DNA of 63,206 nt from NCBI GenBank assembly GCA_026710545.1, contig JAPOQU010000072.1, forward strand, positions 1 through 63,206, read 5' to 3'. Source of the DNA: Gammaproteobacteria bacterium (lineage in GTDB: Bacteria; Pseudomonadota; Gammaproteobacteria; Eutrophobiales; Eutrophobiaceae). The translations under genes were made by a program, and so were the position numbers. Each line of letters begins with the position of its first letter. The stretch's first letter is position 1. This document shows positions 1 to 63,206 of this stretch, one piece after another. The notes beneath the pieces were generated by a model, which searched no databases, was not told where the DNA came from, and was given only the letters and a program-made list of their open reading frames with translations.

Positions 1-94
1 AGGCCCGCCCTGTACCCCGTCAGCCCCAGTTGGACAGAATAGCCTGATTGCTTAAGAGACGGTTTTGGCTCATCGTTAACTCCCGGAGGAGAGA

Positions 95-457
95 ATGATG
101 AAGAAAAAACCTGATGTTGAAAAGACGGTACGTGATATTCGTCGCCATACCCGCAAAAAATACGCTGCCGAAGAGAAAATCCGCATTGTCCTCGAGGGCC
201 TACGCGGCGAAGACAGTATTGCCGAGCTTTGCCGCCGTGAAGGCATCAATACCAACGTGTACTACCGCTGGAGCAAGGAATTTCTGGAGGCGGGCAAAAA
301 ACGCCTGTCGGGTGACACCGTTCGGGAAGCCACGTCAGATGAGGTCAAGACCCTGCGAGCCGAGACAGCTTCCCTGAAAGAAGCCCTGGCCGACGTGGTA
401 ATGGAAAATCGTCTGCTCAAAAAAAGCGTACTCGGGGATGGGGAGGACGGTATATGA
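95..457 (+). CDS. IS3-family transposase OrfA (HTH protein)
   Basis: 120 aa. The N-terminal two thirds is a helix-turn-helix of the HTH_Tnp_1 type (KYAAEEKIRIVLEGLRGE followed by IAELCRREGI and YYRWSKEF), which binds the terminal repeats of the element. The last 40 residues form a leucine-rich coiled coil (LRAETASLKEALADVV) typical of OrfA multimerisation. A strong GGAGGAGAG ribosome site precedes two successive ATG codons (95 and 98). The stop overlaps the OrfB start as ATGA at 454-457. Translational coupling therefore looks more likely than a programmed frameshift, though a frameshift product is not excluded. Confidence 0.88.
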   Translation: MMKKKPDVEKTVRDIRRHTRKKYAAEEKIRIVLEGLRGEDSIAELCRREGINTNVYYRWSKEFLEAGKKRLSGDTVREATSDEVKTLRAETASLKEALADVVMENRLLKKSVLGDGEDGI

Positions 458-1452
458 GGTATTCGGCACCCGAGAAGTACGAGATCCTCCAACTGGTGGA
501 ACAATCCAGCCTGTCAGTGCGCCGGACGCTCAACCGGCTGGCTATCCACCGTTCCACTTACTACAACTGGCTCAAACGCTACTACGATGGTGGGGTTGAT
601 GCCCTGGAGGATAAGAGCCCTTATCCTGTTGCCGTATGGAACCGGCTGCCGGACCAGCACCGCACTGCCATTGTGGAACTGGCGCTGAAGGAACCGACAC
701 TGTCACCCCGGGAATTAGCCGCTCGCTATACGGATGAGCACCGCTATTTTGTCTCGGAATCCACGGTGTATCGTTTGCTCAAGGCCCTGGACCTGATTAC
801 CAGCCCCGCCTATATCCTGATGCAGGCTTCAGACCGGTTCCAGCATCCCAGCCGTCGAGTCAACGAGATGTGGCAAACCGATTTTACCTACTTCAAGGTC
901 GTTGGCTGGGGCTGGTATTACCTGTCTACCGTCATGGACGATTACTCACGCTTCATCCTGACCTGGCGATTGTGCACCGGCATGAAGGCTGATGATGTCA
1001 TGGATACCTTAAATGATGCCCTGGACTTCACCGGGTTAGATGAGGTGAAGGTCAAACACAAACCGCGCCTGCTCAGTGACAATGGCCCCTGTTATCTCTC
1101 GAGCGACCTGGCCGATTACCTGGCCGCTAACGGACTGACCCACTCCAGAGGCAAACCTTACCATCCACAAACCCAGGGCAAGATTGAGCGCTGGCATCGT
1201 TCCATGAAAAACCAGATCTTGCTGAATAACTACTACTTGCCCAGTGAACTACAGGAGCATATTCAACGCTTCGTCACCTACTACAACCACGAGCGCTATC
1301 ATGAATCACTGGACAACCTGACACCGGCAGATGTGTACTATGGCAGGGGACAGCAAATACGAAAGGAAAGAGACCTGATCAAATTAAATACCATGGCCCA
1401 GCGCCGACTATTACATTATGATCGACAACTGACAACCAACCAGATGAGCTGA
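454..1452 (+). CDS. IS3-family transposase OrfB (DDE integrase)
   Basis: 332 aa and complete. An N-terminal helix-turn-helix (RRTLNRLAIHRSTYYNWLKRY, about residues 23-43) leads into an rve integrase core. The three catalytic acidic residues are visible: D in MWQTDFTYF (about 142), D in LLSDNGPCY (about 209) and E in GKIERWHRSMK (about 245), with the usual IS3-type K/R seven residues after the E. It catalyses cutting and joining of the element ends. It starts inside the OrfA stop (ATGA) and stops at the right inverted repeat. The reading frame is intact, so the element could still be active. Confidence 0.92.
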   Translation: MRYSAPEKYEILQLVEQSSLSVRRTLNRLAIHRSTYYNWLKRYYDGGVDALEDKSPYPVAVWNRLPDQHRTAIVELALKEPTLSPRELAARYTDEHRYFVSESTVYRLLKALDLITSPAYILMQASDRFQHPSRRVNEMWQTDFTYFKVVGWGWYYLSTVMDDYSRFILTWRLCTGMKADDVMDTLNDALDFTGLDEVKVKHKPRLLSDNGPCYLSSDLADYLAANGLTHSRGKPYHPQTQGKIERWHRSMKNQILLNNYYLPSELQEHIQRFVTYYNHERYHESLDNLTPADVYYGRGQQIRKERDLIKLNTMAQRRLLHYDRQLTTNQMS

Positions 1453-1485
1453 ACCGTCTCTTCAATCGGGTGGGCAACTGTCCAA

Positions 1486-1972
1486 ATAGCTTTGACGACG
1501 TACAATAGCTCTGGTAGACGAGGCTACTGGCTACCAGCGCATCCGGGAAGAGCGTGCTCTTGCGACGATCCTGGAAAAGTTTATTGCCGAAGAGTTACAG
1601 CCCTGGACAAAGACGTTCCCTTATGAGTTCTACGAACTGCTTTATAAGCTCCGGGGGTGGTCGGGACCGGATGGCCATAAGAGAACCCACCAGGTTGCAC
1701 GAGACACCAACGATCTGGTTTACGAGCGACTCGTTTATGGCGTACTGGAAGAACTCAGAAAGAAAAACCCGACCATTACCCCCGGCCGGCGCAGAAAACG
1801 ACATCACCAATGGTTTACGCCTGAATTTGGTCATCCCAGGCTGAAAGAACACCTTGCCGGTGTTATGGCGCTCATGCGCGTCGCGCCGAACTGGACCGCC
1901 TTCAAGCGCAACCTGCAGCGCGCTTTCCCAAAGAAGGGGATCACAATTCCAATGGCGATTGACGATGAATAG
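1486..1972 (+). pseudogene. P63C-domain protein, 3' remnant cut by the IS
   Basis: The frame open from 1496 to the stop at 1970-1972 reads ALVDEATGYQRIREERALAT and ends HPRLKEHLAGVMALMR and APNWTAFKRNLQRAFPK. That ending is the hallmark of the P63C domain of phage and mobile-element proteins. There is no start codon or ribosome site, and the 5' part is missing where the IS right end begins. Bases 1-30, left of the IS, are too short to show the other half. Family function is unknown, and this copy should be non-functional. It marks the region as phage or island derived. Confidence 0.72.
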
Positions 1973-2007
1973 CGATAAGTGGTGGTCTTACCTGTGGGGG
2001 CCTGTCT

Positions 2008-3138
2008 TTATCGGGCTGATACAGGAAAAGCCTTAGACAGAAACCTGATGATCGCCTCAGCGCCGAGTACTGATGGTGGCCTGCTGTGCGGGGCAAAGGA
2101 CGCGTCGGCGAAGATGTCCTGTTCGGGCTTGTATTTTTCATCAAACGCACGGCCGGCCAGGGTCAGGGCTTTTCCGATATCGCCGTCGCCATTAATAACC
2201 GGACCCATCTTCCAGAATTTCATGGATGACGGCTCAAGTCCCAAGGGGTTCAGGAACACGCAGGGACGGCGTCGCCAATAGATGAATTCGGCTACCTGGC
2301 TGGATATGTCGCCCACATAAATATCCGCGGCCAGCGTATAGGTCATGTCATGGGAACGCTCACTTCCTGTGTCGATCAGAATATGAGCGGCGTCTCTGAA
2401 ACCCTCCAGACTGATATTCCCGTGACAAGACGCGTGCTTGAACAGCCGCACATGTGGGGCAAAAATCAGATTGTATTCACTGCTGTTCTTAAAAAACCCG
2501 AGAATTTTTTGGCCCATCGTCAGCCAGGATGACAGGCGCGGATTGAAATGCGGCGTATACAGCACGACAGGGCGATCATTATCGAACAGGACGGGCGGCG
2601 CCGGTTTCAGTTTCTGCAGGACTTCAAATTTCGGGTAACCCACTATTTCACAACAACCGACCGGCAACTCATCTTTGTAGCGCTCGTAATAAGACCGTCC
2701 AGGCCCCAGGTAACAGTCGAATTTCAGCGCGCCTTTATTGAGCGGCGTATACGATGGACCCACGCCGTGACGCAAACCGATAAACTTGACTGATTGAAAA
2801 GCGGACAAGGCTTTTAACAGGATAAAGTTCTTTTCGGGCGCAACCAGCGCATTGAATGTTGCCAGCAACCCCGCATTCGCCAACAACACGAGCGGCCGGT
2901 GAAGGGACGGGAAACGCGTCGCGACCAAGTCGCCGCCGAGCCTCCGTAACAGCCGAAAGTGGCACTGCTGACCCGGATAAAGCGTCGCTATGCGTTGCGC
3001 TTCTGCGTATGATTCTTTCGTGGAAAAAAGCAACTCAACGTGAAAATCAGGACGTGTTCGAGACAGGGCGAACGCAAAGGGGGCACCGTGCAGCACCTGG
3101 TAAGTCAGATAGTGATTGAACAGGAATCCCACTCGCAC
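2008..3138 (-). CDS. CDP-glycerol glycerophosphotransferase-like protein
   Basis: 376 aa from a GTG at 3136-3138, chosen because GGAG lies six bases upstream and the protein begins VRVGFLFNHYLTYQ. The longer frame, from 3273, has a low-complexity N-terminus and no ribosome site. The C-terminal half has the GT-B-like pattern of TagF-type transferases: VVLYTPHFNP, then NLIFAPHVRL, then MTYTLAADIYVGDISSQVAEF and RPCVFLN, as in enzymes that recognise an activated alditol phosphate. There is no signal peptide, so it is probably cytoplasmic and may decorate a surface polymer or capsule. Substrate is unknown. It is isolated among accessory genes. Confidence 0.6.
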   Translation of the reverse strand: MRVGFLFNHYLTYQVLHGAPFAFALSRTRPDFHVELLFSTKESYAEAQRIATLYPGQQCHFRLLRRLGGDLVATRFPSLHRPLVLLANAGLLATFNALVAPEKNFILLKALSAFQSVKFIGLRHGVGPSYTPLNKGALKFDCYLGPGRSYYERYKDELPVGCCEIVGYPKFEVLQKLKPAPPVLFDNDRPVVLYTPHFNPRLSSWLTMGQKILGFFKNSSEYNLIFAPHVRLFKHASCHGNISLEGFRDAAHILIDTGSERSHDMTYTLAADIYVGDISSQVAEFIYWRRRPCVFLNPLGLEPSSMKFWKMGPVINGDGDIGKALTLAGRAFDEKYKPEQDIFADASFAPHSRPPSVLGAEAIIRFLSKAFPVSAR

Positions 3139-3152
3139 AAGAATCTCCAACG

Positions 3153-3641
3153 TTAAGCGAAACGCCAGGGAGTGAGAGATTTGATAACGCCCCGGGTTGA
3201 CAGCACGGCATTGGATGCTATGCTGCCAACCGGAGCGGCGGGGGGGGACTCTTGAGAATTGTTTATATTGCAACTGCTAGCAAATATGTAACCGGTGTTG
3301 AAAGTCGTATCAGTCTGCCATTCCCCTTGGGGACTCTTTATGCGCCAGCGTACGATGTAACCGGCGAAATCGTTCTGACTCAACGTTCTTCCAGATGCGG
3401 CGGTAACTGTCAATTCTCCCGATTGCCCTGCCGCCACGGTAGCGGTTGGGAAGGCGGTGTAATCATTCGCCGCCGCCGGCGCGGGTGCGAACAGCGAGAG
3501 CGCGCCGAGCAAGAGCGCGAGGGCGGGGATGAGAAGGGCGAAGCGGGCGCGGCGGCGCCCGGTACGCGGGTCAGGCCGGGAAGAGGAGCCTGCCGGGGGA
3601 GCCGGTCTGCGCGCGCCGGCCGGGCGCCGGGCGCAGGTCAT
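3153..3641 (-). CDS. Secreted-protein fragment with signal peptide, possibly truncated
   Basis: The frame opens with an Arg/Pro-rich stretch, then a strong signal peptide (ARFALLIPALALLLGALSLF, then APAPAAA) and a beta-rich segment (YTAFPTATVAAGQSGELTV, YIVRWRIKSPQGEWQTD) that resembles an Ig-like or fibronectin-like extracellular module. After about residue 130 the sequence becomes low-complexity and ends just before the neighbouring glycerophosphotransferase gene. This suggests the 3' part of a longer secreted protein was lost at a recombination joint. The start is uncertain: ATG at 3639-3641, no good ribosome site. It could be a pseudogene. Confidence 0.35.
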   Translation of the reverse strand: MTCARRPAGARRPAPPAGSSSRPDPRTGRRRARFALLIPALALLLGALSLFAPAPAAANDYTAFPTATVAAGQSGELTVTAASGRTLSQNDFAGYIVRWRIKSPQGEWQTDTTFNTGYIFASSCNINNSQESPPAAPVGSIASNAVLSTRGVIKSLTPWRFA

Positions 3642-3859
3642 GCCGCTGGGCCGCTGGGCCCTATTGTACAATCAGGAAACCGCCCGGTTGTCAAGCGCGC
3701 CAAGCACTCGCTGGGCGAGTGCGCCAGGTGTGTCAAGAGGGGCTGCGTCTGCATAGTCTTATCTCCTCAACCGGTCCGGTCTCACCCTGGCGGCCCGACG
3801 GGACGCAGGGCAGGGCGGTACAATTGAGGAAATTATAATTCGCTATGCACGCGTTTTAT

Positions 3860-3896
3860 TGTGAGTATTTCGGGAATATTATGAGAAATACTCACA
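3860..3896. promoter_or_regulatory. 12-bp perfect inverted repeat, operator-like
   Basis: Arms 3860-3871 (TGTGAGTATTTC) and 3885-3896 are perfectly complementary around a 13-base AT-rich centre. Arm length and spacing fit the operator of a dimeric HTH repressor, such as a toxin-antitoxin or phage-type regulator. No T-run follows, so it is not a plain terminator. The cognate gene is not evident nearby. Confidence 0.4.
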
Positions 3897-4224
3897 CTAT
3901 AGCCCGCTCCAGTTGGCCCGCTCACAGCAGGAAGGCAGCTATTTCAGCGTGTCTATGCGCACGACGGGTGCGGCGGCTGCAGCAAGGGGCGGATTATAGT
4001 ACCGGCGCGGGGGTGTCCTGGGCGGTTGCCGATGATACCTGCACCCATAGCCGGCCGCGTAAGGGCAGGCCGTGGGGTATGATTGGGAAGTCCAGGCAGT
4101 CCCGGTCCTGGCCTCCAGGCGTAACGTGATAATCCGGTCCAGTGGCCGCTCTGATGGCTTCATATTCGGCATCGGCACGCGCGGTTCAGCGGGGGTGGGG
4201 GTCAAGGGGGGGTGTCCCCCTCTT

Positions 4225-4273
4225 GCGAGACTCCTGTATCAAAACGGCGTTTTGTATACAGGAGTAGTCTCGC
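4225..4273. repeat. Imperfect long inverted repeat
   Basis: Two arms of about 22-26 bases (4225-4246 and 4248-4273) share GCGAGACT, CCTGTAT and CAAAACG, with a 3-base and a 1-base insertion in the right arm. The centre is nearly gapless. It could be a hairpin, a small recombination site or the remnant of a miniature transposable element. I cannot assign it. Confidence 0.4.
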
Positions 4274-4373
4274 CCCTGCCGTTAACGACAGTAATTGACC
4301 GTGTGCGCGTTGTTCCCTGACAGCCTGATCCGGTGGTCTATCTGATGACCTGTTGCAACGCGAATCCGGTTAT

Positions 4374-4556
4374 TTAATAAGCTGGTATTTGACCATCACA
4401 ATCCATCCGGCCAGACGATTCACGAAATCCCGAATGAGCACGGAGCGACACGCTTCGCTTCGTAAACCCGTTCTTGCTGATCAACCGATAAAGTGTTGAG
4501 GCGGCAAGACCGTACAGTTTCTCGACGTCTTCACGGCGATGCTGTTTGTCTGTCAT
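4374..4556 (-). pseudogene. AlpA-family DNA-binding regulator, C-terminus frameshifted
   Basis: The frame starting MTDKQHRREDVEKLYGL, followed by STLYRLISKNGFTKR, matches the short MerR-like HTH proteins of the AlpA/phage excisionase type that sit beside integrases. The family normally continues with a serine-histidine turn and a W-[IV] helix. Here the reading frame ends in an unrelated tail (SGRMDCDGQIPAY). Shifting frame after AHSG gives FVNRLAGWIVMVKYQL, which restores the expected ending, so a one-base indel is likely. The start at 4554-4556 has an AAGAGG site upstream. It probably once controlled the element carrying the integrase at 6287-7477. Confidence 0.55.
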
Positions 4557-4910
4557 GGAGCCAGCCTCTTGTGTCATTACCGGAATGGTTGAATCCCTAA
4601 TGAACACTGGCACAGACGCGACCTTAAGTAAAAAGAAGAATCTCGGAGATAGTTCCGATAGCCGGAAGGGACAGTTCCGCAACCCTGTGTTATCGTCCCG
4701 GTATGGTTACTTGCAACAGAAGATCCGGTGCAGGTGCAGGCTGAGTAGGTTCTTCCGGTAAAAGGGAGCAGTCGTCACCGCTGATTGATAAAGCATACTA
4801 TTTGTTTAGCTGAAAAAGTTCTGCGTGGTGACGTGACAGTACAGTATTCAGCGGCCATGTATTGAGATGCCAATCATTATGATTATCAGACAAAGTACCA
4901 CTAGAGACAG
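4557..4910. other. Intergenic accessory DNA
   Basis: I see no gene, tRNA or clear repeat here. The stretch separates the degraded AlpA-type gene from the end of the AbiEii-like operon. Confidence 0.4.
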
Positions 4911-5333
4911 TCACAGCCCAATCCGTGATCCGGCATAACCGCGGTCCCAGCGCGGGCGGTTATCGCCGATGTCGGACCAACTGTCGATGTAATGAACAAC
5001 AATATCGCTGTAAGCCCGGGTCTCGTGAATCAGATGCGCAAACCCCCGAATGGAAGATCCGCAGCTTTGCCGGAATATCATCAGGTCCCGGCCTGTCATT
5101 TTGGCCATCACATCCCGAAGCACAGCATGGTATTTGGCAGGAACAGGTGTTTCATTATTCATCCAGTTTCGTAATTGCTCAGCTGTCGGGCGATTCAGTA
5201 ATCCGGCGGCGTACTTGCCAATCATGAAGTTAATCGGCCGGTGATTAAATGGCGCTGTGGACCTGGCCGCCTCAGACGTGAAGCAGCTGAGTGGTAAGGG
5301 CGGATTACGAGGTGGGAAAAAATCGTTACTCAT
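4911..5333 (-). CDS. Uncharacterised protein coupled to AbiEii-like gene
   Basis: 140 aa, not recognised. It starts with an ATG that overlaps the stop of the upstream nucleotidyltransferase gene (ATGA, 5330-5333), so the two are almost certainly translated together. Visible features are a Pro-rich N-terminus, a central helical stretch (NRPTAEQLRNWMNNE, YHAVLRDVMAKMTGRD) and a C-terminus rich in Asp, Trp and Arg. There is no signal peptide, membrane segment or zinc motif. Given the partner it may be the second component of a toxin-antitoxin or defence pair. It lacks the winged-helix of a usual AbiEi antitoxin, and the gene order (toxin-like gene first) is reversed relative to AbiE systems. Confidence 0.6.
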   Translation of the reverse strand: MSNDFFPPRNPPLPLSCFTSEAARSTAPFNHRPINFMIGKYAAGLLNRPTAEQLRNWMNNETPVPAKYHAVLRDVMAKMTGRDLMIFRQSCGSSIRGFAHLIHETRAYSDIVVHYIDSWSDIGDNRPRWDRGYAGSRIGL

Positions 5334-6082
5334 CGCTCAATGTCATAGTCGTCTTGAATGCGGTCATCTGTTGTCCGTGACCGTGTCGGTTCCCTTTGAA
5401 ACAGGTTGGCTGCACGATCCCAGAGATTGCCGGCAATGTCAGGATAAGCGGGCTCCAGTAAGGGTGGGCCATGTTCAGCATCACGTATCAGCTCGGAACG
5501 ATATTTATTTTTCAGCTCAGCGTGAATTAATTCCCTTTCATCACCCAGGCTTTGCAATATCGCGTTGAGCGCTTCGGGTTCTTGAATCTCGGCAACACAG
5601 AAATCATAGAAGTCCCGCTTGGTAAATTCGCCGTTACCGATAATTCGCCCGTATAGTTTTTTGGCAAGTATTTCCTCGGTTGATTCCAGTAAGATGTGCG
5701 TCACGCGCTCACGTTGTTCGGACAGTTTGTCGGTCTGCGGCGGGGTAGTAAAGATACTGGTTCGGGTGTTGCGTGTTTTAAAACTGAGGTGTCCGCCGGC
5801 AATCTGTATATCGGTCAGCGCATAGGTGTGAGTAGGCTGTTTAATTCGCTTGCTGATCGCAGACAACAGCGTGCGCGCGTCAGCTGGATTGGTTTCATGG
5901 AGAAAGAAATCCAGGTCTGTGCTGAGACGGTGTTGCCAACGCGACGCCAGGACAGTGCCGCCACCAAGGTGGAGTTTGTCGATGTCGGGGCCTAGCGCCT
6001 CGCTAAAGAGCGGAACGATATGTTGCAGGGCGGTTGTTACACCGGGGACTATGGAAATTGTATTCGTCATATTTGTTCTCAT
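5330..6082 (-). CDS. AbiEii/AbiGii-like nucleotidyltransferase (putative toxin)
   Basis: 250 aa from ATG 6080-6082; an ATG at 6068-6070 and a TTG at 6110-6112 are alternatives. The nucleotidyltransferase core is clear: LHLGGGTVLASRW, then HRLSTDLDFFL, the G-G-T and D-x-D pattern of the AbiEii fold, followed by the usual conserved ILAKKLYGRI and FTKRDFYDF segments. Known AbiEii proteins transfer nucleotides to tRNA or other targets and act as toxins in type IV toxin-antitoxin or abortive-infection systems. The gene lies in an integrase-bearing island and overlaps an unknown downstream gene. Its palindromic upstream region (6105-6118) could be autoregulatory. Confidence 0.75.
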   Translation of the reverse strand: MRTNMTNTISIVPGVTTALQHIVPLFSEALGPDIDKLHLGGGTVLASRWQHRLSTDLDFFLHETNPADARTLLSAISKRIKQPTHTYALTDIQIAGGHLSFKTRNTRTSIFTTPPQTDKLSEQRERVTHILLESTEEILAKKLYGRIIGNGEFTKRDFYDFCVAEIQEPEALNAILQSLGDERELIHAELKNKYRSELIRDAEHGPPLLEPAYPDIAGNLWDRAANLFQREPTRSRTTDDRIQDDYDIER

Positions 6083-6104
6083 GGGTGCTGAGAAATAGCC
6101 TGGT

Positions 6105-6118
6105 GTGTTCAAGTGAAC
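6105..6118. promoter_or_regulatory. Small palindrome upstream of the AbiEii-like gene
   Basis: TGTTCA-AG-TGAACA is a perfect 6-bp inverted repeat immediately upstream of the AbiEii-like start codons. Its position suggests an operator for self-regulation. A second dyad (CATAGT...ACTATG, about 6131-6172) follows. Confidence 0.3.
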
Positions 6119-6286
6119 ATCAGTTGCTGATGCATAGTTTAACGGATGACTTGTCCGAATTGGTAGACTATGTAATCACCTTATTGAAAAAAGATCAGGT
6201 CACAGGACTGAATTGTGTTCAAGGGATATCAGATAGCATATTTGTATTTATACCGATAACCGCGCCCCGGCCTGTTCGCCGGTTCT

Positions 6287-7477
6287 TTATCCATGAAGCT
6301 GCACCACGTCAGCCCTGCGCCCGGTCAAGTAGTCCGCCCATTGGTTCATCAAGGCGCGCCGACGCTCAAACAGATCGCTACGGAAATAAGCACCCTCAGT
6401 TCCCTGCACCACATGCGCCAGCGCGGCCTCCGCTATCTCTCTCGGCTTGCCCGTATCCGCACACCAGTCCCGGAAGCTGGAACGGAAGCCGTGTACTGTT
6501 GCCCGGTCAGCCAGACCCTTGTCCCTCAGGAGTTTATTCATCGTCATATTGCTCATCGGTTTACCGGGTCGCCAAACCGAGGGGAAAACTAGGCCCGATG
6601 TATCATCCAGTATCCGGGCCTGTTCCAGTACCTCAAGCGCCGGATCGGACAATGGCACGCGGTGCGCCCGGGTCATTTTCATGCGGTCGGCAGGGATAGT
6701 CCACGTCCTGGTTTCAACATCGATCTCATCCCACGTGGCGCCCAGGATCTCCCCGGTCCGGGCCGCGGTCAAAATAAGAAAACGCAACGCCAGTTTTGCA
6801 GGCAGCGACGCGCCTGACGCCGCTATGGTGTCCAGCGCCCCGGCAACGTCCTTATAAGGCAACGCCCGGAAGTGTTCCTTGATGGCCCGTTGTTTCGGCA
6901 ACGCCCCGTCAATCATCTCGCCTGCCGGGTTGTTTTCAATAAAACCATGCGCCTGCGCCCAGCGGAATACTGCCCGCATTTTCTGCCGCAACCGGCGCGC
7001 GGTTTCCGCCCGTTTGCTCCACAGGGGGGTCAGGATACGCAATACGTCTTCACGGCCTATCCTGTCTATCGGTTCGGACCCGATAACCGGGATGGCGTAT
7101 TTCTCCATGATCTGCATCCAGTTCTTTGCATGTTTGTCGTTGCGCCAGCGGGGTTTCAGCGCCGCATAGGTCTTGATGGCCGCGTCCCGGAATGTCGGCA
7201 TTTGTGCCTTGCGTTTCTCGGACAGCGGATCGCCGCCTTCCGCCACCAGCACCCGGTTAACGAGCGCTCGTTGACGTGCTTTCGATAAAGAGATCAGTTT
7301 GAAGCTGCCAAGGCCGATATCCCGGCGCTTGCCGTGTATGGTTATCCGTTGGACCCAGGACTTGGCCCCGGTTTTGGTGACAAAGAGGTACAGCGTTTCC
7401 CCGGCCCGGTAATGGCCTTTAGTTCGTTGTGTGTAAGTTGCTTCACGTTTTAGCTCCCGTGCTTGCTCCTTTCCCAC
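6287..7477 (-). CDS. Tyrosine-type site-specific integrase of a tRNA-targeted element
   Basis: About 396 aa from a GTG at 7475-7477. The open frame runs on to 7648, but its first residues (NPLVVGSSPTGPT) are only translated tRNA. The N-terminus is a DUF4102-like arm-binding domain (GETLYLFVTKTGAKSWVQR), followed by the core-binding domain and the catalytic domain. In the numbering from GTG the catalytic set is Arg about 240 (TAARTGEI), His-x-x-Arg about 329-332 (HGFRSSFRDW), His about 355 and Tyr about 364 (GAYFRSD), all present. It abuts the 3' end of tRNA-Ile2, the usual attachment position. The second att copy is not seen in the window. Repeated TTTCCCACGCG motifs (7470-7492) overlap the start. 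Confidence 0.9.
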   Translation of the reverse strand: MGKEQARELKREATYTQRTKGHYRAGETLYLFVTKTGAKSWVQRITIHGKRRDIGLGSFKLISLSKARQRALVNRVLVAEGGDPLSEKRKAQMPTFRDAAIKTYAALKPRWRNDKHAKNWMQIMEKYAIPVIGSEPIDRIGREDVLRILTPLWSKRAETARRLRQKMRAVFRWAQAHGFIENNPAGEMIDGALPKQRAIKEHFRALPYKDVAGALDTIAASGASLPAKLALRFLILTAARTGEILGATWDEIDVETRTWTIPADRMKMTRAHRVPLSDPALEVLEQARILDDTSGLVFPSVWRPGKPMSNMTMNKLLRDKGLADRATVHGFRSSFRDWCADTGKPREIAEAALAHVVQGTEGAYFRSDLFERRRALMNQWADYLTGRRADVVQLHG

Positions 7478-7605
7478 GCGGTTTCCCACGCGATATATCG
7501 GTATATGTGGGAATTGAAAGAAACTGTTAACACCTATTATAGACAAAAAACCTATATAAATCAATAGGTATAGAGAACAATACGGAAATTGTAAGACTGA
7601 CAAGA

Positions 7606-7931
7606 TGGTGGGCCCGGTAGGACTCGAACCTACGACCAATGGATTCACTTTATCCTTTTATTTCTAAAAGGAGCGGACTATCTCACTACCCTCAACCGAA
7701 TGTTAGGGTACGGGACGCTCCAGCCTGTTATTAAGAACACTTCAGTTCCCAGGTAGTCTCTGCACCTTCCGGGGGTGTACCCCCGGCTTGGCTCAGGGTT
7801 GCCATTCCTCCTGTCCTGGTGGGCAGGCGGGTTAAGGTTTCCCTGAATTCATCCCGTTCATTTCATATCTTTCGATATGAACGCACCATTTTTGATGAGT
7901 CCACTGCTCTAACCGACTGAGCTACAGGCCC
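7606..7931 (-). tRNA. tRNA-Ile2 (CAU), interrupted by a group I intron
   Basis: Exon 1 is 7895-7931 (37 nt) and exon 2 is 7606-7645 (40 nt), together a 77-nt tRNA with encoded CCA. The acceptor GGGCC...GGCCC, D-arm GCTCAG...TTAGAGC and T-arm GGTTCGAGTCC are normal. The anticodon loop is CTCATAA, split after CAT. The variable region TTGGTC matches tRNA-Ile2 rather than elongator Met. The C34 would be converted to lysidine by TilS so that it reads AUA. Its place downstream of rpoD is also seen in other gammaproteobacteria. An integrase gene follows directly at the 3' end. Elongator tRNA-Met is the less likely alternative. Confidence 0.9.
7646..7894 (-). other. Group I intron (IC3-like) in the tRNA anticodon loop
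   Basis: 249 nt, inserted after anticodon base 36. The 5' exon CAU pairs with GUG a few bases into the intron (P1 with a U.G at the splice site), and the last intron base is G. The conserved core is easily read on the minus strand: GGGAAACCTTAA, GGCAACCCTGAGCCAAGCC, GAAGGTGCAGAGACTA and GATAGTCC, the last two forming P7. The layout closely follows the known Azoarcus tRNA-Ile(CAU) intron, a small self-splicing ribozyme of about 205 nt. No homing endonuclease frame is present, so mobility would need outside help. Confidence 0.9.
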
Positions 7932-7961
7932 AAATAAAACAATTAAGAAATATTATGGCGA

Positions 7962-7967
7962 ATTATA
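7962..7967 (-). promoter_or_regulatory. Possible -10 box for the tRNA-Ile2 gene
   Basis: TATAAT on the minus strand lies 31 bases before the mature 5' end of the tRNA. No good -35 box is visible, so the call is tentative. The tRNA may also be co-transcribed from rpoD. Confidence 0.35.
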
Positions 7968-7970
7968 CAT

Positions 7971-7988
7971 GCAACCCTGAGGGGTTGC
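7971..7988. terminator. Hairpin after rpoD, possible terminator
   Basis: A perfect 7-bp stem (GCAACCC / GGGTTGC) with a four-base loop lies 62 bases past the rpoD stop. The bases after it on the minus strand are AT-rich (ATGTATAATT) but not a clean T-run. A second stem, GCCGC-GAA-GCGGC, lies at about 8002-8014. Confidence 0.35.
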
Positions 7989-8034
7989 CCTGCTCTAACC
8001 CTGCCGCTTCGCGGCCCCGCTACAAGCCCAAATT
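7988..8034 (-). repeat. Degenerate copy of the tRNA-Ile2 5' half
   Basis: The plus-strand strings TGCTCTAACC (7991-8000) and GCTACAAGCCCAAAT (8019-8033) repeat the D-arm and acceptor/5'-flank of the real tRNA (7905-7914 and 7921-7935), with one mismatch. A GC-rich hairpin replaces the D-loop between them. It looks like a leftover from a duplication or an old integration at this tRNA. Confidence 0.5.
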
Positions 8035-8049
8035 ATAAAATACTGTCCG

Positions 8050-9897
8050 TTAACTGCCACTCTCGATGAAAGTCCGAAGCTGCTCGGAACGGCTCGGGTG
8101 GCGTAGCTTGCGCAGTGCCTTGGCTTCGATCTGCCGAATTCGTTCACGGGTAACGTCAAACTGCTTACCCACCTCTTCCAGGGTATGATCGGTGTTCATC
8201 TCGATACCAAAGCGCATGCGTAACACTTTCGCTTCCCTGGAGGTTAATCCGTTGAGCGATTCCCGCATCGTCTGCCGCAGACCCTCAAAACTGGCGTACT
8301 CGGCGGGCGCCTGGGTATTCAGGTCTTCGATGAAGTCGCCCAGGTGGGAATCGTCATCGTCGCCGATGGGCGTCTCCATGGAAATAGGCTCCTTCGCTAT
8401 CTTGAGCACCTTGCGGATCTTCTCTTCGGGCATGTCCATTTTCTCCGCCAGTTCCTCCGGCGTGGGTTCCCGTCCCTGTTCCTGCAATATCTGCCGCGAG
8501 ATCCGGTTCAACTTGTTGATGGTCTCGATCATGTGCACCGGGATACGGATTGTCCTGGCCTGGTCCGCGATCGAGCGCGTGATGGCCTGGCGGATCCACC
8601 ACGTCGCATAGGTGGAAAACTTGTAGCCGCGCCGGTATTCGAACTTGTCCACCGCCTTCATCAGACCGATGTTGCCTTCCTGTATGAGGTCGAGGAACAG
8701 CAGCCCGCGATTGGTGTACTTTTTCGCTATGGATATAACCAGGCGCAGGTTGGCCTCCACCATCTCTTTTTTGGCTTTGCGTGTTTTGGCCTCGCCGATG
8801 GAGATTTTCCTGTTGACTTCCTTTATCTCCGCAACGGTAAGCAGGTTGTCCCTCAACGTCTCGCCCAGCCGCTGCTGGATTTTAATCACGTCATCCTTGA
8901 CTTCCGCGAGGAGTTCAGCGTACGGAGTGTCGGCCTCGATCTGCTGCTTGATCCAGTCCGTATTTTTTTCATTACCGGGAAACGAGGCAATAAATTCCTT
9001 GCGCGGCATCTTGGCCGTCTTGACGCACAGGCGCATTACTTCACGCTCCGTTGCGCGAATCTGTTCTATTGTACGGCGCACATTGAGCGTCAGGCTGGTA
9101 ATGTATTTCGGCGTCAGGCGTAACCGCAGAAACTTTTCCGTGATGTCGGTCTGGATGGCGACAGTCCGGTCGTCGTTCTTGCCGTGACGCTTTATGGACG
9201 AGACGAGTTTCTTGTAAAGCTTGTCAAGGTTGATGATGGCTTTACGGACTTCCTCCAAATCCACCGAGTCGTCTGAATCCGAATCGCTGGAGTCATCATT
9301 ATTCTGACCCTGGCGGGAGGTCTGTTTCCTGGCCGAGGGAGGCAAACCCATATCCGGGTACTCTTCCTGGATATTGAACCCGAGGATGACGTCGCTCAGT
9401 TTCAATTCCCTGTCCTGGACGGAAATATAGGCATCCAGCAGCATGTCGATGGTTCCCGGATACAGGGAGAGCGCGTACAGGACCTGGTTCATGCCGGCTT
9501 CGATACGTTTGGCGATCTTGATTTCGCCCTGGCGCGTCAACAGGTCAACCGTACCCATTTCCCGCATGTACATGCGCACCGGGTCGGTGGTCCTGCCGAA
9601 TTCGTTTTCAACGCTGGTCAGGGATGCGTTCGCATCAACCGGCGTTTCGGAATTGTTGGCAATCAGCTGATCAAGATCCGGGGGGAATTCATGGACTTCG
9701 ATCCCCATATCGGTGATCATATTGATGATATCTTCGATCTGTTCCGGATCTACGATCTCATCGGGCAGGTGTTCCGTCACCTCGTGGTAGGTGATGAAAC
9801 CCTGTTCCTTGCCTTTCGCGATAAGTAACTTTAATTGCGACTCATCATCGTCTTCGTGTTCGAGTTCATGTACTACAAGCGGCTCAATTTCGGACAT
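8050..9897 (-). CDS. rpoD: RNA polymerase sigma-70 factor RpoD
   Basis: 615 aa from ATG 9895-9897, close to the 613 aa of E. coli RpoD. The frame can be extended to a TTG at 9933. Region 1.1 ([20 protein letters not shown]), region 1.2 ([18 protein letters not shown]), a non-conserved acidic insert ([16 protein letters not shown]), region 2 ([35 protein letters not shown]), region 3 and region 4 ([26 protein letters not shown]) follow in order. It directs core polymerase to housekeeping promoters. It is the last gene of the macromolecular synthesis operon, with its own probable -10 box upstream. Confidence 0.98.
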
Positions 9898-9947
9898 AGG
9901 CGTTAGAATCCCGTTAGCAGATGGTTTAGGCAAAAAAATAATTCTCT

Positions 9948-9953
9948 ATTATA
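9948..9953 (-). promoter_or_regulatory. -10 box upstream of rpoD
   Basis: A perfect TATAAT on the minus strand, 50 bases before the chosen rpoD ATG and inside the 250-base dnaG-rpoD gap. The -35 region is poor. Such internal promoters for rpoD are common in this operon. Confidence 0.5.
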
Positions 9954-10147
9954 GCAGATTATTTTCAGATAAATGATTATTTTTTCTATTTATTTGTAAT
10001 AATTCTTCTCTACAGCCGCAAGCCTGTCCCGGCATATCTTCAGGCAGTACAGGGAGACGGACTCCGGAGTGATAATCCTGGTTTGACAAAAGGATTTCTG
10101 TTTTGTTCGGCGGGATGTGACAGGATTTACCGGCCGGTGACGGTTGT

Positions 10148-11899
10148 TTATTTATTCCGGATCTCTTCTGTATAACGGTCGAATTCCTCCTTTTCTTCGT
10201 CTGTCAGTTCGCTGGGTTTTTTAGACCGGATAATCTTGTCGACGGATTGCCTGGCCCTGGCTGTTTTCAGTTTTTCAATCCTGGCAATAAATTCATGTTC
10301 CACGTCAAAGGACTCTTCTTCGGGAACGACGGGTGCGGACGCAAGTTCATTCAGGCGTTGTTCGTAACGGGAGTCGCGCCAGTGTTCAAGTATGCCCGCG
10401 CAGGTCATTTCGGGATTTGTGTGGACCAGGGTGACGAGTTGCGTCAGAAATTCGATGCCAGGAACGGAAAGACCGGTGAGTTCGCCGGGTTCTTCCACGA
10501 GCATGGCCAGTTCCGGTTTGTTCAGGATATACGCTATGATGACGCTGATATCACCTGTCTTTTCCCGTTGCTGCCGGGGCCGTGTCATGCTCAGCCGGCG
10601 CGCAGTGTCGGGCCGGCTGTCCTGCAGCAGTTTGAGGACACTGTCGGTATCAAGCTGTGCGATTTCAGCGACTTCTTCCAGCAGTAACTGGCGCAATCCG
10701 CTCCCCGGCATCTTTGCCAGGTGCGGGCGTATCCGGTCCAGGAACATCGCCCTGTTCTCCCGGGTGGTTGTGCCGGTCCCTGATTTTATGTGATCCAGCA
10801 GGAAGTCGGAGAGAGGTACTGTGTTCTCATCGGACAGGAACCGCTCCGCCCCATGACGCCTGACAAAACTGTCCGGGTCGTCACCCTCGGGCATAAAGCT
10901 GAACAGGGCCTGCCTGCCTTCCCTGAGCTGGGGGACGGTGATTTCCAATGCTCTCCAGGCCGCTTTATTGCCCGCTTCATCGCCATCGAAACAGAATACG
11001 ATCTGGCTGGTCACACGGAATAGTTTTTCCAGGTGGTATTCCGTGGCGGCGGTACCCAGGGTGGCCACTGCGTTGTCGATACCGAACTGGGCCAGCGCGA
11101 CGACATCCATATACCCTTCAACTATATACAGCCTCTCCGGCTTTTTCTTCTTTTGCAGTACCTGGTACAGGCCGTACAACTCGCGCCCTTTATGGAACAG
11201 TGGACTGTCCGGGCTGTTCAGGTACTTGGGCGTATCGTCACCCAGCACCCGCCCGCCGAAACCGATGATACGCCCGCGCTGGTCGCGTATCGGGAACATG
11301 ATGCGGTCGCGGAAAAAATCGTAATGCCCTTCGGTACTTCCCGGTCTGATTAAACCCGCATCTTCCAGGCGGGCCTTGACTGCAGCGGACTTGCCCAGGG
11401 AGTTGACGAGATTCTTCCAGCCCTGGGGAGCGTAACCAATTTCATAGTCCTTGATGACCGCGCCGCTGATGCCGCGCTTTTTCAGGTAAGCTGTTGCCCT
11501 GCCCGCGCTGCCTTGCAGTTGCCCCCGGTAGAATTGGGCGGCTTGTCCCAGCAATTCGTATAACTCGTTATTCCGGCCTGAATCAGGTTGCCGGCCCGCC
11601 TCGCGCGGGACCTCCAGGTTATAGCGTGCGGCCAGGTCCTCTACGGCCTCCGGGAACCCCAGGCCGTTGTATTCCATGACAAAACTGATAACCGTGCCAT
11701 TGGCGCCGCAACCGAAGCAGTGGTAGAACTGTTTCTCCTGGCTGACCGTGAATGAGGGCGTTTTCTCGTCGTGAAACGGGCACAGGGCCTGGTGGTTCCT
11801 GCCTGCCTTGCGCAAGGAGACGTAGCTGGCGATGACGTCGACGATATCGACCCGTGCCAGCAAGTCGTCAATGAAACTTCGTGGTATTCTGCCCGCCAT
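10148..11899 (-). CDS. dnaG: DNA primase DnaG
   Basis: 583 aa, nearly the E. coli length (581). It makes RNA primers for lagging-strand synthesis with DnaB. The N-terminal CHC2 zinc-binding domain is visible (ALCPFHDEKTPSFTV, then FYHCFGCGANG), followed by the primase core, the TOPRIM motifs (LYIVEGYMDVVAL and FCFDGDEAGNKAAW) and a C-terminal helicase-binding domain. It lies between yqeY and rpoD on the same strand. The 155-base gap upstream may hold regulatory sequence, but I see no clear signal there. Confidence 0.98.
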   Translation of the reverse strand: MAGRIPRSFIDDLLARVDIVDVIASYVSLRKAGRNHQALCPFHDEKTPSFTVSQEKQFYHCFGCGANGTVISFVMEYNGLGFPEAVEDLAARYNLEVPREAGRQPDSGRNNELYELLGQAAQFYRGQLQGSAGRATAYLKKRGISGAVIKDYEIGYAPQGWKNLVNSLGKSAAVKARLEDAGLIRPGSTEGHYDFFRDRIMFPIRDQRGRIIGFGGRVLGDDTPKYLNSPDSPLFHKGRELYGLYQVLQKKKKPERLYIVEGYMDVVALAQFGIDNAVATLGTAATEYHLEKLFRVTSQIVFCFDGDEAGNKAAWRALEITVPQLREGRQALFSFMPEGDDPDSFVRRHGAERFLSDENTVPLSDFLLDHIKSGTGTTTRENRAMFLDRIRPHLAKMPGSGLRQLLLEEVAEIAQLDTDSVLKLLQDSRPDTARRLSMTRPRQQREKTGDISVIIAYILNKPELAMLVEEPGELTGLSVPGIEFLTQLVTLVHTNPEMTCAGILEHWRDSRYEQRLNELASAPVVPEEESFDVEHEFIARIEKLKTARARQSVDKIIRSKKPSELTDEEKEEFDRYTEEIRNK

Positions 11900-12054
11900 C
11901 AGTCCTGCCTGGATTACAAGTAAACGAATAAGGGATATCTGACCCGGCCGAGACCCGCCATACCGGCGCCGTTCCCTGTACCTGAATGCGTTTTATCCCG
12001 TGTCAGAACTGACGGGCAGGTCTTGTCGGGCTTTGCAATGCCCTGGTGCTTATA

Positions 12055-12504
12055 CTACGGATTCAGCCGGGCTTTTACCAGTGCGCTGACCTTGCCCATA
12101 TCGGCCCGTCCCTGCAACGCGCCTTTCAATTGCCCCATGACTTTTCCCATGTCTTTCATAGAGGCTGCGCCGGTTGCGGCCATGGCCCCTTCAATCATGG
12201 CGTTGATTTCGGCAGGGTCCAGCGGCTTGGGCAGGTAGCCCAGGATGATGTCGAGTTCAAACTGTTCCTGTCCGACCAGGTCGGGACGATCAGCTTTGGT
12301 GTATTGTTCGATGGAGTCGCGGTGCTGTTTTGCCATTTTATCCAGGACGGCCATGACCTGGGTATCGTCAAGTTCGATACGTTCGTCCACCTCCCGTTGT
12401 TTGATGGAGGCGGTTATCAGCCGTAAGGCGCCAAGGCGGTCCTTTTCCTTGCTGCGCATGGCGGCCTTGACATCTTCATTGATCCGGTGTTTGAGGGCGC
12501 TCAT
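12055..12504 (-). CDS. GatB/YqeY domain protein
   Basis: 149 aa, the usual length of YqeY. It begins LKHRINEDVKAAMRSKEKDRL and has the conserved PDLVGQEQFELDIILGYLPKPL and MKDMGKVMGQLKG segments of the family, related to the tail domain of the GatB amidotransferase subunit. Its exact role is unclear; a link to tRNA or aminoacyl-tRNA handling is assumed. Its place between rpsU and dnaG is conserved in many gammaproteobacteria, which supports shared control with ribosome and replication genes. Confidence 0.93.
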   Translation of the reverse strand: MSALKHRINEDVKAAMRSKEKDRLGALRLITASIKQREVDERIELDDTQVMAVLDKMAKQHRDSIEQYTKADRPDLVGQEQFELDIILGYLPKPLDPAEINAMIEGAMAATGAASMKDMGKVMGQLKGALQGRADMGKVSALVKARLNP

Positions 12505-12530
12505 GAAAAAGCGGCGGTCGGGATGTGGCT

Positions 12531-12746
12531 TTAGTACTGTCTGATTTGCCGGGGGCCTGTCTTGACCTGGCGTTTCTGGTGACGTTTTACTGCGGCAGCG
12601 GCTTTTCGTTTTCTCATCTGTGTGGGTTTTTCGTAAAATTCACGGCGGTGGACTTCCGCCAGCACCCCGGCTTTCTCGCAGGCTCGTTTAAAACGTCGCA
12701 AAGCAAAGTCGAAAGGTTCGTTGTCTCTTACTTTTACACTGGGCAT
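12531..12746 (-). CDS. rpsU: 30S ribosomal protein bS21
   Basis: 71 aa, the same size as E. coli S21. The sequence [20 protein letters not shown], the [13 protein letters not shown] motif and the very basic tail ([16 protein letters not shown]) are diagnostic. It helps base pairing between the 16S 3' end and the mRNA during initiation. It is the first gene of the rpsU-yqeY-dnaG-rpoD operon and is divergent from tsaD across a 173-base gap that should hold both promoters. Confidence 0.98.
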
Positions 12747-12919
12747 AAAGTACGCGGTTCCTGTTTCTCTTGTTAAAAGGATCGGTCATTCTATTCGGAA
12801 TTGCGCCAAATGCAAGAAGAAAAGAGGAGAAACCCTGTAAAAGCTCGTTCCCGACCTGCCCGCATGCGCGGCTTCGGTGAGAAACTGATGTAAAATGCCT
12901 GCAATCCGGAGAGAATAAA

Positions 12920-13918
12920 ATGCGCATCCTGGGAATAGAAACCTCATGTGACGAGACCGGAATCGCTATCTACGATTCCGAACAGGGGCTGCTGGCAAAC
13001 CAGCTTCACAGCCAGGTCGACCTGCACGACACCTATGGCGGCGTGGTGCCGGAACTGGCTTCACGGGACCATGTCCGGCGTATCACACCGTTACTGGCTG
13101 CCGCCATGCAGCAGGCCGGCCTGGAGCCGCGCGCCATCGACGGTGTTGCCTATACCGCCGGTCCGGGGTTGATTGGTGCATTGCTGGTAGGCGCCAGTGT
13201 CGGCCGCAGCCTTGCTTATTCCTGGAACGTGCCCGCAGTTGCCGTGCACCACATGGAAGCGCACCTGCTGGCCGTGATGCTTGAAGAAGAACACCCCGAC
13301 TATCCGTTTCTTGCCCTGCTTGTTTCCGGCGGGCATACCCAGTTGCTGGAAGTCAGGGCGGCAGGTGATTACACGATGCTGGGGGAATCACTGGATGATG
13401 CGGCAGGGGAGGCATTCGACAAGACCGCTAAACTGCTCGGACTGGGTTACCCCGGCGGTCCGCACCTGTCGGCCCTGGCAGAGAAGGGCCGCAGCGGCAG
13501 GTACAAGTTCCCGCGGCCCATGACTGACAGGCCCGGGCTGGATTTCAGTTTCAGTGGCCTGAAAACTGCCGTGGCGCTGGTGGTCAGGGAACTTGAGGAT
13601 GCAGATGAACAGGTCCGGGCCGACATCGCACTTGCCTTCGTTGAAGCAGTAGTGGATACCCTGGCAATCAAGTGTGAACGGGCAATGAAACAGACCGGCA
13701 TCACCCGGCTGGTGGCCGCCGGCGGGGTCAGCGCCAACAAACAGCTGCGGCTGAAGCTGGCGCGTCTTGTGGATGGGGGAAATGGTCAGGTCTTCTATCC
13801 AAGGCCCGATTTCTGTACCGATAACGGCGCCATGATCGCCTATACGGGGTACGTCAAAATCAACGCCGGCCGGAGCGAACCCCTGGGGTTTGCAGCTTAT
13901 CCCCGCTGGCCCCTATAA
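12920..13918 (+). CDS. tsaD: tRNA N6-threonylcarbamoyladenosine transferase TsaD
   Basis: 332 aa. TsaD transfers the threonylcarbamoyl group to A37 of ANN-decoding tRNAs with TsaB and Tsa[18 protein letters not shown] at the start, the metal-binding [17 protein letters not shown] and the late [10 protein letters not shown] are all present. The start has a GGAGAG site upstream. It is divergent from rpsU, as in E. coli. The stop codon TAA (13916-13918) falls on the first base of a dispersed repeat. Confidence 0.98.
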
Positions 13919-14007
13919 ATTTGGGACACCCATAAATTGTTAAAAAATGTGAATTTGGGACACCCATAAATTTTTAATACTTGTTAATTTATGGGTGTCC
14001 CAAATTA
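13917..14007. repeat. Dispersed repeat, family TTTGGGACACCCATAAA (three units)
   Basis: Two direct units (13917-13938 and 13952-13972) and one inverted unit (13986-14007). The second and third form a long hairpin. The same sequence recurs at 50181-50235. Such intergenic palindromes resemble REP/BIME elements. The hairpin could also end transcription of tsaD and of the convergent plsY. Confidence 0.85.
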
Positions 14008-14020
14008 GGTTTATTGATTT

Positions 14021-14608
14021 TTACAGGCTGATCTTGTTTTCCTTGCCGGCCAGCAGATTTTTGATGTTTGACCGGTGGCGCCAGATTAATATGGCGGACA
14101 TCAGGCCGGTGCCGGCGACAAGGTACGGGGAAGGCAGCATCAACCAGCAATACACGGGAGCGAGCAGTGCAGCCGTGATGGCCGCCAGGGAGGAATACCT
14201 GGACAGCAGCGCCACCAGCAACCAGGTCATGATGAAGGCAGCTCCCAGCAGCCAGTGGAAAGCAAGCAATACACCGAGCAACGTCGCTACCCCCTTGCCG
14301 CCGCGGAAGCCGAAAAACAGCGGGTAGAGATGGCCGGAAAAGGCGGCCAGGCCGGCCGCGGCGACGAATACGTCGGGAGCCTGGACATAGCGCAGCAACA
14401 GGACGGGGAGCGCGCCTTTCAGCACATCTCCACAGAGGGTCAGCAAGGCCGCGGTCCTGCCGTGCAGTCGTAACACGTTGGTCGTGCCCGGGTTGCCGGA
14501 GCCCTGTTCTCTCGGGTCCTCCAGGCCCATGATTTTACAAACGATCACGGCGCTGGCAAGGGAACCCGCCAGGTAGGCCAGGATTACGAGTCCGGTATGG
14601 AGGAGCAT
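14021..14608 (-). CDS. plsY: Glycerol-3-phosphate acyltransferase PlsY
   Basis: 195 aa integral membrane protein that acylates glycerol-3-phosphate from acyl-phosphate, the first step of phospholipid synthesis. Family motifs are visible: LAYLAGSLASAVIVCK, then DPREQGSGNPGTTNVLR, and GHLYPLFFGFRGGKGVAT. About five hydrophobic segments. It is convergent with tsaD across a repeat, and divergent from folB, as in many gammaproteobacteria. Confidence 0.96.
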   Translation of the reverse strand: MLLHTGLVILAYLAGSLASAVIVCKIMGLEDPREQGSGNPGTTNVLRLHGRTAALLTLCGDVLKGALPVLLLRYVQAPDVFVAAAGLAAFSGHLYPLFFGFRGGKGVATLLGVLLAFHWLLGAAFIMTWLLVALLSRYSSLAAITAALLAPVYCWLMLPSPYLVAGTGLMSAILIWRHRSNIKNLLAGKENKISL

Positions 14609-14669
14609 GGGCTTATTGGAATGGGTAATCGCCGGCTAGTCAAGCAAATTTGGGGTGAGAGAACTCAAA

Positions 14670-14731
14670 GGGGTCAGAGTAAATACTCTGACCCCACATA
14701 GTCTAAGAGTAGTATTTTTACTCTGACCCCA
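14670..14731. repeat. GGGGTCAGAGTA-family palindrome, composite copy
   Basis: A perfect hairpin with 12-bp arms and an AA loop (14670-14695), followed by an extra right half (14711-14731). It lies between the divergent genes plsY and folB, so it may overlap their promoters. Confidence 0.85.
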
Positions 14732-14771
14732 CATCTGATAAAGTTTGTACGAATAAACTTATCCGTGACCC

Positions 14772-15128
14772 ATGGACATCATATACCTGAACGACCTGCG
14801 CATAGACACCGTGATCGGTATCTATGAATGGGAGCGCCGGACAAAACAGACCGTGATCTTCGATATCGAAATGGCCGCCGATATCAGGAAGGCGGCTCAA
14901 TCCGACAATATCGATGACACGTTGAGCTACAAGACGGTGGCGAAACGGCTCATCAGTTATGTCAGCACGTCGGAGTTCGAGCTGATTGAGACCCTGGCGG
15001 AACAAGTGGCCGGGATACTCCTGGACGAGTTCAAAGTGCCCTGGTGCCGGTTGCGGCTGAACAAGCGCGGCGCGGTGCGCGGCGTACGCGACGTGGGCAT
15101 AATCATAGAGCGAGGTGAAAAACACTGA
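14772..15128 (+). CDS. folB: Dihydroneopterin aldolase FolB
   Basis: 118 aa, the standard size. FolB converts dihydroneopterin to 6-hydroxymethyl-dihydropterin in folate synthesis. MDIIYLNDLRIDTVIGIYEWE carries the conserved Glu of GIYEWE, and TLAEQVAGILLDEF and LRLNKRGAVRGVRDVGIII are typical. It is followed at once by folK, and the pair is likely one transcript. Confidence 0.96.
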   Translation: MDIIYLNDLRIDTVIGIYEWERRTKQTVIFDIEMAADIRKAAQSDNIDDTLSYKTVAKRLISYVSTSEFELIETLAEQVAGILLDEFKVPWCRLRLNKRGAVRGVRDVGIIIERGEKH

Positions 15129-15129
15129 G

Positions 15130-15636
15130 ATGGCCCGGATTTTTATCGGTGTCGGCAGTAACAGTGACCGGGAGAAACACATCAGGAGCGGGGTCCGTGC
15201 GCTCGGGGAAGCGTTCCATAACCTGCGTATTTCCACTATCTATGAAAACGAGGCAGTCGGGTTCTCCGGCGATAACTTCTATAATTTCGTGGTTGGATGT
15301 GACGCCGGCCTGGAGGTGGAGGAGGTAGTCAGCCGGCTCCACCGCATCGAAGACGAACACGGGCGCGACCGCAGCCAGCCGCGCTTTTCGTCCCGGACCC
15401 TGGACCTCGACCTGCTGCTGTACGACGACCTTGTGATCGATACCGGCTCGCTTCACCTGCCCAGGCCGGATATTAACGAATATGCTTACGTGCTGTGTCC
15501 CCTGGCGGAAATCGCCCCCGAACTGCGCCATCCCGTGTCCCGCAAGACCTACGCCACCCTGTGGTCTGAATTTGACCGCGCCGGCCAGGACCTGCGGCCG
15601 GTAGAGTTGAATGTGGAATTAGGAATTAAGATTTAG
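15130..15636 (+). CDS. folK: HPPK, 6-hydroxymethyl-dihydropterin pyrophosphokinase FolK
   Basis: 168 aa from the ATG at 15130, one base after the folB stop; a GTG at 15115 inside folB is the alternative. It transfers pyrophosphate from ATP to hydroxymethyl-dihydropterin. IFIGVGSNSDREKHI, the RDRSQPRFSSRTLDLDLLLYDD motif region and LHLPRPDINEYAYVLCPLAEI are family signatures. It follows folB in the folate pathway order. A short AATTAGGAATTA repeat lies just after the stop. Confidence 0.95.
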   Translation: MARIFIGVGSNSDREKHIRSGVRALGEAFHNLRISTIYENEAVGFSGDNFYNFVVGCDAGLEVEEVVSRLHRIEDEHGRDRSQPRFSSRTLDLDLLLYDDLVIDTGSLHLPRPDINEYAYVLCPLAEIAPELRHPVSRKTYATLWSEFDRAGQDLRPVELNVELGIKI

Positions 15637-15690
15637 GAATGGGTGGAGCAGGAAATACAACGCAGATAGAAATTCATTCCTAATACTTAA
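15613..15690. repeat. GGAATTAGGAATTA-type imperfect inverted repeat
   Basis: The plus strand carries GGAATTAGGAATTAAG and, about 50 bases later, the complement ATTCCTAATACTTAAT. A better copy lies at 48968-49065. This copy sits between the convergent ends of folK and the pteridine reductase gene, and its left arm overlaps the end of folK. Confidence 0.55.
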
Positions 15691-16422
15691 TCACCCCGAC
15701 AGGCTCCTGCCCCCGTCTACGGGCAGGACCTGGCCGGTGATATAGTCAGCCTCGGCAATAAGGAAATACACCGCGCTCGCTATATCCACGGGGTCTCCGG
15801 GGCGTTGCAGCGGGATCACGGACAGTATCGAGTCCCTGGTTTCGTCATCCATTTCGGCAGGCCAGATTATTGCTCCGGGAGAGACGGCGTTCACCCGCAC
15901 GTTCGGCGCCAGTTCCCGGGCCAGGGAGCGGGTCAGCATGTTCAGGCCCGACTTTGCCACGCTGTACATGGAGTGTTCCAGCAACGGCCGGCTGCCGTGA
16001 ATATCGGTGATATTGATGATGCAGCCCCGGGTCTGTTCCAGGTATGGGGCCGCGCGCCTGGCCAGGAACAACGGCGCCTTGAGGTTGGTGCCGATAATTT
16101 CGTTCCAGGTGGGTTCCTTGATTTGCGGCAACCGGGTCGGGTAGAACACGGAAGCGTTATTGACCAGCACGTCCAGGCTGCCGGTCAGTTCCAGCGCCTT
16201 GTCTATCACCCAGTCATAGGAAGACGCCGCCATCAGGTCGGCCTGTACGGTACACGATGAGTTGGGTCGAATCCGGTTGAGCTCGTCCGCAAGCGAGTTC
16301 GCTTCCGTTGCGGAACGGTTGTAGTGGATCACCACGCTGTACTGCTTTGCGTGTAAATGGCGCGCAATGGCCGCGCCGATACGCCGGGCGGCGCCGGTAA
16401 TCAGTACTGTCCTGTCTGCCAT
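15691..16422 (-). CDS. Pteridine reductase (SDR family, FolM-like)
   Basis: 243 aa short-chain dehydrogenase. The cofactor motif is TGAARRIG, with the Arg in place of Gly that marks pteridine reductases (TGxxxRxG). NNAS and the catalytic Tyr-Lys pair (SMYSVAKSG) are present, then PGAI. It probably reduces dihydrobiopterin or dihydrofolate with NADPH. Its position next to folB-folK fits a folate/pterin role. It reads toward folK and is divergent from the methyltransferase gene at 16460. Confidence 0.88.
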   Translation of the reverse strand: MADRTVLITGAARRIGAAIARHLHAKQYSVVIHYNRSATEANSLADELNRIRPNSSCTVQADLMAASSYDWVIDKALELTGSLDVLVNNASVFYPTRLPQIKEPTWNEIIGTNLKAPLFLARRAAPYLEQTRGCIINITDIHGSRPLLEHSMYSVAKSGLNMLTRSLARELAPNVRVNAVSPGAIIWPAEMDDETRDSILSVIPLQRPGDPVDIASAVYFLIAEADYITGQVLPVDGGRSLSG

Positions 16423-16459
16423 TGTCCGGGTATCATGTTGTTGACTATTATGTTCCAGA

Positions 16460-17725
16460 ATGCTTCAAGCCGGATATTTGACAACATATCATCGTTCTCT
16501 GCAAATGTATGACAGCGGTTGCAACGGAACGGACCCGCATCTGCGTTTACCCGTACCGCCGGAAGCGGCCCGGAAACACAGCCTTGCGCTCGCCGGGCTG
16601 ATCCGGGAGCAGATCCGCCGGAGCGGGGGAAACATCAGCTTTGAGCGCTTCATGGAAATGGCCCTGTATGAACCCGGCTGGGGTTATTACAGCGCCGGGG
16701 CGGCCAGGTTCGGCGAGCCCGGGGACTTTGTTACCGCCCCCCACGTCTCATCCCTGTTTTCCCGTTGTGTCGCGAAGCAGTGCCGGCAGGTGCTGGCGGC
16801 CGTTCCTGCAGGCGCCATCCTTGAAGTCGGGGCAGGGTCGGGGCTCATGGCCCTGGACCTGTTGCAGGAACTCGAAGCGCTGGATTCCATGCCGGAACGC
16901 TACTTCATACTGGAAACCAGTGCGGATTTACACGCGAGACAGGAACAGTTATTCGCATCCCGTATCCCGCATCTGCTGCCGCGCATAGCGTGGCTCGAGA
17001 CATTACCGGAACAACCCCTCAGCGGGATCATCATCGCCAACGAACTGATCGATGCAATGCCGGTGGCGCGGGTGGCGCTGGAAAAAGGCGCCTTGCACGA
17101 ATTGTGCGTGGGACATGACGGGGGCGGGTTTTACTGGATGAAGACCCCCGCCCCGGATGGCCCCGTCCGTGCATCCTGGGACAGGATAACAAACGGATTG
17201 CCGGGGCCGCTCCCCGAACCCTTTGAGACGGAACTGAGCCTGCGGGCCGATGCCTGGGTCCGGTCCGTGTCTGCGGTACTGGAACAGGGGGCGATGCTGT
17301 TGCTCGATTACGGCTATCCGGGATACGAGTTTTACCACCCGCAGCGGGACCGGGGCACCTTGCTGTGCCACTACCGGCACCGAGCCCACGACAATCCTTT
17401 CTTTTTCCCCGGGCTGCAGGATATCACGTCGTCCGTGGATTTCACTGCGCTGGCTCAGGCCGCGCTGGAGAGCGGCATGCAGTTGGCGGGTTATACCAGC
17501 CAGGCCCATTTCCTTATCGGCTGCGGCATCACCGAAATGGCCGCGGCGATGCAGAACGGCAAGGATTGCCCGGATCCTGCCGTGACCGCGCAGGTAAAGC
17601 GCCTGACACTGCCGGGAGAAATGGGCGAGCGCTTCAAGGCCATCGCCTTCACCCGGGAGTTCCCGGAAGCATTGATTGGATTCCAGTTCCTGGACCAGCA
17701 AGACCGCTTGTGGAGGCAGGTTTAG
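16460..17725 (+). CDS. SAM-dependent methyltransferase, MidA/NDUFAF7 family
   Basis: About 421 aa. COG1565 family members are protein arginine methyltransferases; the mitochondrial homologue NDUFAF7 modifies a complex I subunit. Visible signatures are FMEMALYEPGWGYYS, then FGEPGDFVTAPHVSSLFSRC, the SAM-binding AILEVGAGSGLMALDLL and IIANELIDAMPV. The start is uncertain, since neither ATG 16460 nor ATG 16505 has a good ribosome site. The stop overlaps the GTG of uppP. The substrate in this organism is unknown. Confidence 0.88.
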   Translation: MLQAGYLTTYHRSLQMYDSGCNGTDPHLRLPVPPEAARKHSLALAGLIREQIRRSGGNISFERFMEMALYEPGWGYYSAGAARFGEPGDFVTAPHVSSLFSRCVAKQCRQVLAAVPAGAILEVGAGSGLMALDLLQELEALDSMPERYFILETSADLHARQEQLFASRIPHLLPRIAWLETLPEQPLSGIIIANELIDAMPVARVALEKGALHELCVGHDGGGFYWMKTPAPDGPVRASWDRITNGLPGPLPEPFETELSLRADAWVRSVSAVLEQGAMLLLDYGYPGYEFYHPQRDRGTLLCHYRHRAHDNPFFFPGLQDITSSVDFTALAQAALESGMQLAGYTSQAHFLIGCGITEMAAAMQNGKDCPDPAVTAQVKRLTLPGEMGERFKAIAFTREFPEALIGFQFLDQQDRLWRQV

Positions 17726-18516
17726 TGGACACCCTGCACGCAATCATCCTCGGCCTGCTCCAGGGCCTTACCGAGTTCCTGCCCATAAGCAGCTCGGCCC
17801 ACCTCGTCCTGTTGCCGGAACTGCTGGACTGGGCAGACCAGGGCCTGCTCTACGACGTGGCCGCCCACTTCGGCAGCCTGCTCGCGCTGATAATTTACTT
17901 CAGGAAAGACCTGGCGACCATGACTGCCGGCTGGGTCAAGTCGTTCACCGGCGGGCGCAACAGGGAAGCCGACCTGGTCTGGTTCCTGATCATCGCCACC
18001 CTGCCGATCTGCCTGGCCGGGTTGCTGTTTCACGATTTAACCGTTCACCTGCGCGACCCACTGGTCATCGCCGGCGCCACGGTACTGTTCGCACTGCTGC
18101 TCTGGTGGGCGGACAGCCGGGGCAAACGCCGGCGCAGCCTGGAAGATTTCCGGTTCCGGGACGCCGTGGTGATAGGCTTGCTCCAGGTACTGGCCATTAT
18201 TCCCGGCACGTCGCGCGCGGGTATTACGATCACCGCGGGATTGATGCTCGGGTTGGGCAGGGAGGCCGCCAGCCGCTTTTCCTTCCTGCTGGCAATCCCT
18301 GTGATCCTGCTGGCCTCTGGTAATGAACTGTTGAATGTTTCTGTCTCTGCTATGCAGGTAGACTGGACTGCGCTGTTCACGGTCACTGTTGTTTCGTTCA
18401 TCAGCGCCTGGCTGACGATCCACTGGTTCCTCAAACTCGTGGAATGGACCGGGATGCTGCCTTACGTCATCTACCGGTTGTTCCTGGGCGCGCTGTTATT
18501 TGCGCTGTTCCTGTAG
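17725..18516 (+). CDS. uppP: Undecaprenyl-diphosphate phosphatase UppP
   Basis: 263 aa from GTG 17725-17727, which overlaps the preceding stop (TAGTG) and has GGAGG upstream. The open frame begins much earlier, inside the methyltransferase gene, so that part is spurious. The protein starts DTLHAIILGLLQGLTEFLPISSSAHLVL, the BacA signature with its catalytic Glu and Ser. PGTSRAGITITAGLMLG is the second active-site loop. About eight membrane helices. It recycles the C55 lipid carrier for cell-wall synthesis. Confidence 0.96.
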   Translation: MDTLHAIILGLLQGLTEFLPISSSAHLVLLPELLDWADQGLLYDVAAHFGSLLALIIYFRKDLATMTAGWVKSFTGGRNREADLVWFLIIATLPICLAGLLFHDLTVHLRDPLVIAGATVLFALLLWWADSRGKRRRSLEDFRFRDAVVIGLLQVLAIIPGTSRAGITITAGLMLGLGREAASRFSFLLAIPVILLASGNELLNVSVSAMQVDWTALFTVTVVSFISAWLTIHWFLKLVEWTGMLPYVIYRLFLGALLFALFL

Positions 18517-18543
18517 CCTGTAATTCCCGGAAACCCGGACCGC

Positions 18544-18942
18544 TCATTCCTTGAGGAACACCTCGTCGACGGGCACCTGCATGCCGCTGGCAAGCCCGTT
18601 ATTCTGTTGCGCCAGGGCGATGACCGCAAGCAGTTCCCCGTACTGTGTCTCGGACATACCTTTGCCGAACGCGGCGCTGGTATGGGAATGCACGCAGTAC
18701 TCGCAGGCATTGGCGACGGACACGGCGATGTAGACCATCTCCTTGGTGACCGCGTCGATCTCCCCTGGCGCCATCACTTCCTTGCCTGCGGACCAGACGC
18801 GCTCCAGGGTAGCGGGGTAATTGGCCAGGGCTTTCCAGAAGTTGTTGATGAAATCCGTCTGCCGAACCTGCCTGATGTCATCGTAAACAGCCTTCACTTC
18901 TGCGCCCGCATCCTCGTATTCAACCAGTTTTACCGTAGACAT
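18544..18942 (-). CDS. Carboxymuconolactone decarboxylase/AhpD-family protein
   Basis: 132 aa, a compact all-helical protein. The redox motif CEYCVHSHTSAA, the CxxC-x-x-x-H of AhpD-like hydroperoxidase proteins, lies at about residues 79-86. This favours a peroxidase or disulfide role over a true decarboxylase. It stands alone between uppP and a cupin gene and is on the minus strand. Substrate cannot be read from the sequence. Confidence 0.85.
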   Translation of the reverse strand: MSTVKLVEYEDAGAEVKAVYDDIRQVRQTDFINNFWKALANYPATLERVWSAGKEVMAPGEIDAVTKEMVYIAVSVANACEYCVHSHTSAAFGKGMSETQYGELLAVIALAQQNNGLASGMQVPVDEVFLKE

Positions 18943-18990
18943 TCACATTGTCCCCATTGATAAGAATTGATTACCGGCATAAAAATACAC

Positions 18991-19407
18991 TTACCCTTCG
19001 GTTTCCTGTTCCACCGGCATACTGGCCGGGGCGTCGCTGTCCTTGATGAAGAACACCAGGATCCTTGCCGGTTCCGTGTCGCTCGCGTTATTCGCGACGG
19101 TGTGGATATCGTCCGGGTTTTCATAAAACACCTGTCCTGCCGTGAGGGTTTTTGCTTCACCCCCCTTAACCTGCATTACCACGGAACCTTCCAGTACGTA
19201 AACGAAAGTATGGGCGTTGTGGCGATGCGGGGCGGAGACTTCACCCGGTGCGAATTCAACGGTCAGTACCTGCCCGGCCTTGCCTGCCATGTCCGCCAGG
19301 TCCTGATTGAACAGCATGGCGACTTCCGCGCCGGGGGCGCGCAAAGGCAACATGGCAAGGCTGATAAACGATGCCGTCATGAGCACAGGTAATATATTGT
19401 TTTTCAT
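18991..19407 (-). CDS. Periplasmic cupin-domain protein
   Basis: 138 aa. The first 25 residues form a signal peptide ending LPLRAPGAE, so export is likely. The cupin core has the metal-ligand pattern PHRHNAHTFVYVLEG (His, His, His) and a second half, PDDIHTVANN. It is a single-domain cupin of unknown ligand. It may form a transcript with the AhpD-like gene downstream, across a 48-base gap. Confidence 0.85.
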   Translation of the reverse strand: MKNNILPVLMTASFISLAMLPLRAPGAEVAMLFNQDLADMAGKAGQVLTVEFAPGEVSAPHRHNAHTFVYVLEGSVVMQVKGGEAKTLTAGQVFYENPDDIHTVANNASDTEPARILVFFIKDSDAPASMPVEQETEG

Positions 19408-19480
19408 GGTGTTCTCCCGTTATTGAAATGGTTGTAATTTTCAGGCTGTGGCGCTGCACGGACGCCGGTTACCGGCACCG

Positions 19481-20701
19481 TTATACCGCTTCCTCCATTT
19501 TTACCTGTTTGACAGCCCGGATCCGTTGCAGGCGGATGCATTCTGCGATTTGCGCCCCCTTCAGGTCTTTGATATCCAGAGATTTTGTATCCACGGAAAG
19601 GCAGGCCTCGCGGTATTTCCTGAACATACCGGCCTGCGGGTAATCCTGGCGTTCCTTGCCCTTGCGCCCGCGCGCATCGGCTTCGCAGGCGAGCAGGAAC
19701 TTGTCGAAACGCTCCGGGCGGCGGAAGGCATCCAGTCCCTCGAGTTTGCCGACGACCACTTTCGGGCTCAGCTCATCGATACGGTGGCAGTTGAGGTGGT
19801 AGCGCGAGACGACGGTTGCCAGTTCCCGGTACCTGTTAGGTATGCGCAGGCGGTCACACAGCTTGTCAATCAGTTCCACCCCGCGTTCTCCGTGACCGTG
19901 ATGGCTGGGCCAGATTTCCCGTGGCGTTGTGGCCTTGCCGAGGTCATGCACCAGGGCGGCGAAGCGTACCTCCGGGTCGGCGCTGAGATTTGCAGCCTGG
20001 TCGAGCACCATCAGCGTATGCACGCCGCAGTCGATCTCCGGATGATAGCGCTCCGGTTGCGGTACCCCGAACAGGCGTTCAATCTCGGGAAACAGCACGC
20101 TCAATGCGTTGCATTCCCTGAGCACCTCGAAATAGCGTCGCGGCGTACGCGTTTGCAAAGCCTTTTCCGTTTCCACCCAGATACGTTCCGGAACCAGTGC
20201 TTCCAGTTCATCAGTGGCGCTGATTTCCGTTAATAAAGTCAGGGTCTCTGCTGCGATAAGAAAGTCAAATTGCGCGGCAAACCGGGCAACCCGCAGCACC
20301 CGTAACGGGTCTTCCACGAACGCATCGGAGACGTGGCGGATGACCTTGTTCTCCAGGTCATTGCGGCCGTTGAACGGGTCGATCAGGTCGCCGTTTTCAT
20401 CCCTGGCGATGGCATTGATGGTGATGTCCCGGCGTTCCAGGTCCTGTTCCAGGGTAATATCGTCGGAGGTATTGAACACGAAACCCTTGTAACCCGGACC
20501 TGATTTGCGTTCGGTGCGGGCCAGGGCGTACTCCTCCCCGGAATCAGGGTGGATAAATACAGGAAATTCCTTGCCTACCGCCTTGTACCCCAGTGCCGCC
20601 ATGTCCTCAGGGGTGCTGCCGACAACTACCCAGTCGCGGTCTTTTACCCCGATTCCCAGCAGTTCGTCGCGAACCGCGCCACCTACCAGATAAATCTGCA
20701 T
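19481..20701 (-). CDS. cca: CCA-adding tRNA nucleotidyltransferase, multifunctional
   Basis: 406 aa. The class II nucleotidyltransferase head is clear: MQIYLVGGAVRDELLG, then KDRDWVVVG, EYALARTERKSG and RRDITINAIARD. The C-terminal HD domain (HTLMVLDQAAN, ALVHDLGKATTP, HGHGERGVEL) marks the gammaproteobacterial form with added phosphatase and phosphodiesterase activity. It repairs or builds the 3' CCA of tRNAs. The tRNA-Ile2 gene in this window already encodes CCA, so repair is its main role here. Confidence 0.97.
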   Translation of the reverse strand: MQIYLVGGAVRDELLGIGVKDRDWVVVGSTPEDMAALGYKAVGKEFPVFIHPDSGEEYALARTERKSGPGYKGFVFNTSDDITLEQDLERRDITINAIARDENGDLIDPFNGRNDLENKVIRHVSDAFVEDPLRVLRVARFAAQFDFLIAAETLTLLTEISATDELEALVPERIWVETEKALQTRTPRRYFEVLRECNALSVLFPEIERLFGVPQPERYHPEIDCGVHTLMVLDQAANLSADPEVRFAALVHDLGKATTPREIWPSHHGHGERGVELIDKLCDRLRIPNRYRELATVVSRYHLNCHRIDELSPKVVVGKLEGLDAFRRPERFDKFLLACEADARGRKGKERQDYPQAGMFRKYREACLSVDTKSLDIKDLKGAQIAECIRLQRIRAVKQVKMEEAV

Positions 20702-20720
20702 ATCTGTCCGTAACTGGAAA

Positions 20721-21641
20721 CTACAGCGCTTCCAGGTAGCTGAGCATGCGTTTCCGCATGGTCGCGTCCGGCACCCGGCCCTTGCCGCCCATCATGTTAT
20801 CCAGTACGTGTTTTACCCTGGAGGTAGCCGGTATGATGCAGGTCACAGCCGGATGGCCGGCTATGAATTTCAGGAAAAACTGGCCCCAGCTTGTGCAGTC
20901 GATCTCCCCGGCCCAGTCCGGCAGGGGTTTCCCCTTCACTTTTCCGAACAGGCTTCCCCCTTGATAGGGGCGGTTGATGATCGTGGCGATACCCATGTCC
21001 TGTGCCAGCGGCAGCAGGCGCGCATCAGTTACCCTGTTGGCGGCGCTGTAAGTCAGCTGGACAAAATCCAGCGGCTCCGTTTTCATGATGGCCTCCAGTT
21101 CCCCATGAAACCTGCCGTGCGAGGTGGTGATGCCCAGGTAACGGATGCGTCCCTGTTCCTTCCATTCCTTCAGGGTCCTGAGATGGACCTTCCAGTCACG
21201 CAGGTTATGGATCTGCATGAGATCCATCGTCTCGACCCCCATCAGCCGCATGGATTCGTTCATCTGGCGGACCCCGTCCTCCCGTCCGTCGATCCAGACT
21301 TTAGTGGCTGCAAACAGCGCCGAGGTGTTTTCCGTAGTCTTGAGCAGTTCGCCCACGATGCCTTCCGCGGGTCCGTACATGGGCGAAGAATCGATCATCT
21401 GGCCACCGTGGTCAAAGAACGCCTGCATCACCTCACCGAGTTGTTCCATGGGCGTGGCATGGGAAAAGGTACTGTAGGTGCCCATTCCCAGGATGGAAAT
21501 TTCCTCGCCGCTCGACGGGATGGTGCGTTTGATCACGTTACCGGTCATGGCGGACAGGGCTCCGGGCAGAACGCCGGCAGCGACGGGTACTGCACAGGCA
21601 TGTTTGATAAAGTTGCGTCGTGATAGTGTGAGTTGTTTCAT
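20721..21641 (-). CDS. Tat-exported aldo/keto reductase
   Basis: 306 aa. The N-terminus (LSRRNFIKHACAVPVAAGVL) has a twin-arginine signal, so the folded enzyme is predicted to be exported. The rest is an aldo/keto reductase barrel: GEEISILGMGTYSTF, MIDSSPMYGPAEGIVG with the catalytic Tyr, and a later QIHNL. Substrate is unknown. It lies five bases after the transporter gene at 21647-22954, so the two are probably one operon. Confidence 0.87.
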   Translation of the reverse strand: MKQLTLSRRNFIKHACAVPVAAGVLPGALSAMTGNVIKRTIPSSGEEISILGMGTYSTFSHATPMEQLGEVMQAFFDHGGQMIDSSPMYGPAEGIVGELLKTTENTSALFAATKVWIDGREDGVRQMNESMRLMGVETMDLMQIHNLRDWKVHLRTLKEWKEQGRIRYLGITTSHGRFHGELEAIMKTEPLDFVQLTYSAANRVTDARLLPLAQDMGIATIINRPYQGGSLFGKVKGKPLPDWAGEIDCTSWGQFFLKFIAGHPAVTCIIPATSRVKHVLDNMMGGKGRVPDATMRKRMLSYLEAL

Positions 21642-21646
21642 AGCTG

Positions 21647-22954
21647 TTAATCAGGTTTCCCGGCACTGCTGTGCAGACGATCGTGATCATAGCTTCTTCC
21701 TATGAATACTGCCATGATTGCCCACAGGAACGCAATACCGGCGCCAATCAGGCCGATACCTGTCAGTCCCAGGCCGAATCCCTGGGCCAGGCCGGTATAC
21801 ACCCAGCCGCTGAGCATGTCACCGCCCCGGTAGACCACGATGTCTATGACCGGCTTGGTCTTGAAGCGGGTTTCCCGGCTCACCAGGGTAAACAGCATTT
21901 CCCGGCCCGGCCGGGTGATGGCGTAATTGCCGGCCCGGCGCACGATTTGCAGACCCACCAGCACCAGCAGCAGCGGCGCGGCTGCAACTACCAGCCAGCC
22001 GGCGATGATGATAACGGGTACTATCGACAAAGTGACGCTCAGGCCGAAACGCATGGCCAGGCGGTTTGTGGCAAACATCGCCGTCACGATGGCCAGGGAG
22101 TTCACGATCAGGTCCATGATGCCCCAGTACTGTGAACGGGTGGCGCGATCGAATTCGGCCAGCATGTTCTTCAGTTCGAAATAAACGAACGTGCTCATGA
22201 CCGTGTATAACAGGATGAACAGGCCGATCCCCAGCAGGTAGCGGTTGCTGAAAAAGTCGGAGAAACCGCTGAGGGGATTGCCTCCTATGGTGTCCCGGGA
22301 TGACAGGACCGGCGCCGCGCGATCCAGTTCTTCCTGCTTGAGTTTCTCCAGGTAGACGATCAGGGGAATAGTCAGCAGCAGCAACAGGGAAGCGAGCAGC
22401 ATCAGGTTGTAAACGCCCAGGGTCGCGGAGAAAAAAACCGGGATGACGGGTCCGGCAACCGCGCCTATGCTGGCGCCCGAGGCGATAAAACCGAACAGCC
22501 TTTTGCCTTGATCCTTGGAAAATGTCTCGGCCATGAAACTCCAGAACACGGAGACGTGGAACAGGCTGAAGACGCTGAGCCAGACGTAGAATGTCTTGTC
22601 TATGTAAACCGGATTGTCCAGCGTCTGTGTCCCCAGGTAGAACGCCAGGAAGGACAGGCAAAAGAAGGCGTATACACCCGGGACAAGGCGCCTGAACTTT
22701 ATTTTGGATATGGCGCTGCCGTACACGGAGACGGCAACCAGGCTGAGGGCAAAGGTCATCGTCCACAGCCAGCTCAACTCGGCGTCGGACCAGTCACTCG
22801 CCATGGCGTCGCGCACGGGCCTGAGCGTGTAATAGGCCGCCATCAGGGTGAACATGAAGACGAACGAGGTGAGCGCAGACCTGATTTCATGGGCCTTGAT
22901 CTTGAACAGCAGTTTGATGTACCTGCTGACCGGGCGCTGTGCTGTATCGTTCAT
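21647..22954 (-). CDS. MFS transporter resembling the NTP/NDP exchange family
   Basis: 435 aa with about 12 hydrophobic helices. The N-terminal segment (ALTSFVFMFTLMAAYYTLRP, then VRDAMASDW) is characteristic of the bacterial relatives of ATP/ADP translocases, many of which are general MFS carriers in free-living bacteria. The substrate cannot be inferred. It is transcribed with the downstream Tat aldo/keto reductase. The start lies beside a GGGGTCAGAGTA repeat. Confidence 0.82.
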   Translation of the reverse strand: MNDTAQRPVSRYIKLLFKIKAHEIRSALTSFVFMFTLMAAYYTLRPVRDAMASDWSDAELSWLWTMTFALSLVAVSVYGSAISKIKFRRLVPGVYAFFCLSFLAFYLGTQTLDNPVYIDKTFYVWLSVFSLFHVSVFWSFMAETFSKDQGKRLFGFIASGASIGAVAGPVIPVFFSATLGVYNLMLLASLLLLLTIPLIVYLEKLKQEELDRAAPVLSSRDTIGGNPLSGFSDFFSNRYLLGIGLFILLYTVMSTFVYFELKNMLAEFDRATRSQYWGIMDLIVNSLAIVTAMFATNRLAMRFGLSVTLSIVPVIIIAGWLVVAAAPLLLVLVGLQIVRRAGNYAITRPGREMLFTLVSRETRFKTKPVIDIVVYRGGDMLSGWVYTGLAQGFGLGLTGIGLIGAGIAFLWAIMAVFIGRSYDHDRLHSSAGKPD

Positions 22955-22960
22955 GATAAT

Positions 22961-23030
22961 TGGGGTCAGAGTAAAGTACTCATAATAAGAACATCATAAC
23001 CTGTCTGACTGTATTTTTACTCTGACCCCA
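22961..23030. repeat. GGGGTCAGAGTA-family palindrome with divergent centre
   Basis: The left arm GGGGTCAGAGTAAAGTAC and the right arm GTATTTTTACTCTGACCCC enclose about 35 bases unrelated to the core of the long copies. The right arm contains the stop codon of the epimerase gene (TAA on the minus strand, 23017-23019). Confidence 0.85.
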
Positions 23031-23970
23031 AATATTGCGTCTTCAGGTATGCCGGCACGATACTCTCAACCGTCGCAGGTTCGATACCCAGCGTCTCAAG
23101 GTCGTTGCAGGGGCAAACGGCATCGACCTGCATCGACCGGTAGTTGTCCGTCGAAAATGGTTGTTCGATACCCAGTACAGGGAAAATAAAACCGGACAGG
23201 TCGAAGGCCAGTCCCTGCATCCTGGCGGCAAAATCGGGAAGCGGGATGACTAATCTGTTCCGTGCGGTACACCTGGCGGTGAATTCGACCAGCTCCTGCA
23301 GCGTATAGGTTCGCGGTCCGCACAGGTCGTAACGTTTACCGAAATGAGCAGGCCCGGTCAGCGTATCGGCCATCGCCCTGGCGACGTCTTCCACGAACAC
23401 CGGTGCGAAGCGCGCCCCGGCGCAGGCCAGCGGGAATACCCCGGGCATCAACCTGATCAATCCGGCAAAGCGGTTGAAGAAGCTGTCGTCCTGTCCGAAT
23501 ATCACGGACGGGCGGTAAGTGGTGACGTTAAGCTCTTCGGCGGCATGTACCCTGTCTTCCGCTGCGCCCTTGCTGCGCAGGTAATGGCTGGTTCCTCCCG
23601 TCGCGTCGGCGTTGATTGCGCTCATATGCAACAGGCGTTCGATCCGGTGTTCCCGGCAGGCGCGTATGACCTTGTCAGACAACTCGGTGTGGGCATGGTA
23701 AAACCCGGCCCCGCTTGTTCCCCGTCCATTCAGGATCCCCACGAGATTGACTACTGCATCGCAATCGGTCAGGTGAGCGGTCAATTGTGCCTGGTCATGG
23801 ATTTCGGTCTCGACCAGTTCCAGGTTGGGCAACAGGCTGAGTGCGCGCTGATTTGCCGCGCGCCTGCGCGTCAGTACCTTCAATGCATATCCGGCGTCGC
23901 TTAAGCGGCGCGCGAGCGAGCGGCCGACAAAACCGGTGCCGCCGAGAATGCCGATTTTACTGATGCTCAT
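23017..23970 (-). CDS. NAD(P)-binding epimerase, complex I NDUFA9-like
   Basis: 317 aa atypical short-chain dehydrogenase. It begins with the Rossmann motif SKIGILGGTGFVGRSLARRL and has DAVVNLVGIL and LLHMSAINAD. This subgroup is related to the NDUFA9 subunit of respiratory complex I and to sugar-nucleotide epimerases. The catalytic YxxxK of classical SDRs is not obvious (HYLRSKG is the nearest). The final residues, QYLGSE, and the stop come from the repeat downstream. Confidence 0.85.
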   Translation of the reverse strand: MSISKIGILGGTGFVGRSLARRLSDAGYALKVLTRRRAANQRALSLLPNLELVETEIHDQAQLTAHLTDCDAVVNLVGILNGRGTSGAGFYHAHTELSDKVIRACREHRIERLLHMSAINADATGGTSHYLRSKGAAEDRVHAAEELNVTTYRPSVIFGQDDSFFNRFAGLIRLMPGVFPLACAGARFAPVFVEDVARAMADTLTGPAHFGKRYDLCGPRTYTLQELVEFTARCTARNRLVIPLPDFAARMQGLAFDLSGFIFPVLGIEQPFSTDNYRSMQVDAVCPCNDLETLGIEPATVESIVPAYLKTQYLGSE

Positions 23971-24205
23971 ACCGGTTGTCCGTAGTCAATCTGCACGGTT
24001 GTATGTATCTGGTAATGGCATTCCTGCTACTATACTTGACGAATAGAGCCCTTGCAGCGCACAGATGTGAAATTTTGTGAACACGATCTCAAACACTCCG
24101 TACATTTCAGGTACTTTTGTATCGGTGAAACGTCGTGATTCATCAGGCAGAACCGGATCTGCCTCACCGGGTTGAAACCATATCGCCTACGCGGGAGAAA
24201 ACAGG

Positions 24206-24607
24206 ATGGAACTGACCCTTCCCTGGTACTTTTTTGACGCGAACGCACCGGATGAGATTAAACCCGGGCACAAGCCTGAGGGAGATGCCGTCGCGGAAAA
24301 GGAGAAGAGAATCCTGTGTCGCTTTTGCCAGGGCCCGGTTACGGACAACAGCAGGCAGACAACACCGCTGGGCCGGTTTATCCATTGCCGGACCAACGCT
24401 GGCGGGTTTACCTTCGAATTCGGCTGTTTTTCGGATGCGCCGGGGTGTATGACCACGGGCGATGCGACTACCGAACATACCTGGTTTCCCGGCCATAGCT
24501 GGAAACTGGCCCTCTGCCGCAACTGCGGCGAACACCTTGGCTGGTCATTCAGGGGCGATACGTCATTTTACGGTTTGATACTGGACAGGCTGGTAGAGGA
24601 AGAGTAG
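24206..24607 (+). CDS. Single-domain CULT (cereblon-like) protein
   Basis: 133 aa. It carries the complete signature of the CULT domain, the thalidomide-binding domain of eukaryotic cereblon. Two zinc CxxC pairs are C38-C41 and C104-C107. The aromatic cage is W93, W99 and W113 with F115, at the same spacings (6, 14, 2) as human W380, W386, W400 and F402. The hydrogen-bonding Asn is N64, 29 residues before W93, as N351 is before W380. The motifs HTWFPGHSWKLALC and GEHLGWSF are near-diagnostic. Bacterial stand-alone members, such as MsCI4 of Magnetospirillum, exist with unknown natural ligand. It is monocistronic. Confidence 0.88.
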   Translation: MELTLPWYFFDANAPDEIKPGHKPEGDAVAEKEKRILCRFCQGPVTDNSRQTTPLGRFIHCRTNAGGFTFEFGCFSDAPGCMTTGDATTEHTWFPGHSWKLALCRNCGEHLGWSFRGDTSFYGLILDRLVEEE

Positions 24608-24721
24608 ATCTGTGCGGTTCTCCTGGTTTCCACCCGGATAATTACGGGTATAATACCTCCCCTTTATTTCACAGCGAGGTTGGAACCATGGTTCGTGCCG
24701 TCCGGAACGGGGAAGCAGCAA

Positions 24722-25918
24722 TTGCCTGATAACAGTAATTCAGGCGCACTGGAAGGGGTGCGCGTACTCGAACTCGGCCAGCTTATTGCGGGCCCGTTCT
24801 GCGGCCAGGTGCTGGCGGACATGGGCGCCGAGGTGATCAAGATAGAGTTGCCCGGTCGCGGCGACCCGATGCGCGATTGGGGACAAGGGGAGCCCGTGTG
24901 GTGGCCTGTTGTCGCACGCAACAAGAAATGCATCACCCTGGACGTCAGGTCCGGGCAGGGCAAGGCCATCATCGGTGAACTGGTGGAGAAAGCGGATATC
25001 GTCCTGGAGAACTTCAGGCCGGGCACCATGGAGAAATGGGGACTGGGATATGCCGACCTGGCCAGGCTCAACCAGGGTATTATCATGGTGCGCGTCTCCG
25101 GCTACGGCCAATCTGGTCCTTACTCCTCGCGCGCGGGTTATGGGGGCATCGGCGAAGCCATGGGCGGCTTGCGGTACATCGTTGGCGATCCCTCTACGCC
25201 ACCCAGCCGGGTGGGCATCAGCATAGGCGATACCCTCGCGGCCATGTTCGCTGCCATCGGCGCCCTGTCGGCGTTACAGTTCCGGCAACGGACCGGGCAG
25301 GGTCAGGTCGTTGATTCGGCCATTTATGAAGCGGTGCTGGGGGTGATGGAATCCACGGTTCCGGAATACGACCAGCTCGGGACTATCAGGGAGCGCACCG
25401 GTTCGATCCTGGCCAAGGTTGCCCCTTCCAACGTCTATCCGACTTCGGATGACGACATGATCATCATGGGGGCCAACCAGGACACCGTTTTCGCGCGGCT
25501 GTGTGAAGCCATGCAGCAGCCGGAACTGGCAAAGGATGAAAGATTCAGCACCCACGTTGCCCGGGGAGAGAACCAGGCGCTACTGGACGATATGATTTCC
25601 GCCTGGTCAAAAGGCTTCACGGCCGACGACCTGCTGGCGCTCCTGGAACAGCATGCCGTACCGGCGGGGCGGATTTACCGGGCGCCGGACATGCTCAAGG
25701 ACGAGCATTTTATCGCCAGGGAGAGCATCGTTGAGGTGGAACACCCGAAATACGAGAACCTGAAGATGCAGAACGTATTCCCCAGGTTGTCGGCCACGCC
25801 GGGCAGCGTCAAGTGGACCGGACCGGCCCTCGGAGAGCATAACGGGGAAATCTACCGGGAGTTGCTCGGCTACAGCGACTCTGATTTGGAACGGTTGAAC
25901 AAGGACGGGATAATCTGA
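24722..25918 (+). CDS. CaiB/BaiF family CoA transferase
   Basis: About 398 aa. The start is set at a TTG (24722) preceded by GGGGAAG; a GTG at 24695 and a TTG at 24680 are alternatives. It begins GALEGVRVLELGQLIAGPF, then GAEVIKIELPGRGDPMRDWG, VLENFRPGTMEKWGL and YGQSGPYSSRAGYG, the standard class III CoA-transferase pattern. It moves CoA between carboxylic acids. The donor and acceptor are not evident from neighbours. Confidence 0.88.
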   Translation: MPDNSNSGALEGVRVLELGQLIAGPFCGQVLADMGAEVIKIELPGRGDPMRDWGQGEPVWWPVVARNKKCITLDVRSGQGKAIIGELVEKADIVLENFRPGTMEKWGLGYADLARLNQGIIMVRVSGYGQSGPYSSRAGYGGIGEAMGGLRYIVGDPSTPPSRVGISIGDTLAAMFAAIGALSALQFRQRTGQGQVVDSAIYEAVLGVMESTVPEYDQLGTIRERTGSILAKVAPSNVYPTSDDDMIIMGANQDTVFARLCEAMQQPELAKDERFSTHVARGENQALLDDMISAWSKGFTADDLLALLEQHAVPAGRIYRAPDMLKDEHFIARESIVEVEHPKYENLKMQNVFPRLSATPGSVKWTGPALGEHNGEIYRELLGYSDSDLERLNKDGII

Positions 25919-25943
25919 TTATGCAGGCAATCGTCACTGGGAC

Positions 25944-26064
25944 ATTTGGGGTCAGAGTAAGGGGTCAGAGTAAGGGGTCAGAGTAAAAATACACAACAAC
26001 GAAGCTGTGACGCTAACCGGGGTGGAAGTATTTTTACTCTGACCCCTTACTCTGACCCCAAATA
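25944..26064. repeat. Long GGGGTCAGAGTA-family element, copy with 3+2 arm units
   Basis: Three tandem GGGGTCAGAGTAA units on the left and two complementary units on the right enclose a core of about 35 bases (ACAACAACGAAGCTGTGACG... to GGGGTGGAAG). The same core is present at 29151-29271 in reverse orientation and at 52132-52269. This copy is between the convergent CoA-transferase and hemH genes. Confidence 0.9.
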
Positions 26065-27030
26065 TCATATGTGCGTCCGGATGATGTCGCACAGTGCCGT
26101 TATATGCCGGGGACGGTCGTTCAGGGCGGGGATGTAACTGAATGTTTTACCCCCCGCGCCCAGGAAAAAATCCCTGTTCTGAATCTTGATCTCTTCCAGC
26201 GTTTCCAGGCAGTCCGCGGCAAATCCGGGGCAGATGACATGCACGTGGCCGATGCCGCTCCCGCCCCATTCCTGCAACAGCTTGTCAGTATAGGGCTGCA
26301 GCCATGCGCGGGGACCGAAGCGGGACTGGAAGGAGACATCCCAGAGCTCTTCGTCCAAATCCAGTTGCCGGGCGACCAGCCGGGCGGTCGCCCGGCATTC
26401 GTCGGCATAAGGGTCTCCTGCAAGCACATAGCTCCTGGGCAGGCCGTGAAATGAAAACAGCAGCTTGTCCGGCCTGCCGGACTGCGCCCATTGGCTGCGG
26501 ACGCTTTGCGCCAGCGCATCGATGTAGCCGGGGTTATCGTGGTAACCCGTGATCATCCTTACCTGAGGGATATGGCGCCAGGTTTTCAGGACGGCGGCAA
26601 CGGCATCGAAGGTCGATGCCGTCGTCGCAGCGGAATATTGCGGGTACAGGGGCAGGATAACCAGTTTCCTTACATTGCAGCCTTGCAATTTCTCCAGGGC
26701 GGAGCGGATGGAGGGGTTGCCGTATCGCATGCCCAGTTCCACGCGTACTGACGAGCCGGCATCCTTGTCCAGTTCAGAGCGGATTGCACCGCATTGTTTT
26801 TCCGATATGGCCAGCAGGGGGGAGCCTGCTTCAGTCCATACCTCGCGGTAGGCCTTTGCCGAACGCCGCGGGCGCACTCTCAGGATGACGCCGTGCAGGA
26901 TGAACCACCAGATCCACCTGGGCGTTTCTATGACCCGCGGGTCTGATAAAAACTGCGCCAGGTATTTTCTCAGCGCAGACGGCGTTGGTGCGTCCGGTGT
27001 CCCGAGATTGGTGAGGAGTACGCCTGTCAT
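26065..27030 (-). CDS. hemH: Ferrochelatase HemH
   Basis: 321 aa, the usual bacterial length. It inserts Fe2+ into protoporphyrin IX. GVLLTNLGTPDAPTP starts the protein; the active-site His is in LLFSFHGLPRSYV, and the second conserved acidic residue is in CLETLEEIKI. It is soluble. It ends beside a long palindromic repeat and is isolated from hemB (45808). Confidence 0.97.
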   Translation of the reverse strand: MTGVLLTNLGTPDAPTPSALRKYLAQFLSDPRVIETPRWIWWFILHGVILRVRPRRSAKAYREVWTEAGSPLLAISEKQCGAIRSELDKDAGSSVRVELGMRYGNPSIRSALEKLQGCNVRKLVILPLYPQYSAATTASTFDAVAAVLKTWRHIPQVRMITGYHDNPGYIDALAQSVRSQWAQSGRPDKLLFSFHGLPRSYVLAGDPYADECRATARLVARQLDLDEELWDVSFQSRFGPRAWLQPYTDKLLQEWGGSGIGHVHVICPGFAADCLETLEEIKIQNRDFFLGAGGKTFSYIPALNDRPRHITALCDIIRTHI

Positions 27031-27082
27031 AGTCTGTGTATTCCTGTAATTTCTGTTCGCCAGTATAACTTATTATGTTGCT

Positions 27083-27993
27083 ATCAATGGGGTCAGACTC
27101 GATAGATTTTTATATCCTGCCTGTCCATGACTTGATCGGTATTGAATAATAAGGGACTATGAACAGGGTCGTTATGCCTCCCTTGAAAAGACAAGTTTCC
27201 GAACCTCTGCTCGGCCCGTCGGACCCGCCACCGTTCGAGTTCGTCGACCGCCGCGACATGACGAGATACCTGGTGGTTGCCGATCACGCAGGCAATGCCG
27301 TACCCGCATCGCTACAGGGCCTGGGCCTGGCGCAGCGAGTGTTTAGCGAGCATATTGCCGTTGACATCGGCAGCCGGGCTACGGCCATGTTGATTGCGCA
27401 AAGACTGGGCGCTTCGCTGGTCATGGGAAACTACTCCCGCCTGGTTGTGGATCTGAACCGCGACCTGGACGATCCCACTGCATTCATCCCGGAAAGCGAC
27501 GGCGTGGCCATACCCGGAAACCGGGATCTTGGCGTTGATGAAAAGCGGCAGCGGAGCGCTGCGATATTCCAGCCTTATCACGCTGCCATCGACAACCTTA
27601 TCGACGACTTCCTGCTAAAGGGAACCGTACCCGTGATGATCAGCGTCCACAGTTTTACCCCGGTGCTGGGAAACCGGCGCCGTCCCTGGCATATCGGCGT
27701 GTTGTGGGACAAGGACCCGCGTATCGCACTGCCCCTGCTGGAGAAGCTCAGGCAGGACCGGGACCTGGTTGTCGGCGACAACGAGCCTTATTCCGGCCAT
27801 CACCATGCCGACTACACGGTTGATAACCACGCAGAGGGCAGGGGACTTGCCAACGTATCCATTGAAATACGGCAGGATCTCCTGCACGATAAGGCCGGTG
27901 TCGAGCGCTGGACGGCGCTCCTGGTCGATGCCTTGACGGAAATACTGGCCGATGAGACATTATATAAATCAATCGAGTCTGACCCCATTGATT
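27083..27993. repeat. Inverted repeat pair flanking the N-formylglutamate amidohydrolase gene
   Basis: The left unit (about 27083-27112) and right unit (about 27960-27993) are inverted copies built on ATCAATGGGGTCAGACTCGA and about 30 bases long. They lie about 870 bases apart on either side of one gene, and the right one is inside its coding end. They are a diverged form of the GGGGTCAGAGTA family. Confidence 0.75.
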
Positions 27994-28025
27994 TCCGGGG
28001 AGGTAATCTGAATGGCAATCCCTGA
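27159..28025 (+). CDS. N-formylglutamate amidohydrolase family protein
   Basis: 288 aa. The family hydrolyses N-formylglutamate or related N-acyl amino acids. Family features are VVADHAGNAVPASL, then HIAVDIGSRATAM, LVVDLNRDLDDPTAF and MISVHSFTP, with probable metal ligands His and Asp. The last twenty or so residues (SIESDPIDFRGG...) are encoded by a dispersed repeat and are probably not ancestral. It overlaps the start of the GCS2 gene by 14 bases, which suggests coupling. The acceptor substrate is unknown. Confidence 0.8.
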   Translation: MNRVVMPPLKRQVSEPLLGPSDPPPFEFVDRRDMTRYLVVADHAGNAVPASLQGLGLAQRVFSEHIAVDIGSRATAMLIAQRLGASLVMGNYSRLVVDLNRDLDDPTAFIPESDGVAIPGNRDLGVDEKRQRSAAIFQPYHAAIDNLIDDFLLKGTVPVMISVHSFTPVLGNRRRPWHIGVLWDKDPRIALPLLEKLRQDRDLVVGDNEPYSGHHHADYTVDNHAEGRGLANVSIEIRQDLLHDKAGVERWTALLVDALTEILADETLYKSIESDPIDFRGGNLNGNP

Positions 28026-29166
28026 ACCTGCGTTCACTGTCGGTATCGAAGAGGAATACCTGCTGGTGAACAGGGAAACGCGTGACCTGTGCAACGACAC
28101 ACCCGAAACCATGGTACAGGAATGCGCGGCGCTGTGTGGGGGGCAGGTCACTCCCGAATTTCTCCGCTCCCAGATCGAGGTGGGCACCAGGCCCTGCAAA
28201 ACCATTCCCGAGGCCCGTGAGGACCTCGCTTCCTTAAGGAGTGCAGTCATCGAGGTTGCAGGCCGTTACGGACTGGCGCCCATCGCCGCGTCCACCCACC
28301 CCTTCGCCAGTTGGCGTGACCAGCGGCACACGGAGAAGGAACGTTACGATATCCTCGAACACGACATGCAGGCTGCCGCAAGACGCATGCTGATCTGCGG
28401 CATGCACGTCCACGTCGGTATCGGGGACAACGAATTGCGCATCGACCTGTTGAATCAATTCAACTACTTCCTGCCCCACCTGCTGGCCCTGAGTTGCTCG
28501 TCTCCTTTCTGGGAAGGGGAAAACACGGGCCTGATGTCATACCGGTTAACGGTGTTTGACGCCTTGCAGCGCACCGGCATCCCCGAGCAGTTTTCGAGTT
28601 ACGCGGAGTATGAACGCCATATCAATATTCTGAAATCCGCCGGGGTAATTGATGATGCAAGCAAAGTCTGGTGGGACCTGCGGCCCAGTGCGCGCTATCC
28701 GACCCTGGAGGCGCGTATCATGGACGTATGCACATCCCTGGATGACGCGGCCTGTATTGCTGCATTGACGGTTTGTATCATGCGTATGCTCTACCGCCTG
28801 CGCAAGAACAACCAGCGCTGGCGGGCTTATGCCCAGATGCTGGTGACGGAAAACCGCTGGCGCGCCATGCGCTACGGTCCTGACGAGGGGTTGATCGACT
28901 TCGGCAAAAGCGAGATTGTCCCGTTCGATGTGTTACTGGAAGAATTGATCGAGCTTGTTGAAGAAGACGCCGATGTCCTGGACTGTACCGCTGAACTGGT
29001 GCATGCGCGCACCATCCTCACACGCGGCACCAGCGCACACCGGCAGCTTGTGGCGTACGAGCGGGCCCTCCGCTTGGGTATGGACAAGCAGAAAGCGCTG
29101 CATGCCGTGGTCGACATGCTGATCACTGAGACAGCCCCGGATACTGAAAATTTGGGGTCAGAGTAA
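28012..29166 (+). CDS. Carboxylate-amine ligase, GCS2/YbdK family
   Basis: 384 aa. PAFTVGIEEEYLLVNRETRD, then RSQIEVGTRP and MLICGMHVHVGI, are typical of the GCS2 glutamate-cysteine ligase family. It is homologous to E. coli YbdK, which has weak glutamate-cysteine ligase activity. It is paired with an N-formylglutamate amidohydrolase, a pairing seen in other proteobacteria, and may make an unknown gamma-glutamyl or amide compound. The C-terminal residues NLGSE and the stop are supplied by a repeat. Confidence 0.86.
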   Translation: MAIPEPAFTVGIEEEYLLVNRETRDLCNDTPETMVQECAALCGGQVTPEFLRSQIEVGTRPCKTIPEAREDLASLRSAVIEVAGRYGLAPIAASTHPFASWRDQRHTEKERYDILEHDMQAAARRMLICGMHVHVGIGDNELRIDLLNQFNYFLPHLLALSCSSPFWEGENTGLMSYRLTVFDALQRTGIPEQFSSYAEYERHINILKSAGVIDDASKVWWDLRPSARYPTLEARIMDVCTSLDDAACIAALTVCIMRMLYRLRKNNQRWRAYAQMLVTENRWRAMRYGPDEGLIDFGKSEIVPFDVLLEELIELVEEDADVLDCTAELVHARTILTRGTSAHRQLVAYERALRLGMDKQKALHAVVDMLITETAPDTENLGSE

Positions 29167-29271
29167 GGGGTCAGAGCAAAAATACTTCCACCCCGGTTAG
29201 CGTCACAGCTTCGTTGTTGTGTATTTTTACTCTGACCCCTTACTCTGACCCCTTACTCTGACCCCAAATAT
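29151..29271. repeat. Long GGGGTCAGAGTA-family element, inverted copy
   Basis: Two left units (the second changed to GAGCAA), the core in reverse orientation relative to 25944-26064, and three right units. It contains the stop codon of the GCS2 gene and ends seven bases before the stop of the permease gene on the other strand. Confidence 0.9.
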
Positions 29272-29277
29272 CCATGC

Positions 29278-31755
29278 TCAGTATTGTCTGAGCGCCAGCA
29301 CGGGTGGCGTGGACAGGACCTTGCGGGTGCCGGCCAAACCGCCGATGACAACGACCAGCGTACATAGCAGCGGTGTGATGAGCCACACCCAGGGATTAAT
29401 CATGATGTCCATGTGGAAGACGAATTCGGCAAGTAACATTTCCGCCACGGTGGCTGTCAGGGCGGCGACAATGCCGGCAATCAGGCCGAGCAGGGCGAAC
29501 TCTGCCAGCAGGCCGGTAAGAACATGGCTGCGTCCTGCTCCCAGGGTGCTCAGCAGCGCGGTTTCGTACCTGCGTTCATCGTGGGTGGTCTGCAGCGCGG
29601 CAAGCAGGACTATAATCCCGGCCAGCAAGGTAAAACCCGAAACAAATTCCACTGCCTTCACCACCTGTTGCATGATCCCGCGCACCTGCCTGAGGATGGA
29701 ATCCACGTCGAAGACGGTGATACTCGGCCAGGTCCTGACCAGGTCGATAAGCAGCGGCCTGTCTTCCGGAGCCAGGTGGAAACTGGTTATGTAAGACGCC
29801 GGGTAGCCGTCCAGTGTGCCTGGGTTGGCGACGACAAAGAAATTCACGTTGAACGTATCCCAATCGACCCACCTGGTATTGCTGACCGTTCCGGCTACCT
29901 GTTTGTCTGCGATCTTGAACTCCAGCCGGTCACCCAGTGAAATCCCCAGGGTGGCTGCGAACTCCTCCTCGAACGAAAACAGGTTTTCGCCGGTTTCGCC
30001 CCACCATTCCCCGGCCGTCAGCCGGTTGTCATCCTGCAGGGAACCCGCTATGGACAGATTGAAGGTGCGCCTGGCGAAACGTTTGGCCCGCTCTTCCGTG
30101 TAGTCGTCCGGATTAACCGTACGCTCGTTAATGGTCATCAGGCGGGCGCGGATCATCGGAAAAACCGGCGGAGCGACTCCGGTCCGGTCATCGATAAACT
30201 TCCTGACCGCGTCCACCTCGCCGGGCTGGATGTTGATGAGGAAATAGTTGGGGGTATCGGGAGGTAACCGGTTGTTCCAGTTTGCCAGCAGATCGGTCCG
30301 GATCAGCACCAGCAGGGTAAGCACCATTACACCTATGCTGATGGCCAGGATCTGTGCCATGCTCAGCCCGGCCCGGCGCACGATGTTAGCCAGACCGAAG
30401 CGGGCGGCAACGCCGACACCCGACCGCAGCGTGTTCAACCAGCGGATTGCCAGCCGCGTGGCCAGGTACGACGCTACAGCGGTTATCGCCAGCCCGGTGA
30501 AACCGTACAGGATCAAGTCCACGCTGCCCGATTTCCACGGCGCCAGCAGTAACAGGCAGCCAATCGCTGCTGTATAAATGCCCAGGTTGCTCAAGGGCTG
30601 GGGAACCAGGTCCCGCCTGAGCACCCGCAGCGGTGTTACGTTCTTCAGCCGCAGGATCTGCGGCATGGCAAAGCCCAGGACCGTCACCACGCCGGCCGCC
30701 ATACCGACCAGGACCGGAGTCAGGCCAGGCTCCGGGACAGGTCTCGTCACCAGCCCCTGCATCAACGCCGTCAGGCCGGATTGCCCCAGGTAGCCGAAGG
30801 CGCAGCCGATGCCGCTGCAGAACAAGGCAAGGACCGACAACTGGATGAAATAGATTTTAATGATCATACCCTGGTCTGCTCCGAAGCAGCGCATGATGGC
30901 GCAGTTGTCAAAATGCCTGACAACGTAGCGTTGAGCAGACAAGGCGATGGCGAGACCGGCCAGTGCGATACTCACCAGTACGGCAAGGCCCAGGAACTGT
31001 TCCGCCCGGTCCAGGGCGGTGCGCAATTCAGGCCGGGCGTCGCGTATGCCCCGGATATCGTATTCTTCGTAGTCGCCGGTCAAATCGCGGAACCCGGTCA
31101 CAGCTTCACCCGGGCCGGAGACCAGCAGCCGGTATATAGCCCGGCTGCCGGGCCTGATGAGGCCGGTGGTTTCCAGGTCTGCAAGGTTCATCAGCAATCT
31201 CGGGGCGATATTGAACATGTCGCCCCCGCGATCGGGTTCGTAAGTCAATACTTTTGCCGCGTGCAGGGACGATGCCCCCAGGTTGACGTTATCGCCGACG
31301 TTGAAATCCAGTAACTGGAACAGCCGCGGATCAGGCCACACCGAACCCGGCTCCGGTATGGTCCCGCTGACGATCTCTTCGGAAAACAACTGCTCCGAAA
31401 CCAGCAGCCTGCCCCGCAGCGGATAACCGGATTGCACCGCCTTCACCTCCGCCAGCTCAAGCCTGTCAGCGAAGACGACGACGCTTCGGAAACTGACGGT
31501 CAGCGCCGTTTGCAATCCCAGCCCCCGGGCCTGTTCGATGAACTCCCGGCCGAAAGGTTCGGCCGAACTGACAACAAGATCCGCGGCAAGCAACTCGGTG
31601 GCCTGGATTTCCGTAACCTGGTTGACCCGGTCGGTAAAGAAGCCGACAGTCGTCAGGCTTGTCACCGCTATGATCAGCGCCAGCCCGATCAGGCGCAGTT
31701 CCCCCGCACGCCAATCCCGCAGCAACTGGGTAAGTGACAGTCTAAGCAGGAACAT
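29278..31755 (-). CDS. ABC transporter permease, FtsX/MacB-like (YbbP type)
   Basis: 825 aa, about the length of E. coli YbbP. It has an N-terminal TM, a large periplasmic region, two FtsX-like permease blocks and about ten TM segments (GLALIIAVTSLTTVGFF, SIALAGLAIALSAQ, ILAISIGVMVLTLLVLI). It overlaps the ATPase gene upstream by 14 bases. The E. coli neighbourhood ybbA-ybbP beside tesA is the same, and its function is still poorly understood; lipid or lipoprotein handling is assumed. Confidence 0.9.
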   Translation of the reverse strand: MFLLRLSLTQLLRDWRAGELRLIGLALIIAVTSLTTVGFFTDRVNQVTEIQATELLAADLVVSSAEPFGREFIEQARGLGLQTALTVSFRSVVVFADRLELAEVKAVQSGYPLRGRLLVSEQLFSEEIVSGTIPEPGSVWPDPRLFQLLDFNVGDNVNLGASSLHAAKVLTYEPDRGGDMFNIAPRLLMNLADLETTGLIRPGSRAIYRLLVSGPGEAVTGFRDLTGDYEEYDIRGIRDARPELRTALDRAEQFLGLAVLVSIALAGLAIALSAQRYVVRHFDNCAIMRCFGADQGMIIKIYFIQLSVLALFCSGIGCAFGYLGQSGLTALMQGLVTRPVPEPGLTPVLVGMAAGVVTVLGFAMPQILRLKNVTPLRVLRRDLVPQPLSNLGIYTAAIGCLLLLAPWKSGSVDLILYGFTGLAITAVASYLATRLAIRWLNTLRSGVGVAARFGLANIVRRAGLSMAQILAISIGVMVLTLLVLIRTDLLANWNNRLPPDTPNYFLINIQPGEVDAVRKFIDDRTGVAPPVFPMIRARLMTINERTVNPDDYTEERAKRFARRTFNLSIAGSLQDDNRLTAGEWWGETGENLFSFEEEFAATLGISLGDRLEFKIADKQVAGTVSNTRWVDWDTFNVNFFVVANPGTLDGYPASYITSFHLAPEDRPLLIDLVRTWPSITVFDVDSILRQVRGIMQQVVKAVEFVSGFTLLAGIIVLLAALQTTHDERRYETALLSTLGAGRSHVLTGLLAEFALLGLIAGIVAALTATVAEMLLAEFVFHMDIMINPWVWLITPLLCTLVVVIGGLAGTRKVLSTPPVLALRQY

Positions 31756-32437
31756 GAGGTTGTCTGATGCGCCCGCCGTCCAGGGTCAGTTTGCGGGAAC
31801 AGTGGGTGGCGACGGCCTCATCATGGGTGACCAGCACCAGGGTCGTGCCGCGCTCCGAATTCAGGCGGAACAGCAGTTCCACGATCTGCGCCGCGGTTTC
31901 CTGGTCAAGGCTGCCGGTGAGTTCATCGGCAAACAGCACCAGCGGCGTACCGGCAAACGCGCGGGCAATGGCCACCCGCTGCTGTTCGCCGCCGGATAAC
32001 TGGTTCGGGTAGTGGGCGCTACGGTCGGACAAGCCGACCTCGGCCAGGTGCGCCAGCGCCATATCCCTGGCAGCGCCGTTCCCTGCCAGTTCCAGCGGCA
32101 GCATGACGTTTTCCAGGGCGGTCAGACCCTGCAGTAACTGGAATGACTGGAATACGAAACCGACCCGCCGGTTACGCAACTTTGCCCTGCCTGCTTCATC
32201 CAGCCTGGTCAGGTCCATGTTATCCAGGATGACTTTGCCGCTTGTCGGCAGGTCCAGCCCTGCCAGTATGCCGATGAGTGTGGACTTTCCGGAACCGGAT
32301 ACGCCTGTTACAGCCAGACTCTCTCCATATTTGATCGCCAGGCTGATATTATCCAGGATAGTCAGGCTGCCGGCGGGACCGTTGACCCGTTTAACCAGGT
32401 TTTCCGCCCGGATAATGTATTTCGAGGTTTGCTCCAT
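31742..32437 (-). CDS. ABC transporter ATP-binding protein (YbbA type)
   Basis: 231 aa from ATG 32435-32437. Walker A is GVSGSGKSTLIG, the Q-loop is VFQSFQLL, the signature is LSGGEQQRVAIARA and Walker B is LVLFADELT, in a LolD-like protein. It is partnered with the permease gene immediately downstream. The start codon overlaps the divergent tesA start by two bases (CATG, 32435-32438). The longer frame from 32506 has no support. Confidence 0.92.
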   Translation of the reverse strand: MEQTSKYIIRAENLVKRVNGPAGSLTILDNISLAIKYGESLAVTGVSGSGKSTLIGILAGLDLPTSGKVILDNMDLTRLDEAGRAKLRNRRVGFVFQSFQLLQGLTALENVMLPLELAGNGAARDMALAHLAEVGLSDRSAHYPNQLSGGEQQRVAIARAFAGTPLVLFADELTGSLDQETAAQIVELLFRLNSERGTTLVLVTHDEAVATHCSRKLTLDGGRIRQPHVPA

Positions 32438-33059
32438 GTTGAGACCAGTTACGTTTATAGTATTTTTATTTGTATCATTATCTGCCCCCGGGTCGGATAA
32501 AATCATCCTGGTACTGGGAGACAGCCTGAGCGCCGGCCACGGTATTGCCCCTGAGGCGGGTTGGGTTTTTCAATTACGCAGCCGTCTGAGCATGGAAGGC
32601 TACAGCTATAAAGTCATAAATGCCAGTATCAGCGGCGAAACCACGCACGGCGCAAACAGTCGTCTTCATGGTATTTTAAAAGAGATAAAACCTGATATCA
32701 CCATCGTCGAACTGGGCGGCAATGACGGCCTGAGGGGGATCCCCCTGGCGGAAATCAGGGATAACCTGCACGAGATCGTCGAAAAAATTTCTGCCTCGGG
32801 CAGCAGCGTACTCCTGGTCGAGATGCTCCTGCCGCCGAATTACGGCGCTGCTTACATAGAAAAATTTGTCGCCGTGTATAAACAACTGGGCTCACAGGAT
32901 AACGTGATCCTGGCGAAATTTATAATGGATGATATTGCCGATAATCCGGATTTGATGCAAAGTGACGGTATTCATCCGAAAGCAGAAGCACAGGTAATGA
33001 TGCTGGACAACCTATGGCCCGATCTCTATCCGTTACTGGAAAAGGACGTTGATCAATGA
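32436..33059 (+). CDS. tesA: Arylesterase/lysophospholipase TesA
   Basis: 207 aa, near E. coli TesA (208). The long open frame begins far upstream on the antisense side of the ABC gene; the real ATG is 32436, with GAGG eight bases before it. A signal peptide (MLRPVTFIVFLFVSLSAPGS) precedes the SGNH blocks: LVLGDSLSAG with the nucleophile Ser, the Gly of INASISGETT, GGNDGLRG, and DGIHPKAEAQ with the catalytic Asp-x-x-His. It hydrolyses thioesters and lysophospholipids in the periplasm. It overlaps the NUDIX gene (ATGA). Confidence 0.94.
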   Translation: MLRPVTFIVFLFVSLSAPGSDKIILVLGDSLSAGHGIAPEAGWVFQLRSRLSMEGYSYKVINASISGETTHGANSRLHGILKEIKPDITIVELGGNDGLRGIPLAEIRDNLHEIVEKISASGSSVLLVEMLLPPNYGAAYIEKFVAVYKQLGSQDNVILAKFIMDDIADNPDLMQSDGIHPKAEAQVMMLDNLWPDLYPLLEKDVDQ

Positions 33060-33640
33060 ATTACTGCAGTCTTTGCGGCGCACAGGTAGTGCAGAAAGTT
33101 CCGCCTGACGACGACCGCCTGCGTTACGTATGCGAGTCCTGCGATGCGATCCACTATCAGAACCCGAAGATAGTTGCGGGGTGCATACCGGTGTGGGAGG
33201 ACAAGGTGCTTATGTGCAAACGCGCGATTGACCCCCGGTACGGCTACTGGACACTGCCCGCGGGCTTCATGGAACTGGGTGAAAGCTCGCACGAGGCGGC
33301 GTTGCGGGAGACCATGGAGGAGGCCAATGCCCGTGTCGAGATCATCAACCTGTTCGCCGTGTTCAACCTGCCCCACGTCAACCAGGTTTACCTGATGTTC
33401 AACTCCACACTCATGGATCTGAATTTCTCCGCCGGTGCGGAAAGCCAGGAAGTGGCGCTGTTTACCCAGGACGAAATACCCTGGGAGCAACTGTCGTTCC
33501 CTACGATCCGTTACTCACTCGAGTTCTTCTTCGAAGACCGGAAGAATAACCACTACCAGTTGCATACGGGTGATATCATTCGCGGCAACTCGGGCCACGA
33601 ATTCCTGACCGGCCCGAAAACCCGGTATCAAGAGTTATAA
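33056..33640 (+). CDS. NUDIX hydrolase with N-terminal zinc ribbon
   Basis: 194 aa. Two CxxC pairs (CSLCG and CESCD) form an N-terminal zinc ribbon. The NUDIX box is GFMELGESSHEAALRETMEE, followed by ANARV where a Gly is usual, so one box position is changed. The product resembles the YgdP/NADH-diphosphatase group, and the substrate (NAD-like or ADP-ribose) is unproven. It overlaps the tesA stop. The 140 bases before sat hold only a short frame at 33652-33762 of doubtful meaning. Confidence 0.85.
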   Translation: MNYCSLCGAQVVQKVPPDDDRLRYVCESCDAIHYQNPKIVAGCIPVWEDKVLMCKRAIDPRYGYWTLPAGFMELGESSHEAALRETMEEANARVEIINLFAVFNLPHVNQVYLMFNSTLMDLNFSAGAESQEVALFTQDEIPWEQLSFPTIRYSLEFFFEDRKNNHYQLHTGDIIRGNSGHEFLTGPKTRYQEL

Positions 33641-33780
33641 CCAGCCGCAGTGATGGATGTAACAGTTCCACCGGATGCTCCCCGGGTTGTGCGGCAGGCG
33701 ACCTGGCACTACCGGGACTTGCTGATGATATCGATATACGCCTGGATACGCACACCAACCTGAAAATTGAGAGGTAACCC

Positions 33781-34962
33781 ATGATACGACCACACGGATC
33801 CGGTGAACTGCGCCCGCTGTTCGTCGAAGATGAAGACCGGCGCCAGACATTGCTGGAAGAAGCCGAAACCCTGCCGCAGTTGCTGCTTAACTCGGCGGCC
33901 GCGGCCAATGCGGTGATGCTGGGCGCCGGCTATTTTTCACCCTTGCCCGGGTATATGAATGCCGCTGACGCAACCGGTGTTGCCCGGGATATGCACACCG
34001 CTGCCAGCCTGTTCTGGCCCGTACCCTGCCTGAACCTGAGTACCGACACTTCCGCAATCAACGGAGCAGAACGAATAGCGCTGCGCGACCCCAACGTGGA
34101 AGGTTCGCCCGTTCTCGCCATTCAGGAGGTGGCCTCGGTGGAGACCCTGTCGGAAGATCAAATCAGGCTGATCACTGAAAAAGTGTTCGGCACCCTGGAC
34201 CGGGACCACCCCGGTGTGGCGACGCTGACCGCGTCCGGCAACCGTCTGGTGGCGGGCCCGGTACAGGTATTGAATTACAGTTACTTCGAACAGGACTTCC
34301 CGGAGACGTTCAGGACTGCCATGCAGATACGCGCCGGGATTGCCGCCAACGGCTGGGACAAAGTCGTCGCGTTCCAGACGCGCAACCCCATGCACCGCGC
34401 CCATGAGGAATTGTGCAAGATGGCCGGAGCAACGGTTAATGCCGACGGCATATTGATCCACATGCTGCTGGGTAAGCTGAAGCCGGGGGACATCCCTGCC
34501 GATGTGCGTGATGCGGCGATACGCAAGATGGTGGAACTGTATTTCCCCGAGAATACCGTGATGGTAACCGGCTACGGGTTCGATATGCTCTACGCCGGCC
34601 CGCGGGAAGCGGTGCTGCATGCCGTGTTCCGGCAGAATGCCGGTTGCAGCCATTTGATAGTCGGCCGGGACCACGCCGGCGTCGGCAGTTATTACGGCCC
34701 CTTCGACGCGCAGGCCATTTTCCGCGAACAAGTGCCTGAAGGCGCGCTGGAGATTGAAATATTCGAAGCGGACCACACTGCTTATTCAAAGAAACTGGAC
34801 CGGGTAGTGATGATGCGCGATGTGCCGGATCACGGGATGGAGGATTTCGTCCTGCTGTCGGGGACAAAAGTACGGGAGATGCTGGCCGGCGGACAAGCCT
34901 TGCCGGAAGAGTTTGCCCGGCCCGAGGTCGCCCGGATACTCATGGAGTATTACCGGCACTAG
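33781..34962 (+). CDS. sat: ATP sulfurylase Sat (homo-oligomeric type)
   Basis: 393 aa. It interconverts ATP plus sulfate and adenylyl sulfate (APS) plus pyrophosphate. Signature motifs are present: FQTRNPMHRAHEELCK (QxRNPxHxxHE) and LIVGRDHAGVGSYYG (GRDHAG), and the C-terminal LSGTKVREML. This is the Sat type, which in sulfur bacteria commonly makes ATP from APS. No apr or dsr gene is nearby, so the direction in vivo is unknown. It is preceded by a 140-base gap after the NUDIX gene. Confidence 0.96.
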   Translation: MIRPHGSGELRPLFVEDEDRRQTLLEEAETLPQLLLNSAAAANAVMLGAGYFSPLPGYMNAADATGVARDMHTAASLFWPVPCLNLSTDTSAINGAERIALRDPNVEGSPVLAIQEVASVETLSEDQIRLITEKVFGTLDRDHPGVATLTASGNRLVAGPVQVLNYSYFEQDFPETFRTAMQIRAGIAANGWDKVVAFQTRNPMHRAHEELCKMAGATVNADGILIHMLLGKLKPGDIPADVRDAAIRKMVELYFPENTVMVTGYGFDMLYAGPREAVLHAVFRQNAGCSHLIVGRDHAGVGSYYGPFDAQAIFREQVPEGALEIEIFEADHTAYSKKLDRVVMMRDVPDHGMEDFVLLSGTKVREMLAGGQALPEEFARPEVARILMEYYRH

Positions 34963-35009
34963 GTGAAATACTTGCCAATGGACTGTGACGAGTTGTCAGG
35001 CTGACAGTA

Positions 35010-35033
35010 TTTTTACTCTGACCCCGAATTTCC
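35010..35033. repeat. Half site of the GGGGTCAGAGTA family
   Basis: A single right arm, AGTATTTTTACTCTGACCCC, lies between sat and the groES promoter, with no matching left arm within a short distance. It looks like a decayed copy. Confidence 0.6.
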
Positions 35034-35053
35034 CTTTGATAAGCAATTTTTTG

Positions 35054-35109
35054 TTGACATCTGAAATTTTGCCGCTATATTGTTAGCACTCACTTTAGTA
35101 GAGTGCTAA
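35054..35109 (+). promoter_or_regulatory. groESL promoter with CIRCE operator
   Basis: TTGACA (35054-35059), 16 bases, then TATATT (35076-35081). Overlapping the start of transcription is a perfect CIRCE element, TTAGCACTC-N9-GAGTGCTAA (35083-35109), the HrcA repressor site. This predicts HrcA control of groESL, though hrcA itself is not in the window. Confidence 0.92.
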
Positions 35110-35167
35110 CAATTCCATCATATTCATAAAACAACAAACAGCTTAGCTCATAGGAGGTAATCAGAAT

Positions 35168-35455
35168 ATGAATATCAGACCATTACACGACCGGGTAGTC
35201 GTGCGGCGGCTGGAAGAGGAAAAGATGTCCCCGGGCGGGATTGTCATTCCTGACAGCGCCACTGAAAAGCCAATCCAGGGAGAAGTCGTCGCCACCGGTA
35301 ACGGCAAGATCCTGGATAACGGAGAGGTACGCGGCCTGGATGTCAAGGCAGGGGACAGGATCCTGTTTGGCAAATATTCAGGTACGGAAGTGAAAATAGA
35401 TAATGAAGAACTGCTGGTGATGCGTGAAGACGACATCATGGGCGTTATCGAATAA
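35168..35455 (+). CDS. groES: Co-chaperonin GroES
   Basis: 95 aa, standard length. [31 protein letters not shown] and [14 protein letters not shown] with [12 protein letters not shown] are family hallmarks. It caps the GroEL chamber. It has a strong AGGAGG site and lies downstream of the CIRCE operator. groEL follows after 18 bases on the same transcript. Confidence 0.99.
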
Positions 35456-37120
<1,665 letters not shown>

Positions 37121-37141
37121 CCCACTGCTGTTCAGCGGTAT

Positions 37142-37172
37142 AAAAAAACCCGCCATCCGGCGGGTTTTTTTT
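37142..37172. terminator. Bidirectional terminator between groEL and rho
   Basis: The stem CCCGCC-ATCC-GGCGGG is flanked by an A-run on the left and a T-run on the right, so it works as an intrinsic terminator on both strands for the convergent groEL and rho genes. Confidence 0.95.
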
Positions 37173-37210
37173 GGCAAGGACGTTACCGGCCCTCGCTGGA
37201 GTGACGGTTA

Positions 37211-38473
37211 TTACGACCTCTTCTTCATGGCGTCGAAGAACTGGGCGTTGTTCTTGGTCGCTTTCAGCCGTTCCAGGAGAAATTCCATGGCTCCGATCGA
37301 TTCCATCGGGTGCAGCAGCTTCCTTAATATCCACATCTTCTGCAGTTCCTCCTTTTCCGTCAGCAACTCTTCACGGCGGGGGCCGGAACGGTTGATGTAG
37401 ATGGCGGGGTAGATGCGTTTTTTCGAAATCTCGCGGTCCAGGTGCAACTCCATGTTACCGGTGCCCTTGAACTCTTCGTAGATGACTTCATCCATGCGCG
37501 AACCGGTGTCGATCAGGGCCGTGGCGAGGATAGTCAGGCTGCCGCCTTCTTCGATGTTGCGCGCGGCGCCGAAAAAGCGTTTCGGCCGCTGCAATGCGTT
37601 TGCATCGACGCCACCCGTCAATACCTTGCCGGATGCCGGCACAACGGTGTTGTAGGCCCGGGCAAGGCGGGTAATGGAATCCAGCAGAACGACCACGTCC
37701 CGCTTGTGCTCCGTCAGACGTTTTGCCCGCTCGATGACCATTTCCGCCACTTGTACGTGGCGGGTGGCAGGTTCATCGAACGTGCTTGAGATCACTTCGC
37801 CCCGGACCGAGCGTTCCATCTCCGTCACTTCCTCCGGCCGTTCGTCGATGAGCAGGACGATTAAATGGCATTCCGGGTGGTTGTGCTTGATGGACTGGGC
37901 AATGGATTGCAGGATCATCGTTTTGCCGGCCTTTGGCGGCGATACGATGAGGCCGCGCTGGCCTTTGCCGATAGGCGCTACCAGGTCAATGATCCTGGGG
38001 GTCAGGTCTTCGGTACTGCCGTTACCCACCTCCAGCTTCAGACGCTGCTCTGCAAACAGCGGCGTCAGGTTTTCAAAGATGATCTTGTGCCTGGCCTTTT
38101 CAGGCGCCTCGAAATTTATCTCGTTGACCTTCAGCAGCGCGAAATAGCGCTCGCCTTCCTTGGGGGGCCTTATCTTGCCGGAGATATTGTCACCGGTGCG
38201 CAGGTTGAAACGCCTTATCTGGCTGGGCGATACGTAGATGTCATCGGGGCCGGCCAGGTAGGAACTGTCGGCGGATCGTAAAAATCCGAAACCGTCCTGG
38301 AGGATCTCCAGCACGCCGCTACCGTAGATATCTTCGCCCTTTCTTGCATGGGCCTTTAGAATTTCAAAAATTACGTCCTGTTTTCTCGAGCGGGCCAAGC
38401 CGTCAAGGCCGAGGGATTCTGAGATGAGAACAAGTTCTGATGCGGGTTGTTGCTTTAACTCTGTGAGATTCAT
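37211..38473 (-). CDS. rho: Transcription termination factor Rho
   Basis: 420 aa, as in E. coli (419). The hexameric RNA helicase releases transcripts. [22 protein letters not shown] is the N-terminal domain, GFGFLRS and [16 protein letters not shown] the primary RNA site, [19 protein letters not shown] the Walker A/P-loop, and [15 protein letters not shown] the Walker B region. It is downstream of trxA on the same strand, the order in E. coli. Unusual length or insertion is not seen. Confidence 0.98.
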
Positions 38474-38643
38474 TTGCTCCGAAATAAATTAGCTGATATT
38501 AACTGGCTGAATGGCTTTCGCCACACATATGGTTGAAATGCGCTAGGGGCCCGAATTAAGTTAGAGGAACTATACGACAGGTTAGACTACACTAGACGGT
38601 AGCACGTCAAATCGGAAACGTCCAGTTTTTTTATACCTGTGTC

Positions 38644-38970
38644 TTAAATTGTGCTGTCTATGAAGGCAGATAACTGCAGTTTCGACACGGCGCCTACCTT
38701 GGTGCCAACGACATCGCCATCCTTGAAAATCATCAATGTGGGGATACCGCGTACTGCGTATTTCTGCGGGGTCTGGGGATTTTCATCGATATTGATCTTG
38801 GCTACCGTCAGGTTGCCGGTATATTCGTCGGCAATTTCATCGAGGATAGGTGCGATCATCTTGCAGGGGCCGCACCACTCCGCCCAGTAGTCCACCATTA
38901 CCGGCGCTTCCGATTTTAATACATCTTCTTCAAAGCTGGAATCAGTTACGTGGACAATGCTGTTATTCAT
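38644..38970 (-). CDS. trxA: Thioredoxin TrxA
   Basis: 108 aa, the normal size. The active site is [13 protein letters not shown], followed by [24 protein letters not shown] with the cis-Pro, and [11 protein letters not shown]. It reduces disulfides in the cytoplasm. It is upstream of rho, with a 170-base gap that probably holds the rho leader or promoter. Confidence 0.98.
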
Positions 38971-39192
38971 CTCGTGCGTTACCTATGGTTGTTTGTGGAT
39001 ATAGTTGTAGTGTGACGGGAATTCACATTTCATCCGAAATATCGACCGATTTCAAGTTCTTGTTTAAAAATATTTACCAACGGACCCCGGGACGGGGTAT
39101 CGGCGCCGTACACGGTTTCAGATTGACATTTAATATATTGTTCTGGAAGATTGCAAACCTTATTCCAGCCGCCAGACTTCCGGAGACCCATA

Positions 39193-39315
39193 ATGGTTTC
39201 ACATCGCTTGTTACCAATACTCATACTGGCGCTCATTCTGTCCGGATGCGGCCAGAAGGGCGCGCTTTACCTGCCTGATAACGATTCTGCCGGGGTGGCC
39301 GCCCAGGAATTGTGA
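39193..39315 (+). CDS. Small LptM-like lipoprotein
   Basis: 40 aa. A hydrophobic signal ends at a lipobox (LILSGC), and the mature start CGQKGALYLPD is the signature of the YifL/LptM family. LptM assists LPS export by LptD. The gene stops immediately before the lysA ATG (TGAATG), an order known in Pseudomonas, where a small lipoprotein precedes lysA. Confidence 0.88.
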   Translation: MVSHRLLPILILALILSGCGQKGALYLPDNDSAGVAAQEL

Positions 39316-40563
39316 ATGGGAAATTTTTCATACAAAAACGGCGCCCTGCACGCCGAAGGAGTCAACTTGACTGCGCTCGCCGAACGCCACGGCACGCCCG
39401 CCTACGTGTATTCGCGGGCGGCGATTGAAGCCAACTGGCGCGCCTATGCGGATGCATGCGCCGGCAGGGACGCCCTGGTCTGCTACTCCGTCAAGGCAAA
39501 CGGCAACCTGGCAATCCTGAATCTCCTGGCCAGGCTGGGCTCGGGTTTTGACATCGTATCCGGGGGAGAACTGGAACGGGTTATTGCCGCCGGGGGCGAA
39601 CCGGGCAAGGTGGTGTTTTCCGGTACCGGGAAGCGCGCAGATGAAATGGCGCGCGCATTGGAAGCCGGTATCCATTGTTTTAACGTGGAGTCGGAGGCGG
39701 AGTTGTTGCGTCTTGACGAAATAGCCGGACAGATGTCCCTGACGGCGCCCGTATCGATCCGCGTTAATCCGGATATCGATCCGGACACCCACCCGTATAT
39801 CGCCACCGGCCTGAGGGGAAACAAGTTCGGCGTCGATCACGAGGAAGCCCTGGAAATATACCGGCTGGCTGACCGCCTGGGCCATATCACGGCGACCGGA
39901 ATCGATTGCCACATCGGCTCACAAATTACTTCAACCGGGCCTTACGTCGACGCGGTGAAAAAACTGCTTGCGCTGTTGGGACACCTGGAAAAAACCGGAA
40001 TCAGCGTCAGCCACATTGATATCGGTGGTGGCCTTGGTATCAGCTACCGCGACGAGACAGCGCCTGATGCAGCAGGCTTTGCCGGGGTCATCTCGGACCT
40101 TGTCCCGGCGCGTTACGGGATCATCCTGGAACCGGGCCGTTCAATAGTCGGTAACGCCGGTGTGTTACTTACCAGGGTCGAATACCTGAAAGCAAACAGG
40201 GAGAAACATTTTGCCGTGGTTGACGCGTCCATGAACGATTTATTGCGGCCGTCCCTGTACCAGGCCTGGCATGACATTATCCCCGTTAGCGAACGCGCGG
40301 ACGGTGCGCAAGCGGAATATGACGTGGTCGGCCCGATATGCGAGACGGGCGATTTCCTGGGGCTGGGGCGCAGCCTTTCCCTTGGTCCGGACGACCTGCT
40401 GGCCGTCATGTGCGCCGGGGCCTACGGGTTTTCCATGAGCTCAAATTACAACGCCAGGCCCAGGGCGGTGGAATTGCTGGTGGACGGGGAGCGCGGCCAT
40501 GTCATCCGGGAACGGGAAACGGTCGGGCAACTGATGGCGGGGGAGAAAATTTTACCTGCCTGA
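39316..40563 (+). CDS. lysA: Diaminopimelate decarboxylase LysA
   Basis: 415 aa. Decarboxylates meso-diaminopimelate to lysine with PLP. AYVYSRAAIEANW and YSVKANGNLAILN contain the PLP-lysine, HIDIGGGLGISY follows, and the C-terminal substrate site GPICETGDFLGLGR and CAGAYGFSMSSNYN are present. It directly follows the lipoprotein gene. dapF, often next, is not here; the glnA regulatory region follows. Confidence 0.97.
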   Translation: MGNFSYKNGALHAEGVNLTALAERHGTPAYVYSRAAIEANWRAYADACAGRDALVCYSVKANGNLAILNLLARLGSGFDIVSGGELERVIAAGGEPGKVVFSGTGKRADEMARALEAGIHCFNVESEAELLRLDEIAGQMSLTAPVSIRVNPDIDPDTHPYIATGLRGNKFGVDHEEALEIYRLADRLGHITATGIDCHIGSQITSTGPYVDAVKKLLALLGHLEKTGISVSHIDIGGGLGISYRDETAPDAAGFAGVISDLVPARYGIILEPGRSIVGNAGVLLTRVEYLKANREKHFAVVDASMNDLLRPSLYQAWHDIIPVSERADGAQAEYDVVGPICETGDFLGLGRSLSLGPDDLLAVMCAGAYGFSMSSNYNARPRAVELLVDGERGHVIRERETVGQLMAGEKILPA

Positions 40564-40650
40564 ACGGCACGTCCCGCAGCCATCCCGGATAGCCGCACCC
40601 TCCCGGTTTCCGTTGCTGTGACAGGTACCTGACTGACAAATGGTCAATAT

Positions 40651-40689
40651 TGGTGCATAATTCCTGGTGCAATGACTCGTTTTGGTGCA
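40651..40689 (+). promoter_or_regulatory. Cluster of NtrC-type half-sites (TGGTGCA)
   Basis: TGGTGCA occurs at 40651-40657, 40665-40671 and 40683-40689. GGTGCA is the half-site of NtrC operators, and the array is about 75-113 bases upstream of the sigma-54 promoter, a usual enhancer distance. Perfect dyads are not seen, so binding needs proof. Confidence 0.55.
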
Positions 40690-40763
40690 TCATATCGCTT
40701 GGTATGCGGAGCGGGCGCCGGTAAGCTGTTGAAAGATGCAGTTTTTTTCACGGGTACCCTGGG

Positions 40764-40779
40764 TGGCACAAATTGTGCA
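40764..40779 (+). promoter_or_regulatory. Sigma-54 promoter of glnA
   Basis: TGGCACAAATTGTGCA has the -24 GG and -12 GC of the RpoN consensus with the correct 10-base spacing. It lies 94 bases before the glnA start, and the NtrC gene is in the same operon. Confidence 0.85.
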
Positions 40780-40873
40780 ACAGAATTCCATTTGTTACCG
40801 GTTGTCGCCATGAACTACGCGGGGGGACCGGGAGCAGTTAAATCCAATGTAAAACTGTGCGAGGAGATAAGCA

Positions 40874-42283
40874 ATGTCGAAAGAGAATGTATATGGATTA
40901 ATCGAAGAGCATGATGTGCGTTTTGTTGACCTGCGGTTCTGTGATACGCGCGGCAAGGAACAGCATGTAACTGTGCCGGTTAATGCCGTCGACGACGAAT
41001 TTTTCGAAAACGGCAAGATGTTTGACGGTTCGTCCATTTCCGGCTGGAAGGGGATCGACGAATCAGACATGTTGTTGATGCCTGATACGGAAACGGCAGT
41101 GATCGATCCATTTTATGATGAATCAACCCTGGACCTGCGTTGTGACGTCCTGGAACCGACCACCATGCAGGGCTACGAACGCTGCCCGCGTTCCCTGGCA
41201 AAACGCGCCGAGGCCTACCTGCAATCGACCGGTATCGCCGATGTTGCCTATTTCGGCCCGGAACCCGAGTTCTTCATCTTTGATGAAGCCCGCTGGGGCG
41301 ATAGCCTGAACAGCGCGTTTTACGAAATTGATTCCGAGGAAGGCCACTGGAACAGCGACAAGCTGATGGACGGCCCGAACCAGGGTCACCGCCCCGGCGT
41401 TAAGGGCGGCTATTTTCCGGTGCCGCCGGTTGATTCCCTGCAGAACGTGCGCACTGCCATCTGTATGGCGCTGCAGGATATGGGGCAGACGGTTGAGGTG
41501 CATCACCATGAAGTCGCGACGGCCGGCCAGGCGGAAATCGGCACAAAATTCAAATCACTGGTGACCAAGGCGGATGAACTGCTTACCCTGAAGTACTGCG
41601 CCATGAACGTTGCCCAGGGATACGGCAAGACGGTGACCTTCATGCCGAAACCCCTGGTTGGCGACAACGGCAACGGCATGCACGTGCACCAGTCCCTGGG
41701 TAAAGACGGCCAGAACCTGTTCTCCGGGGACAAGTACGGCGGTCTTTCCGACACGGCCCTGCATTATATTGCAGGCATCTTCAAACATGCCCGGGCGCTC
41801 AATGCTTTTACCAATTCCGGCACCAACAGCTACAAGCGCCTGGTACCCGGATTTGAAGCCCCGGTATTGCTCGCCTATTCCGCGCGCAACCGTTCTGCAT
41901 CGTGCCGCATCCCCTGGATTGCCAACCCGCAGGGCAGGCGCGTTGAAATCAGGTTCCCGGATTCCTGCGGCAACCCGTACTTCATGTTCGCGGCGATGAT
42001 GATGGCGGGCCTGGACGGGATACAGAACAAGCTGGACCCGGGTGAACCCCTGGAAAAAGACCTGTATGACCTGACGATTGAGGAAGAGGCGGAGATTCCC
42101 ACCGTTTGTTCGTCACTGGACCAGGCGTTGGAGGCACTGGACCAGGACCGGGACTTCCTCACTGCCGGTGGTGTGTTCTCGGACGACATGATCGACGGAT
42201 ACATAGAGTTGAAGATGAATGAGGTAACTCGTTTCCGTATGACCACACACCCGGTAGAACTTGATATGTACTACAGTCTGTGA
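40874..42283 (+). CDS. glnA: Glutamine synthetase type I GlnA
   Basis: 469 aa, like E. coli GlnA. It makes glutamine from glutamate, ammonium and [38 protein letters not shown] and [10 protein letters not shown] are the class I signature regions. The late [10 protein letters not shown] contains the Tyr usually modified by adenylylation, so GlnE control is likely. GGAG precedes ATG. It is the first gene of glnA-glnL-glnG. Confidence 0.98.
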
Positions 42284-42302
42284 TTGGTAAATCGTTCCGG
42301 CT

Positions 42303-43421
42303 ATGGCCTCTCCGGGGGCCCTAGCCGGGACATCGCCTGTTAACGGCAAGGATGCGGCCACTGCGCATATAGCCAAAACCATGAGCACGTACAGGCTGCT
42401 GGATAACCTCTACACGGCCGTGCTGGTATTCGATGATCGATTGCGGCTCACCGATATCAATAATGCAGGGGAGACGTTGTTTTTTATAAGCCGCACCAAG
42501 ATGTACGGCCATACCGCCAACGAAATCCTGTTTGCCTCGCAAAAGCTGCTGGAAAATCTTGAACGTACCCGGGCGACAAGACAATCCCGTATGGAATGGG
42601 GCATCGATCTGGACCTTCCCGATGCAAAGCCCATGTGTGTGGACTGCATCGTGACCCCGGTGATCGAGGGTGAGACATGCAAGGAAGTGGTCCTGGAACT
42701 GATCAATGCCGACTCCCGCGTGCGGGCGCTGCGCGAAAGTAACCTGTCTTATCTACACGATGCGGCGCGCAAATCGTTAAGCGGCATAGCCCACGAAATC
42801 AAGAACCCCCTGGGAGGCCTGCGCGGTTCGGCGCAACTCCTGGAGCGGGAACTGAATGGTTCCAGCCTGGTGGAGTATACCCAGATCATCATTAACGAAG
42901 CGGACCGGTTACGCAACCTGGTCGACCGGATGCTGGCGCCGGCGACGAGAAACCGGATCAGCCGTGTCAACATTCACCGCGTGCTCGAACATACCTGCCG
43001 CATCGTAGAGGCGGAGTCGGAATTCAATGGCAGTATTCTGCGCGACTACGACCCCAGCCTGCCGGCGCTGCGCGCCGACCGGGAGCAGTTGATCCAGGCG
43101 TTGCTGAACATTGCCAGGAACGCGGCACAGGCCGTCGATGAAGCCGGGGAGGTACTGATCCGCACCCGGATAAAACGCCGTTGTACGATTCGCCGGAGAC
43201 ATTACAAGCTGGCTATACAGATTGATGTCATCGATAACGGCGCCGGCGTTCCCGCTGAAATTGAGGAGCATATTTTTTATCCCATGGTGACAGGCCGGGC
43301 CGGCGGTTCCGGCCTCGGGTTGTCCATCTCACAGTCATTGATCCAGTCCCATAACGGCATGATCCAGTACGAAAGAATCGATGACAGGACCTGCTTCAGG
43401 GTCCTGCTGCCGGTGGAGTGA
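42303..43421 (+). CDS. glnL: Nitrogen sensor histidine kinase NtrB
   Basis: 372 aa, no membrane segment. A PAS domain (LLDNLYTAVLVFDDRLRL) precedes the H-box LSGIAHEIKNPLGGLRGSAQLL with the phosphorylated His, then the N-box AL-NIARNAAQA and G-boxes IDNGAGVP and GGSGLGLSIS. It phosphorylates NtrC when nitrogen is low, under PII control. It is between glnA and glnG in the standard order. Confidence 0.95.
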   Translation: MASPGALAGTSPVNGKDAATAHIAKTMSTYRLLDNLYTAVLVFDDRLRLTDINNAGETLFFISRTKMYGHTANEILFASQKLLENLERTRATRQSRMEWGIDLDLPDAKPMCVDCIVTPVIEGETCKEVVLELINADSRVRALRESNLSYLHDAARKSLSGIAHEIKNPLGGLRGSAQLLERELNGSSLVEYTQIIINEADRLRNLVDRMLAPATRNRISRVNIHRVLEHTCRIVEAESEFNGSILRDYDPSLPALRADREQLIQALLNIARNAAQAVDEAGEVLIRTRIKRRCTIRRRHYKLAIQIDVIDNGAGVPAEIEEHIFYPMVTGRAGGSGLGLSISQSLIQSHNGMIQYERIDDRTCFRVLLPVE

Positions 43422-43430
43422 CGGGGAGCT

Positions 43431-44831
43431 ATGCGGGCTAATAACAAAGTCTGGATCGTGGATGACGACCAGTCCATCAGGTGGGTGCTGGAACGCGCCC
43501 TGATCAAGGAGCAACTGGTGCCGGTCACCTTTGAAAATGCACAGGACCTGCTGCAACGGCTCGGCACGGACCGGCCGGACGTTATCATATCCGACATCCG
43601 TATGCCCGGTCTGGACGGACTGGCTCTGCTGGAAGAGATAAAGCATAAAACACCCGATATACCGGTGATTATCATGACCGCCTTCCCGGACCTGGACCGG
43701 GTGGTTTCATCATTCCAGGGCGGGGCTTACGAGTACCTGCCCAAGCCGTTTGACATAGATGAACTGCTCAGCCTGGTGAAGCGCGCAATGCAGCGGCACC
43801 CGGCGGGCCAGCCGGCTGCACCGGCAAGGGACATGACGGAAACTGAAATCATCGGTTCTACCGCGGCCATGCAGGAGGTGTTCCGCGCGATCGGCAGGTT
43901 GTCGGGTTCTCACCTGACGGTACTGGTTACCGGCGAGTCCGGCACCGGTAAGGAACTGGTGGCGCAGGCGCTGCATCGCCACAGCCCCCGCTCACAGCAG
44001 CGGTTTATCGCCCTCAACATGGCGGCCATTCCCCGGGATCTGCTGGAATCCGAGTTATTCGGCCACGAAAAAGGCGCGTTCACGGGGGCCACATCGCAAC
44101 GCCTCGGCCGTTTTGAGCAGGCCAGCGGCGGGACCCTGTTCCTTGATGAAATCGGCGATATGCCTGCCGACCTGCAGACCCGCCTGTTGCGGGTCCTGTC
44201 CACGGGCACCTTTTACCGGGTCGGCGGCCATCTACCCATTGACGCGGATGTCAGGGTCATCGCGGCAACCAACCAGGACCTGGAACAAAGGGTGGACCGG
44301 GGCGCATTTCGCGAAGACCTGTTTCACCGTTTAAACGTGATCCGGGTACACGTTCCGTCGCTGCGTGACAGGCGCGAGGATATTCCGTTACTGACCGAGC
44401 ATTTTTTACGGCGCTCATCCGTGGAACTGAACATTGAATCCAAGCTGATGCTGCCGGAGACCCAGGAATACCTGGACAGGCTGGAATGGCCGGGCAACGT
44501 CAGACAACTGGAAAACTTCTGCCGCTGGGTAACTGTCATGGCCCCGGGCAACGAGATTCACCTGGATGACCTGCCGCCTGAACTCAGGGGTGCGGAACGA
44601 CCGGAGGGAACTGAACAGGACTGGGAAAGCACACTGCGGCATTGGGTCAAATCAAACCTGCTCAAGGGCGAGACCGGGTTACTGGGCAACGCTCTTCCCG
44701 AATTCGAACGAATCCTTATTGAAGAAGCCCTGCAACAATCCGGAGGACGGCGAAATGAAGCCGCCAAACTGCTGGGCTGGGGACGCAACACCCTGACCAG
44801 GAAGATCAAGTCACTGAATTTGAAAATATAA
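43431..44831 (+). CDS. glnG: Nitrogen response regulator NtrC
   Basis: 466 aa. The receiver has the phosphorylation Asp in DVIISDIRMPG. The AAA+ domain has Walker A VTGESGTGKEL, the sigma-54 contacting GAFTGA loop (HEKGAFTGATSQ) and LFLDEIGD; the C-terminus is a Fis-type HTH (GGRRNEAAKLLGWGRNTLTRKI). It activates sigma-54 promoters such as the one at 40764. The gene follows glnL after 9 bases. Confidence 0.97.
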   Translation: MRANNKVWIVDDDQSIRWVLERALIKEQLVPVTFENAQDLLQRLGTDRPDVIISDIRMPGLDGLALLEEIKHKTPDIPVIIMTAFPDLDRVVSSFQGGAYEYLPKPFDIDELLSLVKRAMQRHPAGQPAAPARDMTETEIIGSTAAMQEVFRAIGRLSGSHLTVLVTGESGTGKELVAQALHRHSPRSQQRFIALNMAAIPRDLLESELFGHEKGAFTGATSQRLGRFEQASGGTLFLDEIGDMPADLQTRLLRVLSTGTFYRVGGHLPIDADVRVIAATNQDLEQRVDRGAFREDLFHRLNVIRVHVPSLRDRREDIPLLTEHFLRRSSVELNIESKLMLPETQEYLDRLEWPGNVRQLENFCRWVTVMAPGNEIHLDDLPPELRGAERPEGTEQDWESTLRHWVKSNLLKGETGLLGNALPEFERILIEEALQQSGGRRNEAAKLLGWGRNTLTRKIKSLNLKI

Positions 44832-45027
44832 GCAGGAAATAACTGATGTACTACATCTCGTTATAGGGGATGATGCAGGTTTCGTAGACCTCGCTAAGCT
44901 GCTTTACTTAAAGTAATTCCCATACTCTGCGTATACAACAGTCAAGAGATACTGTTACCGCCAAGTCAGGGCTGGCTATGCCCGTATTTTCAGTTACAAT
45001 GTTGAAAAATTATCTGGAGGTTGAAGC

Positions 45028-45741
45028 ATGATCCAAGAACGATTGATTGAATATGAACACGCCGGCACCGTGCTGGAAGGATTCCTCGCATGTGACGATA
45101 CGGTGGGAGGAACAAGACCTGCGGTCATGGTTGTGCACGCTTGGGGCGGGCGTAGTGGATTCGAATGCGACAAGGCGCGCGCGCTGGCTGAACTGGGTTA
45201 CGTGGGTTTCGCTGCGGACTTGTACGGTAAGGGGGTATTGGGAGCCAGTGTGGCAGAAAATGCCGCGTTGATGCAGCCTTTCCTGGACGACAGGGCCTTG
45301 TTGCAATCCCGTCTGACAACCGCCCTTGAAACCCTGATTTCCCAACCGGAGGTCGATGGCAACCAGGTTGCTGCTATTGGTTACTGTTTCGGTGGCCTGT
45401 GTGTCCTGGACCTCGCCCGTACCGGAACGGATATCAGTGGTGTGGCCAGTTTTCACGGGTTGTTCGGCGCGCCGGGAAACACCGAGGGCACCAGGATAAA
45501 AGCCAGGGTGCTGGCGCTGCACGGGCATGAAGACCCCATGGTGCCTGTAGATGCGGTGGTTGCACTCGAGAAAGAGTTGACGGAAGCCGGCGCGGACTGG
45601 CAGATACATGTTTATGGCAATACCTTGCATGCCTTCACCAACCCGGAGGCCAACAACCCCGACCTGGGTGCGATCTACAACAAGAAGGCGGATAAACGCT
45701 CCTGGCAGACCCTGGTTAACTTCCTGGAAGAACTGTTTTAG
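45028..45741 (+). CDS. Dienelactone hydrolase family protein
   Basis: 237 aa alpha/beta hydrolase. The catalytic Cys is in GYCFGG, and Asp (HGHEDPMVP) and His (LHAFTNPEA) complete the triad. It begins MIQERLIEYEHAGTVLEGFLA. The natural substrate is unknown, as in many stand-alone family members. A GGAGG site precedes the ATG. A strong palindrome follows the stop. Confidence 0.88.
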   Translation: MIQERLIEYEHAGTVLEGFLACDDTVGGTRPAVMVVHAWGGRSGFECDKARALAELGYVGFAADLYGKGVLGASVAENAALMQPFLDDRALLQSRLTTALETLISQPEVDGNQVAAIGYCFGGLCVLDLARTGTDISGVASFHGLFGAPGNTEGTRIKARVLALHGHEDPMVPVDAVVALEKELTEAGADWQIHVYGNTLHAFTNPEANNPDLGAIYNKKADKRSWQTLVNFLEELF

Positions 45742-45764
45742 AGTAACGGGGGGACAGAGCAACA

Positions 45765-45794
45765 GGGGACAGATTTAAATCTGTCCCCATTTTT
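45765..45794 (+). terminator. Palindrome and T-run after dienelactone hydrolase gene
   Basis: A perfect 24-base palindrome (arms GGGGACAGATTT) followed by ATTTTTC forms an intrinsic terminator. It also belongs to a repeat family, since GGGGACA...TGTCCCC occurs at about 53258-53282. Confidence 0.75.
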
Positions 45795-45807
45795 CTTTCC
45801 CGTTATC

Positions 45808-46815
<1,008 letters not shown>

Positions 46816-46892
46816 TCAGAGCTTCCCCGGAATGTTTGCGCTCAGTTTAGCAAAAATGTTCTCCATTTCCATGATTGAAGAGGAGGCCGGAA

Positions 46893-47816
46893 ATGAATAG
46901 ACTCCAACCTTTCAACTATACGGGTTATATTCGCAGTATGAAATCATCAGGTAAATTCAGGCAGGCGGTTGCAGAAAACAAGCCTTTGCAGGTCGTCGGA
47001 ACGATTACTGCCCTGGCCGCGCGCATGGCGGAACGGGCAGGACACAAGGCAATATATCTTTCCGGCGGCGGACTGGCGGCCAATTCACTGGGTGTGCCCG
47101 ACCTGGCGATCAGTACCCTGGATGACCTGCTGACGGATATACGGCGCATTACGGACGCTTGTGAACTCCCGTTGCTGGTGGATGCGGACACCGGTTTCGG
47201 CAGCGCGTTCAATATTGCCCGTACCACCCGGAGCCTGGCGAAAGCCGGCGCTGCGGCCATGCATATCGAAGACCAGGTAGCGGAGAAACGCTGCGGGCAC
47301 AGGCCCAACAAGGCTATTGTCACGCAGGGAGAGATGGTAGACCGCATCAAGGCCGCAGTGGACGCCCGTCATGATGACGGGTTTGTCATCATGGCGAGGA
47401 CCGATGCCCTGGCTGTCGAGGGTATGCAATCCGTGATAGAACGGGCGAATGCCTGCATTGAGGCCGGCGCCGACATGATCTTCCCGGAGGCAGTGACTAC
47501 CCTCGAACAGTACCAGGCGCTGCGCACACAAATTCCGGCTCCGCTCCTGGCGAACATCACGGAGTTCGGCAAAACCCCCCTGTTCTCAACGCAGGAACTG
47601 GACACGGCAGGGGTCGATATCGTGCTGTACTGTTGCGGCGCCTACCGGGCGATGAACAAGGCTGCCATGACGTTTTACCGGGCAGTCCTGGCTGACGGCC
47701 ACCAGCGCAATGTCATCGGCGACATGCAGACGCGGGAAGACATGTATGACATCCTGGGCTACCACGAATACGAACGGAAACTGGATGCCCTGTTTACCGG
47801 GGAGGCGCAGGAATGA
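46893..47816 (+). CDS. prpB: Methylisocitrate lyase PrpB
   Basis: 307 aa from ATG 46893, chosen because AGGAGG lies directly before it; an upstream TTG would place that site inside the gene. It cleaves 2-methylisocitrate to pyruvate and succinate in propionate use. [45 protein letters not shown] (active-site Cys) and VIMARTDA are diagnostic. Its stop overlaps prpC (ATGA). The cluster lacks prpR, acnD and prpD here. Confidence 0.95.
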
Positions 47817-48967
47817 GCGCAACAGGCAGCGGTTTCAAACCCAAGAAATCGGTCGCCCTGTCCGGCATACCGGCCGGGAATACCGCCCTGTGCACGGTAG
47901 GCCGCAGCGGCAACGACCTGTCCTACCGCGGCTACGATATCCTTGATATTGCCGAGTCCTGCGAGTTTGAAGAGATCGCGCACCTGTTGCTGCACGAACG
48001 TCTGCCGACCCGGACGGAACTGGACGCATACAAGGATAAACTGGCCGGGTTGCGCAGCTTGCCGGACGAGGTAAAGGGCGGCATGGAGTTACTGCCTGCA
48101 AGCGCGGCGCCGATGGACGTACTCAGGACCGGTTGCTCAATCCTGGGGACGGTAATGCCGGAACCCGGTTCACACACGTTGACGGAAGCCCGGGACATAG
48201 CAGACAGGTTACTGGCATCTTTTCCTTCCATGCTGGCGTACTGGTACCATTTCAGCCACCACGGCAGACGTGTCAATGAGAATACCGGGGACGACTCAAT
48301 CGGCGGCCATTTCCTGCATATGCTGCACGGCGAACCGCCCCGGGCATCGTGGGTGCGCGCCATGCACACCTCCCTGGTACTGTATGCCGAGCATGAGTTT
48401 AACGCATCGACCTTCACCGGCCGGGTTATTTCCGGGACCGGGTCCGATGTCTACTCTGCCGTTACCGGCGCCATCGGCGCGTTGCGCGGCCCGAAGCACG
48501 GCGGCGCCAACGAAGTGGCCATGGAGATACAGCAACGCTATGCAACGGCGGACGAAGCCGAAGCAGACATCAGGGAACGGCTTGCCCGGAAGGAGATCGT
48601 GATTGGGTTCGGCCATCCCGTGTATACCATCTCGGACCCCCGCAACGAGGTCATCAAACGCGTTGCAAAACAGCTTTCCATGGAACAAGGCGACATGCAA
48701 CTGTTCGACATCGCCGAGCGGCTGGAGACGGTGATGTGGGACGTCAAAAAAATGTTCCCGAACCTGGACTGGTTCTCTGCAGTCTCCTATAACATGATGG
48801 GCATTCCCACCCCCATGTTCACGCCGATTTTCGTCATGTCCCGGGTGACCGGCTGGGCGGCACACATCATCGAACAACGCCTGGACGGAAAGATCATCAG
48901 GCCCGGCGCCAATTACACCGGCCCGGACAAGGTGGAATTTGTCCCGATAGAGAACAGGGGGGGATGA
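47813..48967 (+). CDS. prpC: 2-Methylcitrate synthase PrpC
   Basis: 384 aa. It joins propionyl-CoA and oxaloacetate. As in other PrpC proteins it starts [15 protein letters not shown]-like (here [20 protein letters not shown]) and has the citrate-synthase residues His (GPKHGGANE), His ([13 protein letters not shown]) and the Asp-containing end. It overlaps prpB, so the two are one operon. Genes for methylcitrate dehydratase and the regulator must lie elsewhere. Confidence 0.95.
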
Positions 48968-49065
48968 GTTAGGAATTACGAATTAGGAATTAGGAATTAC
49001 GAATGGATGTGCCGCCTGCGGCGGCTGTGTAATGTGGCATCTCCAATTCCTAATTCCTAATTCCT
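48968..49065. repeat. AATTAGGAATTA-type inverted repeat
   Basis: Tandem TTAGGAATTACGAA units on the left and complementary AATTCCTAATTCCTAATTCC on the right enclose a GC-rich centre (GCCGCCTGCGGCGGC). The hairpin lies between the convergent prpC and purM genes and may stop transcription. It resembles the copy at 15613-15690. Confidence 0.7.
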
Positions 49066-50095
49066 ACACGTACTTCACCCTCTCGGTCCGGCCACCCCGT
49101 TCCCGGATCGTGCCGAGGCGCCATGCTGCTTCGCCCGTTGCCCGTAATATACCAAGAGTTTTCTCCTCCTCGTCAGGGTCGACGACCAGCACCATCCCGA
49201 CACCACAGTTGAAGGTCCGGTACATTTCCGTCGTTTTGACGTTGCCTGTTTCCTGCAGCCAGCGGAACAGGGCCGGCCAACGCCAGCTGTCACGGTCGAT
49301 TTCTGCATGAACGTCCCCGGGGAGAACCCGGGGTATGTTTTCAGTCAGACCGCCACCCGTGATGTGGGCGATAGCCTTGAGGTTTACCTGCGGCAGCAAT
49401 GCGGATACGGCTTCATGGTAGATACGCGTCGGTTCCAGCAGTAATTCCGAAAACGGGACGCCCTCCAGGGTATCGGTCAAGGGGGTTTCCGAGTCGGCCA
49501 GAATTTTACGGATCAGCGAAAAACCGTTTGCGTGCGGCCCGCTTGACGGAAGGGCAACCAGGATATCCCCATGCGTTACGTTTGCTCCGGTAATGATTTC
49601 ATCCTTTTCCACTACGCCTACGCAAAAACCTGCCAGGTCGTAATCACCGGGCTGGTACATCCCGGGCATTTCTGCGGTTTCGCCTCCAATCAGGGCACAG
49701 CCGGAGAGTTCACAGCCCCGGGCAATACCTTTCACCACGTCCGTTGCAGTAGCGACATCCAGCCTTGAACAGGCAAAATAATCGAGAAAGAACAGGGGTT
49801 CGGCGCCCTGCACCAGGATGTCGTTAACGCACATGGCAACCAGGTCAATTCCGATAGTGTCGTGTCTGCCCAGTTGTATCGCCAGCTTGATTTTTGTGCC
49901 TGCGCCGTCGGTGCCGGAAACCAGTACGGGCCGGCGGTATTTTGTCGCGGAGAGGTCGAATAACCCGCCGAATCCGCCGAGTTCGGCCAATACCTCGGGG
50001 CGATACGTATCACGTACCACGGATTTGATGTCAGCTACCAGTTCGTTGCCCCGGTCGATACTGACGCCGGCAGATTCATAGTCGGAGTGCTTCAT
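49064..50095 (-). CDS. purM: Phosphoribosylformylglycinamidine cyclo-ligase PurM
   Basis: 343 aa from the ATG at 50093-50095; the open frame reaches a TTG at 50113. It forms aminoimidazole ribotide. [52 protein letters not shown] and [13 protein letters not shown] are typical. It is divergent from the DUF2066 gene. This order (purM, DUF2066, hda) is common in gammaproteobacteria. Confidence 0.97.
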
Positions 50096-50180
50096 TGAAT
50101 CAATGATAATCAAGCATGAAGTACGTTACTATAATGTGATGGTGATCGCAGTTCCAGATATTGTTCGGTTTGAACGTTTA

Positions 50181-50235
50181 AATTTGGGACACCCATAAAT
50201 TAATAAAGAATGTTAATTTATGGGTGTCCCAAATT
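50181..50235. repeat. TTTGGGACACCCATAAA-family palindrome
   Basis: Perfect 23-bp arms (50181-50203 and 50213-50235) around a nine-base loop. It is the same family as 13917-14007 and lies in the promoter gap between purM and the DUF2066 gene. Confidence 0.9.
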
Positions 50236-50255
50236 AAGTGTTACGGTTTGAGGAT

Positions 50256-51320
50256 ATGAAAAAAGCGTTGCAGGTTTTTTGCTGTCTGGCATGTCTGTGC
50301 CCACTGCTTGTCCATGCAATCAAGGTTCCGGGCCTGTACGAAGCGGAAGTCATCGTCAGAAACCAGTCCGTTGAAGACAGGACTGCTGCGATCCGCGCAT
50401 GTTTGAGCAGGGTACTGGTAAAGCTGACCGGGGAGCGTGACGTGTCCGGTATTACTGAACTGCAGCCGATACTGGACCAGGCCGGTAATTTCGTTCAGCA
50501 ATACCGTTACCGGGAAATGCAGCTTGACGCGTCCACCTCAACCGGGGCGCCTGTCCCGGTGCAATGGCAGCTCGCAGTTAAATTCGACGAAGTCATCCTG
50601 AATAAATCATTGCGGGAATCGGGCATACCGGTCTGGGGCAGGGAACGGCCGTCCATTCTGATCTGGCTGGCGCTGGAACAGGCGAACCGCAGATCGTTTG
50701 CCGACGCGGACCGCGTGCCGGAATTACTTGACCTGGTGCATGGGCTTGCGCACCGGCGGGGCGTCTCCATCCTGTTTCCCCTGCAGGACCTTGATGATGA
50801 GAGGCAGATACAACCCGGAGATGTGTGGCTCGGATTCCAGGAGCCCGTCATGGCGGCATCCGGCCGCTATAACACTGACGTCATCCTCGCGGCAAGCGTG
50901 GGTTCCCCGGTTCCGGGGATATGGGAAGGCAGGTGGAGAAGTTACGGGGCTGATGGCCTGAGCCATGAATGGACAACGGAAACCGACCTGTTGGAGGGGG
51001 CGCTGGAAGAAGGCTTTAACGGCTTTGTCGATATCCTGGCCGGCGAATTTGTCCGGACCGGCAGCTATACACTGTTGGGCGATATTGAAATTACGGTAGG
51101 CGACGTTAATTCCGTTGAACAATACGCGCGCCTTATCAATTACCTGGAATCCCTGAGTTCAATCAGCGAAGTCCATGTCATGGAAATGCGGACCGGGGAA
51201 GTCAAACTGGCATTGACCGCGCATGGCGGGGAGCCGGTCGTAGTGCAGACCATCGGTCTTGGCAGAACCCTGGAAGCGCTTGATAACCCGGATGGCCACT
51301 ATTACCGCCTCATTCCATAA
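50256..51320 (+). CDS. DUF2066 protein with signal peptide
   Basis: 354 aa from ATG 50256, with a GAGGAT site. The signal peptide is KKALQVFCCLACLCPLLVHA, so the protein is exported. AEVIVRNQSVEDRTAAIRACLSRVLVKLTGE is the conserved start of the DUF2066 family. No function is established; it is usually located between purM and hda, as here. hda follows after two bases. Confidence 0.85.
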   Translation: MKKALQVFCCLACLCPLLVHAIKVPGLYEAEVIVRNQSVEDRTAAIRACLSRVLVKLTGERDVSGITELQPILDQAGNFVQQYRYREMQLDASTSTGAPVPVQWQLAVKFDEVILNKSLRESGIPVWGRERPSILIWLALEQANRRSFADADRVPELLDLVHGLAHRRGVSILFPLQDLDDERQIQPGDVWLGFQEPVMAASGRYNTDVILAASVGSPVPGIWEGRWRSYGADGLSHEWTTETDLLEGALEEGFNGFVDILAGEFVRTGSYTLLGDIEITVGDVNSVEQYARLINYLESLSSISEVHVMEMRTGEVKLALTAHGGEPVVVQTIGLGRTLEALDNPDGHYYRLIP

Positions 51321-51322
51321 GG

Positions 51323-52123
51323 ATGGACAACAGGATGTCGTCACCGGATAACAAACGGCAACTGCCGCTGGAATTCAACCAGGGGCATAAATTCAAGCCG
51401 CTGGATACGAATGCCGGCAGCCTGCCGCGCTCACAACTCCTGCTGGAAATTCAGCGCCGCGACATTTATACGTTTGAGACCTATATACCAGGGACAAACG
51501 GGGAACTGGTTGAAAACCTCATCGGTACTTCAAGGGGTGACAGCCGGGGGAACCTTTACCTCTGGGGCGGGCGGGGGACAGGAAAGAGTCATTTGCTCCA
51601 GGCCGCTTGCAACTCGGCTGCGGCGTCGGAACGATCATGCGCCTACGTGCCGTTGAACCGGCTTGATGAATTTACGCCGGATATGCTCACTTCCCTGGAG
51701 GATCTCGACCTGGTCTGCCTGGACGATATCGAAGAGGCCGCGGGAATAGATCAATGGGAAATGGCCTTGTTCCACCTGTTCAACCGGCTGAGAGACGCAA
51801 ATACCCCGTTGCTGATGAGTTCCGGCCAAAGTCCCAACGGCAGTACGATCCGGTTGCCGGATCTCAAATCCAGACTGTCCTGGGACCTCAGCTACCAGTT
51901 AGGATCGCTGGATGATGACATGAAGATTACGGCGTTAAAACGCAGGGCGCAGGATCGCGGGTTTGAACTGACCAGCCCGGTGGTGGAATACCTGGTTAAC
52001 CGGGTTGACCGGGATACCCATAACCTGTTCCGCTGGCTCGATCAACTGGACCGGCAAAGCCTGCAGGAGCAAAGAAAACTGACGGTGGCGTTTGTAAAGG
52101 AAATCCTGCAAGACAAACGATAA
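51323..52123 (+). CDS. hda: DnaA regulatory inactivator Hda
   Basis: 266 aa. DnaA-like AAA+ protein that, with the sliding clamp, stimulates ATP hydrolysis by DnaA to stop re-initiation. The N-terminal clamp-binding motif is RQLPLEF, Walker A is LWGGRGTGKSHLLQ, Walker B is LVCLDDIEEAAG, and the DnaA domain III ends SRLSWDLSYQL. A start at 51335 is the alternative. A long repeat follows its stop. Confidence 0.95.
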   Translation: MDNRMSSPDNKRQLPLEFNQGHKFKPLDTNAGSLPRSQLLLEIQRRDIYTFETYIPGTNGELVENLIGTSRGDSRGNLYLWGGRGTGKSHLLQAACNSAAASERSCAYVPLNRLDEFTPDMLTSLEDLDLVCLDDIEEAAGIDQWEMALFHLFNRLRDANTPLLMSSGQSPNGSTIRLPDLKSRLSWDLSYQLGSLDDDMKITALKRRAQDRGFELTSPVVEYLVNRVDRDTHNLFRWLDQLDRQSLQEQRKLTVAFVKEILQDKR

Positions 52124-52131
52124 ATTTTTGG

Positions 52132-52269
52132 ATATTTGGGGTCAGAGCAAGGGGTCAGAGCAAGGGGTCAGAGCAAAAATACACAACAACGAAGCTGTGA
52201 CGCTAACCGGGGTGGAAGTATTTTTGCTCTGACCCCTTGCTCTGACCCCTTGCTCTGACCCCAAATATC
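52132..52269. repeat. Long GGGGTCAGAG-family element with all units changed to GAGCAA
   Basis: Three left units GGGGTCAGAGCAA and three right units TTGCTCTGACCCC enclose the same core as at 25944-26064, in the same orientation. All six units carry the T-to-C change or its complement, so the stem stays fully paired. Confidence 0.92.
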
Positions 52270-52293
52270 CCTGTCGCGTAAGCCGGGGTAACC

Positions 52294-52890
<597 letters not shown>

Positions 52891-53238
52891 TCAGATGATA
52901 TCAAGCACGGTTTCCGGCGGACGCCCTATGGCGGCTTTCCCGTTGGCCAGGACTATCGGGCGCTCTATCAGGACCGGGTGTTCAATCAGCGCATCGAGCA
53001 ACTGGTCGTCGGACAGGCCCGCACCGTCCAGGCCGTTGGCTTTATACTTCGTTTCTTTCTTCCTCATCAGTTCCCTGGGGCCCATTCCCAGCAACGCCAG
53101 TATCCCGGACAGTTCACTTTTCCCGGGGGGAGTCTTCAGGTATTCGACGATATCCGGTTCAAGTCCCCTGGAGCGCAGTAATTCCAGGGTCTGTCTCGAT
53201 TTGGAACAGCGCGGGTTATGATAAATTGTAACGGTCAT
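52891..53238 (-). CDS. arsC: Arsenate reductase (glutaredoxin-type ArsC)
   Basis: 115 aa from ATG 53236-53238, which has GGAG eight bases upstream. TVTIYHNPRCSKSRQTLELL contains the catalytic Cys, and the conserved RPIVLANGKAAIGRPPE tail fits the ArsC family. It reduces arsenate to arsenite using glutathione. It is linked to wrbA. No ars transporter or regulator is nearby, so resistance as a set is not shown. Confidence 0.88.
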   Translation of the reverse strand: MTVTIYHNPRCSKSRQTLELLRSRGLEPDIVEYLKTPPGKSELSGILALLGMGPRELMRKKETKYKANGLDGAGLSDDQLLDALIEHPVLIERPIVLANGKAAIGRPPETVLDII

Positions 53239-53257
53239 TTTTTGTCTCCGAAAAAAA

Positions 53258-53282
53258 GGGGACATATTTTAGTCTGTCCCCC
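53258..53282. repeat. GGGGACA...TGTCCCC palindrome
   Basis: Arms GGGGACA and TGTCCCC around a ten-base centre, related to the 45765-45788 palindrome. It lies upstream of arsC, toward acyP. Confidence 0.6.
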
Positions 53283-53375
53283 CGGGTCCCGTTTCCTGCA
53301 CAGGCAACAATGCCTGCTTTGTCAGGCCTGCGTGAAAAGGACTTTGCACCCTTATTCTATATTACACTAGCAGTT

Positions 53376-53645
53376 ATGGAAAAAACCTTTTATTTCAGGG
53401 TATCCGGGCTTGTGCAGGGAGTATGGTTCCGTCAATCGGCGCGGGAGCAGGCCATGTTATTGAATATAACGGGGTGGGTCACGAATTTACCGGACGGAAA
53501 GGTGGAGGGCCGGGCAACGGGGGACGAAGCAATGCTCGAAACATTCCGCACCTGGTTGAATCACGGCCCGGTCGCGGCAACGGTGCTGAAGCTGGAATGG
53601 GAAGAATCAGAATTACAACATTATGACGGGTTCGTCATACGTTGA
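53376..53645 (+). CDS. Acylphosphatase AcyP
   Basis: 89 aa from ATG 53376; the longer frame from 53310 is not supported. VSGLVQGVWFRQSAREQA contains the catalytic Arg, and NITGWVTNLPDGKVEG the catalytic Asn. It hydrolyses acyl phosphates. The stop is followed closely by the convergent proS gene. It stands alone. Confidence 0.94.
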   Translation: MEKTFYFRVSGLVQGVWFRQSAREQAMLLNITGWVTNLPDGKVEGRATGDEAMLETFRTWLNHGPVAATVLKLEWEESELQHYDGFVIR

Positions 53646-53653
53646 ACAAGGCA

Positions 53654-55363
53654 TCAATTCCCCGTTTTCCCCTTGATGAATTCGACCGCATCATCCAGCG
53701 GGATGTCCGTGCGTTGCTCATCACGCCTGCCCTTGTATTCCAGGGTGTTGTTATCCAGCCCGCGCTCGCTGAATACGAACCGGTGGGGTATGCCTATCAG
53801 TTCCATATCGGCAAACATCACCCCCGGCCTTTCCTTCCTGTCGTCCAGTAACACATCGACTCCGTTGTCGACCAGTCGCTGGTACAGGTCCTCAACGGCC
53901 GTGCGCAGGCGTTGCGATTTGTGCGCATTGATAGGCACCAGCGCAAGCTGGTACGGGGCGAGAGCGCCCGGCCAGATGATGCCGCGGTCGTCGTGATTCT
54001 GTTCGATGGCTGCGGCAACGATACGCGAGACGCCGATGCCGTAGCAGCCCATGTACAGTGTAACGGCCGCGCCGGTATCATCCAGGCAGGTGGCTTTCAT
54101 GGCCTCGCTGTACTTTGTCCCCAGTTGAAAGATGTGTCCCACTTCGATGCCCCGGGCGATTTTCAAGGTTCCCGAAGAGTCGGGCGCCGGGTCGCCGTCA
54201 ACCACGTTGCGCAGGTCGGCCTGCGCCGGCTCTCCCAGGTCCCGTTGCCAGTTCACTCCCGTGAGGTGATGACCGTCCTCGTTGGCGCCGCAGATAAAAT
54301 CAGACAGGACCAGGGCGGCATTGTCGCAGATAACCGGTATGTCCAGTCCCACCGGGCCCAGTGACCCGATATCACAACCCAGCCGTTTACCTATCTCTCC
54401 GGGAGCTGCAAAAGTCAGGGGGTTTGCTACTTCGGGAATTTTTTCAGCCTTGAGACGGTTCAGGTCGTGGTCGCCGCGCAGCACCAGGGCAACCAGGTCG
54501 TCGTTACTGCCGTTGACAACCAGTGTTTTCAGGCAACGGGCCGGACTGACGCCGAAGAAACGGCTGATATCTTCAATCGTGTGCTGGCCCGGTGTCGCGG
54601 TTTTCTGCATTGTCTCGCCCGGTTCCGGCCTTTCTTCAGAGGGCGGGGGCGCTGCAACAAGCTCCACGTTGGTGGCGAATTCGGAGCCTTCGGAAAACGC
54701 GATGCTGTCTTCACCGGAATCGGCCAGAACGTGAAACTCGTGGGATACCTTGCCGCCGATGTTGCCGCTATCGGCGAGAACGGGGCGGAATTCCAGCCCA
54801 AGGCGGTTAAAAATTCGCGAGTATGCCTGGTACATAACCTCATAGGTCTGTTCCAGGGATTGCTGGCTGAGATGAAAGGAGTAAGCGTCTTTCATCAGGA
54901 ATTCCCGTGCGCGCATGATCCCGAAGCGGGGCCGAATCTCATCCCTGAACTTGGTTTGAATCTGGTAGAAGTTGGCCGGCAGTTGCTTGTAACTGCGGAT
55001 ATCATGCCTGATCAGATCCGTGATGATCTCTTCGTGGGTGGGGCCCAGGCAGAAGTCCCGGTCATGGCGGTCCTTAAATCGCAATAACTCGGGACCGTAC
55101 TCCTCCCAACGCCGCGATTCCCGCCAGAGTTCCGCTGGTTGCACGCCGCATAACAACACTTCCTGGGCGCCGGAGGCATCCATTTCCTCGCGCACGATCG
55201 CCTCTACCCTGCGCAGAACCTTCAACCCGAGAGGCAGCCAGTTATAGATCCCGGCAGCCGTTTTCCGGATCATGCCGGCCCGTAACATCAACTGGTGGCT
55301 GATGACCTCCGCATCTGCCGGAGCTTCGCGTAAGGTCGCCAGCAGGGTTTCACTGGTTCGCAT
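53654..55363 (-). CDS. proS: Prolyl-tRNA synthetase ProS
   Basis: 569 aa, the long bacterial form (E. coli 572). Class II motifs are [20 protein letters not shown] and [14 protein letters not shown]-like at the start, [14 protein letters not shown] and [27 protein letters not shown]. Residues about 230-380 are the YbaK-like editing domain that clears Ala-tRNAPro. The C-terminal anticodon domain follows ([19 protein letters not shown]). It is transcribed toward acyP. Confidence 0.98.
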
Positions 55364-55931
55364 AGGGATATTTTAAACGTGGTCCAAATTTCGTGATTAT
55401 ACCATGAGCCGACCATCAGGAAACGAACGTGCGGGGCAAGTGTCAACCTGCCTTGATCCCCTTGCCGGGGGGGGCGCCATGCGGACATACACCCCCCCCG
55501 CCATTGCCTTCAGGCTGTCCCTGATCCCTGGCCCGGCGCTGATAAACCGGGCCGCCCTCAGGCATAGAGGAAGTTGCTAACCAACAAGGAGAAGTACATG
55601 AAATCCTTTTCGGCGGCTTGCCCTTCCCCGAGCTTGCCGCTGCCTCGTTCCTTCAAGGTTATTTTGATTTTAGCGGGTTGGAGCGAATGGAAAAGCGGAG
55701 AATCCGCACAAATGTGGTAAAAGTCACAAATTAATACAAGTTTTTACCAGGACTCGGTATCCAGCATGGGAAAGCAATCCGTATCCTGTGCCAGAAACAA
55801 ATAGAGAGTATGGATCCTGCCCTCGGTGTACCCTGTGCCAGGATTCTGCAATGCAACAGATAACTTGACGCTTACGAAGAATATCAGTAAGTTACCATGT
55901 TCTATTGTTGAGAGACCTGTGGAATTAGCCG
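55364..55931. other. Long leader region before the ilv operon
   Basis: 568 bases with no clear large gene. It includes a G/C run (about 55463-55500), a short frame with a ribosome site (55598-55720) and a hairpin at about 55809-55848 (TGGATCCTG / CAGGATTC). A TTGACG box at about 55867 has no good -10 partner. Confidence 0.5.
55598..55720 (+). CDS. Possible ilv leader peptide
   Basis: 40-aa frame starting MKSFSAACPSP with a good AAGGAG site. The run FKVILILAG is rich in Val, Ile and Leu, which fits an attenuation leader for a branched-chain amino acid operon. No clear attenuator with a T-run is seen between it and ilvB, and a random frame is possible. Confidence 0.35.
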   Translation: MKSFSAACPSPSLPLPRSFKVILILAGWSEWKSGESAQMW

Positions 55932-57658
55932 GTGGGTAAAACAAAACCAATATTGCGCGGCGCCGAAATTTTCGTGCGGGCATTGAAAGACGAAGGGGTC
56001 GAGCACGTTTTCGGTTACCCCGGCGGCGCCGTATTGCATATCTATGATGAGCTTTACAAGCAGACCGAGGTTGAGCACATCCTCGTCCGTCACGAGCAGG
56101 GAGCCACCCATGCGGCTGACGGTTATGCGCGGGCAACAGGCCGCCCCGGCGTGGTGCTGGTCACTTCAGGCCCGGGCATTACCAATGCCATTACCGGGAT
56201 AGCAACGGCTTACATGGATTCCATCCCCCTGGTTGTTTTCAGCGGCCAGGTTGCCACTTCCTACATCGGTAATGACGCTTTCCAGGAAGTGGATGCCATC
56301 GGTATTTCCAGGCCCTGCGTGAAGCACAACTTTCTCGTCAGCGACGTGAAAGATCTGGCCGGCGTCATCAAGAAGGCGTTTTACGTGGCCTGCAGCGGCC
56401 GTCCCGGGCCTGTCCTGGTGGATATTCCCAAGGACGTTACGGCAAATACGTGTGAATATCACTACCCGGACACGGTTGACATGCGCTCGTACCGGCCGAC
56501 CGTAAAAGGCCACCCGGGCCAGATCAAGCGGGCAATCAGGCTCATGCTGCAGGCGCGCAAGCCCATGATCTATACCGGCGGCGGCGTTGTCCTGTCCGAT
56601 GCCAGCGCCGAGTTGATCGAATTTACCCGGCTGCTGGGTTTTCCCATCACCAATACCCTGATGGGACTGGGCGCGTACCCTGCCACGGACAGGCAGTTTA
56701 TCGGCATGCTGGGAATGCACGGTACCTACGAAGCCAATATGGGCATGCACCAGTGCGACACGCTGATTGCCGTCGGTGCGCGCTTCGATGACCGGGTTAC
56801 CGGGGACCTGGAAAAATTCTGCCCTCACGCAAAGATCATACAAATCGACGTCGACCCGTCCTCCATCGCCAAGAACGTACCCGTGGATGTCCCTATCGTC
56901 GGCGACGTCAAGCACGTCCTGGCGGAAGTCAATGACGGGTTGAGAAGCATCGGGGAACGGCCCGACATTGACGACTGGTGGCGCCAGATCAAATCCTGGC
57001 AATCCATGGATTGCCTGCGCTTTGACAGGAACTCCAGCCTGATCAAGCCGCAACGGGTTATCGAACTGTTGTATGAACTGACCGGTGGCGATGCTTATGT
57101 GTCTTCCGACGTCGGGCAGCACCAGATGTGGGCTGCGCAGTTTTACAAATTCGATAAGCCGCGCCGCTGGCTGAATTCCGGCGGGCTCGGCACCATGGGT
57201 TTCGGCTTGCCGGCGGCGATGGGAGCCAAGATCGCGCACCCGGATGAGACGGTCTTGTGCATAACAGGGGAAGCCAGCCTGGTCATGTGCATCCAGGAAC
57301 TGTCGACCTGTCTGCAGTACCAGACCCCGATAAAGATTATCAACCTGAATAACCGTTACATGGGGATGGTCAGGCAATGGCAGGAGTTCTTTTACGAGAA
57401 ACGTTATTCCCATTCCTACATGGACGCGTTACCCGATTTTGTCAAACTGGCCGAAAGTTTCGGCCACGTGGGGATGTGCATCGAGAAGGCCGCTGATGTT
57501 GAGCCGGCGCTCAAAGAAGCGCTGGCAATGAAAGACAGGCTGGTTCTGATGGACTTCATTACCGACCAGACCGAGAACGTATATCCGATGATTGCCGCGG
57601 GCAAGGGGCAGCATGAAATGCACCTGGCGCCCGGTTCAGAAGAACGGGAACTGGCCTG

Positions 57659-57659
<1 letters not shown>
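55932..57659 (+). CDS. ilvB: Acetolactate synthase large subunit IlvB
   Basis: 575 aa from GTG 55932-55934. It forms acetolactate with TPP for Val, Leu and Ile synthesis. FGYPGGAVLHIYDELY, RHEQGATHAADGYARA with the catalytic Glu, and VSSDVGQHQMWAAQFYKFDKPRR are typical. The TPP-metal motif reads CITGEASLVMCIQEL, with Ala where Gly (GEGS/GDGS) is usual. The stop overlaps ilvH (TGATG). Confidence 0.97.
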
Positions 57660-59185
<1,526 letters not shown>

Positions 59186-59186
<1 letters not shown>

Positions 59187-59223
59187 TATTTGGGGTCAGA
59201 GTAAATACTCTGACCCCAAATAT
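59186..59223. repeat. Perfect minimal GGGGTCAGAGTA palindrome
   Basis: A 38-base hairpin with 18-bp arms (ATATTTGGGGTCAGAGTA) and an AA loop in the ilvC-pssA gap. It is the shortest clean copy of the family and may mark the basic unit. Confidence 0.93.
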
Positions 59224-59253
59224 TTTTACCCCCTGGTTACGTGACCGGATATC

Positions 59254-60006
59254 ATGAAACGTCGAAGAGGAATATATCTGCTGCCCAACCTGTTCACCAC
59301 GTCGGCGCTGTTTGCCGGGTTTTATGCTATTGTCGCCGCGTTCAATGCACGCTATGAACCCGCTGCTATCGCCGTCTTTGTTGCGATGATACTTGACGGC
59401 ATGGACGGCCGCATCGCCCGGATGACGAAGACCGAAAGCGATTTTGGCGTTCAGTACGACAGTTTGTCGGACATGGTATCTTTCGGACTGGCCCCGGCCC
59501 TGGTGGTGTACCAATGGTCATTGCACGGTCTGGGCAAGCTGGGCTGGCTGGCTGCGTTTATCTTTACTGCGGCGGCGGCATTGCGCCTGGCCAGGTTCAA
59601 TACCCAGGCCGGCAGCGCTGATAAACGGTATTTCCAGGGATTACCCTGTCCGGCCGCGGCGGCAGTCGTTGCCGGGCTGGTCTGGTTCGATAGTGTGGGC
59701 CAACCGGTGGACGAGGCTACCATGGTTGTCTTTGCGTTTGCCCTGACCGTTCTCGTTGGTTTGCTGATGGTCAGCAACATTCGCTACCACAGTTTCAAAC
59801 AGATCGATTTGCACGGCAAGGTGCCGTTTTTGAGTGTTTTATTCATAGTCCTGGTTATCGCGCTGGTTGCCGTCAGACCCTCCCTGGTATTGTTTTTGCT
59901 CGCCCTGACCTATGCCGTTTCCGGCCCCTTGATGACCCTGGTTCTGATCCGGCGTCACAGGAGCAAGCGCATCAGCGCCGACAGCAGGGAGCAGGCTGCG
60001 GATTGA
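59254..60006 (+). CDS. pssA: CDP-diacylglycerol-serine O-phosphatidyltransferase PssA
   Basis: 250 aa membrane protein. The CDP-alcohol phosphotransferase motif reads LDGMDGRIARMTKTESDFG, then VQYDSLSDMVSFG (D-G-x2-A-R-x8-G-x3-D-x3-D). Several hydrophobic helices follow. It makes phosphatidylserine. The order ilvC-pssA is conserved in Pseudomonas and related bacteria. Confidence 0.96.
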   Translation: MKRRRGIYLLPNLFTTSALFAGFYAIVAAFNARYEPAAIAVFVAMILDGMDGRIARMTKTESDFGVQYDSLSDMVSFGLAPALVVYQWSLHGLGKLGWLAAFIFTAAAALRLARFNTQAGSADKRYFQGLPCPAAAAVVAGLVWFDSVGQPVDEATMVVFAFALTVLVGLLMVSNIRYHSFKQIDLHGKVPFLSVLFIVLVIALVAVRPSLVLFLLALTYAVSGPLMTLVLIRRHRSKRISADSREQAAD

Positions 60007-60016
60007 AACAAATATG

Positions 60017-60045
60017 TTGGCAACTGCCCGAAAATTGACTATGCT
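60017..60045 (+). promoter_or_regulatory. Promoter of the cold-shock gene
   Basis: TTGGCA (60017-60022), 17 bases, TATGCT (60040-60045). This leaves a leader of about 100 bases before the ATG, as expected for cold-shock genes with regulatory 5' UTRs. Confidence 0.6.
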
Positions 60046-60148
60046 AGTTGTTGAGTTGTCGCAGGTGGGGGTAGTATCAGACGTTTGTTTCTACCGTACA
60101 TCGGATAGCTGAAATCCAGTATTCAATAATTGTAAGGGGGAGAGCAGT

Positions 60149-60358
60149 ATGAGTATGAGGGGAACCGTTAAATGGTTCAACAATGCTAAAGGATTTGGTT
60201 TTATTGAGCCGTCAGAAGGCGGAGACGATATTTTTGTACATTATTCGTCCATTAAATCCGAAGGATATAAAACTTTAAATGAGGGGCAGAGCGTCACATA
60301 TACTGCCGAACAGGGGCCGAAAGGATTCCACGCCACTGAGGTGGTTGTCATCAGTTGA
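60149..60358 (+). CDS. Cold-shock domain protein
   Basis: 69 aa. The RNA-binding motifs KGFGFIEP (RNP1) and DIFVHYSSI (RNP2) and the start [15 protein letters not shown] are diagnostic of the CspA family. It binds single-stranded RNA or DNA and melts structures. GGGGGAG precedes the start. An intrinsic terminator follows at 60383. Confidence 0.97.
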
Positions 60359-60382
60359 AAAAGATGATTGTCTGACTGGCAG

Positions 60383-60407
60383 ACCCCGCACCCGCGGGGT
60401 TTGTTTT
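60383..60407 (+). terminator. Intrinsic terminator after the cold-shock gene
   Basis: The stem ACCCCGC-ACCC-GCGGGGT followed by TTGTTTT. Confidence 0.92.
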
Positions 60408-60515
60408 AACAAATGAACCACTCCTTTTTTGTATGGCGAGAACTGTAAGAGTATCAGGGCTGGCCGGCTGACGGCGCCGTGAACCAACAGCAACGCTGAC
60501 AGTCAAAAAAAAATC

Positions 60516-60704
60516 ATGGGATCATTTGAACAAATCCTGGTTGGAATCCTTGCCATCATCGTGCTGTTCCTGTTCTGGCCCGGGGCCAAGGCCGCGATGA
60601 AGAAGAGCAGGGAAGCGGAAAATCCCGACTGGGCGGGTGCGCTTATCCCGGTCGGTATCGTGGTCCTGTTTGTCATATTCCTGGTCATGCTTGCCCGTAA
60701 TTGA
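60516..60704 (+). CDS. Small double-TM membrane protein
   Basis: 62 aa, not assigned to a named family. Two hydrophobic helices (ILVGILAIIVLFLFW and ALIPVGIVVLFVIFLVML) flank a basic, charged loop (KKSREAENPDW). It is 15 bases before the M50 peptidase gene, suggesting a shared transcript. Function unknown. Confidence 0.7.
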   Translation: MGSFEQILVGILAIIVLFLFWPGAKAAMKKSREAENPDWAGALIPVGIVVLFVIFLVMLARN

Positions 60705-60719
60705 GGGTGCGGAGTACCG

Positions 60720-61373
60720 ATGTACGAATTCTCCCTTGTACAAAAAATAATTATTGCCGCCATCCCCATTATCTTTGCCATTACCGTGCATGAGGTCGCC
60801 CACGGCTGGGTGGCAAGCAAGCTGGGCGACCCCACGGCGAAACTGGCCGGCAGGCTGACGCTGAACCCGGTAAAACACGTTGACCTGCTGGGGACGATCG
60901 CCGTCCCGCTGATCATGATTGCCCTGACGCCGTTTGCTTTCGGCTGGGCCAAGCCGGTACCGGTAGACTGGCGCAACCTGAGACAACCGAGGCGCGACAT
61001 GGCGCTGGTGGCGGCCGCGGGTCCCGGAGCAAATGTAATTATGCTGGCGTTATGGACGTTGTTGCTCTCATCCATGGCTACTACGGGCAGCGATATTTCT
61101 TACCTGGCAACGCTGTTGATCGAAATGGCGAAGGTCGGGATTATCATCAACATCGTATTGATCGCCCTGAACCTGTTACCCCTGCCTCCCCTGGACGGCA
61201 GTCGCATCGTTACGTCTTTTCTTTCTCCCGGCGCGGCGTACAAATATAATTTACTGGAACGCTGGGGCCTGCCGATCCTGGTTGTCCTGATCTTTACCGG
61301 TGTACTCGGAAAAATCCTGCATCCGCTGATTGGTTTCATGCTCTCCATCGTGAATACCTTGCTGGGCGGGTGA
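60720..61373 (+). CDS. M50 site-2 protease family membrane peptidase
   Basis: 217 aa, with the zinc motif HEVAHGW at about residues 24-30 inside the first helix, and NLLPLPPLDGSRI (the NxxPxPxLDG motif) providing the third ligand. About six TM helices. This is the short cytoplasm-facing type found in many bacteria, often near small membrane or tRNA-synthetase genes. The substrate is unknown. It may cut regulators or remnant signal peptides. Confidence 0.9.
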   Translation: MYEFSLVQKIIIAAIPIIFAITVHEVAHGWVASKLGDPTAKLAGRLTLNPVKHVDLLGTIAVPLIMIALTPFAFGWAKPVPVDWRNLRQPRRDMALVAAAGPGANVIMLALWTLLLSSMATTGSDISYLATLLIEMAKVGIIINIVLIALNLLPLPPLDGSRIVTSFLSPGAAYKYNLLERWGLPILVVLIFTGVLGKILHPLIGFMLSIVNTLLGG

Positions 61374-61379
61374 CAACGA

Positions 61380-61724
61380 ATGCAGAACAGTCCTGAGTTC
61401 GTCAGCTACGTGATGGAGTTGCTGGCGCCTTTCGGCGCTGTCCGCGCCAGGAGAATGTTCGGCGGCCACGGTATATTCAGGGAGGAACTGATGTTCGGTA
61501 TCATCGCGGATGAGACGCTGTTCCTGAAGGCGGACGGTGAAAACAGGGCGGACTTCGAGGCGCGCGGCCTGGAACGGTTTGTCTATTACAAAAAGGGCAA
61601 ACCCATGTACCTGTCCTACTACCAGGCGCCGGAAGAGACTCTGGACAATTCCGGGGACATGCTGGCCTGGGCCGGGAAATCCTTTGCTGCGGCAATTCGT
61701 TCCGGTACAAGGAAACGCTCTTGA
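61380..61724 (+). CDS. TfoX N-terminal domain protein
   Basis: 114 aa. FVSYVMELLAPFGAVRARRMFGGHGIFREELMFG is the TfoX N-terminal domain. It lacks the C-terminal domain of the competence regulator, so it is a stand-alone form of unknown role. It begins six bases after the peptidase gene and is probably the last gene of this small operon. Confidence 0.86.
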   Translation: MQNSPEFVSYVMELLAPFGAVRARRMFGGHGIFREELMFGIIADETLFLKADGENRADFEARGLERFVYYKKGKPMYLSYYQAPEETLDNSGDMLAWAGKSFAAAIRSGTRKRS

Positions 61725-61926
61725 GGCAAACTATTCTGGATTAAAGCTTTGTTCAGGGACAAGATATAGATGGGTTGTTGTTCCGGCAAATGCCTGCAGA
61801 TTCAGCCTGATGAAAGAAAAAAACAGTATTGCCCTGCACCTGACAGCCCGATAATCTGATTGCTCCGGGCGGCGTTCTGTGATAAAATCGCCCGTCGCTC
61901 AAAGAAGAATAACAGGGGGGAGGGCA

Positions 61927-63206
61927 ATGAACGATAACCGGATCAATCCATCACTTCAACGCTTTGCGTTTCCTGGCAAAATCCTCACAGGCGTAATTCT
62001 TTTGTTCATCTCTGTGAGCGTGAACGCCGCAGTGGAACAGGAATCCCAATTCGTTTTCAACACATTCTCATTCCTTGTCTGGGGCGCGCTGGTGATGTGG
62101 ATGTGCGCCGGGTTCACCATGCTCGAATCGGGTTCGGTGCGCACCAAGAACGCCTCGGTCATCTGCCTGAAGAATATAGGTCTTTATTCCATAGCCGGCC
62201 TCATGTACTACTTCGTCGGCTACAACCTGATGTATACGGATGTATCCGGGTGGATCGGATCCTTTACCCTGCTTTACGGCCCGTCGGCGGATGAACTGGC
62301 CTTGCTGTCCGGCGATGAGGAAGCGAAAGCCGCGGTGGTCGAGAACGGCTATTCGGTGATGTCGGACTGGTTCTTCCAGATGGTGTTCGTGGCGACCACG
62401 GCGTCCATCATTTCCGGCACCATGGCGGAACGGGTAAAGCTGTGGTCGTTCCTGCTGTTCACGGCTATTCTGGCCGGCGCGATATACCCCATCGTCGGCG
62501 CCTGGACCTGGGGCGGCGGCTGGCTCAGCGAGATGGGTTTCCAGGACTTTGCCGGTTCCACCATAGTGCATTCGACCGGGGGCTGGGCCGCGCTGGCCGG
62601 CGCCCTGATAGTCGGCCCGAGGCTCGGAAAATACCGCGCCGACGGCAGTGTCAAGCCCACCCCGCCGTCCAACGTTCCGATTGTGACCCTGGGTGTGTTT
62701 ATCCTGTGGCTTGGCTGGTTCGGTTTCAACGGCGGGTCACAGCTTGCCCTGGGCGGCGCGGTGGATGCGGTGGCGATGAGTAACGTGCTGGTCAATACCA
62801 ACCTGGCGGCGGCGGCAGGCGTGATAGCGGCCATCAGCATGTCCCGGCCGGTGCTGGGACGGGTCGACCTGCTGGCAGGTCTCAACGGCGCAATTGCCGG
62901 GCTGGTCTCCATCACCGCGGGTCCGGATATTGTTGTGCATTACTGGGCGGTCATCATTGGTGCGGTCGGTGGCGTTATCATTGTCGTCGGGATGAAGCTG
63001 CTGGAAAATCTGAAGGTGGATGACGTGGTCGGCGCTATCCCCGCGCACCTGTTTGCCGGTGTCTGGGGCACTATGGCGGTCTGCATCGCAGCCGGCGGCA
63101 ACTTCATGGTACAGCTGACCGGCGTGCTTGCCGTAGGGGTATATGTCTTCCTCGTTTCCATGGCCGTCTGGTATGCCATTGAGAAGACCATAGGTGTCAG
63201 GGTATC
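61927..63206 (+). CDS. amtB: Ammonium transporter AmtB, cut by the window edge
   Basis: At least 426 codons, open to the window end. A GGGGGGAGGG site precedes ATG 61927. A signal-like N-terminus is followed by about ten TM helices. Amt features include FMLESGSVRTKN-like (CAGFTMLESGSVRTKNASVI), FAGSTIVHSTGGWAALAGA with the first conduction His, and AGLNGAIAGLVSITAG. It is a member of the AmtB family that moves ammonium inward. No glnK gene is upstream, whereas many genomes have glnK-amtB. Confidence 0.93.
   Translation, partial: MNDNRINPSLQRFAFPGKILTGVILLFISVSVNAAVEQESQFVFNTFSFLVWGALVMWMCAGFTMLESGSVRTKNASVICLKNIGLYSIAGLMYYFVGYNLMYTDVSGWIGSFTLLYGPSADELALLSGDEEAKAAVVENGYSVMSDWFFQMVFVATTASIISGTMAERVKLWSFLLFTAILAGAIYPIVGAWTWGGGWLSEMGFQDFAGSTIVHSTGGWAALAGALIVGPRLGKYRADGSVKPTPPSNVPIVTLGVFILWLGWFGFNGGSQLALGGAVDAVAMSNVLVNTNLAAAAGVIAAISMSRPVLGRVDLLAGLNGAIAGLVSITAGPDIVVHYWAVIIGAVGGVIIVVGMKLLENLKVDDVVGAIPAHLFAGVWGTMAVCIAAGGNFMVQLTGVLAVGVYVFLVSMAVWYAIEKTIGVRV

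Follow-up and report, generated by a model that had tools for sequence, protein, structure and literature searches.

The 63,206-nucleotide stretch of gammaproteobacterial DNA analysed here (the window) carries what is, with a probability of about 0.94, a small IA-like self-splicing group I intron in the anticodon loop of the only tRNA-Ile2 gene detected in the host genome, the predicted product of which would read AUA codons. The occurrence of splicing, its autocatalytic nature and its necessity for growth are inferred from the sequence. Elements of this kind are already known and are scattered through many gammaproteobacteria.

The split tRNA-Ile2(CAU) gene and its surroundings

The covariance search proposed in the initial annotation, using the Rfam Intron_gpI model (RF00028), gave a match over the full model length at 7654-7904 on the minus strand (83.4 bits, E 9.7e-20, gathering score 50), the sole RNA-family match at gathering level obtained with Rfam in the 63-kb window. 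Two other Rfam matches, HPnc0260 and Plastid-ycf2, were rejected, as both fell below their gathering scores and overlay the 3' half of the tRNA, where they represent a tRNA arm. ARAGORN in its default mode, which allows no introns, returned zero tRNAs for the window, while with introns allowed it reported a tRNA at 7606-7931 (minus strand, 326 nt, CCA encoded) with a 249-nt anticodon-loop intron, the boundary of which was off by one base such that the anticodon was read as CTG (Gln). Standard tRNA annotation therefore misses or mislabels genes of this kind, and carrier genomes look unable to read AUA.

With the intron ends set by group I rules, a U.G pair at the 5' splice site and a terminal guanosine (omega-G) at the end, the gene resolves on the minus strand into a 5' exon of 37 nt (7895-7931), the last bases of which are the anticodon CAU ending in U36, a group IA-like intron of 249 nt (7646-7894), and a 3' exon of 40 nt (7606-7645) beginning AATCC. 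Once joined, the exons fold into a clean 77-nt cloverleaf that has CAU as its anticodon and an encoded CCA, and they exhibited 0 mismatches over a 31-base pattern with the uninterrupted tRNA of a genome of the same genus (G015); the folding energy of the pre-tRNA lay 4.6 sd below that of shuffles. Identity as Ile2 rather than Met was indicated by comparison of the spliced tRNA with 47 rpoD-adjacent CAT tRNAs of named gammaproteobacteria, which yielded 56-74 identities, as against 49-58 identities between those same 47 tRNAs and the elongator tRNA-Met of the host genome. The claim of the initial annotation that a tRNA-Ile2(CAU) gene is split after CAT by a 249-nt group I intron was thus upheld by the Rfam match, the ARAGORN intron mode and the spliced cloverleaf, as was its placing of the gene in a gammaproteobacterial chromosome beside rpoD: the gene lies 118 nt downstream of rpoD (8050-9933, minus strand), identified from its Pfam sigma-70 domains and from synteny.

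Beyond the 3' end of the tRNA, at a distance of ~150 bp, is a tyrosine integrase gene (6287-7450, minus strand; Arm-DNA-bind_3, Phage_int_M and Phage_integrase domains), the N-terminus of which may carry a frameshift, and next after it an AbiEii-like gene (5330-6112), the two probably representing an island integrated at tRNA-Ile2, a content typical of islands at tRNA genes. When the genome was searched for a direct repeat of the 3' end of the tRNA, allowing up to 2 mismatches, a second copy was not found, and no repeat of 12 or more bases of that end occurred elsewhere in the window, so that the island is not delimited. The spacer between rpoD and the tRNA contains, at 7969-8032, a degenerate copy of the 5' half of tRNA-Ile2 (GGGCTTGTAGC...GGTTAGAGCAG) with a GC-rich hairpin replacing the D-loop, a copy absent from the same-genus spacers compared.

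Intron architecture and proposed splicing

A total of 37 introns of this type, 232-280 nt in length, was collected (32 in tRNA-Ile2, four in tRNA-Thr(UGU) and one in tRNA-Lys(CUU)) and aligned as A1. With all coordinates on the minus strand, the internal guide sequence GUG (7884-7886) pairs with the anticodon CAU (7895-7897) to form P1, with U36.G at the splice site. It is followed by the P2 hairpin (7862-7881; 7881-7874 with 7869-7862), which exhibited double changes in 8/8 pairs, and by P3 (7711-7856; 7856-7851 with 7716-7711), for which 100% of alignment cells were paired and three of the six pairs carried double changes. Pairing in the alignment likewise defined P4 (7845-7841 with 7798-7794, within 7794-7845), which encloses P5, as well as P6 (7792-7790 with 7766-7764) and P6a (7786-7780 with 7775-7769), together spanning 7764-7792. 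P7, the guanosine site (7676-7758; GACUA at 7758-7754 with UAGUC at 7680-7676), was invariant in the 37 introns, whereas double changes were recorded in 4/6 pairs of the P8 hairpin (7687-7710) and in 6/8 pairs of the P9 hairpin (7653-7672). The terminal guanosine at 7646 and the splice-site U.G pair were found in 37/37 introns, that is in the window intron and its 36 relatives. The group I character of the P3-P8 core was indicated by its RF00028 score, its covariation and its invariant P7, and the details given by the initial annotation (P7 as GACTA/TAGTC, a terminal G, and P1 as CAU-GUG) all proved correct. A homing endonuclease, as borne by mobile group I introns, can be discounted in agreement with that annotation, since 249 nt leaves no room for one.

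Across P2-P9, standard pairing accounted for 96.9% of cells, compared with 85.8% after column shuffling and 34-47% after sliding, the latter comparison being biased in favour of the structure because alignment and structure were built from the same 37 sequences. Double changes were present in 34 of 59 pairs, compared with 21.3 in shuffles, none of 500 shuffles reaching 34. The guide sequence itself varied with the host tRNA, being GUG for CAU (Ile2), GCAA for UUGU (Thr) and GAG for CUU (Lys), a covariation with the host anticodon that constitutes direct evolutionary evidence for pairing of P1 with the exon. Close relatives of the window intron with guides altered to match their hosts were noted at five loci in tRNA-Thr(UGU) or tRNA-Lys(CUU) (L146, L148, L151, L154 and L157).

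On the proposed scheme, free guanosine bound at P7 would attack after U36 once the gene is transcribed, the anticodon CAU being held by the guide GUG through the usual U.G pair at the splice site. The freed U36 would then attack after the terminal G, whereby CAU and AAUCC would be joined and the 249-nt intron set free, and the resultant intact tRNA-Ile2 would become competent to read AUA upon conversion of C34 to lysidine by TilS. A need for a host protein in this reaction, for instance a CYT-18-like tyrosyl-tRNA synthetase or an RNA chaperone, is unlikely though worth weighing, and would affect the mechanism only, being compatible with identification as a group I intron. The core is compact and complete and includes P7.1/P7.2, and small bacterial tRNA introns of subgroups other than IA act in vitro without protein, as the general literature attests. 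Set against this, co-opted host proteins often serve group I introns in cells (PMC3984707).

The subgroup is indicated by a 30-nt extension, CCUG-GGAAC...GUUCU...CAGG, located between the 5' strand of P7 and the 3' strand of P3 (7724-7753, minus strand), which folds as P7.1 (7753-7750 with 7727-7724) and P7.2 (7749-7745 with 7738-7734). The extension was conserved in 32/32 Ile2 introns, with P7.1 paired in all of them and compensatory changes in four of the five P7.2 pairs. Apart from just such a P7.1/P7.2 extension between P7 and P3, the IA2 ribozyme of T4 td resembles the IC3 ribozymes of Synechococcus and Azoarcus (Matsumura et al., PMC4498298). Measured by this yardstick, the window intron possesses the group IA element and departs from the IC3 layout, in which P7 and P3 are not so separated (its absence in Azoarcus being taken from PMC4498298), so that its predicted fold is IA-like rather than IC3 in architecture. 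Of the earlier claim that the intron matches that of Azoarcus in type and place, the place accordingly stood (same site, same guide triplet) but the type did not.

Host tRNA, position and guide triplet, CAU being the triplet with which the Azoarcus intron works in vivo (PMC6274277), together with the conserved letters of P7 and its flanking core, would also fit an Azoarcus-type IC3 intron acquired horizontally from a betaproteobacterium or a cyanobacterium; however, an extension present in every Ile2 intron and absent from the Azoarcus and Synechococcus IC3 ribozymes (PMC4498298) makes such an origin very improbable. Scores from R1, a covariance model of the 37 introns, point the same way: Ile2 introns scored 230-260 bits (window intron, 253.5), the Lys intron 216 and the Thr introns 156-174, all of these being members of the training set, whereas nothing else scored in the same search exceeded 92 bits, the tRNA-Leu introns scored reaching 33-80. 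A putative sequence of the Azoarcus ribozyme, which serves as a lead only, matched by blastn mainly introns of IC3-like type, located in tRNA-Leu and in further tRNAs of Gammaproteobacteria, gave no match in the host genome, and at best aligned locally with the window intron at 74% over 54 nt.

A broader reading, the chances of which we judge to be about even, is that the window intron represents an IA-like, endonuclease-free lineage specialised in the anticodon loops of bacterial tRNAs whose anticodon ends in U36, which would have changed hosts among Ile2(CAU), Thr(UGU) and Lys(CUU) by exchange of a guide of 3-4 bases, and would have converged independently with the unrelated IC3 intron of Azoarcus on one and the same nucleotide of tRNA-Ile2.

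The detected Ile2 gene and the decoding of AUA

The host genome assembly (4.4 Mb in 129 contigs, 100% complete) yielded 41 matches to tRNA families and a single gpI match, no second group I intron being found across it with the group I model. A second intact tRNA-Ile2 gene, named in the initial annotation as the observation that would overturn its reading, was sought across the assembly by tRNA-family matches and by the joined-exon pattern; none was found, the pattern itself being absent and the remaining CAU tRNAs consisting of one elongator Met and two initiator Met only. At least one expected tRNA, that for Ala(UGC), was not found in the assembly either, which implies gaps and hence the possibility of a missed Ile2 copy. 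A TilS-family protein is encoded in the host genome (8e-56), and AUA accounts for 73 of the 510 Ile codons counted over 17 window ORFs. Since a further Ile2(CAU) gene was not detected in the assembly, removal of the intron is probably required for the reading of AUA, and on that basis is probably essential.

That the intron is a dead remnant no longer able to splice, the tRNA being a pseudogene replaced in function by another tRNA, is scarcely credible: although splicing is predicted from sequence and the nearby integrase and tRNA-like fragment denote a disturbed site, the core helices are all intact, the exons yield a clean tRNA, the search for further Ile2 genes found none, and covariation among the relatives is strong.

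Distribution among relatives and comparison with known systems

Among 369 genomes drawn from the class, 24, belonging to 17 families, had an intron of this type in tRNA-Ile2; a draw from the phylum scored with R1 was poorer, with few strong members besides the window intron. The gene order, rpoD followed by tRNA-Ile2, is conserved: at 80 named rpoD loci, an uninterrupted CAT tRNA lay nearby in 47 and a window-type intron occurred in four (L065, L070, L081 of the Woeseiaceae, and L109). Among 53 genomes of the host family, six carried the intron, ~35 had an uninterrupted gene and none had both, the gene being almost always beside rpoD. The empty site that the initial annotation proposed to look for in related genomes was thereby found at the same locus, including within the genus of the window, where three genomes (G000, G013 and G017) have the intron and three (G014, G015 and G016) do not. 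Presence is patchy, and gain and loss are frequent: mapped onto a tree of rpoD from 74 loci, it required 16 changes, at least nine of them on well-supported branches. In the intron tree some introns clustered by host family and others did not; L033 of the host family, for example, grouped with L144 from a different family (98/90). The AU test did not reject a single origin of the introns of the host family (p-AU 0.18). As losses are indistinguishable from gains, transfer is not proven, and the earlier statement that the intron shows wide transfer could not be sustained; the window by itself shows nothing in that regard. A genus combining intron-plus and intron-minus genomes, in which a probably essential single-copy tRNA relies on a ribozyme, offers a clean natural system for the spread, persistence and loss of introns that lack endonucleases.

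Other group I introns were recorded among these genomes. Within the host family they lie in 23S rRNA (L034, which has two, L045 and L047) and in tRNA-Leu(UAA) and tRNA-Arg(UCU) (L038-L044, L046, L050 and L051), and in one genome (G004) three tRNAs, Ile2, Leu and Arg, contain introns. Gammaproteobacterial tmRNA genes carry them at the T-loop end (L041, L048 and L049 of the host family, and L192 and L193). A different, IC3-like intron interrupts tRNA-Ile2(CAU) at L202/L242, apparently after U33 and before the anticodon, and that of L177 is seemingly similar, its P1 being unclear. Genome G606, from a further family of the class (group code f108), harbours three group I introns, among them an Ile2 intron after CAU (L252) that has a P7.1-like extension and scored 116 bits with R1.

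Ile2 group I introns are already published for Azoarcus, Acidovorax and Burkholderia, to which the window intron adds one more. That of Azoarcus BH72 pre-tRNA-Ile(CAU) shares with it the host tRNA, insertion after CAU, the GUG guide, a small size and the lack of an endonuclease, but is an IC3 intron devoid of P7.1/P7.2 and has a different core sequence. According to Chan et al. (PMC8450103), group I introns explain why fMet or Ile2 genes seemed to be 'missing' from 36 bacterial genomes, and the Ile2 introns named there for Acidovorax and Burkholderia resemble the present one in host tRNA and in being the cause of a seemingly missing Ile2 gene. A literature search for Ile2 introns in Gammaproteobacteria sensu stricto, covering few subscription journals, found no paper. 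Beggiatoa and Thiomargarita have group I introns in tRNA-Arg(UCU) and tRNA-Leu(UAA) (PMC4853749), and Coxiella in 23S rRNA (as cited in PMC5423948); these too interrupt gammaproteobacterial structural RNAs, the same hosts being seen in the window genome's own family, but other tRNAs or rRNA rather than Ile2. Group IA2 introns, such as T4 td and other phage introns, have the same core layout with P7.1/P7.2 between P7 and P3, but reside in phage protein genes and often carry an endonuclease. What specialists may less expect is an intron of IA-like type at the Azoarcus position, and a single family that extends across Ile2, Thr and Lys tRNAs.

What the first reader, a model, noticed from the sequence alone, without database searches (positions are those of the whole stretch)
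24206..24607. Bacterial single-domain CULT protein with intact thalidomide pocket
W93, W99, W113, F115 and N64 have the spacing of human cereblon W380, W386, W400, F402 and N351, and four zinc cysteines are in place. Only a limited number of bacterial stand-alone CULT proteins are characterised, and the natural ligand is unknown. Monocistronic context gives no partner.
Basis: partly seen in the sequence, partly recalled or inferred. Interest (0 to 1): 0.75.

Follow-up and report, generated by a model that had tools for sequence, protein, structure and literature searches.

The report
Bacterial relative of cereblon's thalidomide-binding domain
This gene makes a small bacterial protein that is, by sequence and predicted shape, the same domain that lets human cereblon hold the drug thalidomide; it is a genuine but ordinary new member of a family already described in bacteria, whose natural job is still unknown.

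Summary
ORF 24206-24607 (+) encodes a 133-residue single-domain CULT protein. It matches MsCI4 of Magnetospirillum at E 5e-17 and cereblons at about 1e-10. Its AlphaFold2 model fits MsCI4-thalidomide crystals at Z 19.9 and 0.9 Å over 100 residues. The zinc cysteines, N64, F94, G112 and W93/W99/W113 are invariant in all 72 homologues I collected from 26 families.

"Intact pocket" needs two caveats. The cage is complete, but the near-invariant proline beside N64 (human P352) is alanine only here (P in 70 of 72), and human Y384 is H97.

"No partner" is true of this window, not of relatives. In 20 loci the gene sits -4 to +74 bp after a TauE/SafE-like gene, but the two genes dissociate freely across the order. 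Other families have rhodanese or BatD neighbours, so there is no universal partner.

CULT occurs in 30 of 53 genomes of this order and 29 of 369 sampled from its class. Most congeners lack it.

Most likely function (inferred): a cytosolic reader that binds cyclic-imide or uracil-like ligands, perhaps damaged protein C-termini. This is a new member of a known kind. Ligand binding is untested, and I found no paper giving the bacterial function.

The parts
24206..24607 (+). CULT-domain protein gene, 133 aa, no signal peptide or transmembrane segment evident by eye; folded domain residues about 34-133, N-terminal 1-31 low confidence
24317..24328 (+). first zinc CxxC (C38, C41)
   Evidence: invariant in 72 homologues
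24395..24400 (+). N64-A65, equivalent of human N351-P352; Asn invariant, Pro replaced by Ala only here
24476..24502 (+). H91-T92-W93-F94-P95-G96-H97-S98-W99: first two cage tryptophans (human W380, W386), H378-equivalent His, Y384-equivalent His
24515..24526 (+). second zinc CxxC (C104, C107)
   Evidence: invariant in 72 homologues
24542..24550 (+). W113-S114-F115: third cage tryptophan (human W400) and F402-equivalent
   Evidence: W invariant; F115 is F in 59 and Y in 13 of 72
23017..23970 (-). divergent neighbour: NAD-dependent epimerase/dehydratase; conserved flank of the locus, not evidently a partner
   Evidence: PF01370; gene-order comparison
24627..24654 (+). sigma-70-like promoter match (10 of 12) between the CULT gene and the CoA-transferase gene; suggests separate transcription
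   Evidence: consensus match only
24680..25918 (+). CoA-transferase family III gene, 72 bp downstream on the same strand; conserved flank in the genus
   Evidence: PF02515

Best explanation
The gene encodes a cytosolic, stand-alone CULT domain. A zinc-pinned beta-tent forms a three-tryptophan cage that takes up a glutarimide-, succinimide- or uracil-shaped ring. The fold, zinc site and cage are supported by sequence and model. By analogy with MsCI4, the cage probably closes and folds around the ligand. The most likely biological role is inferred: it recognises cyclic-imide ends of damaged proteins or peptides (C-terminal aspartimide or glutarimide), or a small imide or uracil-like metabolite, and sequesters or hands them on without any dedicated, co-encoded effector. 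It is an accessory gene, inherited largely vertically in its order and lost repeatedly. I put about 0.85 on binding of thalidomide-like imides and about 0.4 on cyclic-imide protein or peptide ends being the natural ligand.
For: Sequence match to MsCI4 and cereblon. Predicted fold within 0.9 Å over 100 residues of MsCI4-thalidomide (4v32, 4v2y), Z 19.9, and human cereblon at Z about 18 including the CRBN-GLUL-cN complex 9nr3. The ten invariant positions in 72 homologues from 26 families are the zinc ligands, the cage and N64/F94/G112, so selection acts on the ligand pocket. Purifying selection against the congener. MsCI4 binds thalidomide, uridine and deoxyuridine and folds on binding (PMC4287342, PMC4449219). 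Human CRBN reads C-terminal cyclic imides through this domain (PMC11974815). No constant partner gene across families, and CULT absent from otherwise syntenic congener loci.
Against: No binding data for this protein. A65 for proline and H97 for tyrosine might change the exit groove or affinity; the YW/AA double mutant of MsCI4 is binding-deficient (PMC4449219), though His is natural in 10 of 72 homologues. The damaged-protein role has no genomic support of its own: the isoaspartyl methyltransferase family is in 52 of 53 genomes of the order whether or not CULT is present. Nothing here shows what happens after binding.
Confidence: 0.6

Rival explanations
1. The protein is a sensor or carrier of a small uracil-like metabolite (uracil, uridine, deoxyuridine, dihydrouracil), not of protein ends.
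For: MsCI4 binds uridine with low micromolar affinity and was crystallised with deoxyuridine (PMC4449219; 4v31 among the best fold matches). The pocket is the same.
Against: No pyrimidine gene found among the recurrent neighbours in 72 loci. The authors of the MsCI4 work found no biological context for uridine (PMC4449219).
Confidence: 0.25
2. The protein works with the TauE/SafE-like (TSUP) membrane protein as a two-gene unit, for example as a ligand-binding adaptor for export.
For: TSUP lies immediately upstream, same strand, -4 to +74 bp, in 20 loci, in three families (f1, f12, f219).
Against: In the order both genes occur in 21 genomes, CULT alone in 9 (this genome included), TSUP alone in 13 and neither in 10, so neither depends on the other. 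Most other families have different neighbours.
Confidence: 0.07
3. The pocket in this particular lineage is decaying: A65 and H97 signal loss of ligand binding.
For: A65 is unique among 72 homologues where Pro is in 70; five of seven genomes of the genus lack the gene, with syntenic loci lacking it in three of them.
Against: All invariant zinc, cage and Asn residues remain; dN/dS against the congener is about 0.2-0.3; His at position 97 occurs in 10 of 72; Pro51 lines the outer channel rather than the imide cage (PMC8900816).
Confidence: 0.12
4. A Yippee/Mis18-, GFA- or MsrB-type protein of the same fold, with a nucleic-acid-binding or enzymatic role.
For: Weak Pfam matches to Yippee-Mis18 (E 0.0026) and GFA (E 0.03); shared beta-tent fold (PMC4287342).
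Against: Both scores lie well below the curated cut-offs (18.3 vs 26.6 and 14.8 vs 24.3 bits). CULT structures are matched far better, and the tri-Trp cage is invariant.
Confidence: 0.02

Closest known systems
MsCI4 (cereblon isoform 4, MGR_0879) of Magnetospirillum gryphiswaldense
   Same: single-domain bacterial CULT protein, zinc CxxC pairs, three-Trp cage, invariant Asn; model within 0.9 Å, about 37% identity
   Different: window has H91 (like human H378) where MsCI4 has F77, F115 (like human F402) where MsCI4 has Y101, A65 where MsCI4 has P51, H97 at the human Y384 position
Thalidomide-binding domain of human cereblon
   Same: fold, cage W380/W386/W400, F402, N351, H378 equivalents; Z about 18, 28% identity
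   Different: no LON domain, no DDB1-binding part, no ubiquitin system; P352 and Y384 replaced by Ala and His
Group I prokaryotic CULT proteins of Lupas et al. 2015 (PMC4287342)
   Same: protein consists entirely of the CULT domain; gammaproteobacterial members were already noted
   Different: this lineage was not examined there as far as the text read shows; short low-confidence N-terminal segment with a Y-x-F-[DK]-like motif in this order

Membership tests
CULT domain family (bacterial single-domain group) | two CxxC motifs for zinc | tested here: met
   C38/C41 and C104/C107, invariant in 72 homologues
CULT domain family (bacterial single-domain group) | three invariant cage tryptophans | tested here: met
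   W93, W99, W113
[quoted passage not shown]
   Asn present, Pro replaced by Ala; half met
CULT domain family (bacterial single-domain group) | beta-tent fold superposable on MsCI4 | tested here: met
   AlphaFold2 model, Z 19.9, 0.9 Å over 100 residues
CULT domain family (bacterial single-domain group) | protein consists only of the CULT domain | tested here: met
   133 aa, domain 34-133
CULT domain family (bacterial single-domain group) | binds thalidomide, uridine or cyclic imides | not testable with these tools
   needs purified protein
Cereblon (E3 substrate receptor) | LON domain and DDB1-binding region fused to CULT | tested here: not met
   single-domain ORF of 133 aa
Yippee/Mis18 (PF03226) | score above the curated cut-off | tested here: not met
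   18.3 bits against 26.6
Glutathione-dependent formaldehyde-activating enzyme (PF04828) | score above the curated cut-off | tested here: not met
   14.8 bits against 24.3

The most novel reading that the evidence does not exclude
Bacterial stand-alone CULT proteins are readers of C-terminal cyclic imides on damaged proteins in a ubiquitin-free quality-control pathway, so the cereblon degron would be older than ubiquitin ligases; this order, where the gene is widespread and lost several times, gives natural pairs of genomes for testing it.
Probability: 0.25. Interest if true: 0.75.

Novelty: new member of a known kind. Interest (0 to 1): 0.3.

Why it matters
The natural ligand of cereblon-type domains outside animals is open, and the bacterial proteins are the simplest form in which to find it. 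The survey shows absolute conservation confined to the zinc site and cage across 26 families, no obligate partner gene, and repeated absence among close relatives. Together these point to a self-sufficient ligand binder and supply with/without genome pairs for tests. The window protein also carries human-like H378 and F402 equivalents that MsCI4 lacks, which could make it a useful alternative crystallography model.

Tried and rejected
TSUP as obligate partner: rejected by free dissociation of the two genes in 53 genomes. Isoaspartyl methyltransferase co-occurrence: uninformative, family present in 52 of 53 genomes. An apparent subgroup of it seemed to co-vary with CULT but does not do so consistently within genera, by my reading of the table; not formally tested. 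CULT on phages, plasmids or viral contigs: no match, so no mobile-element role seen. Fusions: long open frames around some homologues looked in two loci like out-of-frame reads of the upstream TSUP gene, not fusions; the others were not examined one by one. Docking of the N-terminal segment on the pocket: stays below pLDDT 50 with the deeper alignment, no support. L002 from the genome scan is a spurious match. A first TSUP search with a 90-residue fragment gave nothing and was replaced by the profile search.

Full report
What is there. The + strand ORF 24206-24607 starts with ATG and encodes 133 residues. The residue claims check out: C38, C41, C104, C107, N64, W93, W99, W113 and F115 are present, with the same spacings as human N351, W380, W386, W400 and F402. 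phmmer against solved structures gives MsCI4 at E 5e-17 and cereblons at about 1e-10. Pfam gives only sub-threshold matches (Yippee-Mis18, GFA, At4g08330 beta-tent), and NCBIfam nothing, so routine annotation with those libraries would probably call it hypothetical.

Structure. AlphaFold2 on 25 homologues gives mean pLDDT 83.6, with most of the core above 90 and residues 1-30 low. Foldseek puts MsCI4 entries first. VIA-align gives Z 19.9, 0.9 Å over 100 residues to 4v32 (1.0 Å to 4v2y), both MsCI4 with thalidomide, and Z about 18 to human cereblon, including a complex named CRBN-DDB1 with GLUL-cN, 9nr3. A deeper alignment of 49 sequences gives the same secondary structure and leaves residues 1-31 below 50.

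Pocket. Across 72 homologues from 26 families only ten positions never vary: the four cysteines, N64, W93, F94, W99, G112 and W113. That is the zinc site plus the ligand cage and its immediate neighbours. Two positions depart from the canonical pocket. P51 of MsCI4 (P352 in human) lines the outer channel (PMC8900816) and is Pro in 70 of 72, Ser in one and Ala only in the window. Human Y384 is H97 here, a change seen in 10 of 72. Conversely H91 and F115 match human H378 and F402 where MsCI4 has Phe and Tyr. The closest relative, in a congener (L030, apparently the same contig as the named record L001, MAG Plut_88898), is 74% identical with dN/dS about 0.19 (NG86) or 0.30 (YN00) and has the usual proline.

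Distribution. CULT is in 30 of 53 genomes and 17 of 18 genera of the order, 29 of 369 genomes sampled from the class and 21 of 398 sampled from the phylum. No match was found on plasmids, phages or viral contigs. In the genus only two of seven genomes carry it. The flanks are conserved in three congeners that lack it: in G004 the epimerase and CoA-transferase genes are about 0.3 kb apart with nothing like CULT between them, and G005 and G003 have other, unidentified DNA there.

Context. In the window the gene is flanked by a divergent epimerase gene and, 72 bp downstream, a CoA-transferase gene preceded by a promoter-like site. In relatives the common order is cca - epimerase - slt70 - TauE/SafE - CULT - DUF1499 - YjbQ (UPF0047) - DUF427 - hemH. 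The TauE/SafE gene is directly upstream by -4 to +74 bp in 20 loci. This is not an obligate pair: both 21, CULT only 9, TauE/SafE only 13, neither 10 among 53 genomes (counted). Farther families show rhodanese (three families) or BatD-type genes immediately adjacent (the BatD name is by eye from the sequence). No neighbour is constant. Genes were called by a simple ORF picker of my own, so small neighbours may be missed or spurious.

How it most likely works. Shown or strongly supported: the fold, zinc site, cage and selection on the cage. Inferred from MsCI4 and cereblon: binding of a glutarimide-, succinimide- or uracil-like ring with folding on binding (PMC4287342, PMC4449219, PMC8900816). 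Speculative: the natural ligand. The cereblon precedent of C-terminal cyclic imides (PMC11974815) makes damaged protein or peptide ends the leading candidate, with uracil-like metabolites second. The isoaspartyl methyltransferase family, whose human member makes such ends, is present in 52 of 53 genomes and therefore neither supports nor opposes this.

Standing. It is a member of the bacterial single-domain CULT group defined in 2015 by every feature tested except the proline of the NP motif. It is not cereblon and not Yippee. It is a new member of a known kind. The paper searches made here found no report of the bacterial function; the library holds open-licence papers only.

Noticed in passing
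window 7607-7928, minus strand: Group I intron (Rfam RF00028, 83.4 bits, 7654-7904) interrupts what reads by eye as a tRNA gene (GGGCCTGTAGCTCAG...ACTCAT / ...GGTTCGAGTCCTACCGGGCCCACCA, probably tRNA-Ile CAU) next to rpoD; the tRNA finder reports no tRNA in the window. A known kind of intron insertion, from memory.
   Followed up: partly
window 6287-7648, minus strand: Long ORF whose sequence looks like a tyrosine integrase starts at the 3' end of that intron-bearing tRNA gene, suggesting an integrated element there; not checked with a profile.
   Followed up: no
window 14670-14730, 22962-23029, 25948-26059, 29154-29265, 35013-35025, 52138-52262, 59192-59217: Palindromic repeats built from GGGGTCAGAGTAA: 24 copies against 0.03 expected, often in arrays of two or three facing inverted arrays; two sets bracket the CULT region.
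   Followed up: partly
window 24206-24300 and homologues: The N-terminal segment of CULT proteins in this order carries a loosely conserved Y-x-F-[DK] motif about 27 residues before the first CxxC; AlphaFold2 does not place it.
   Followed up: partly
L032, L034, L035, L045, L046, L049 and others: A DUF427 gene, a fold relative of CULT according to PMC4287342, often lies two or three genes downstream of CULT in this order.
   Followed up: partly
L106, L109, L114, L120: A rhodanese-like gene directly follows CULT (-4 to +30 bp, same strand) in three families of the phylum outside this class.
   Followed up: partly
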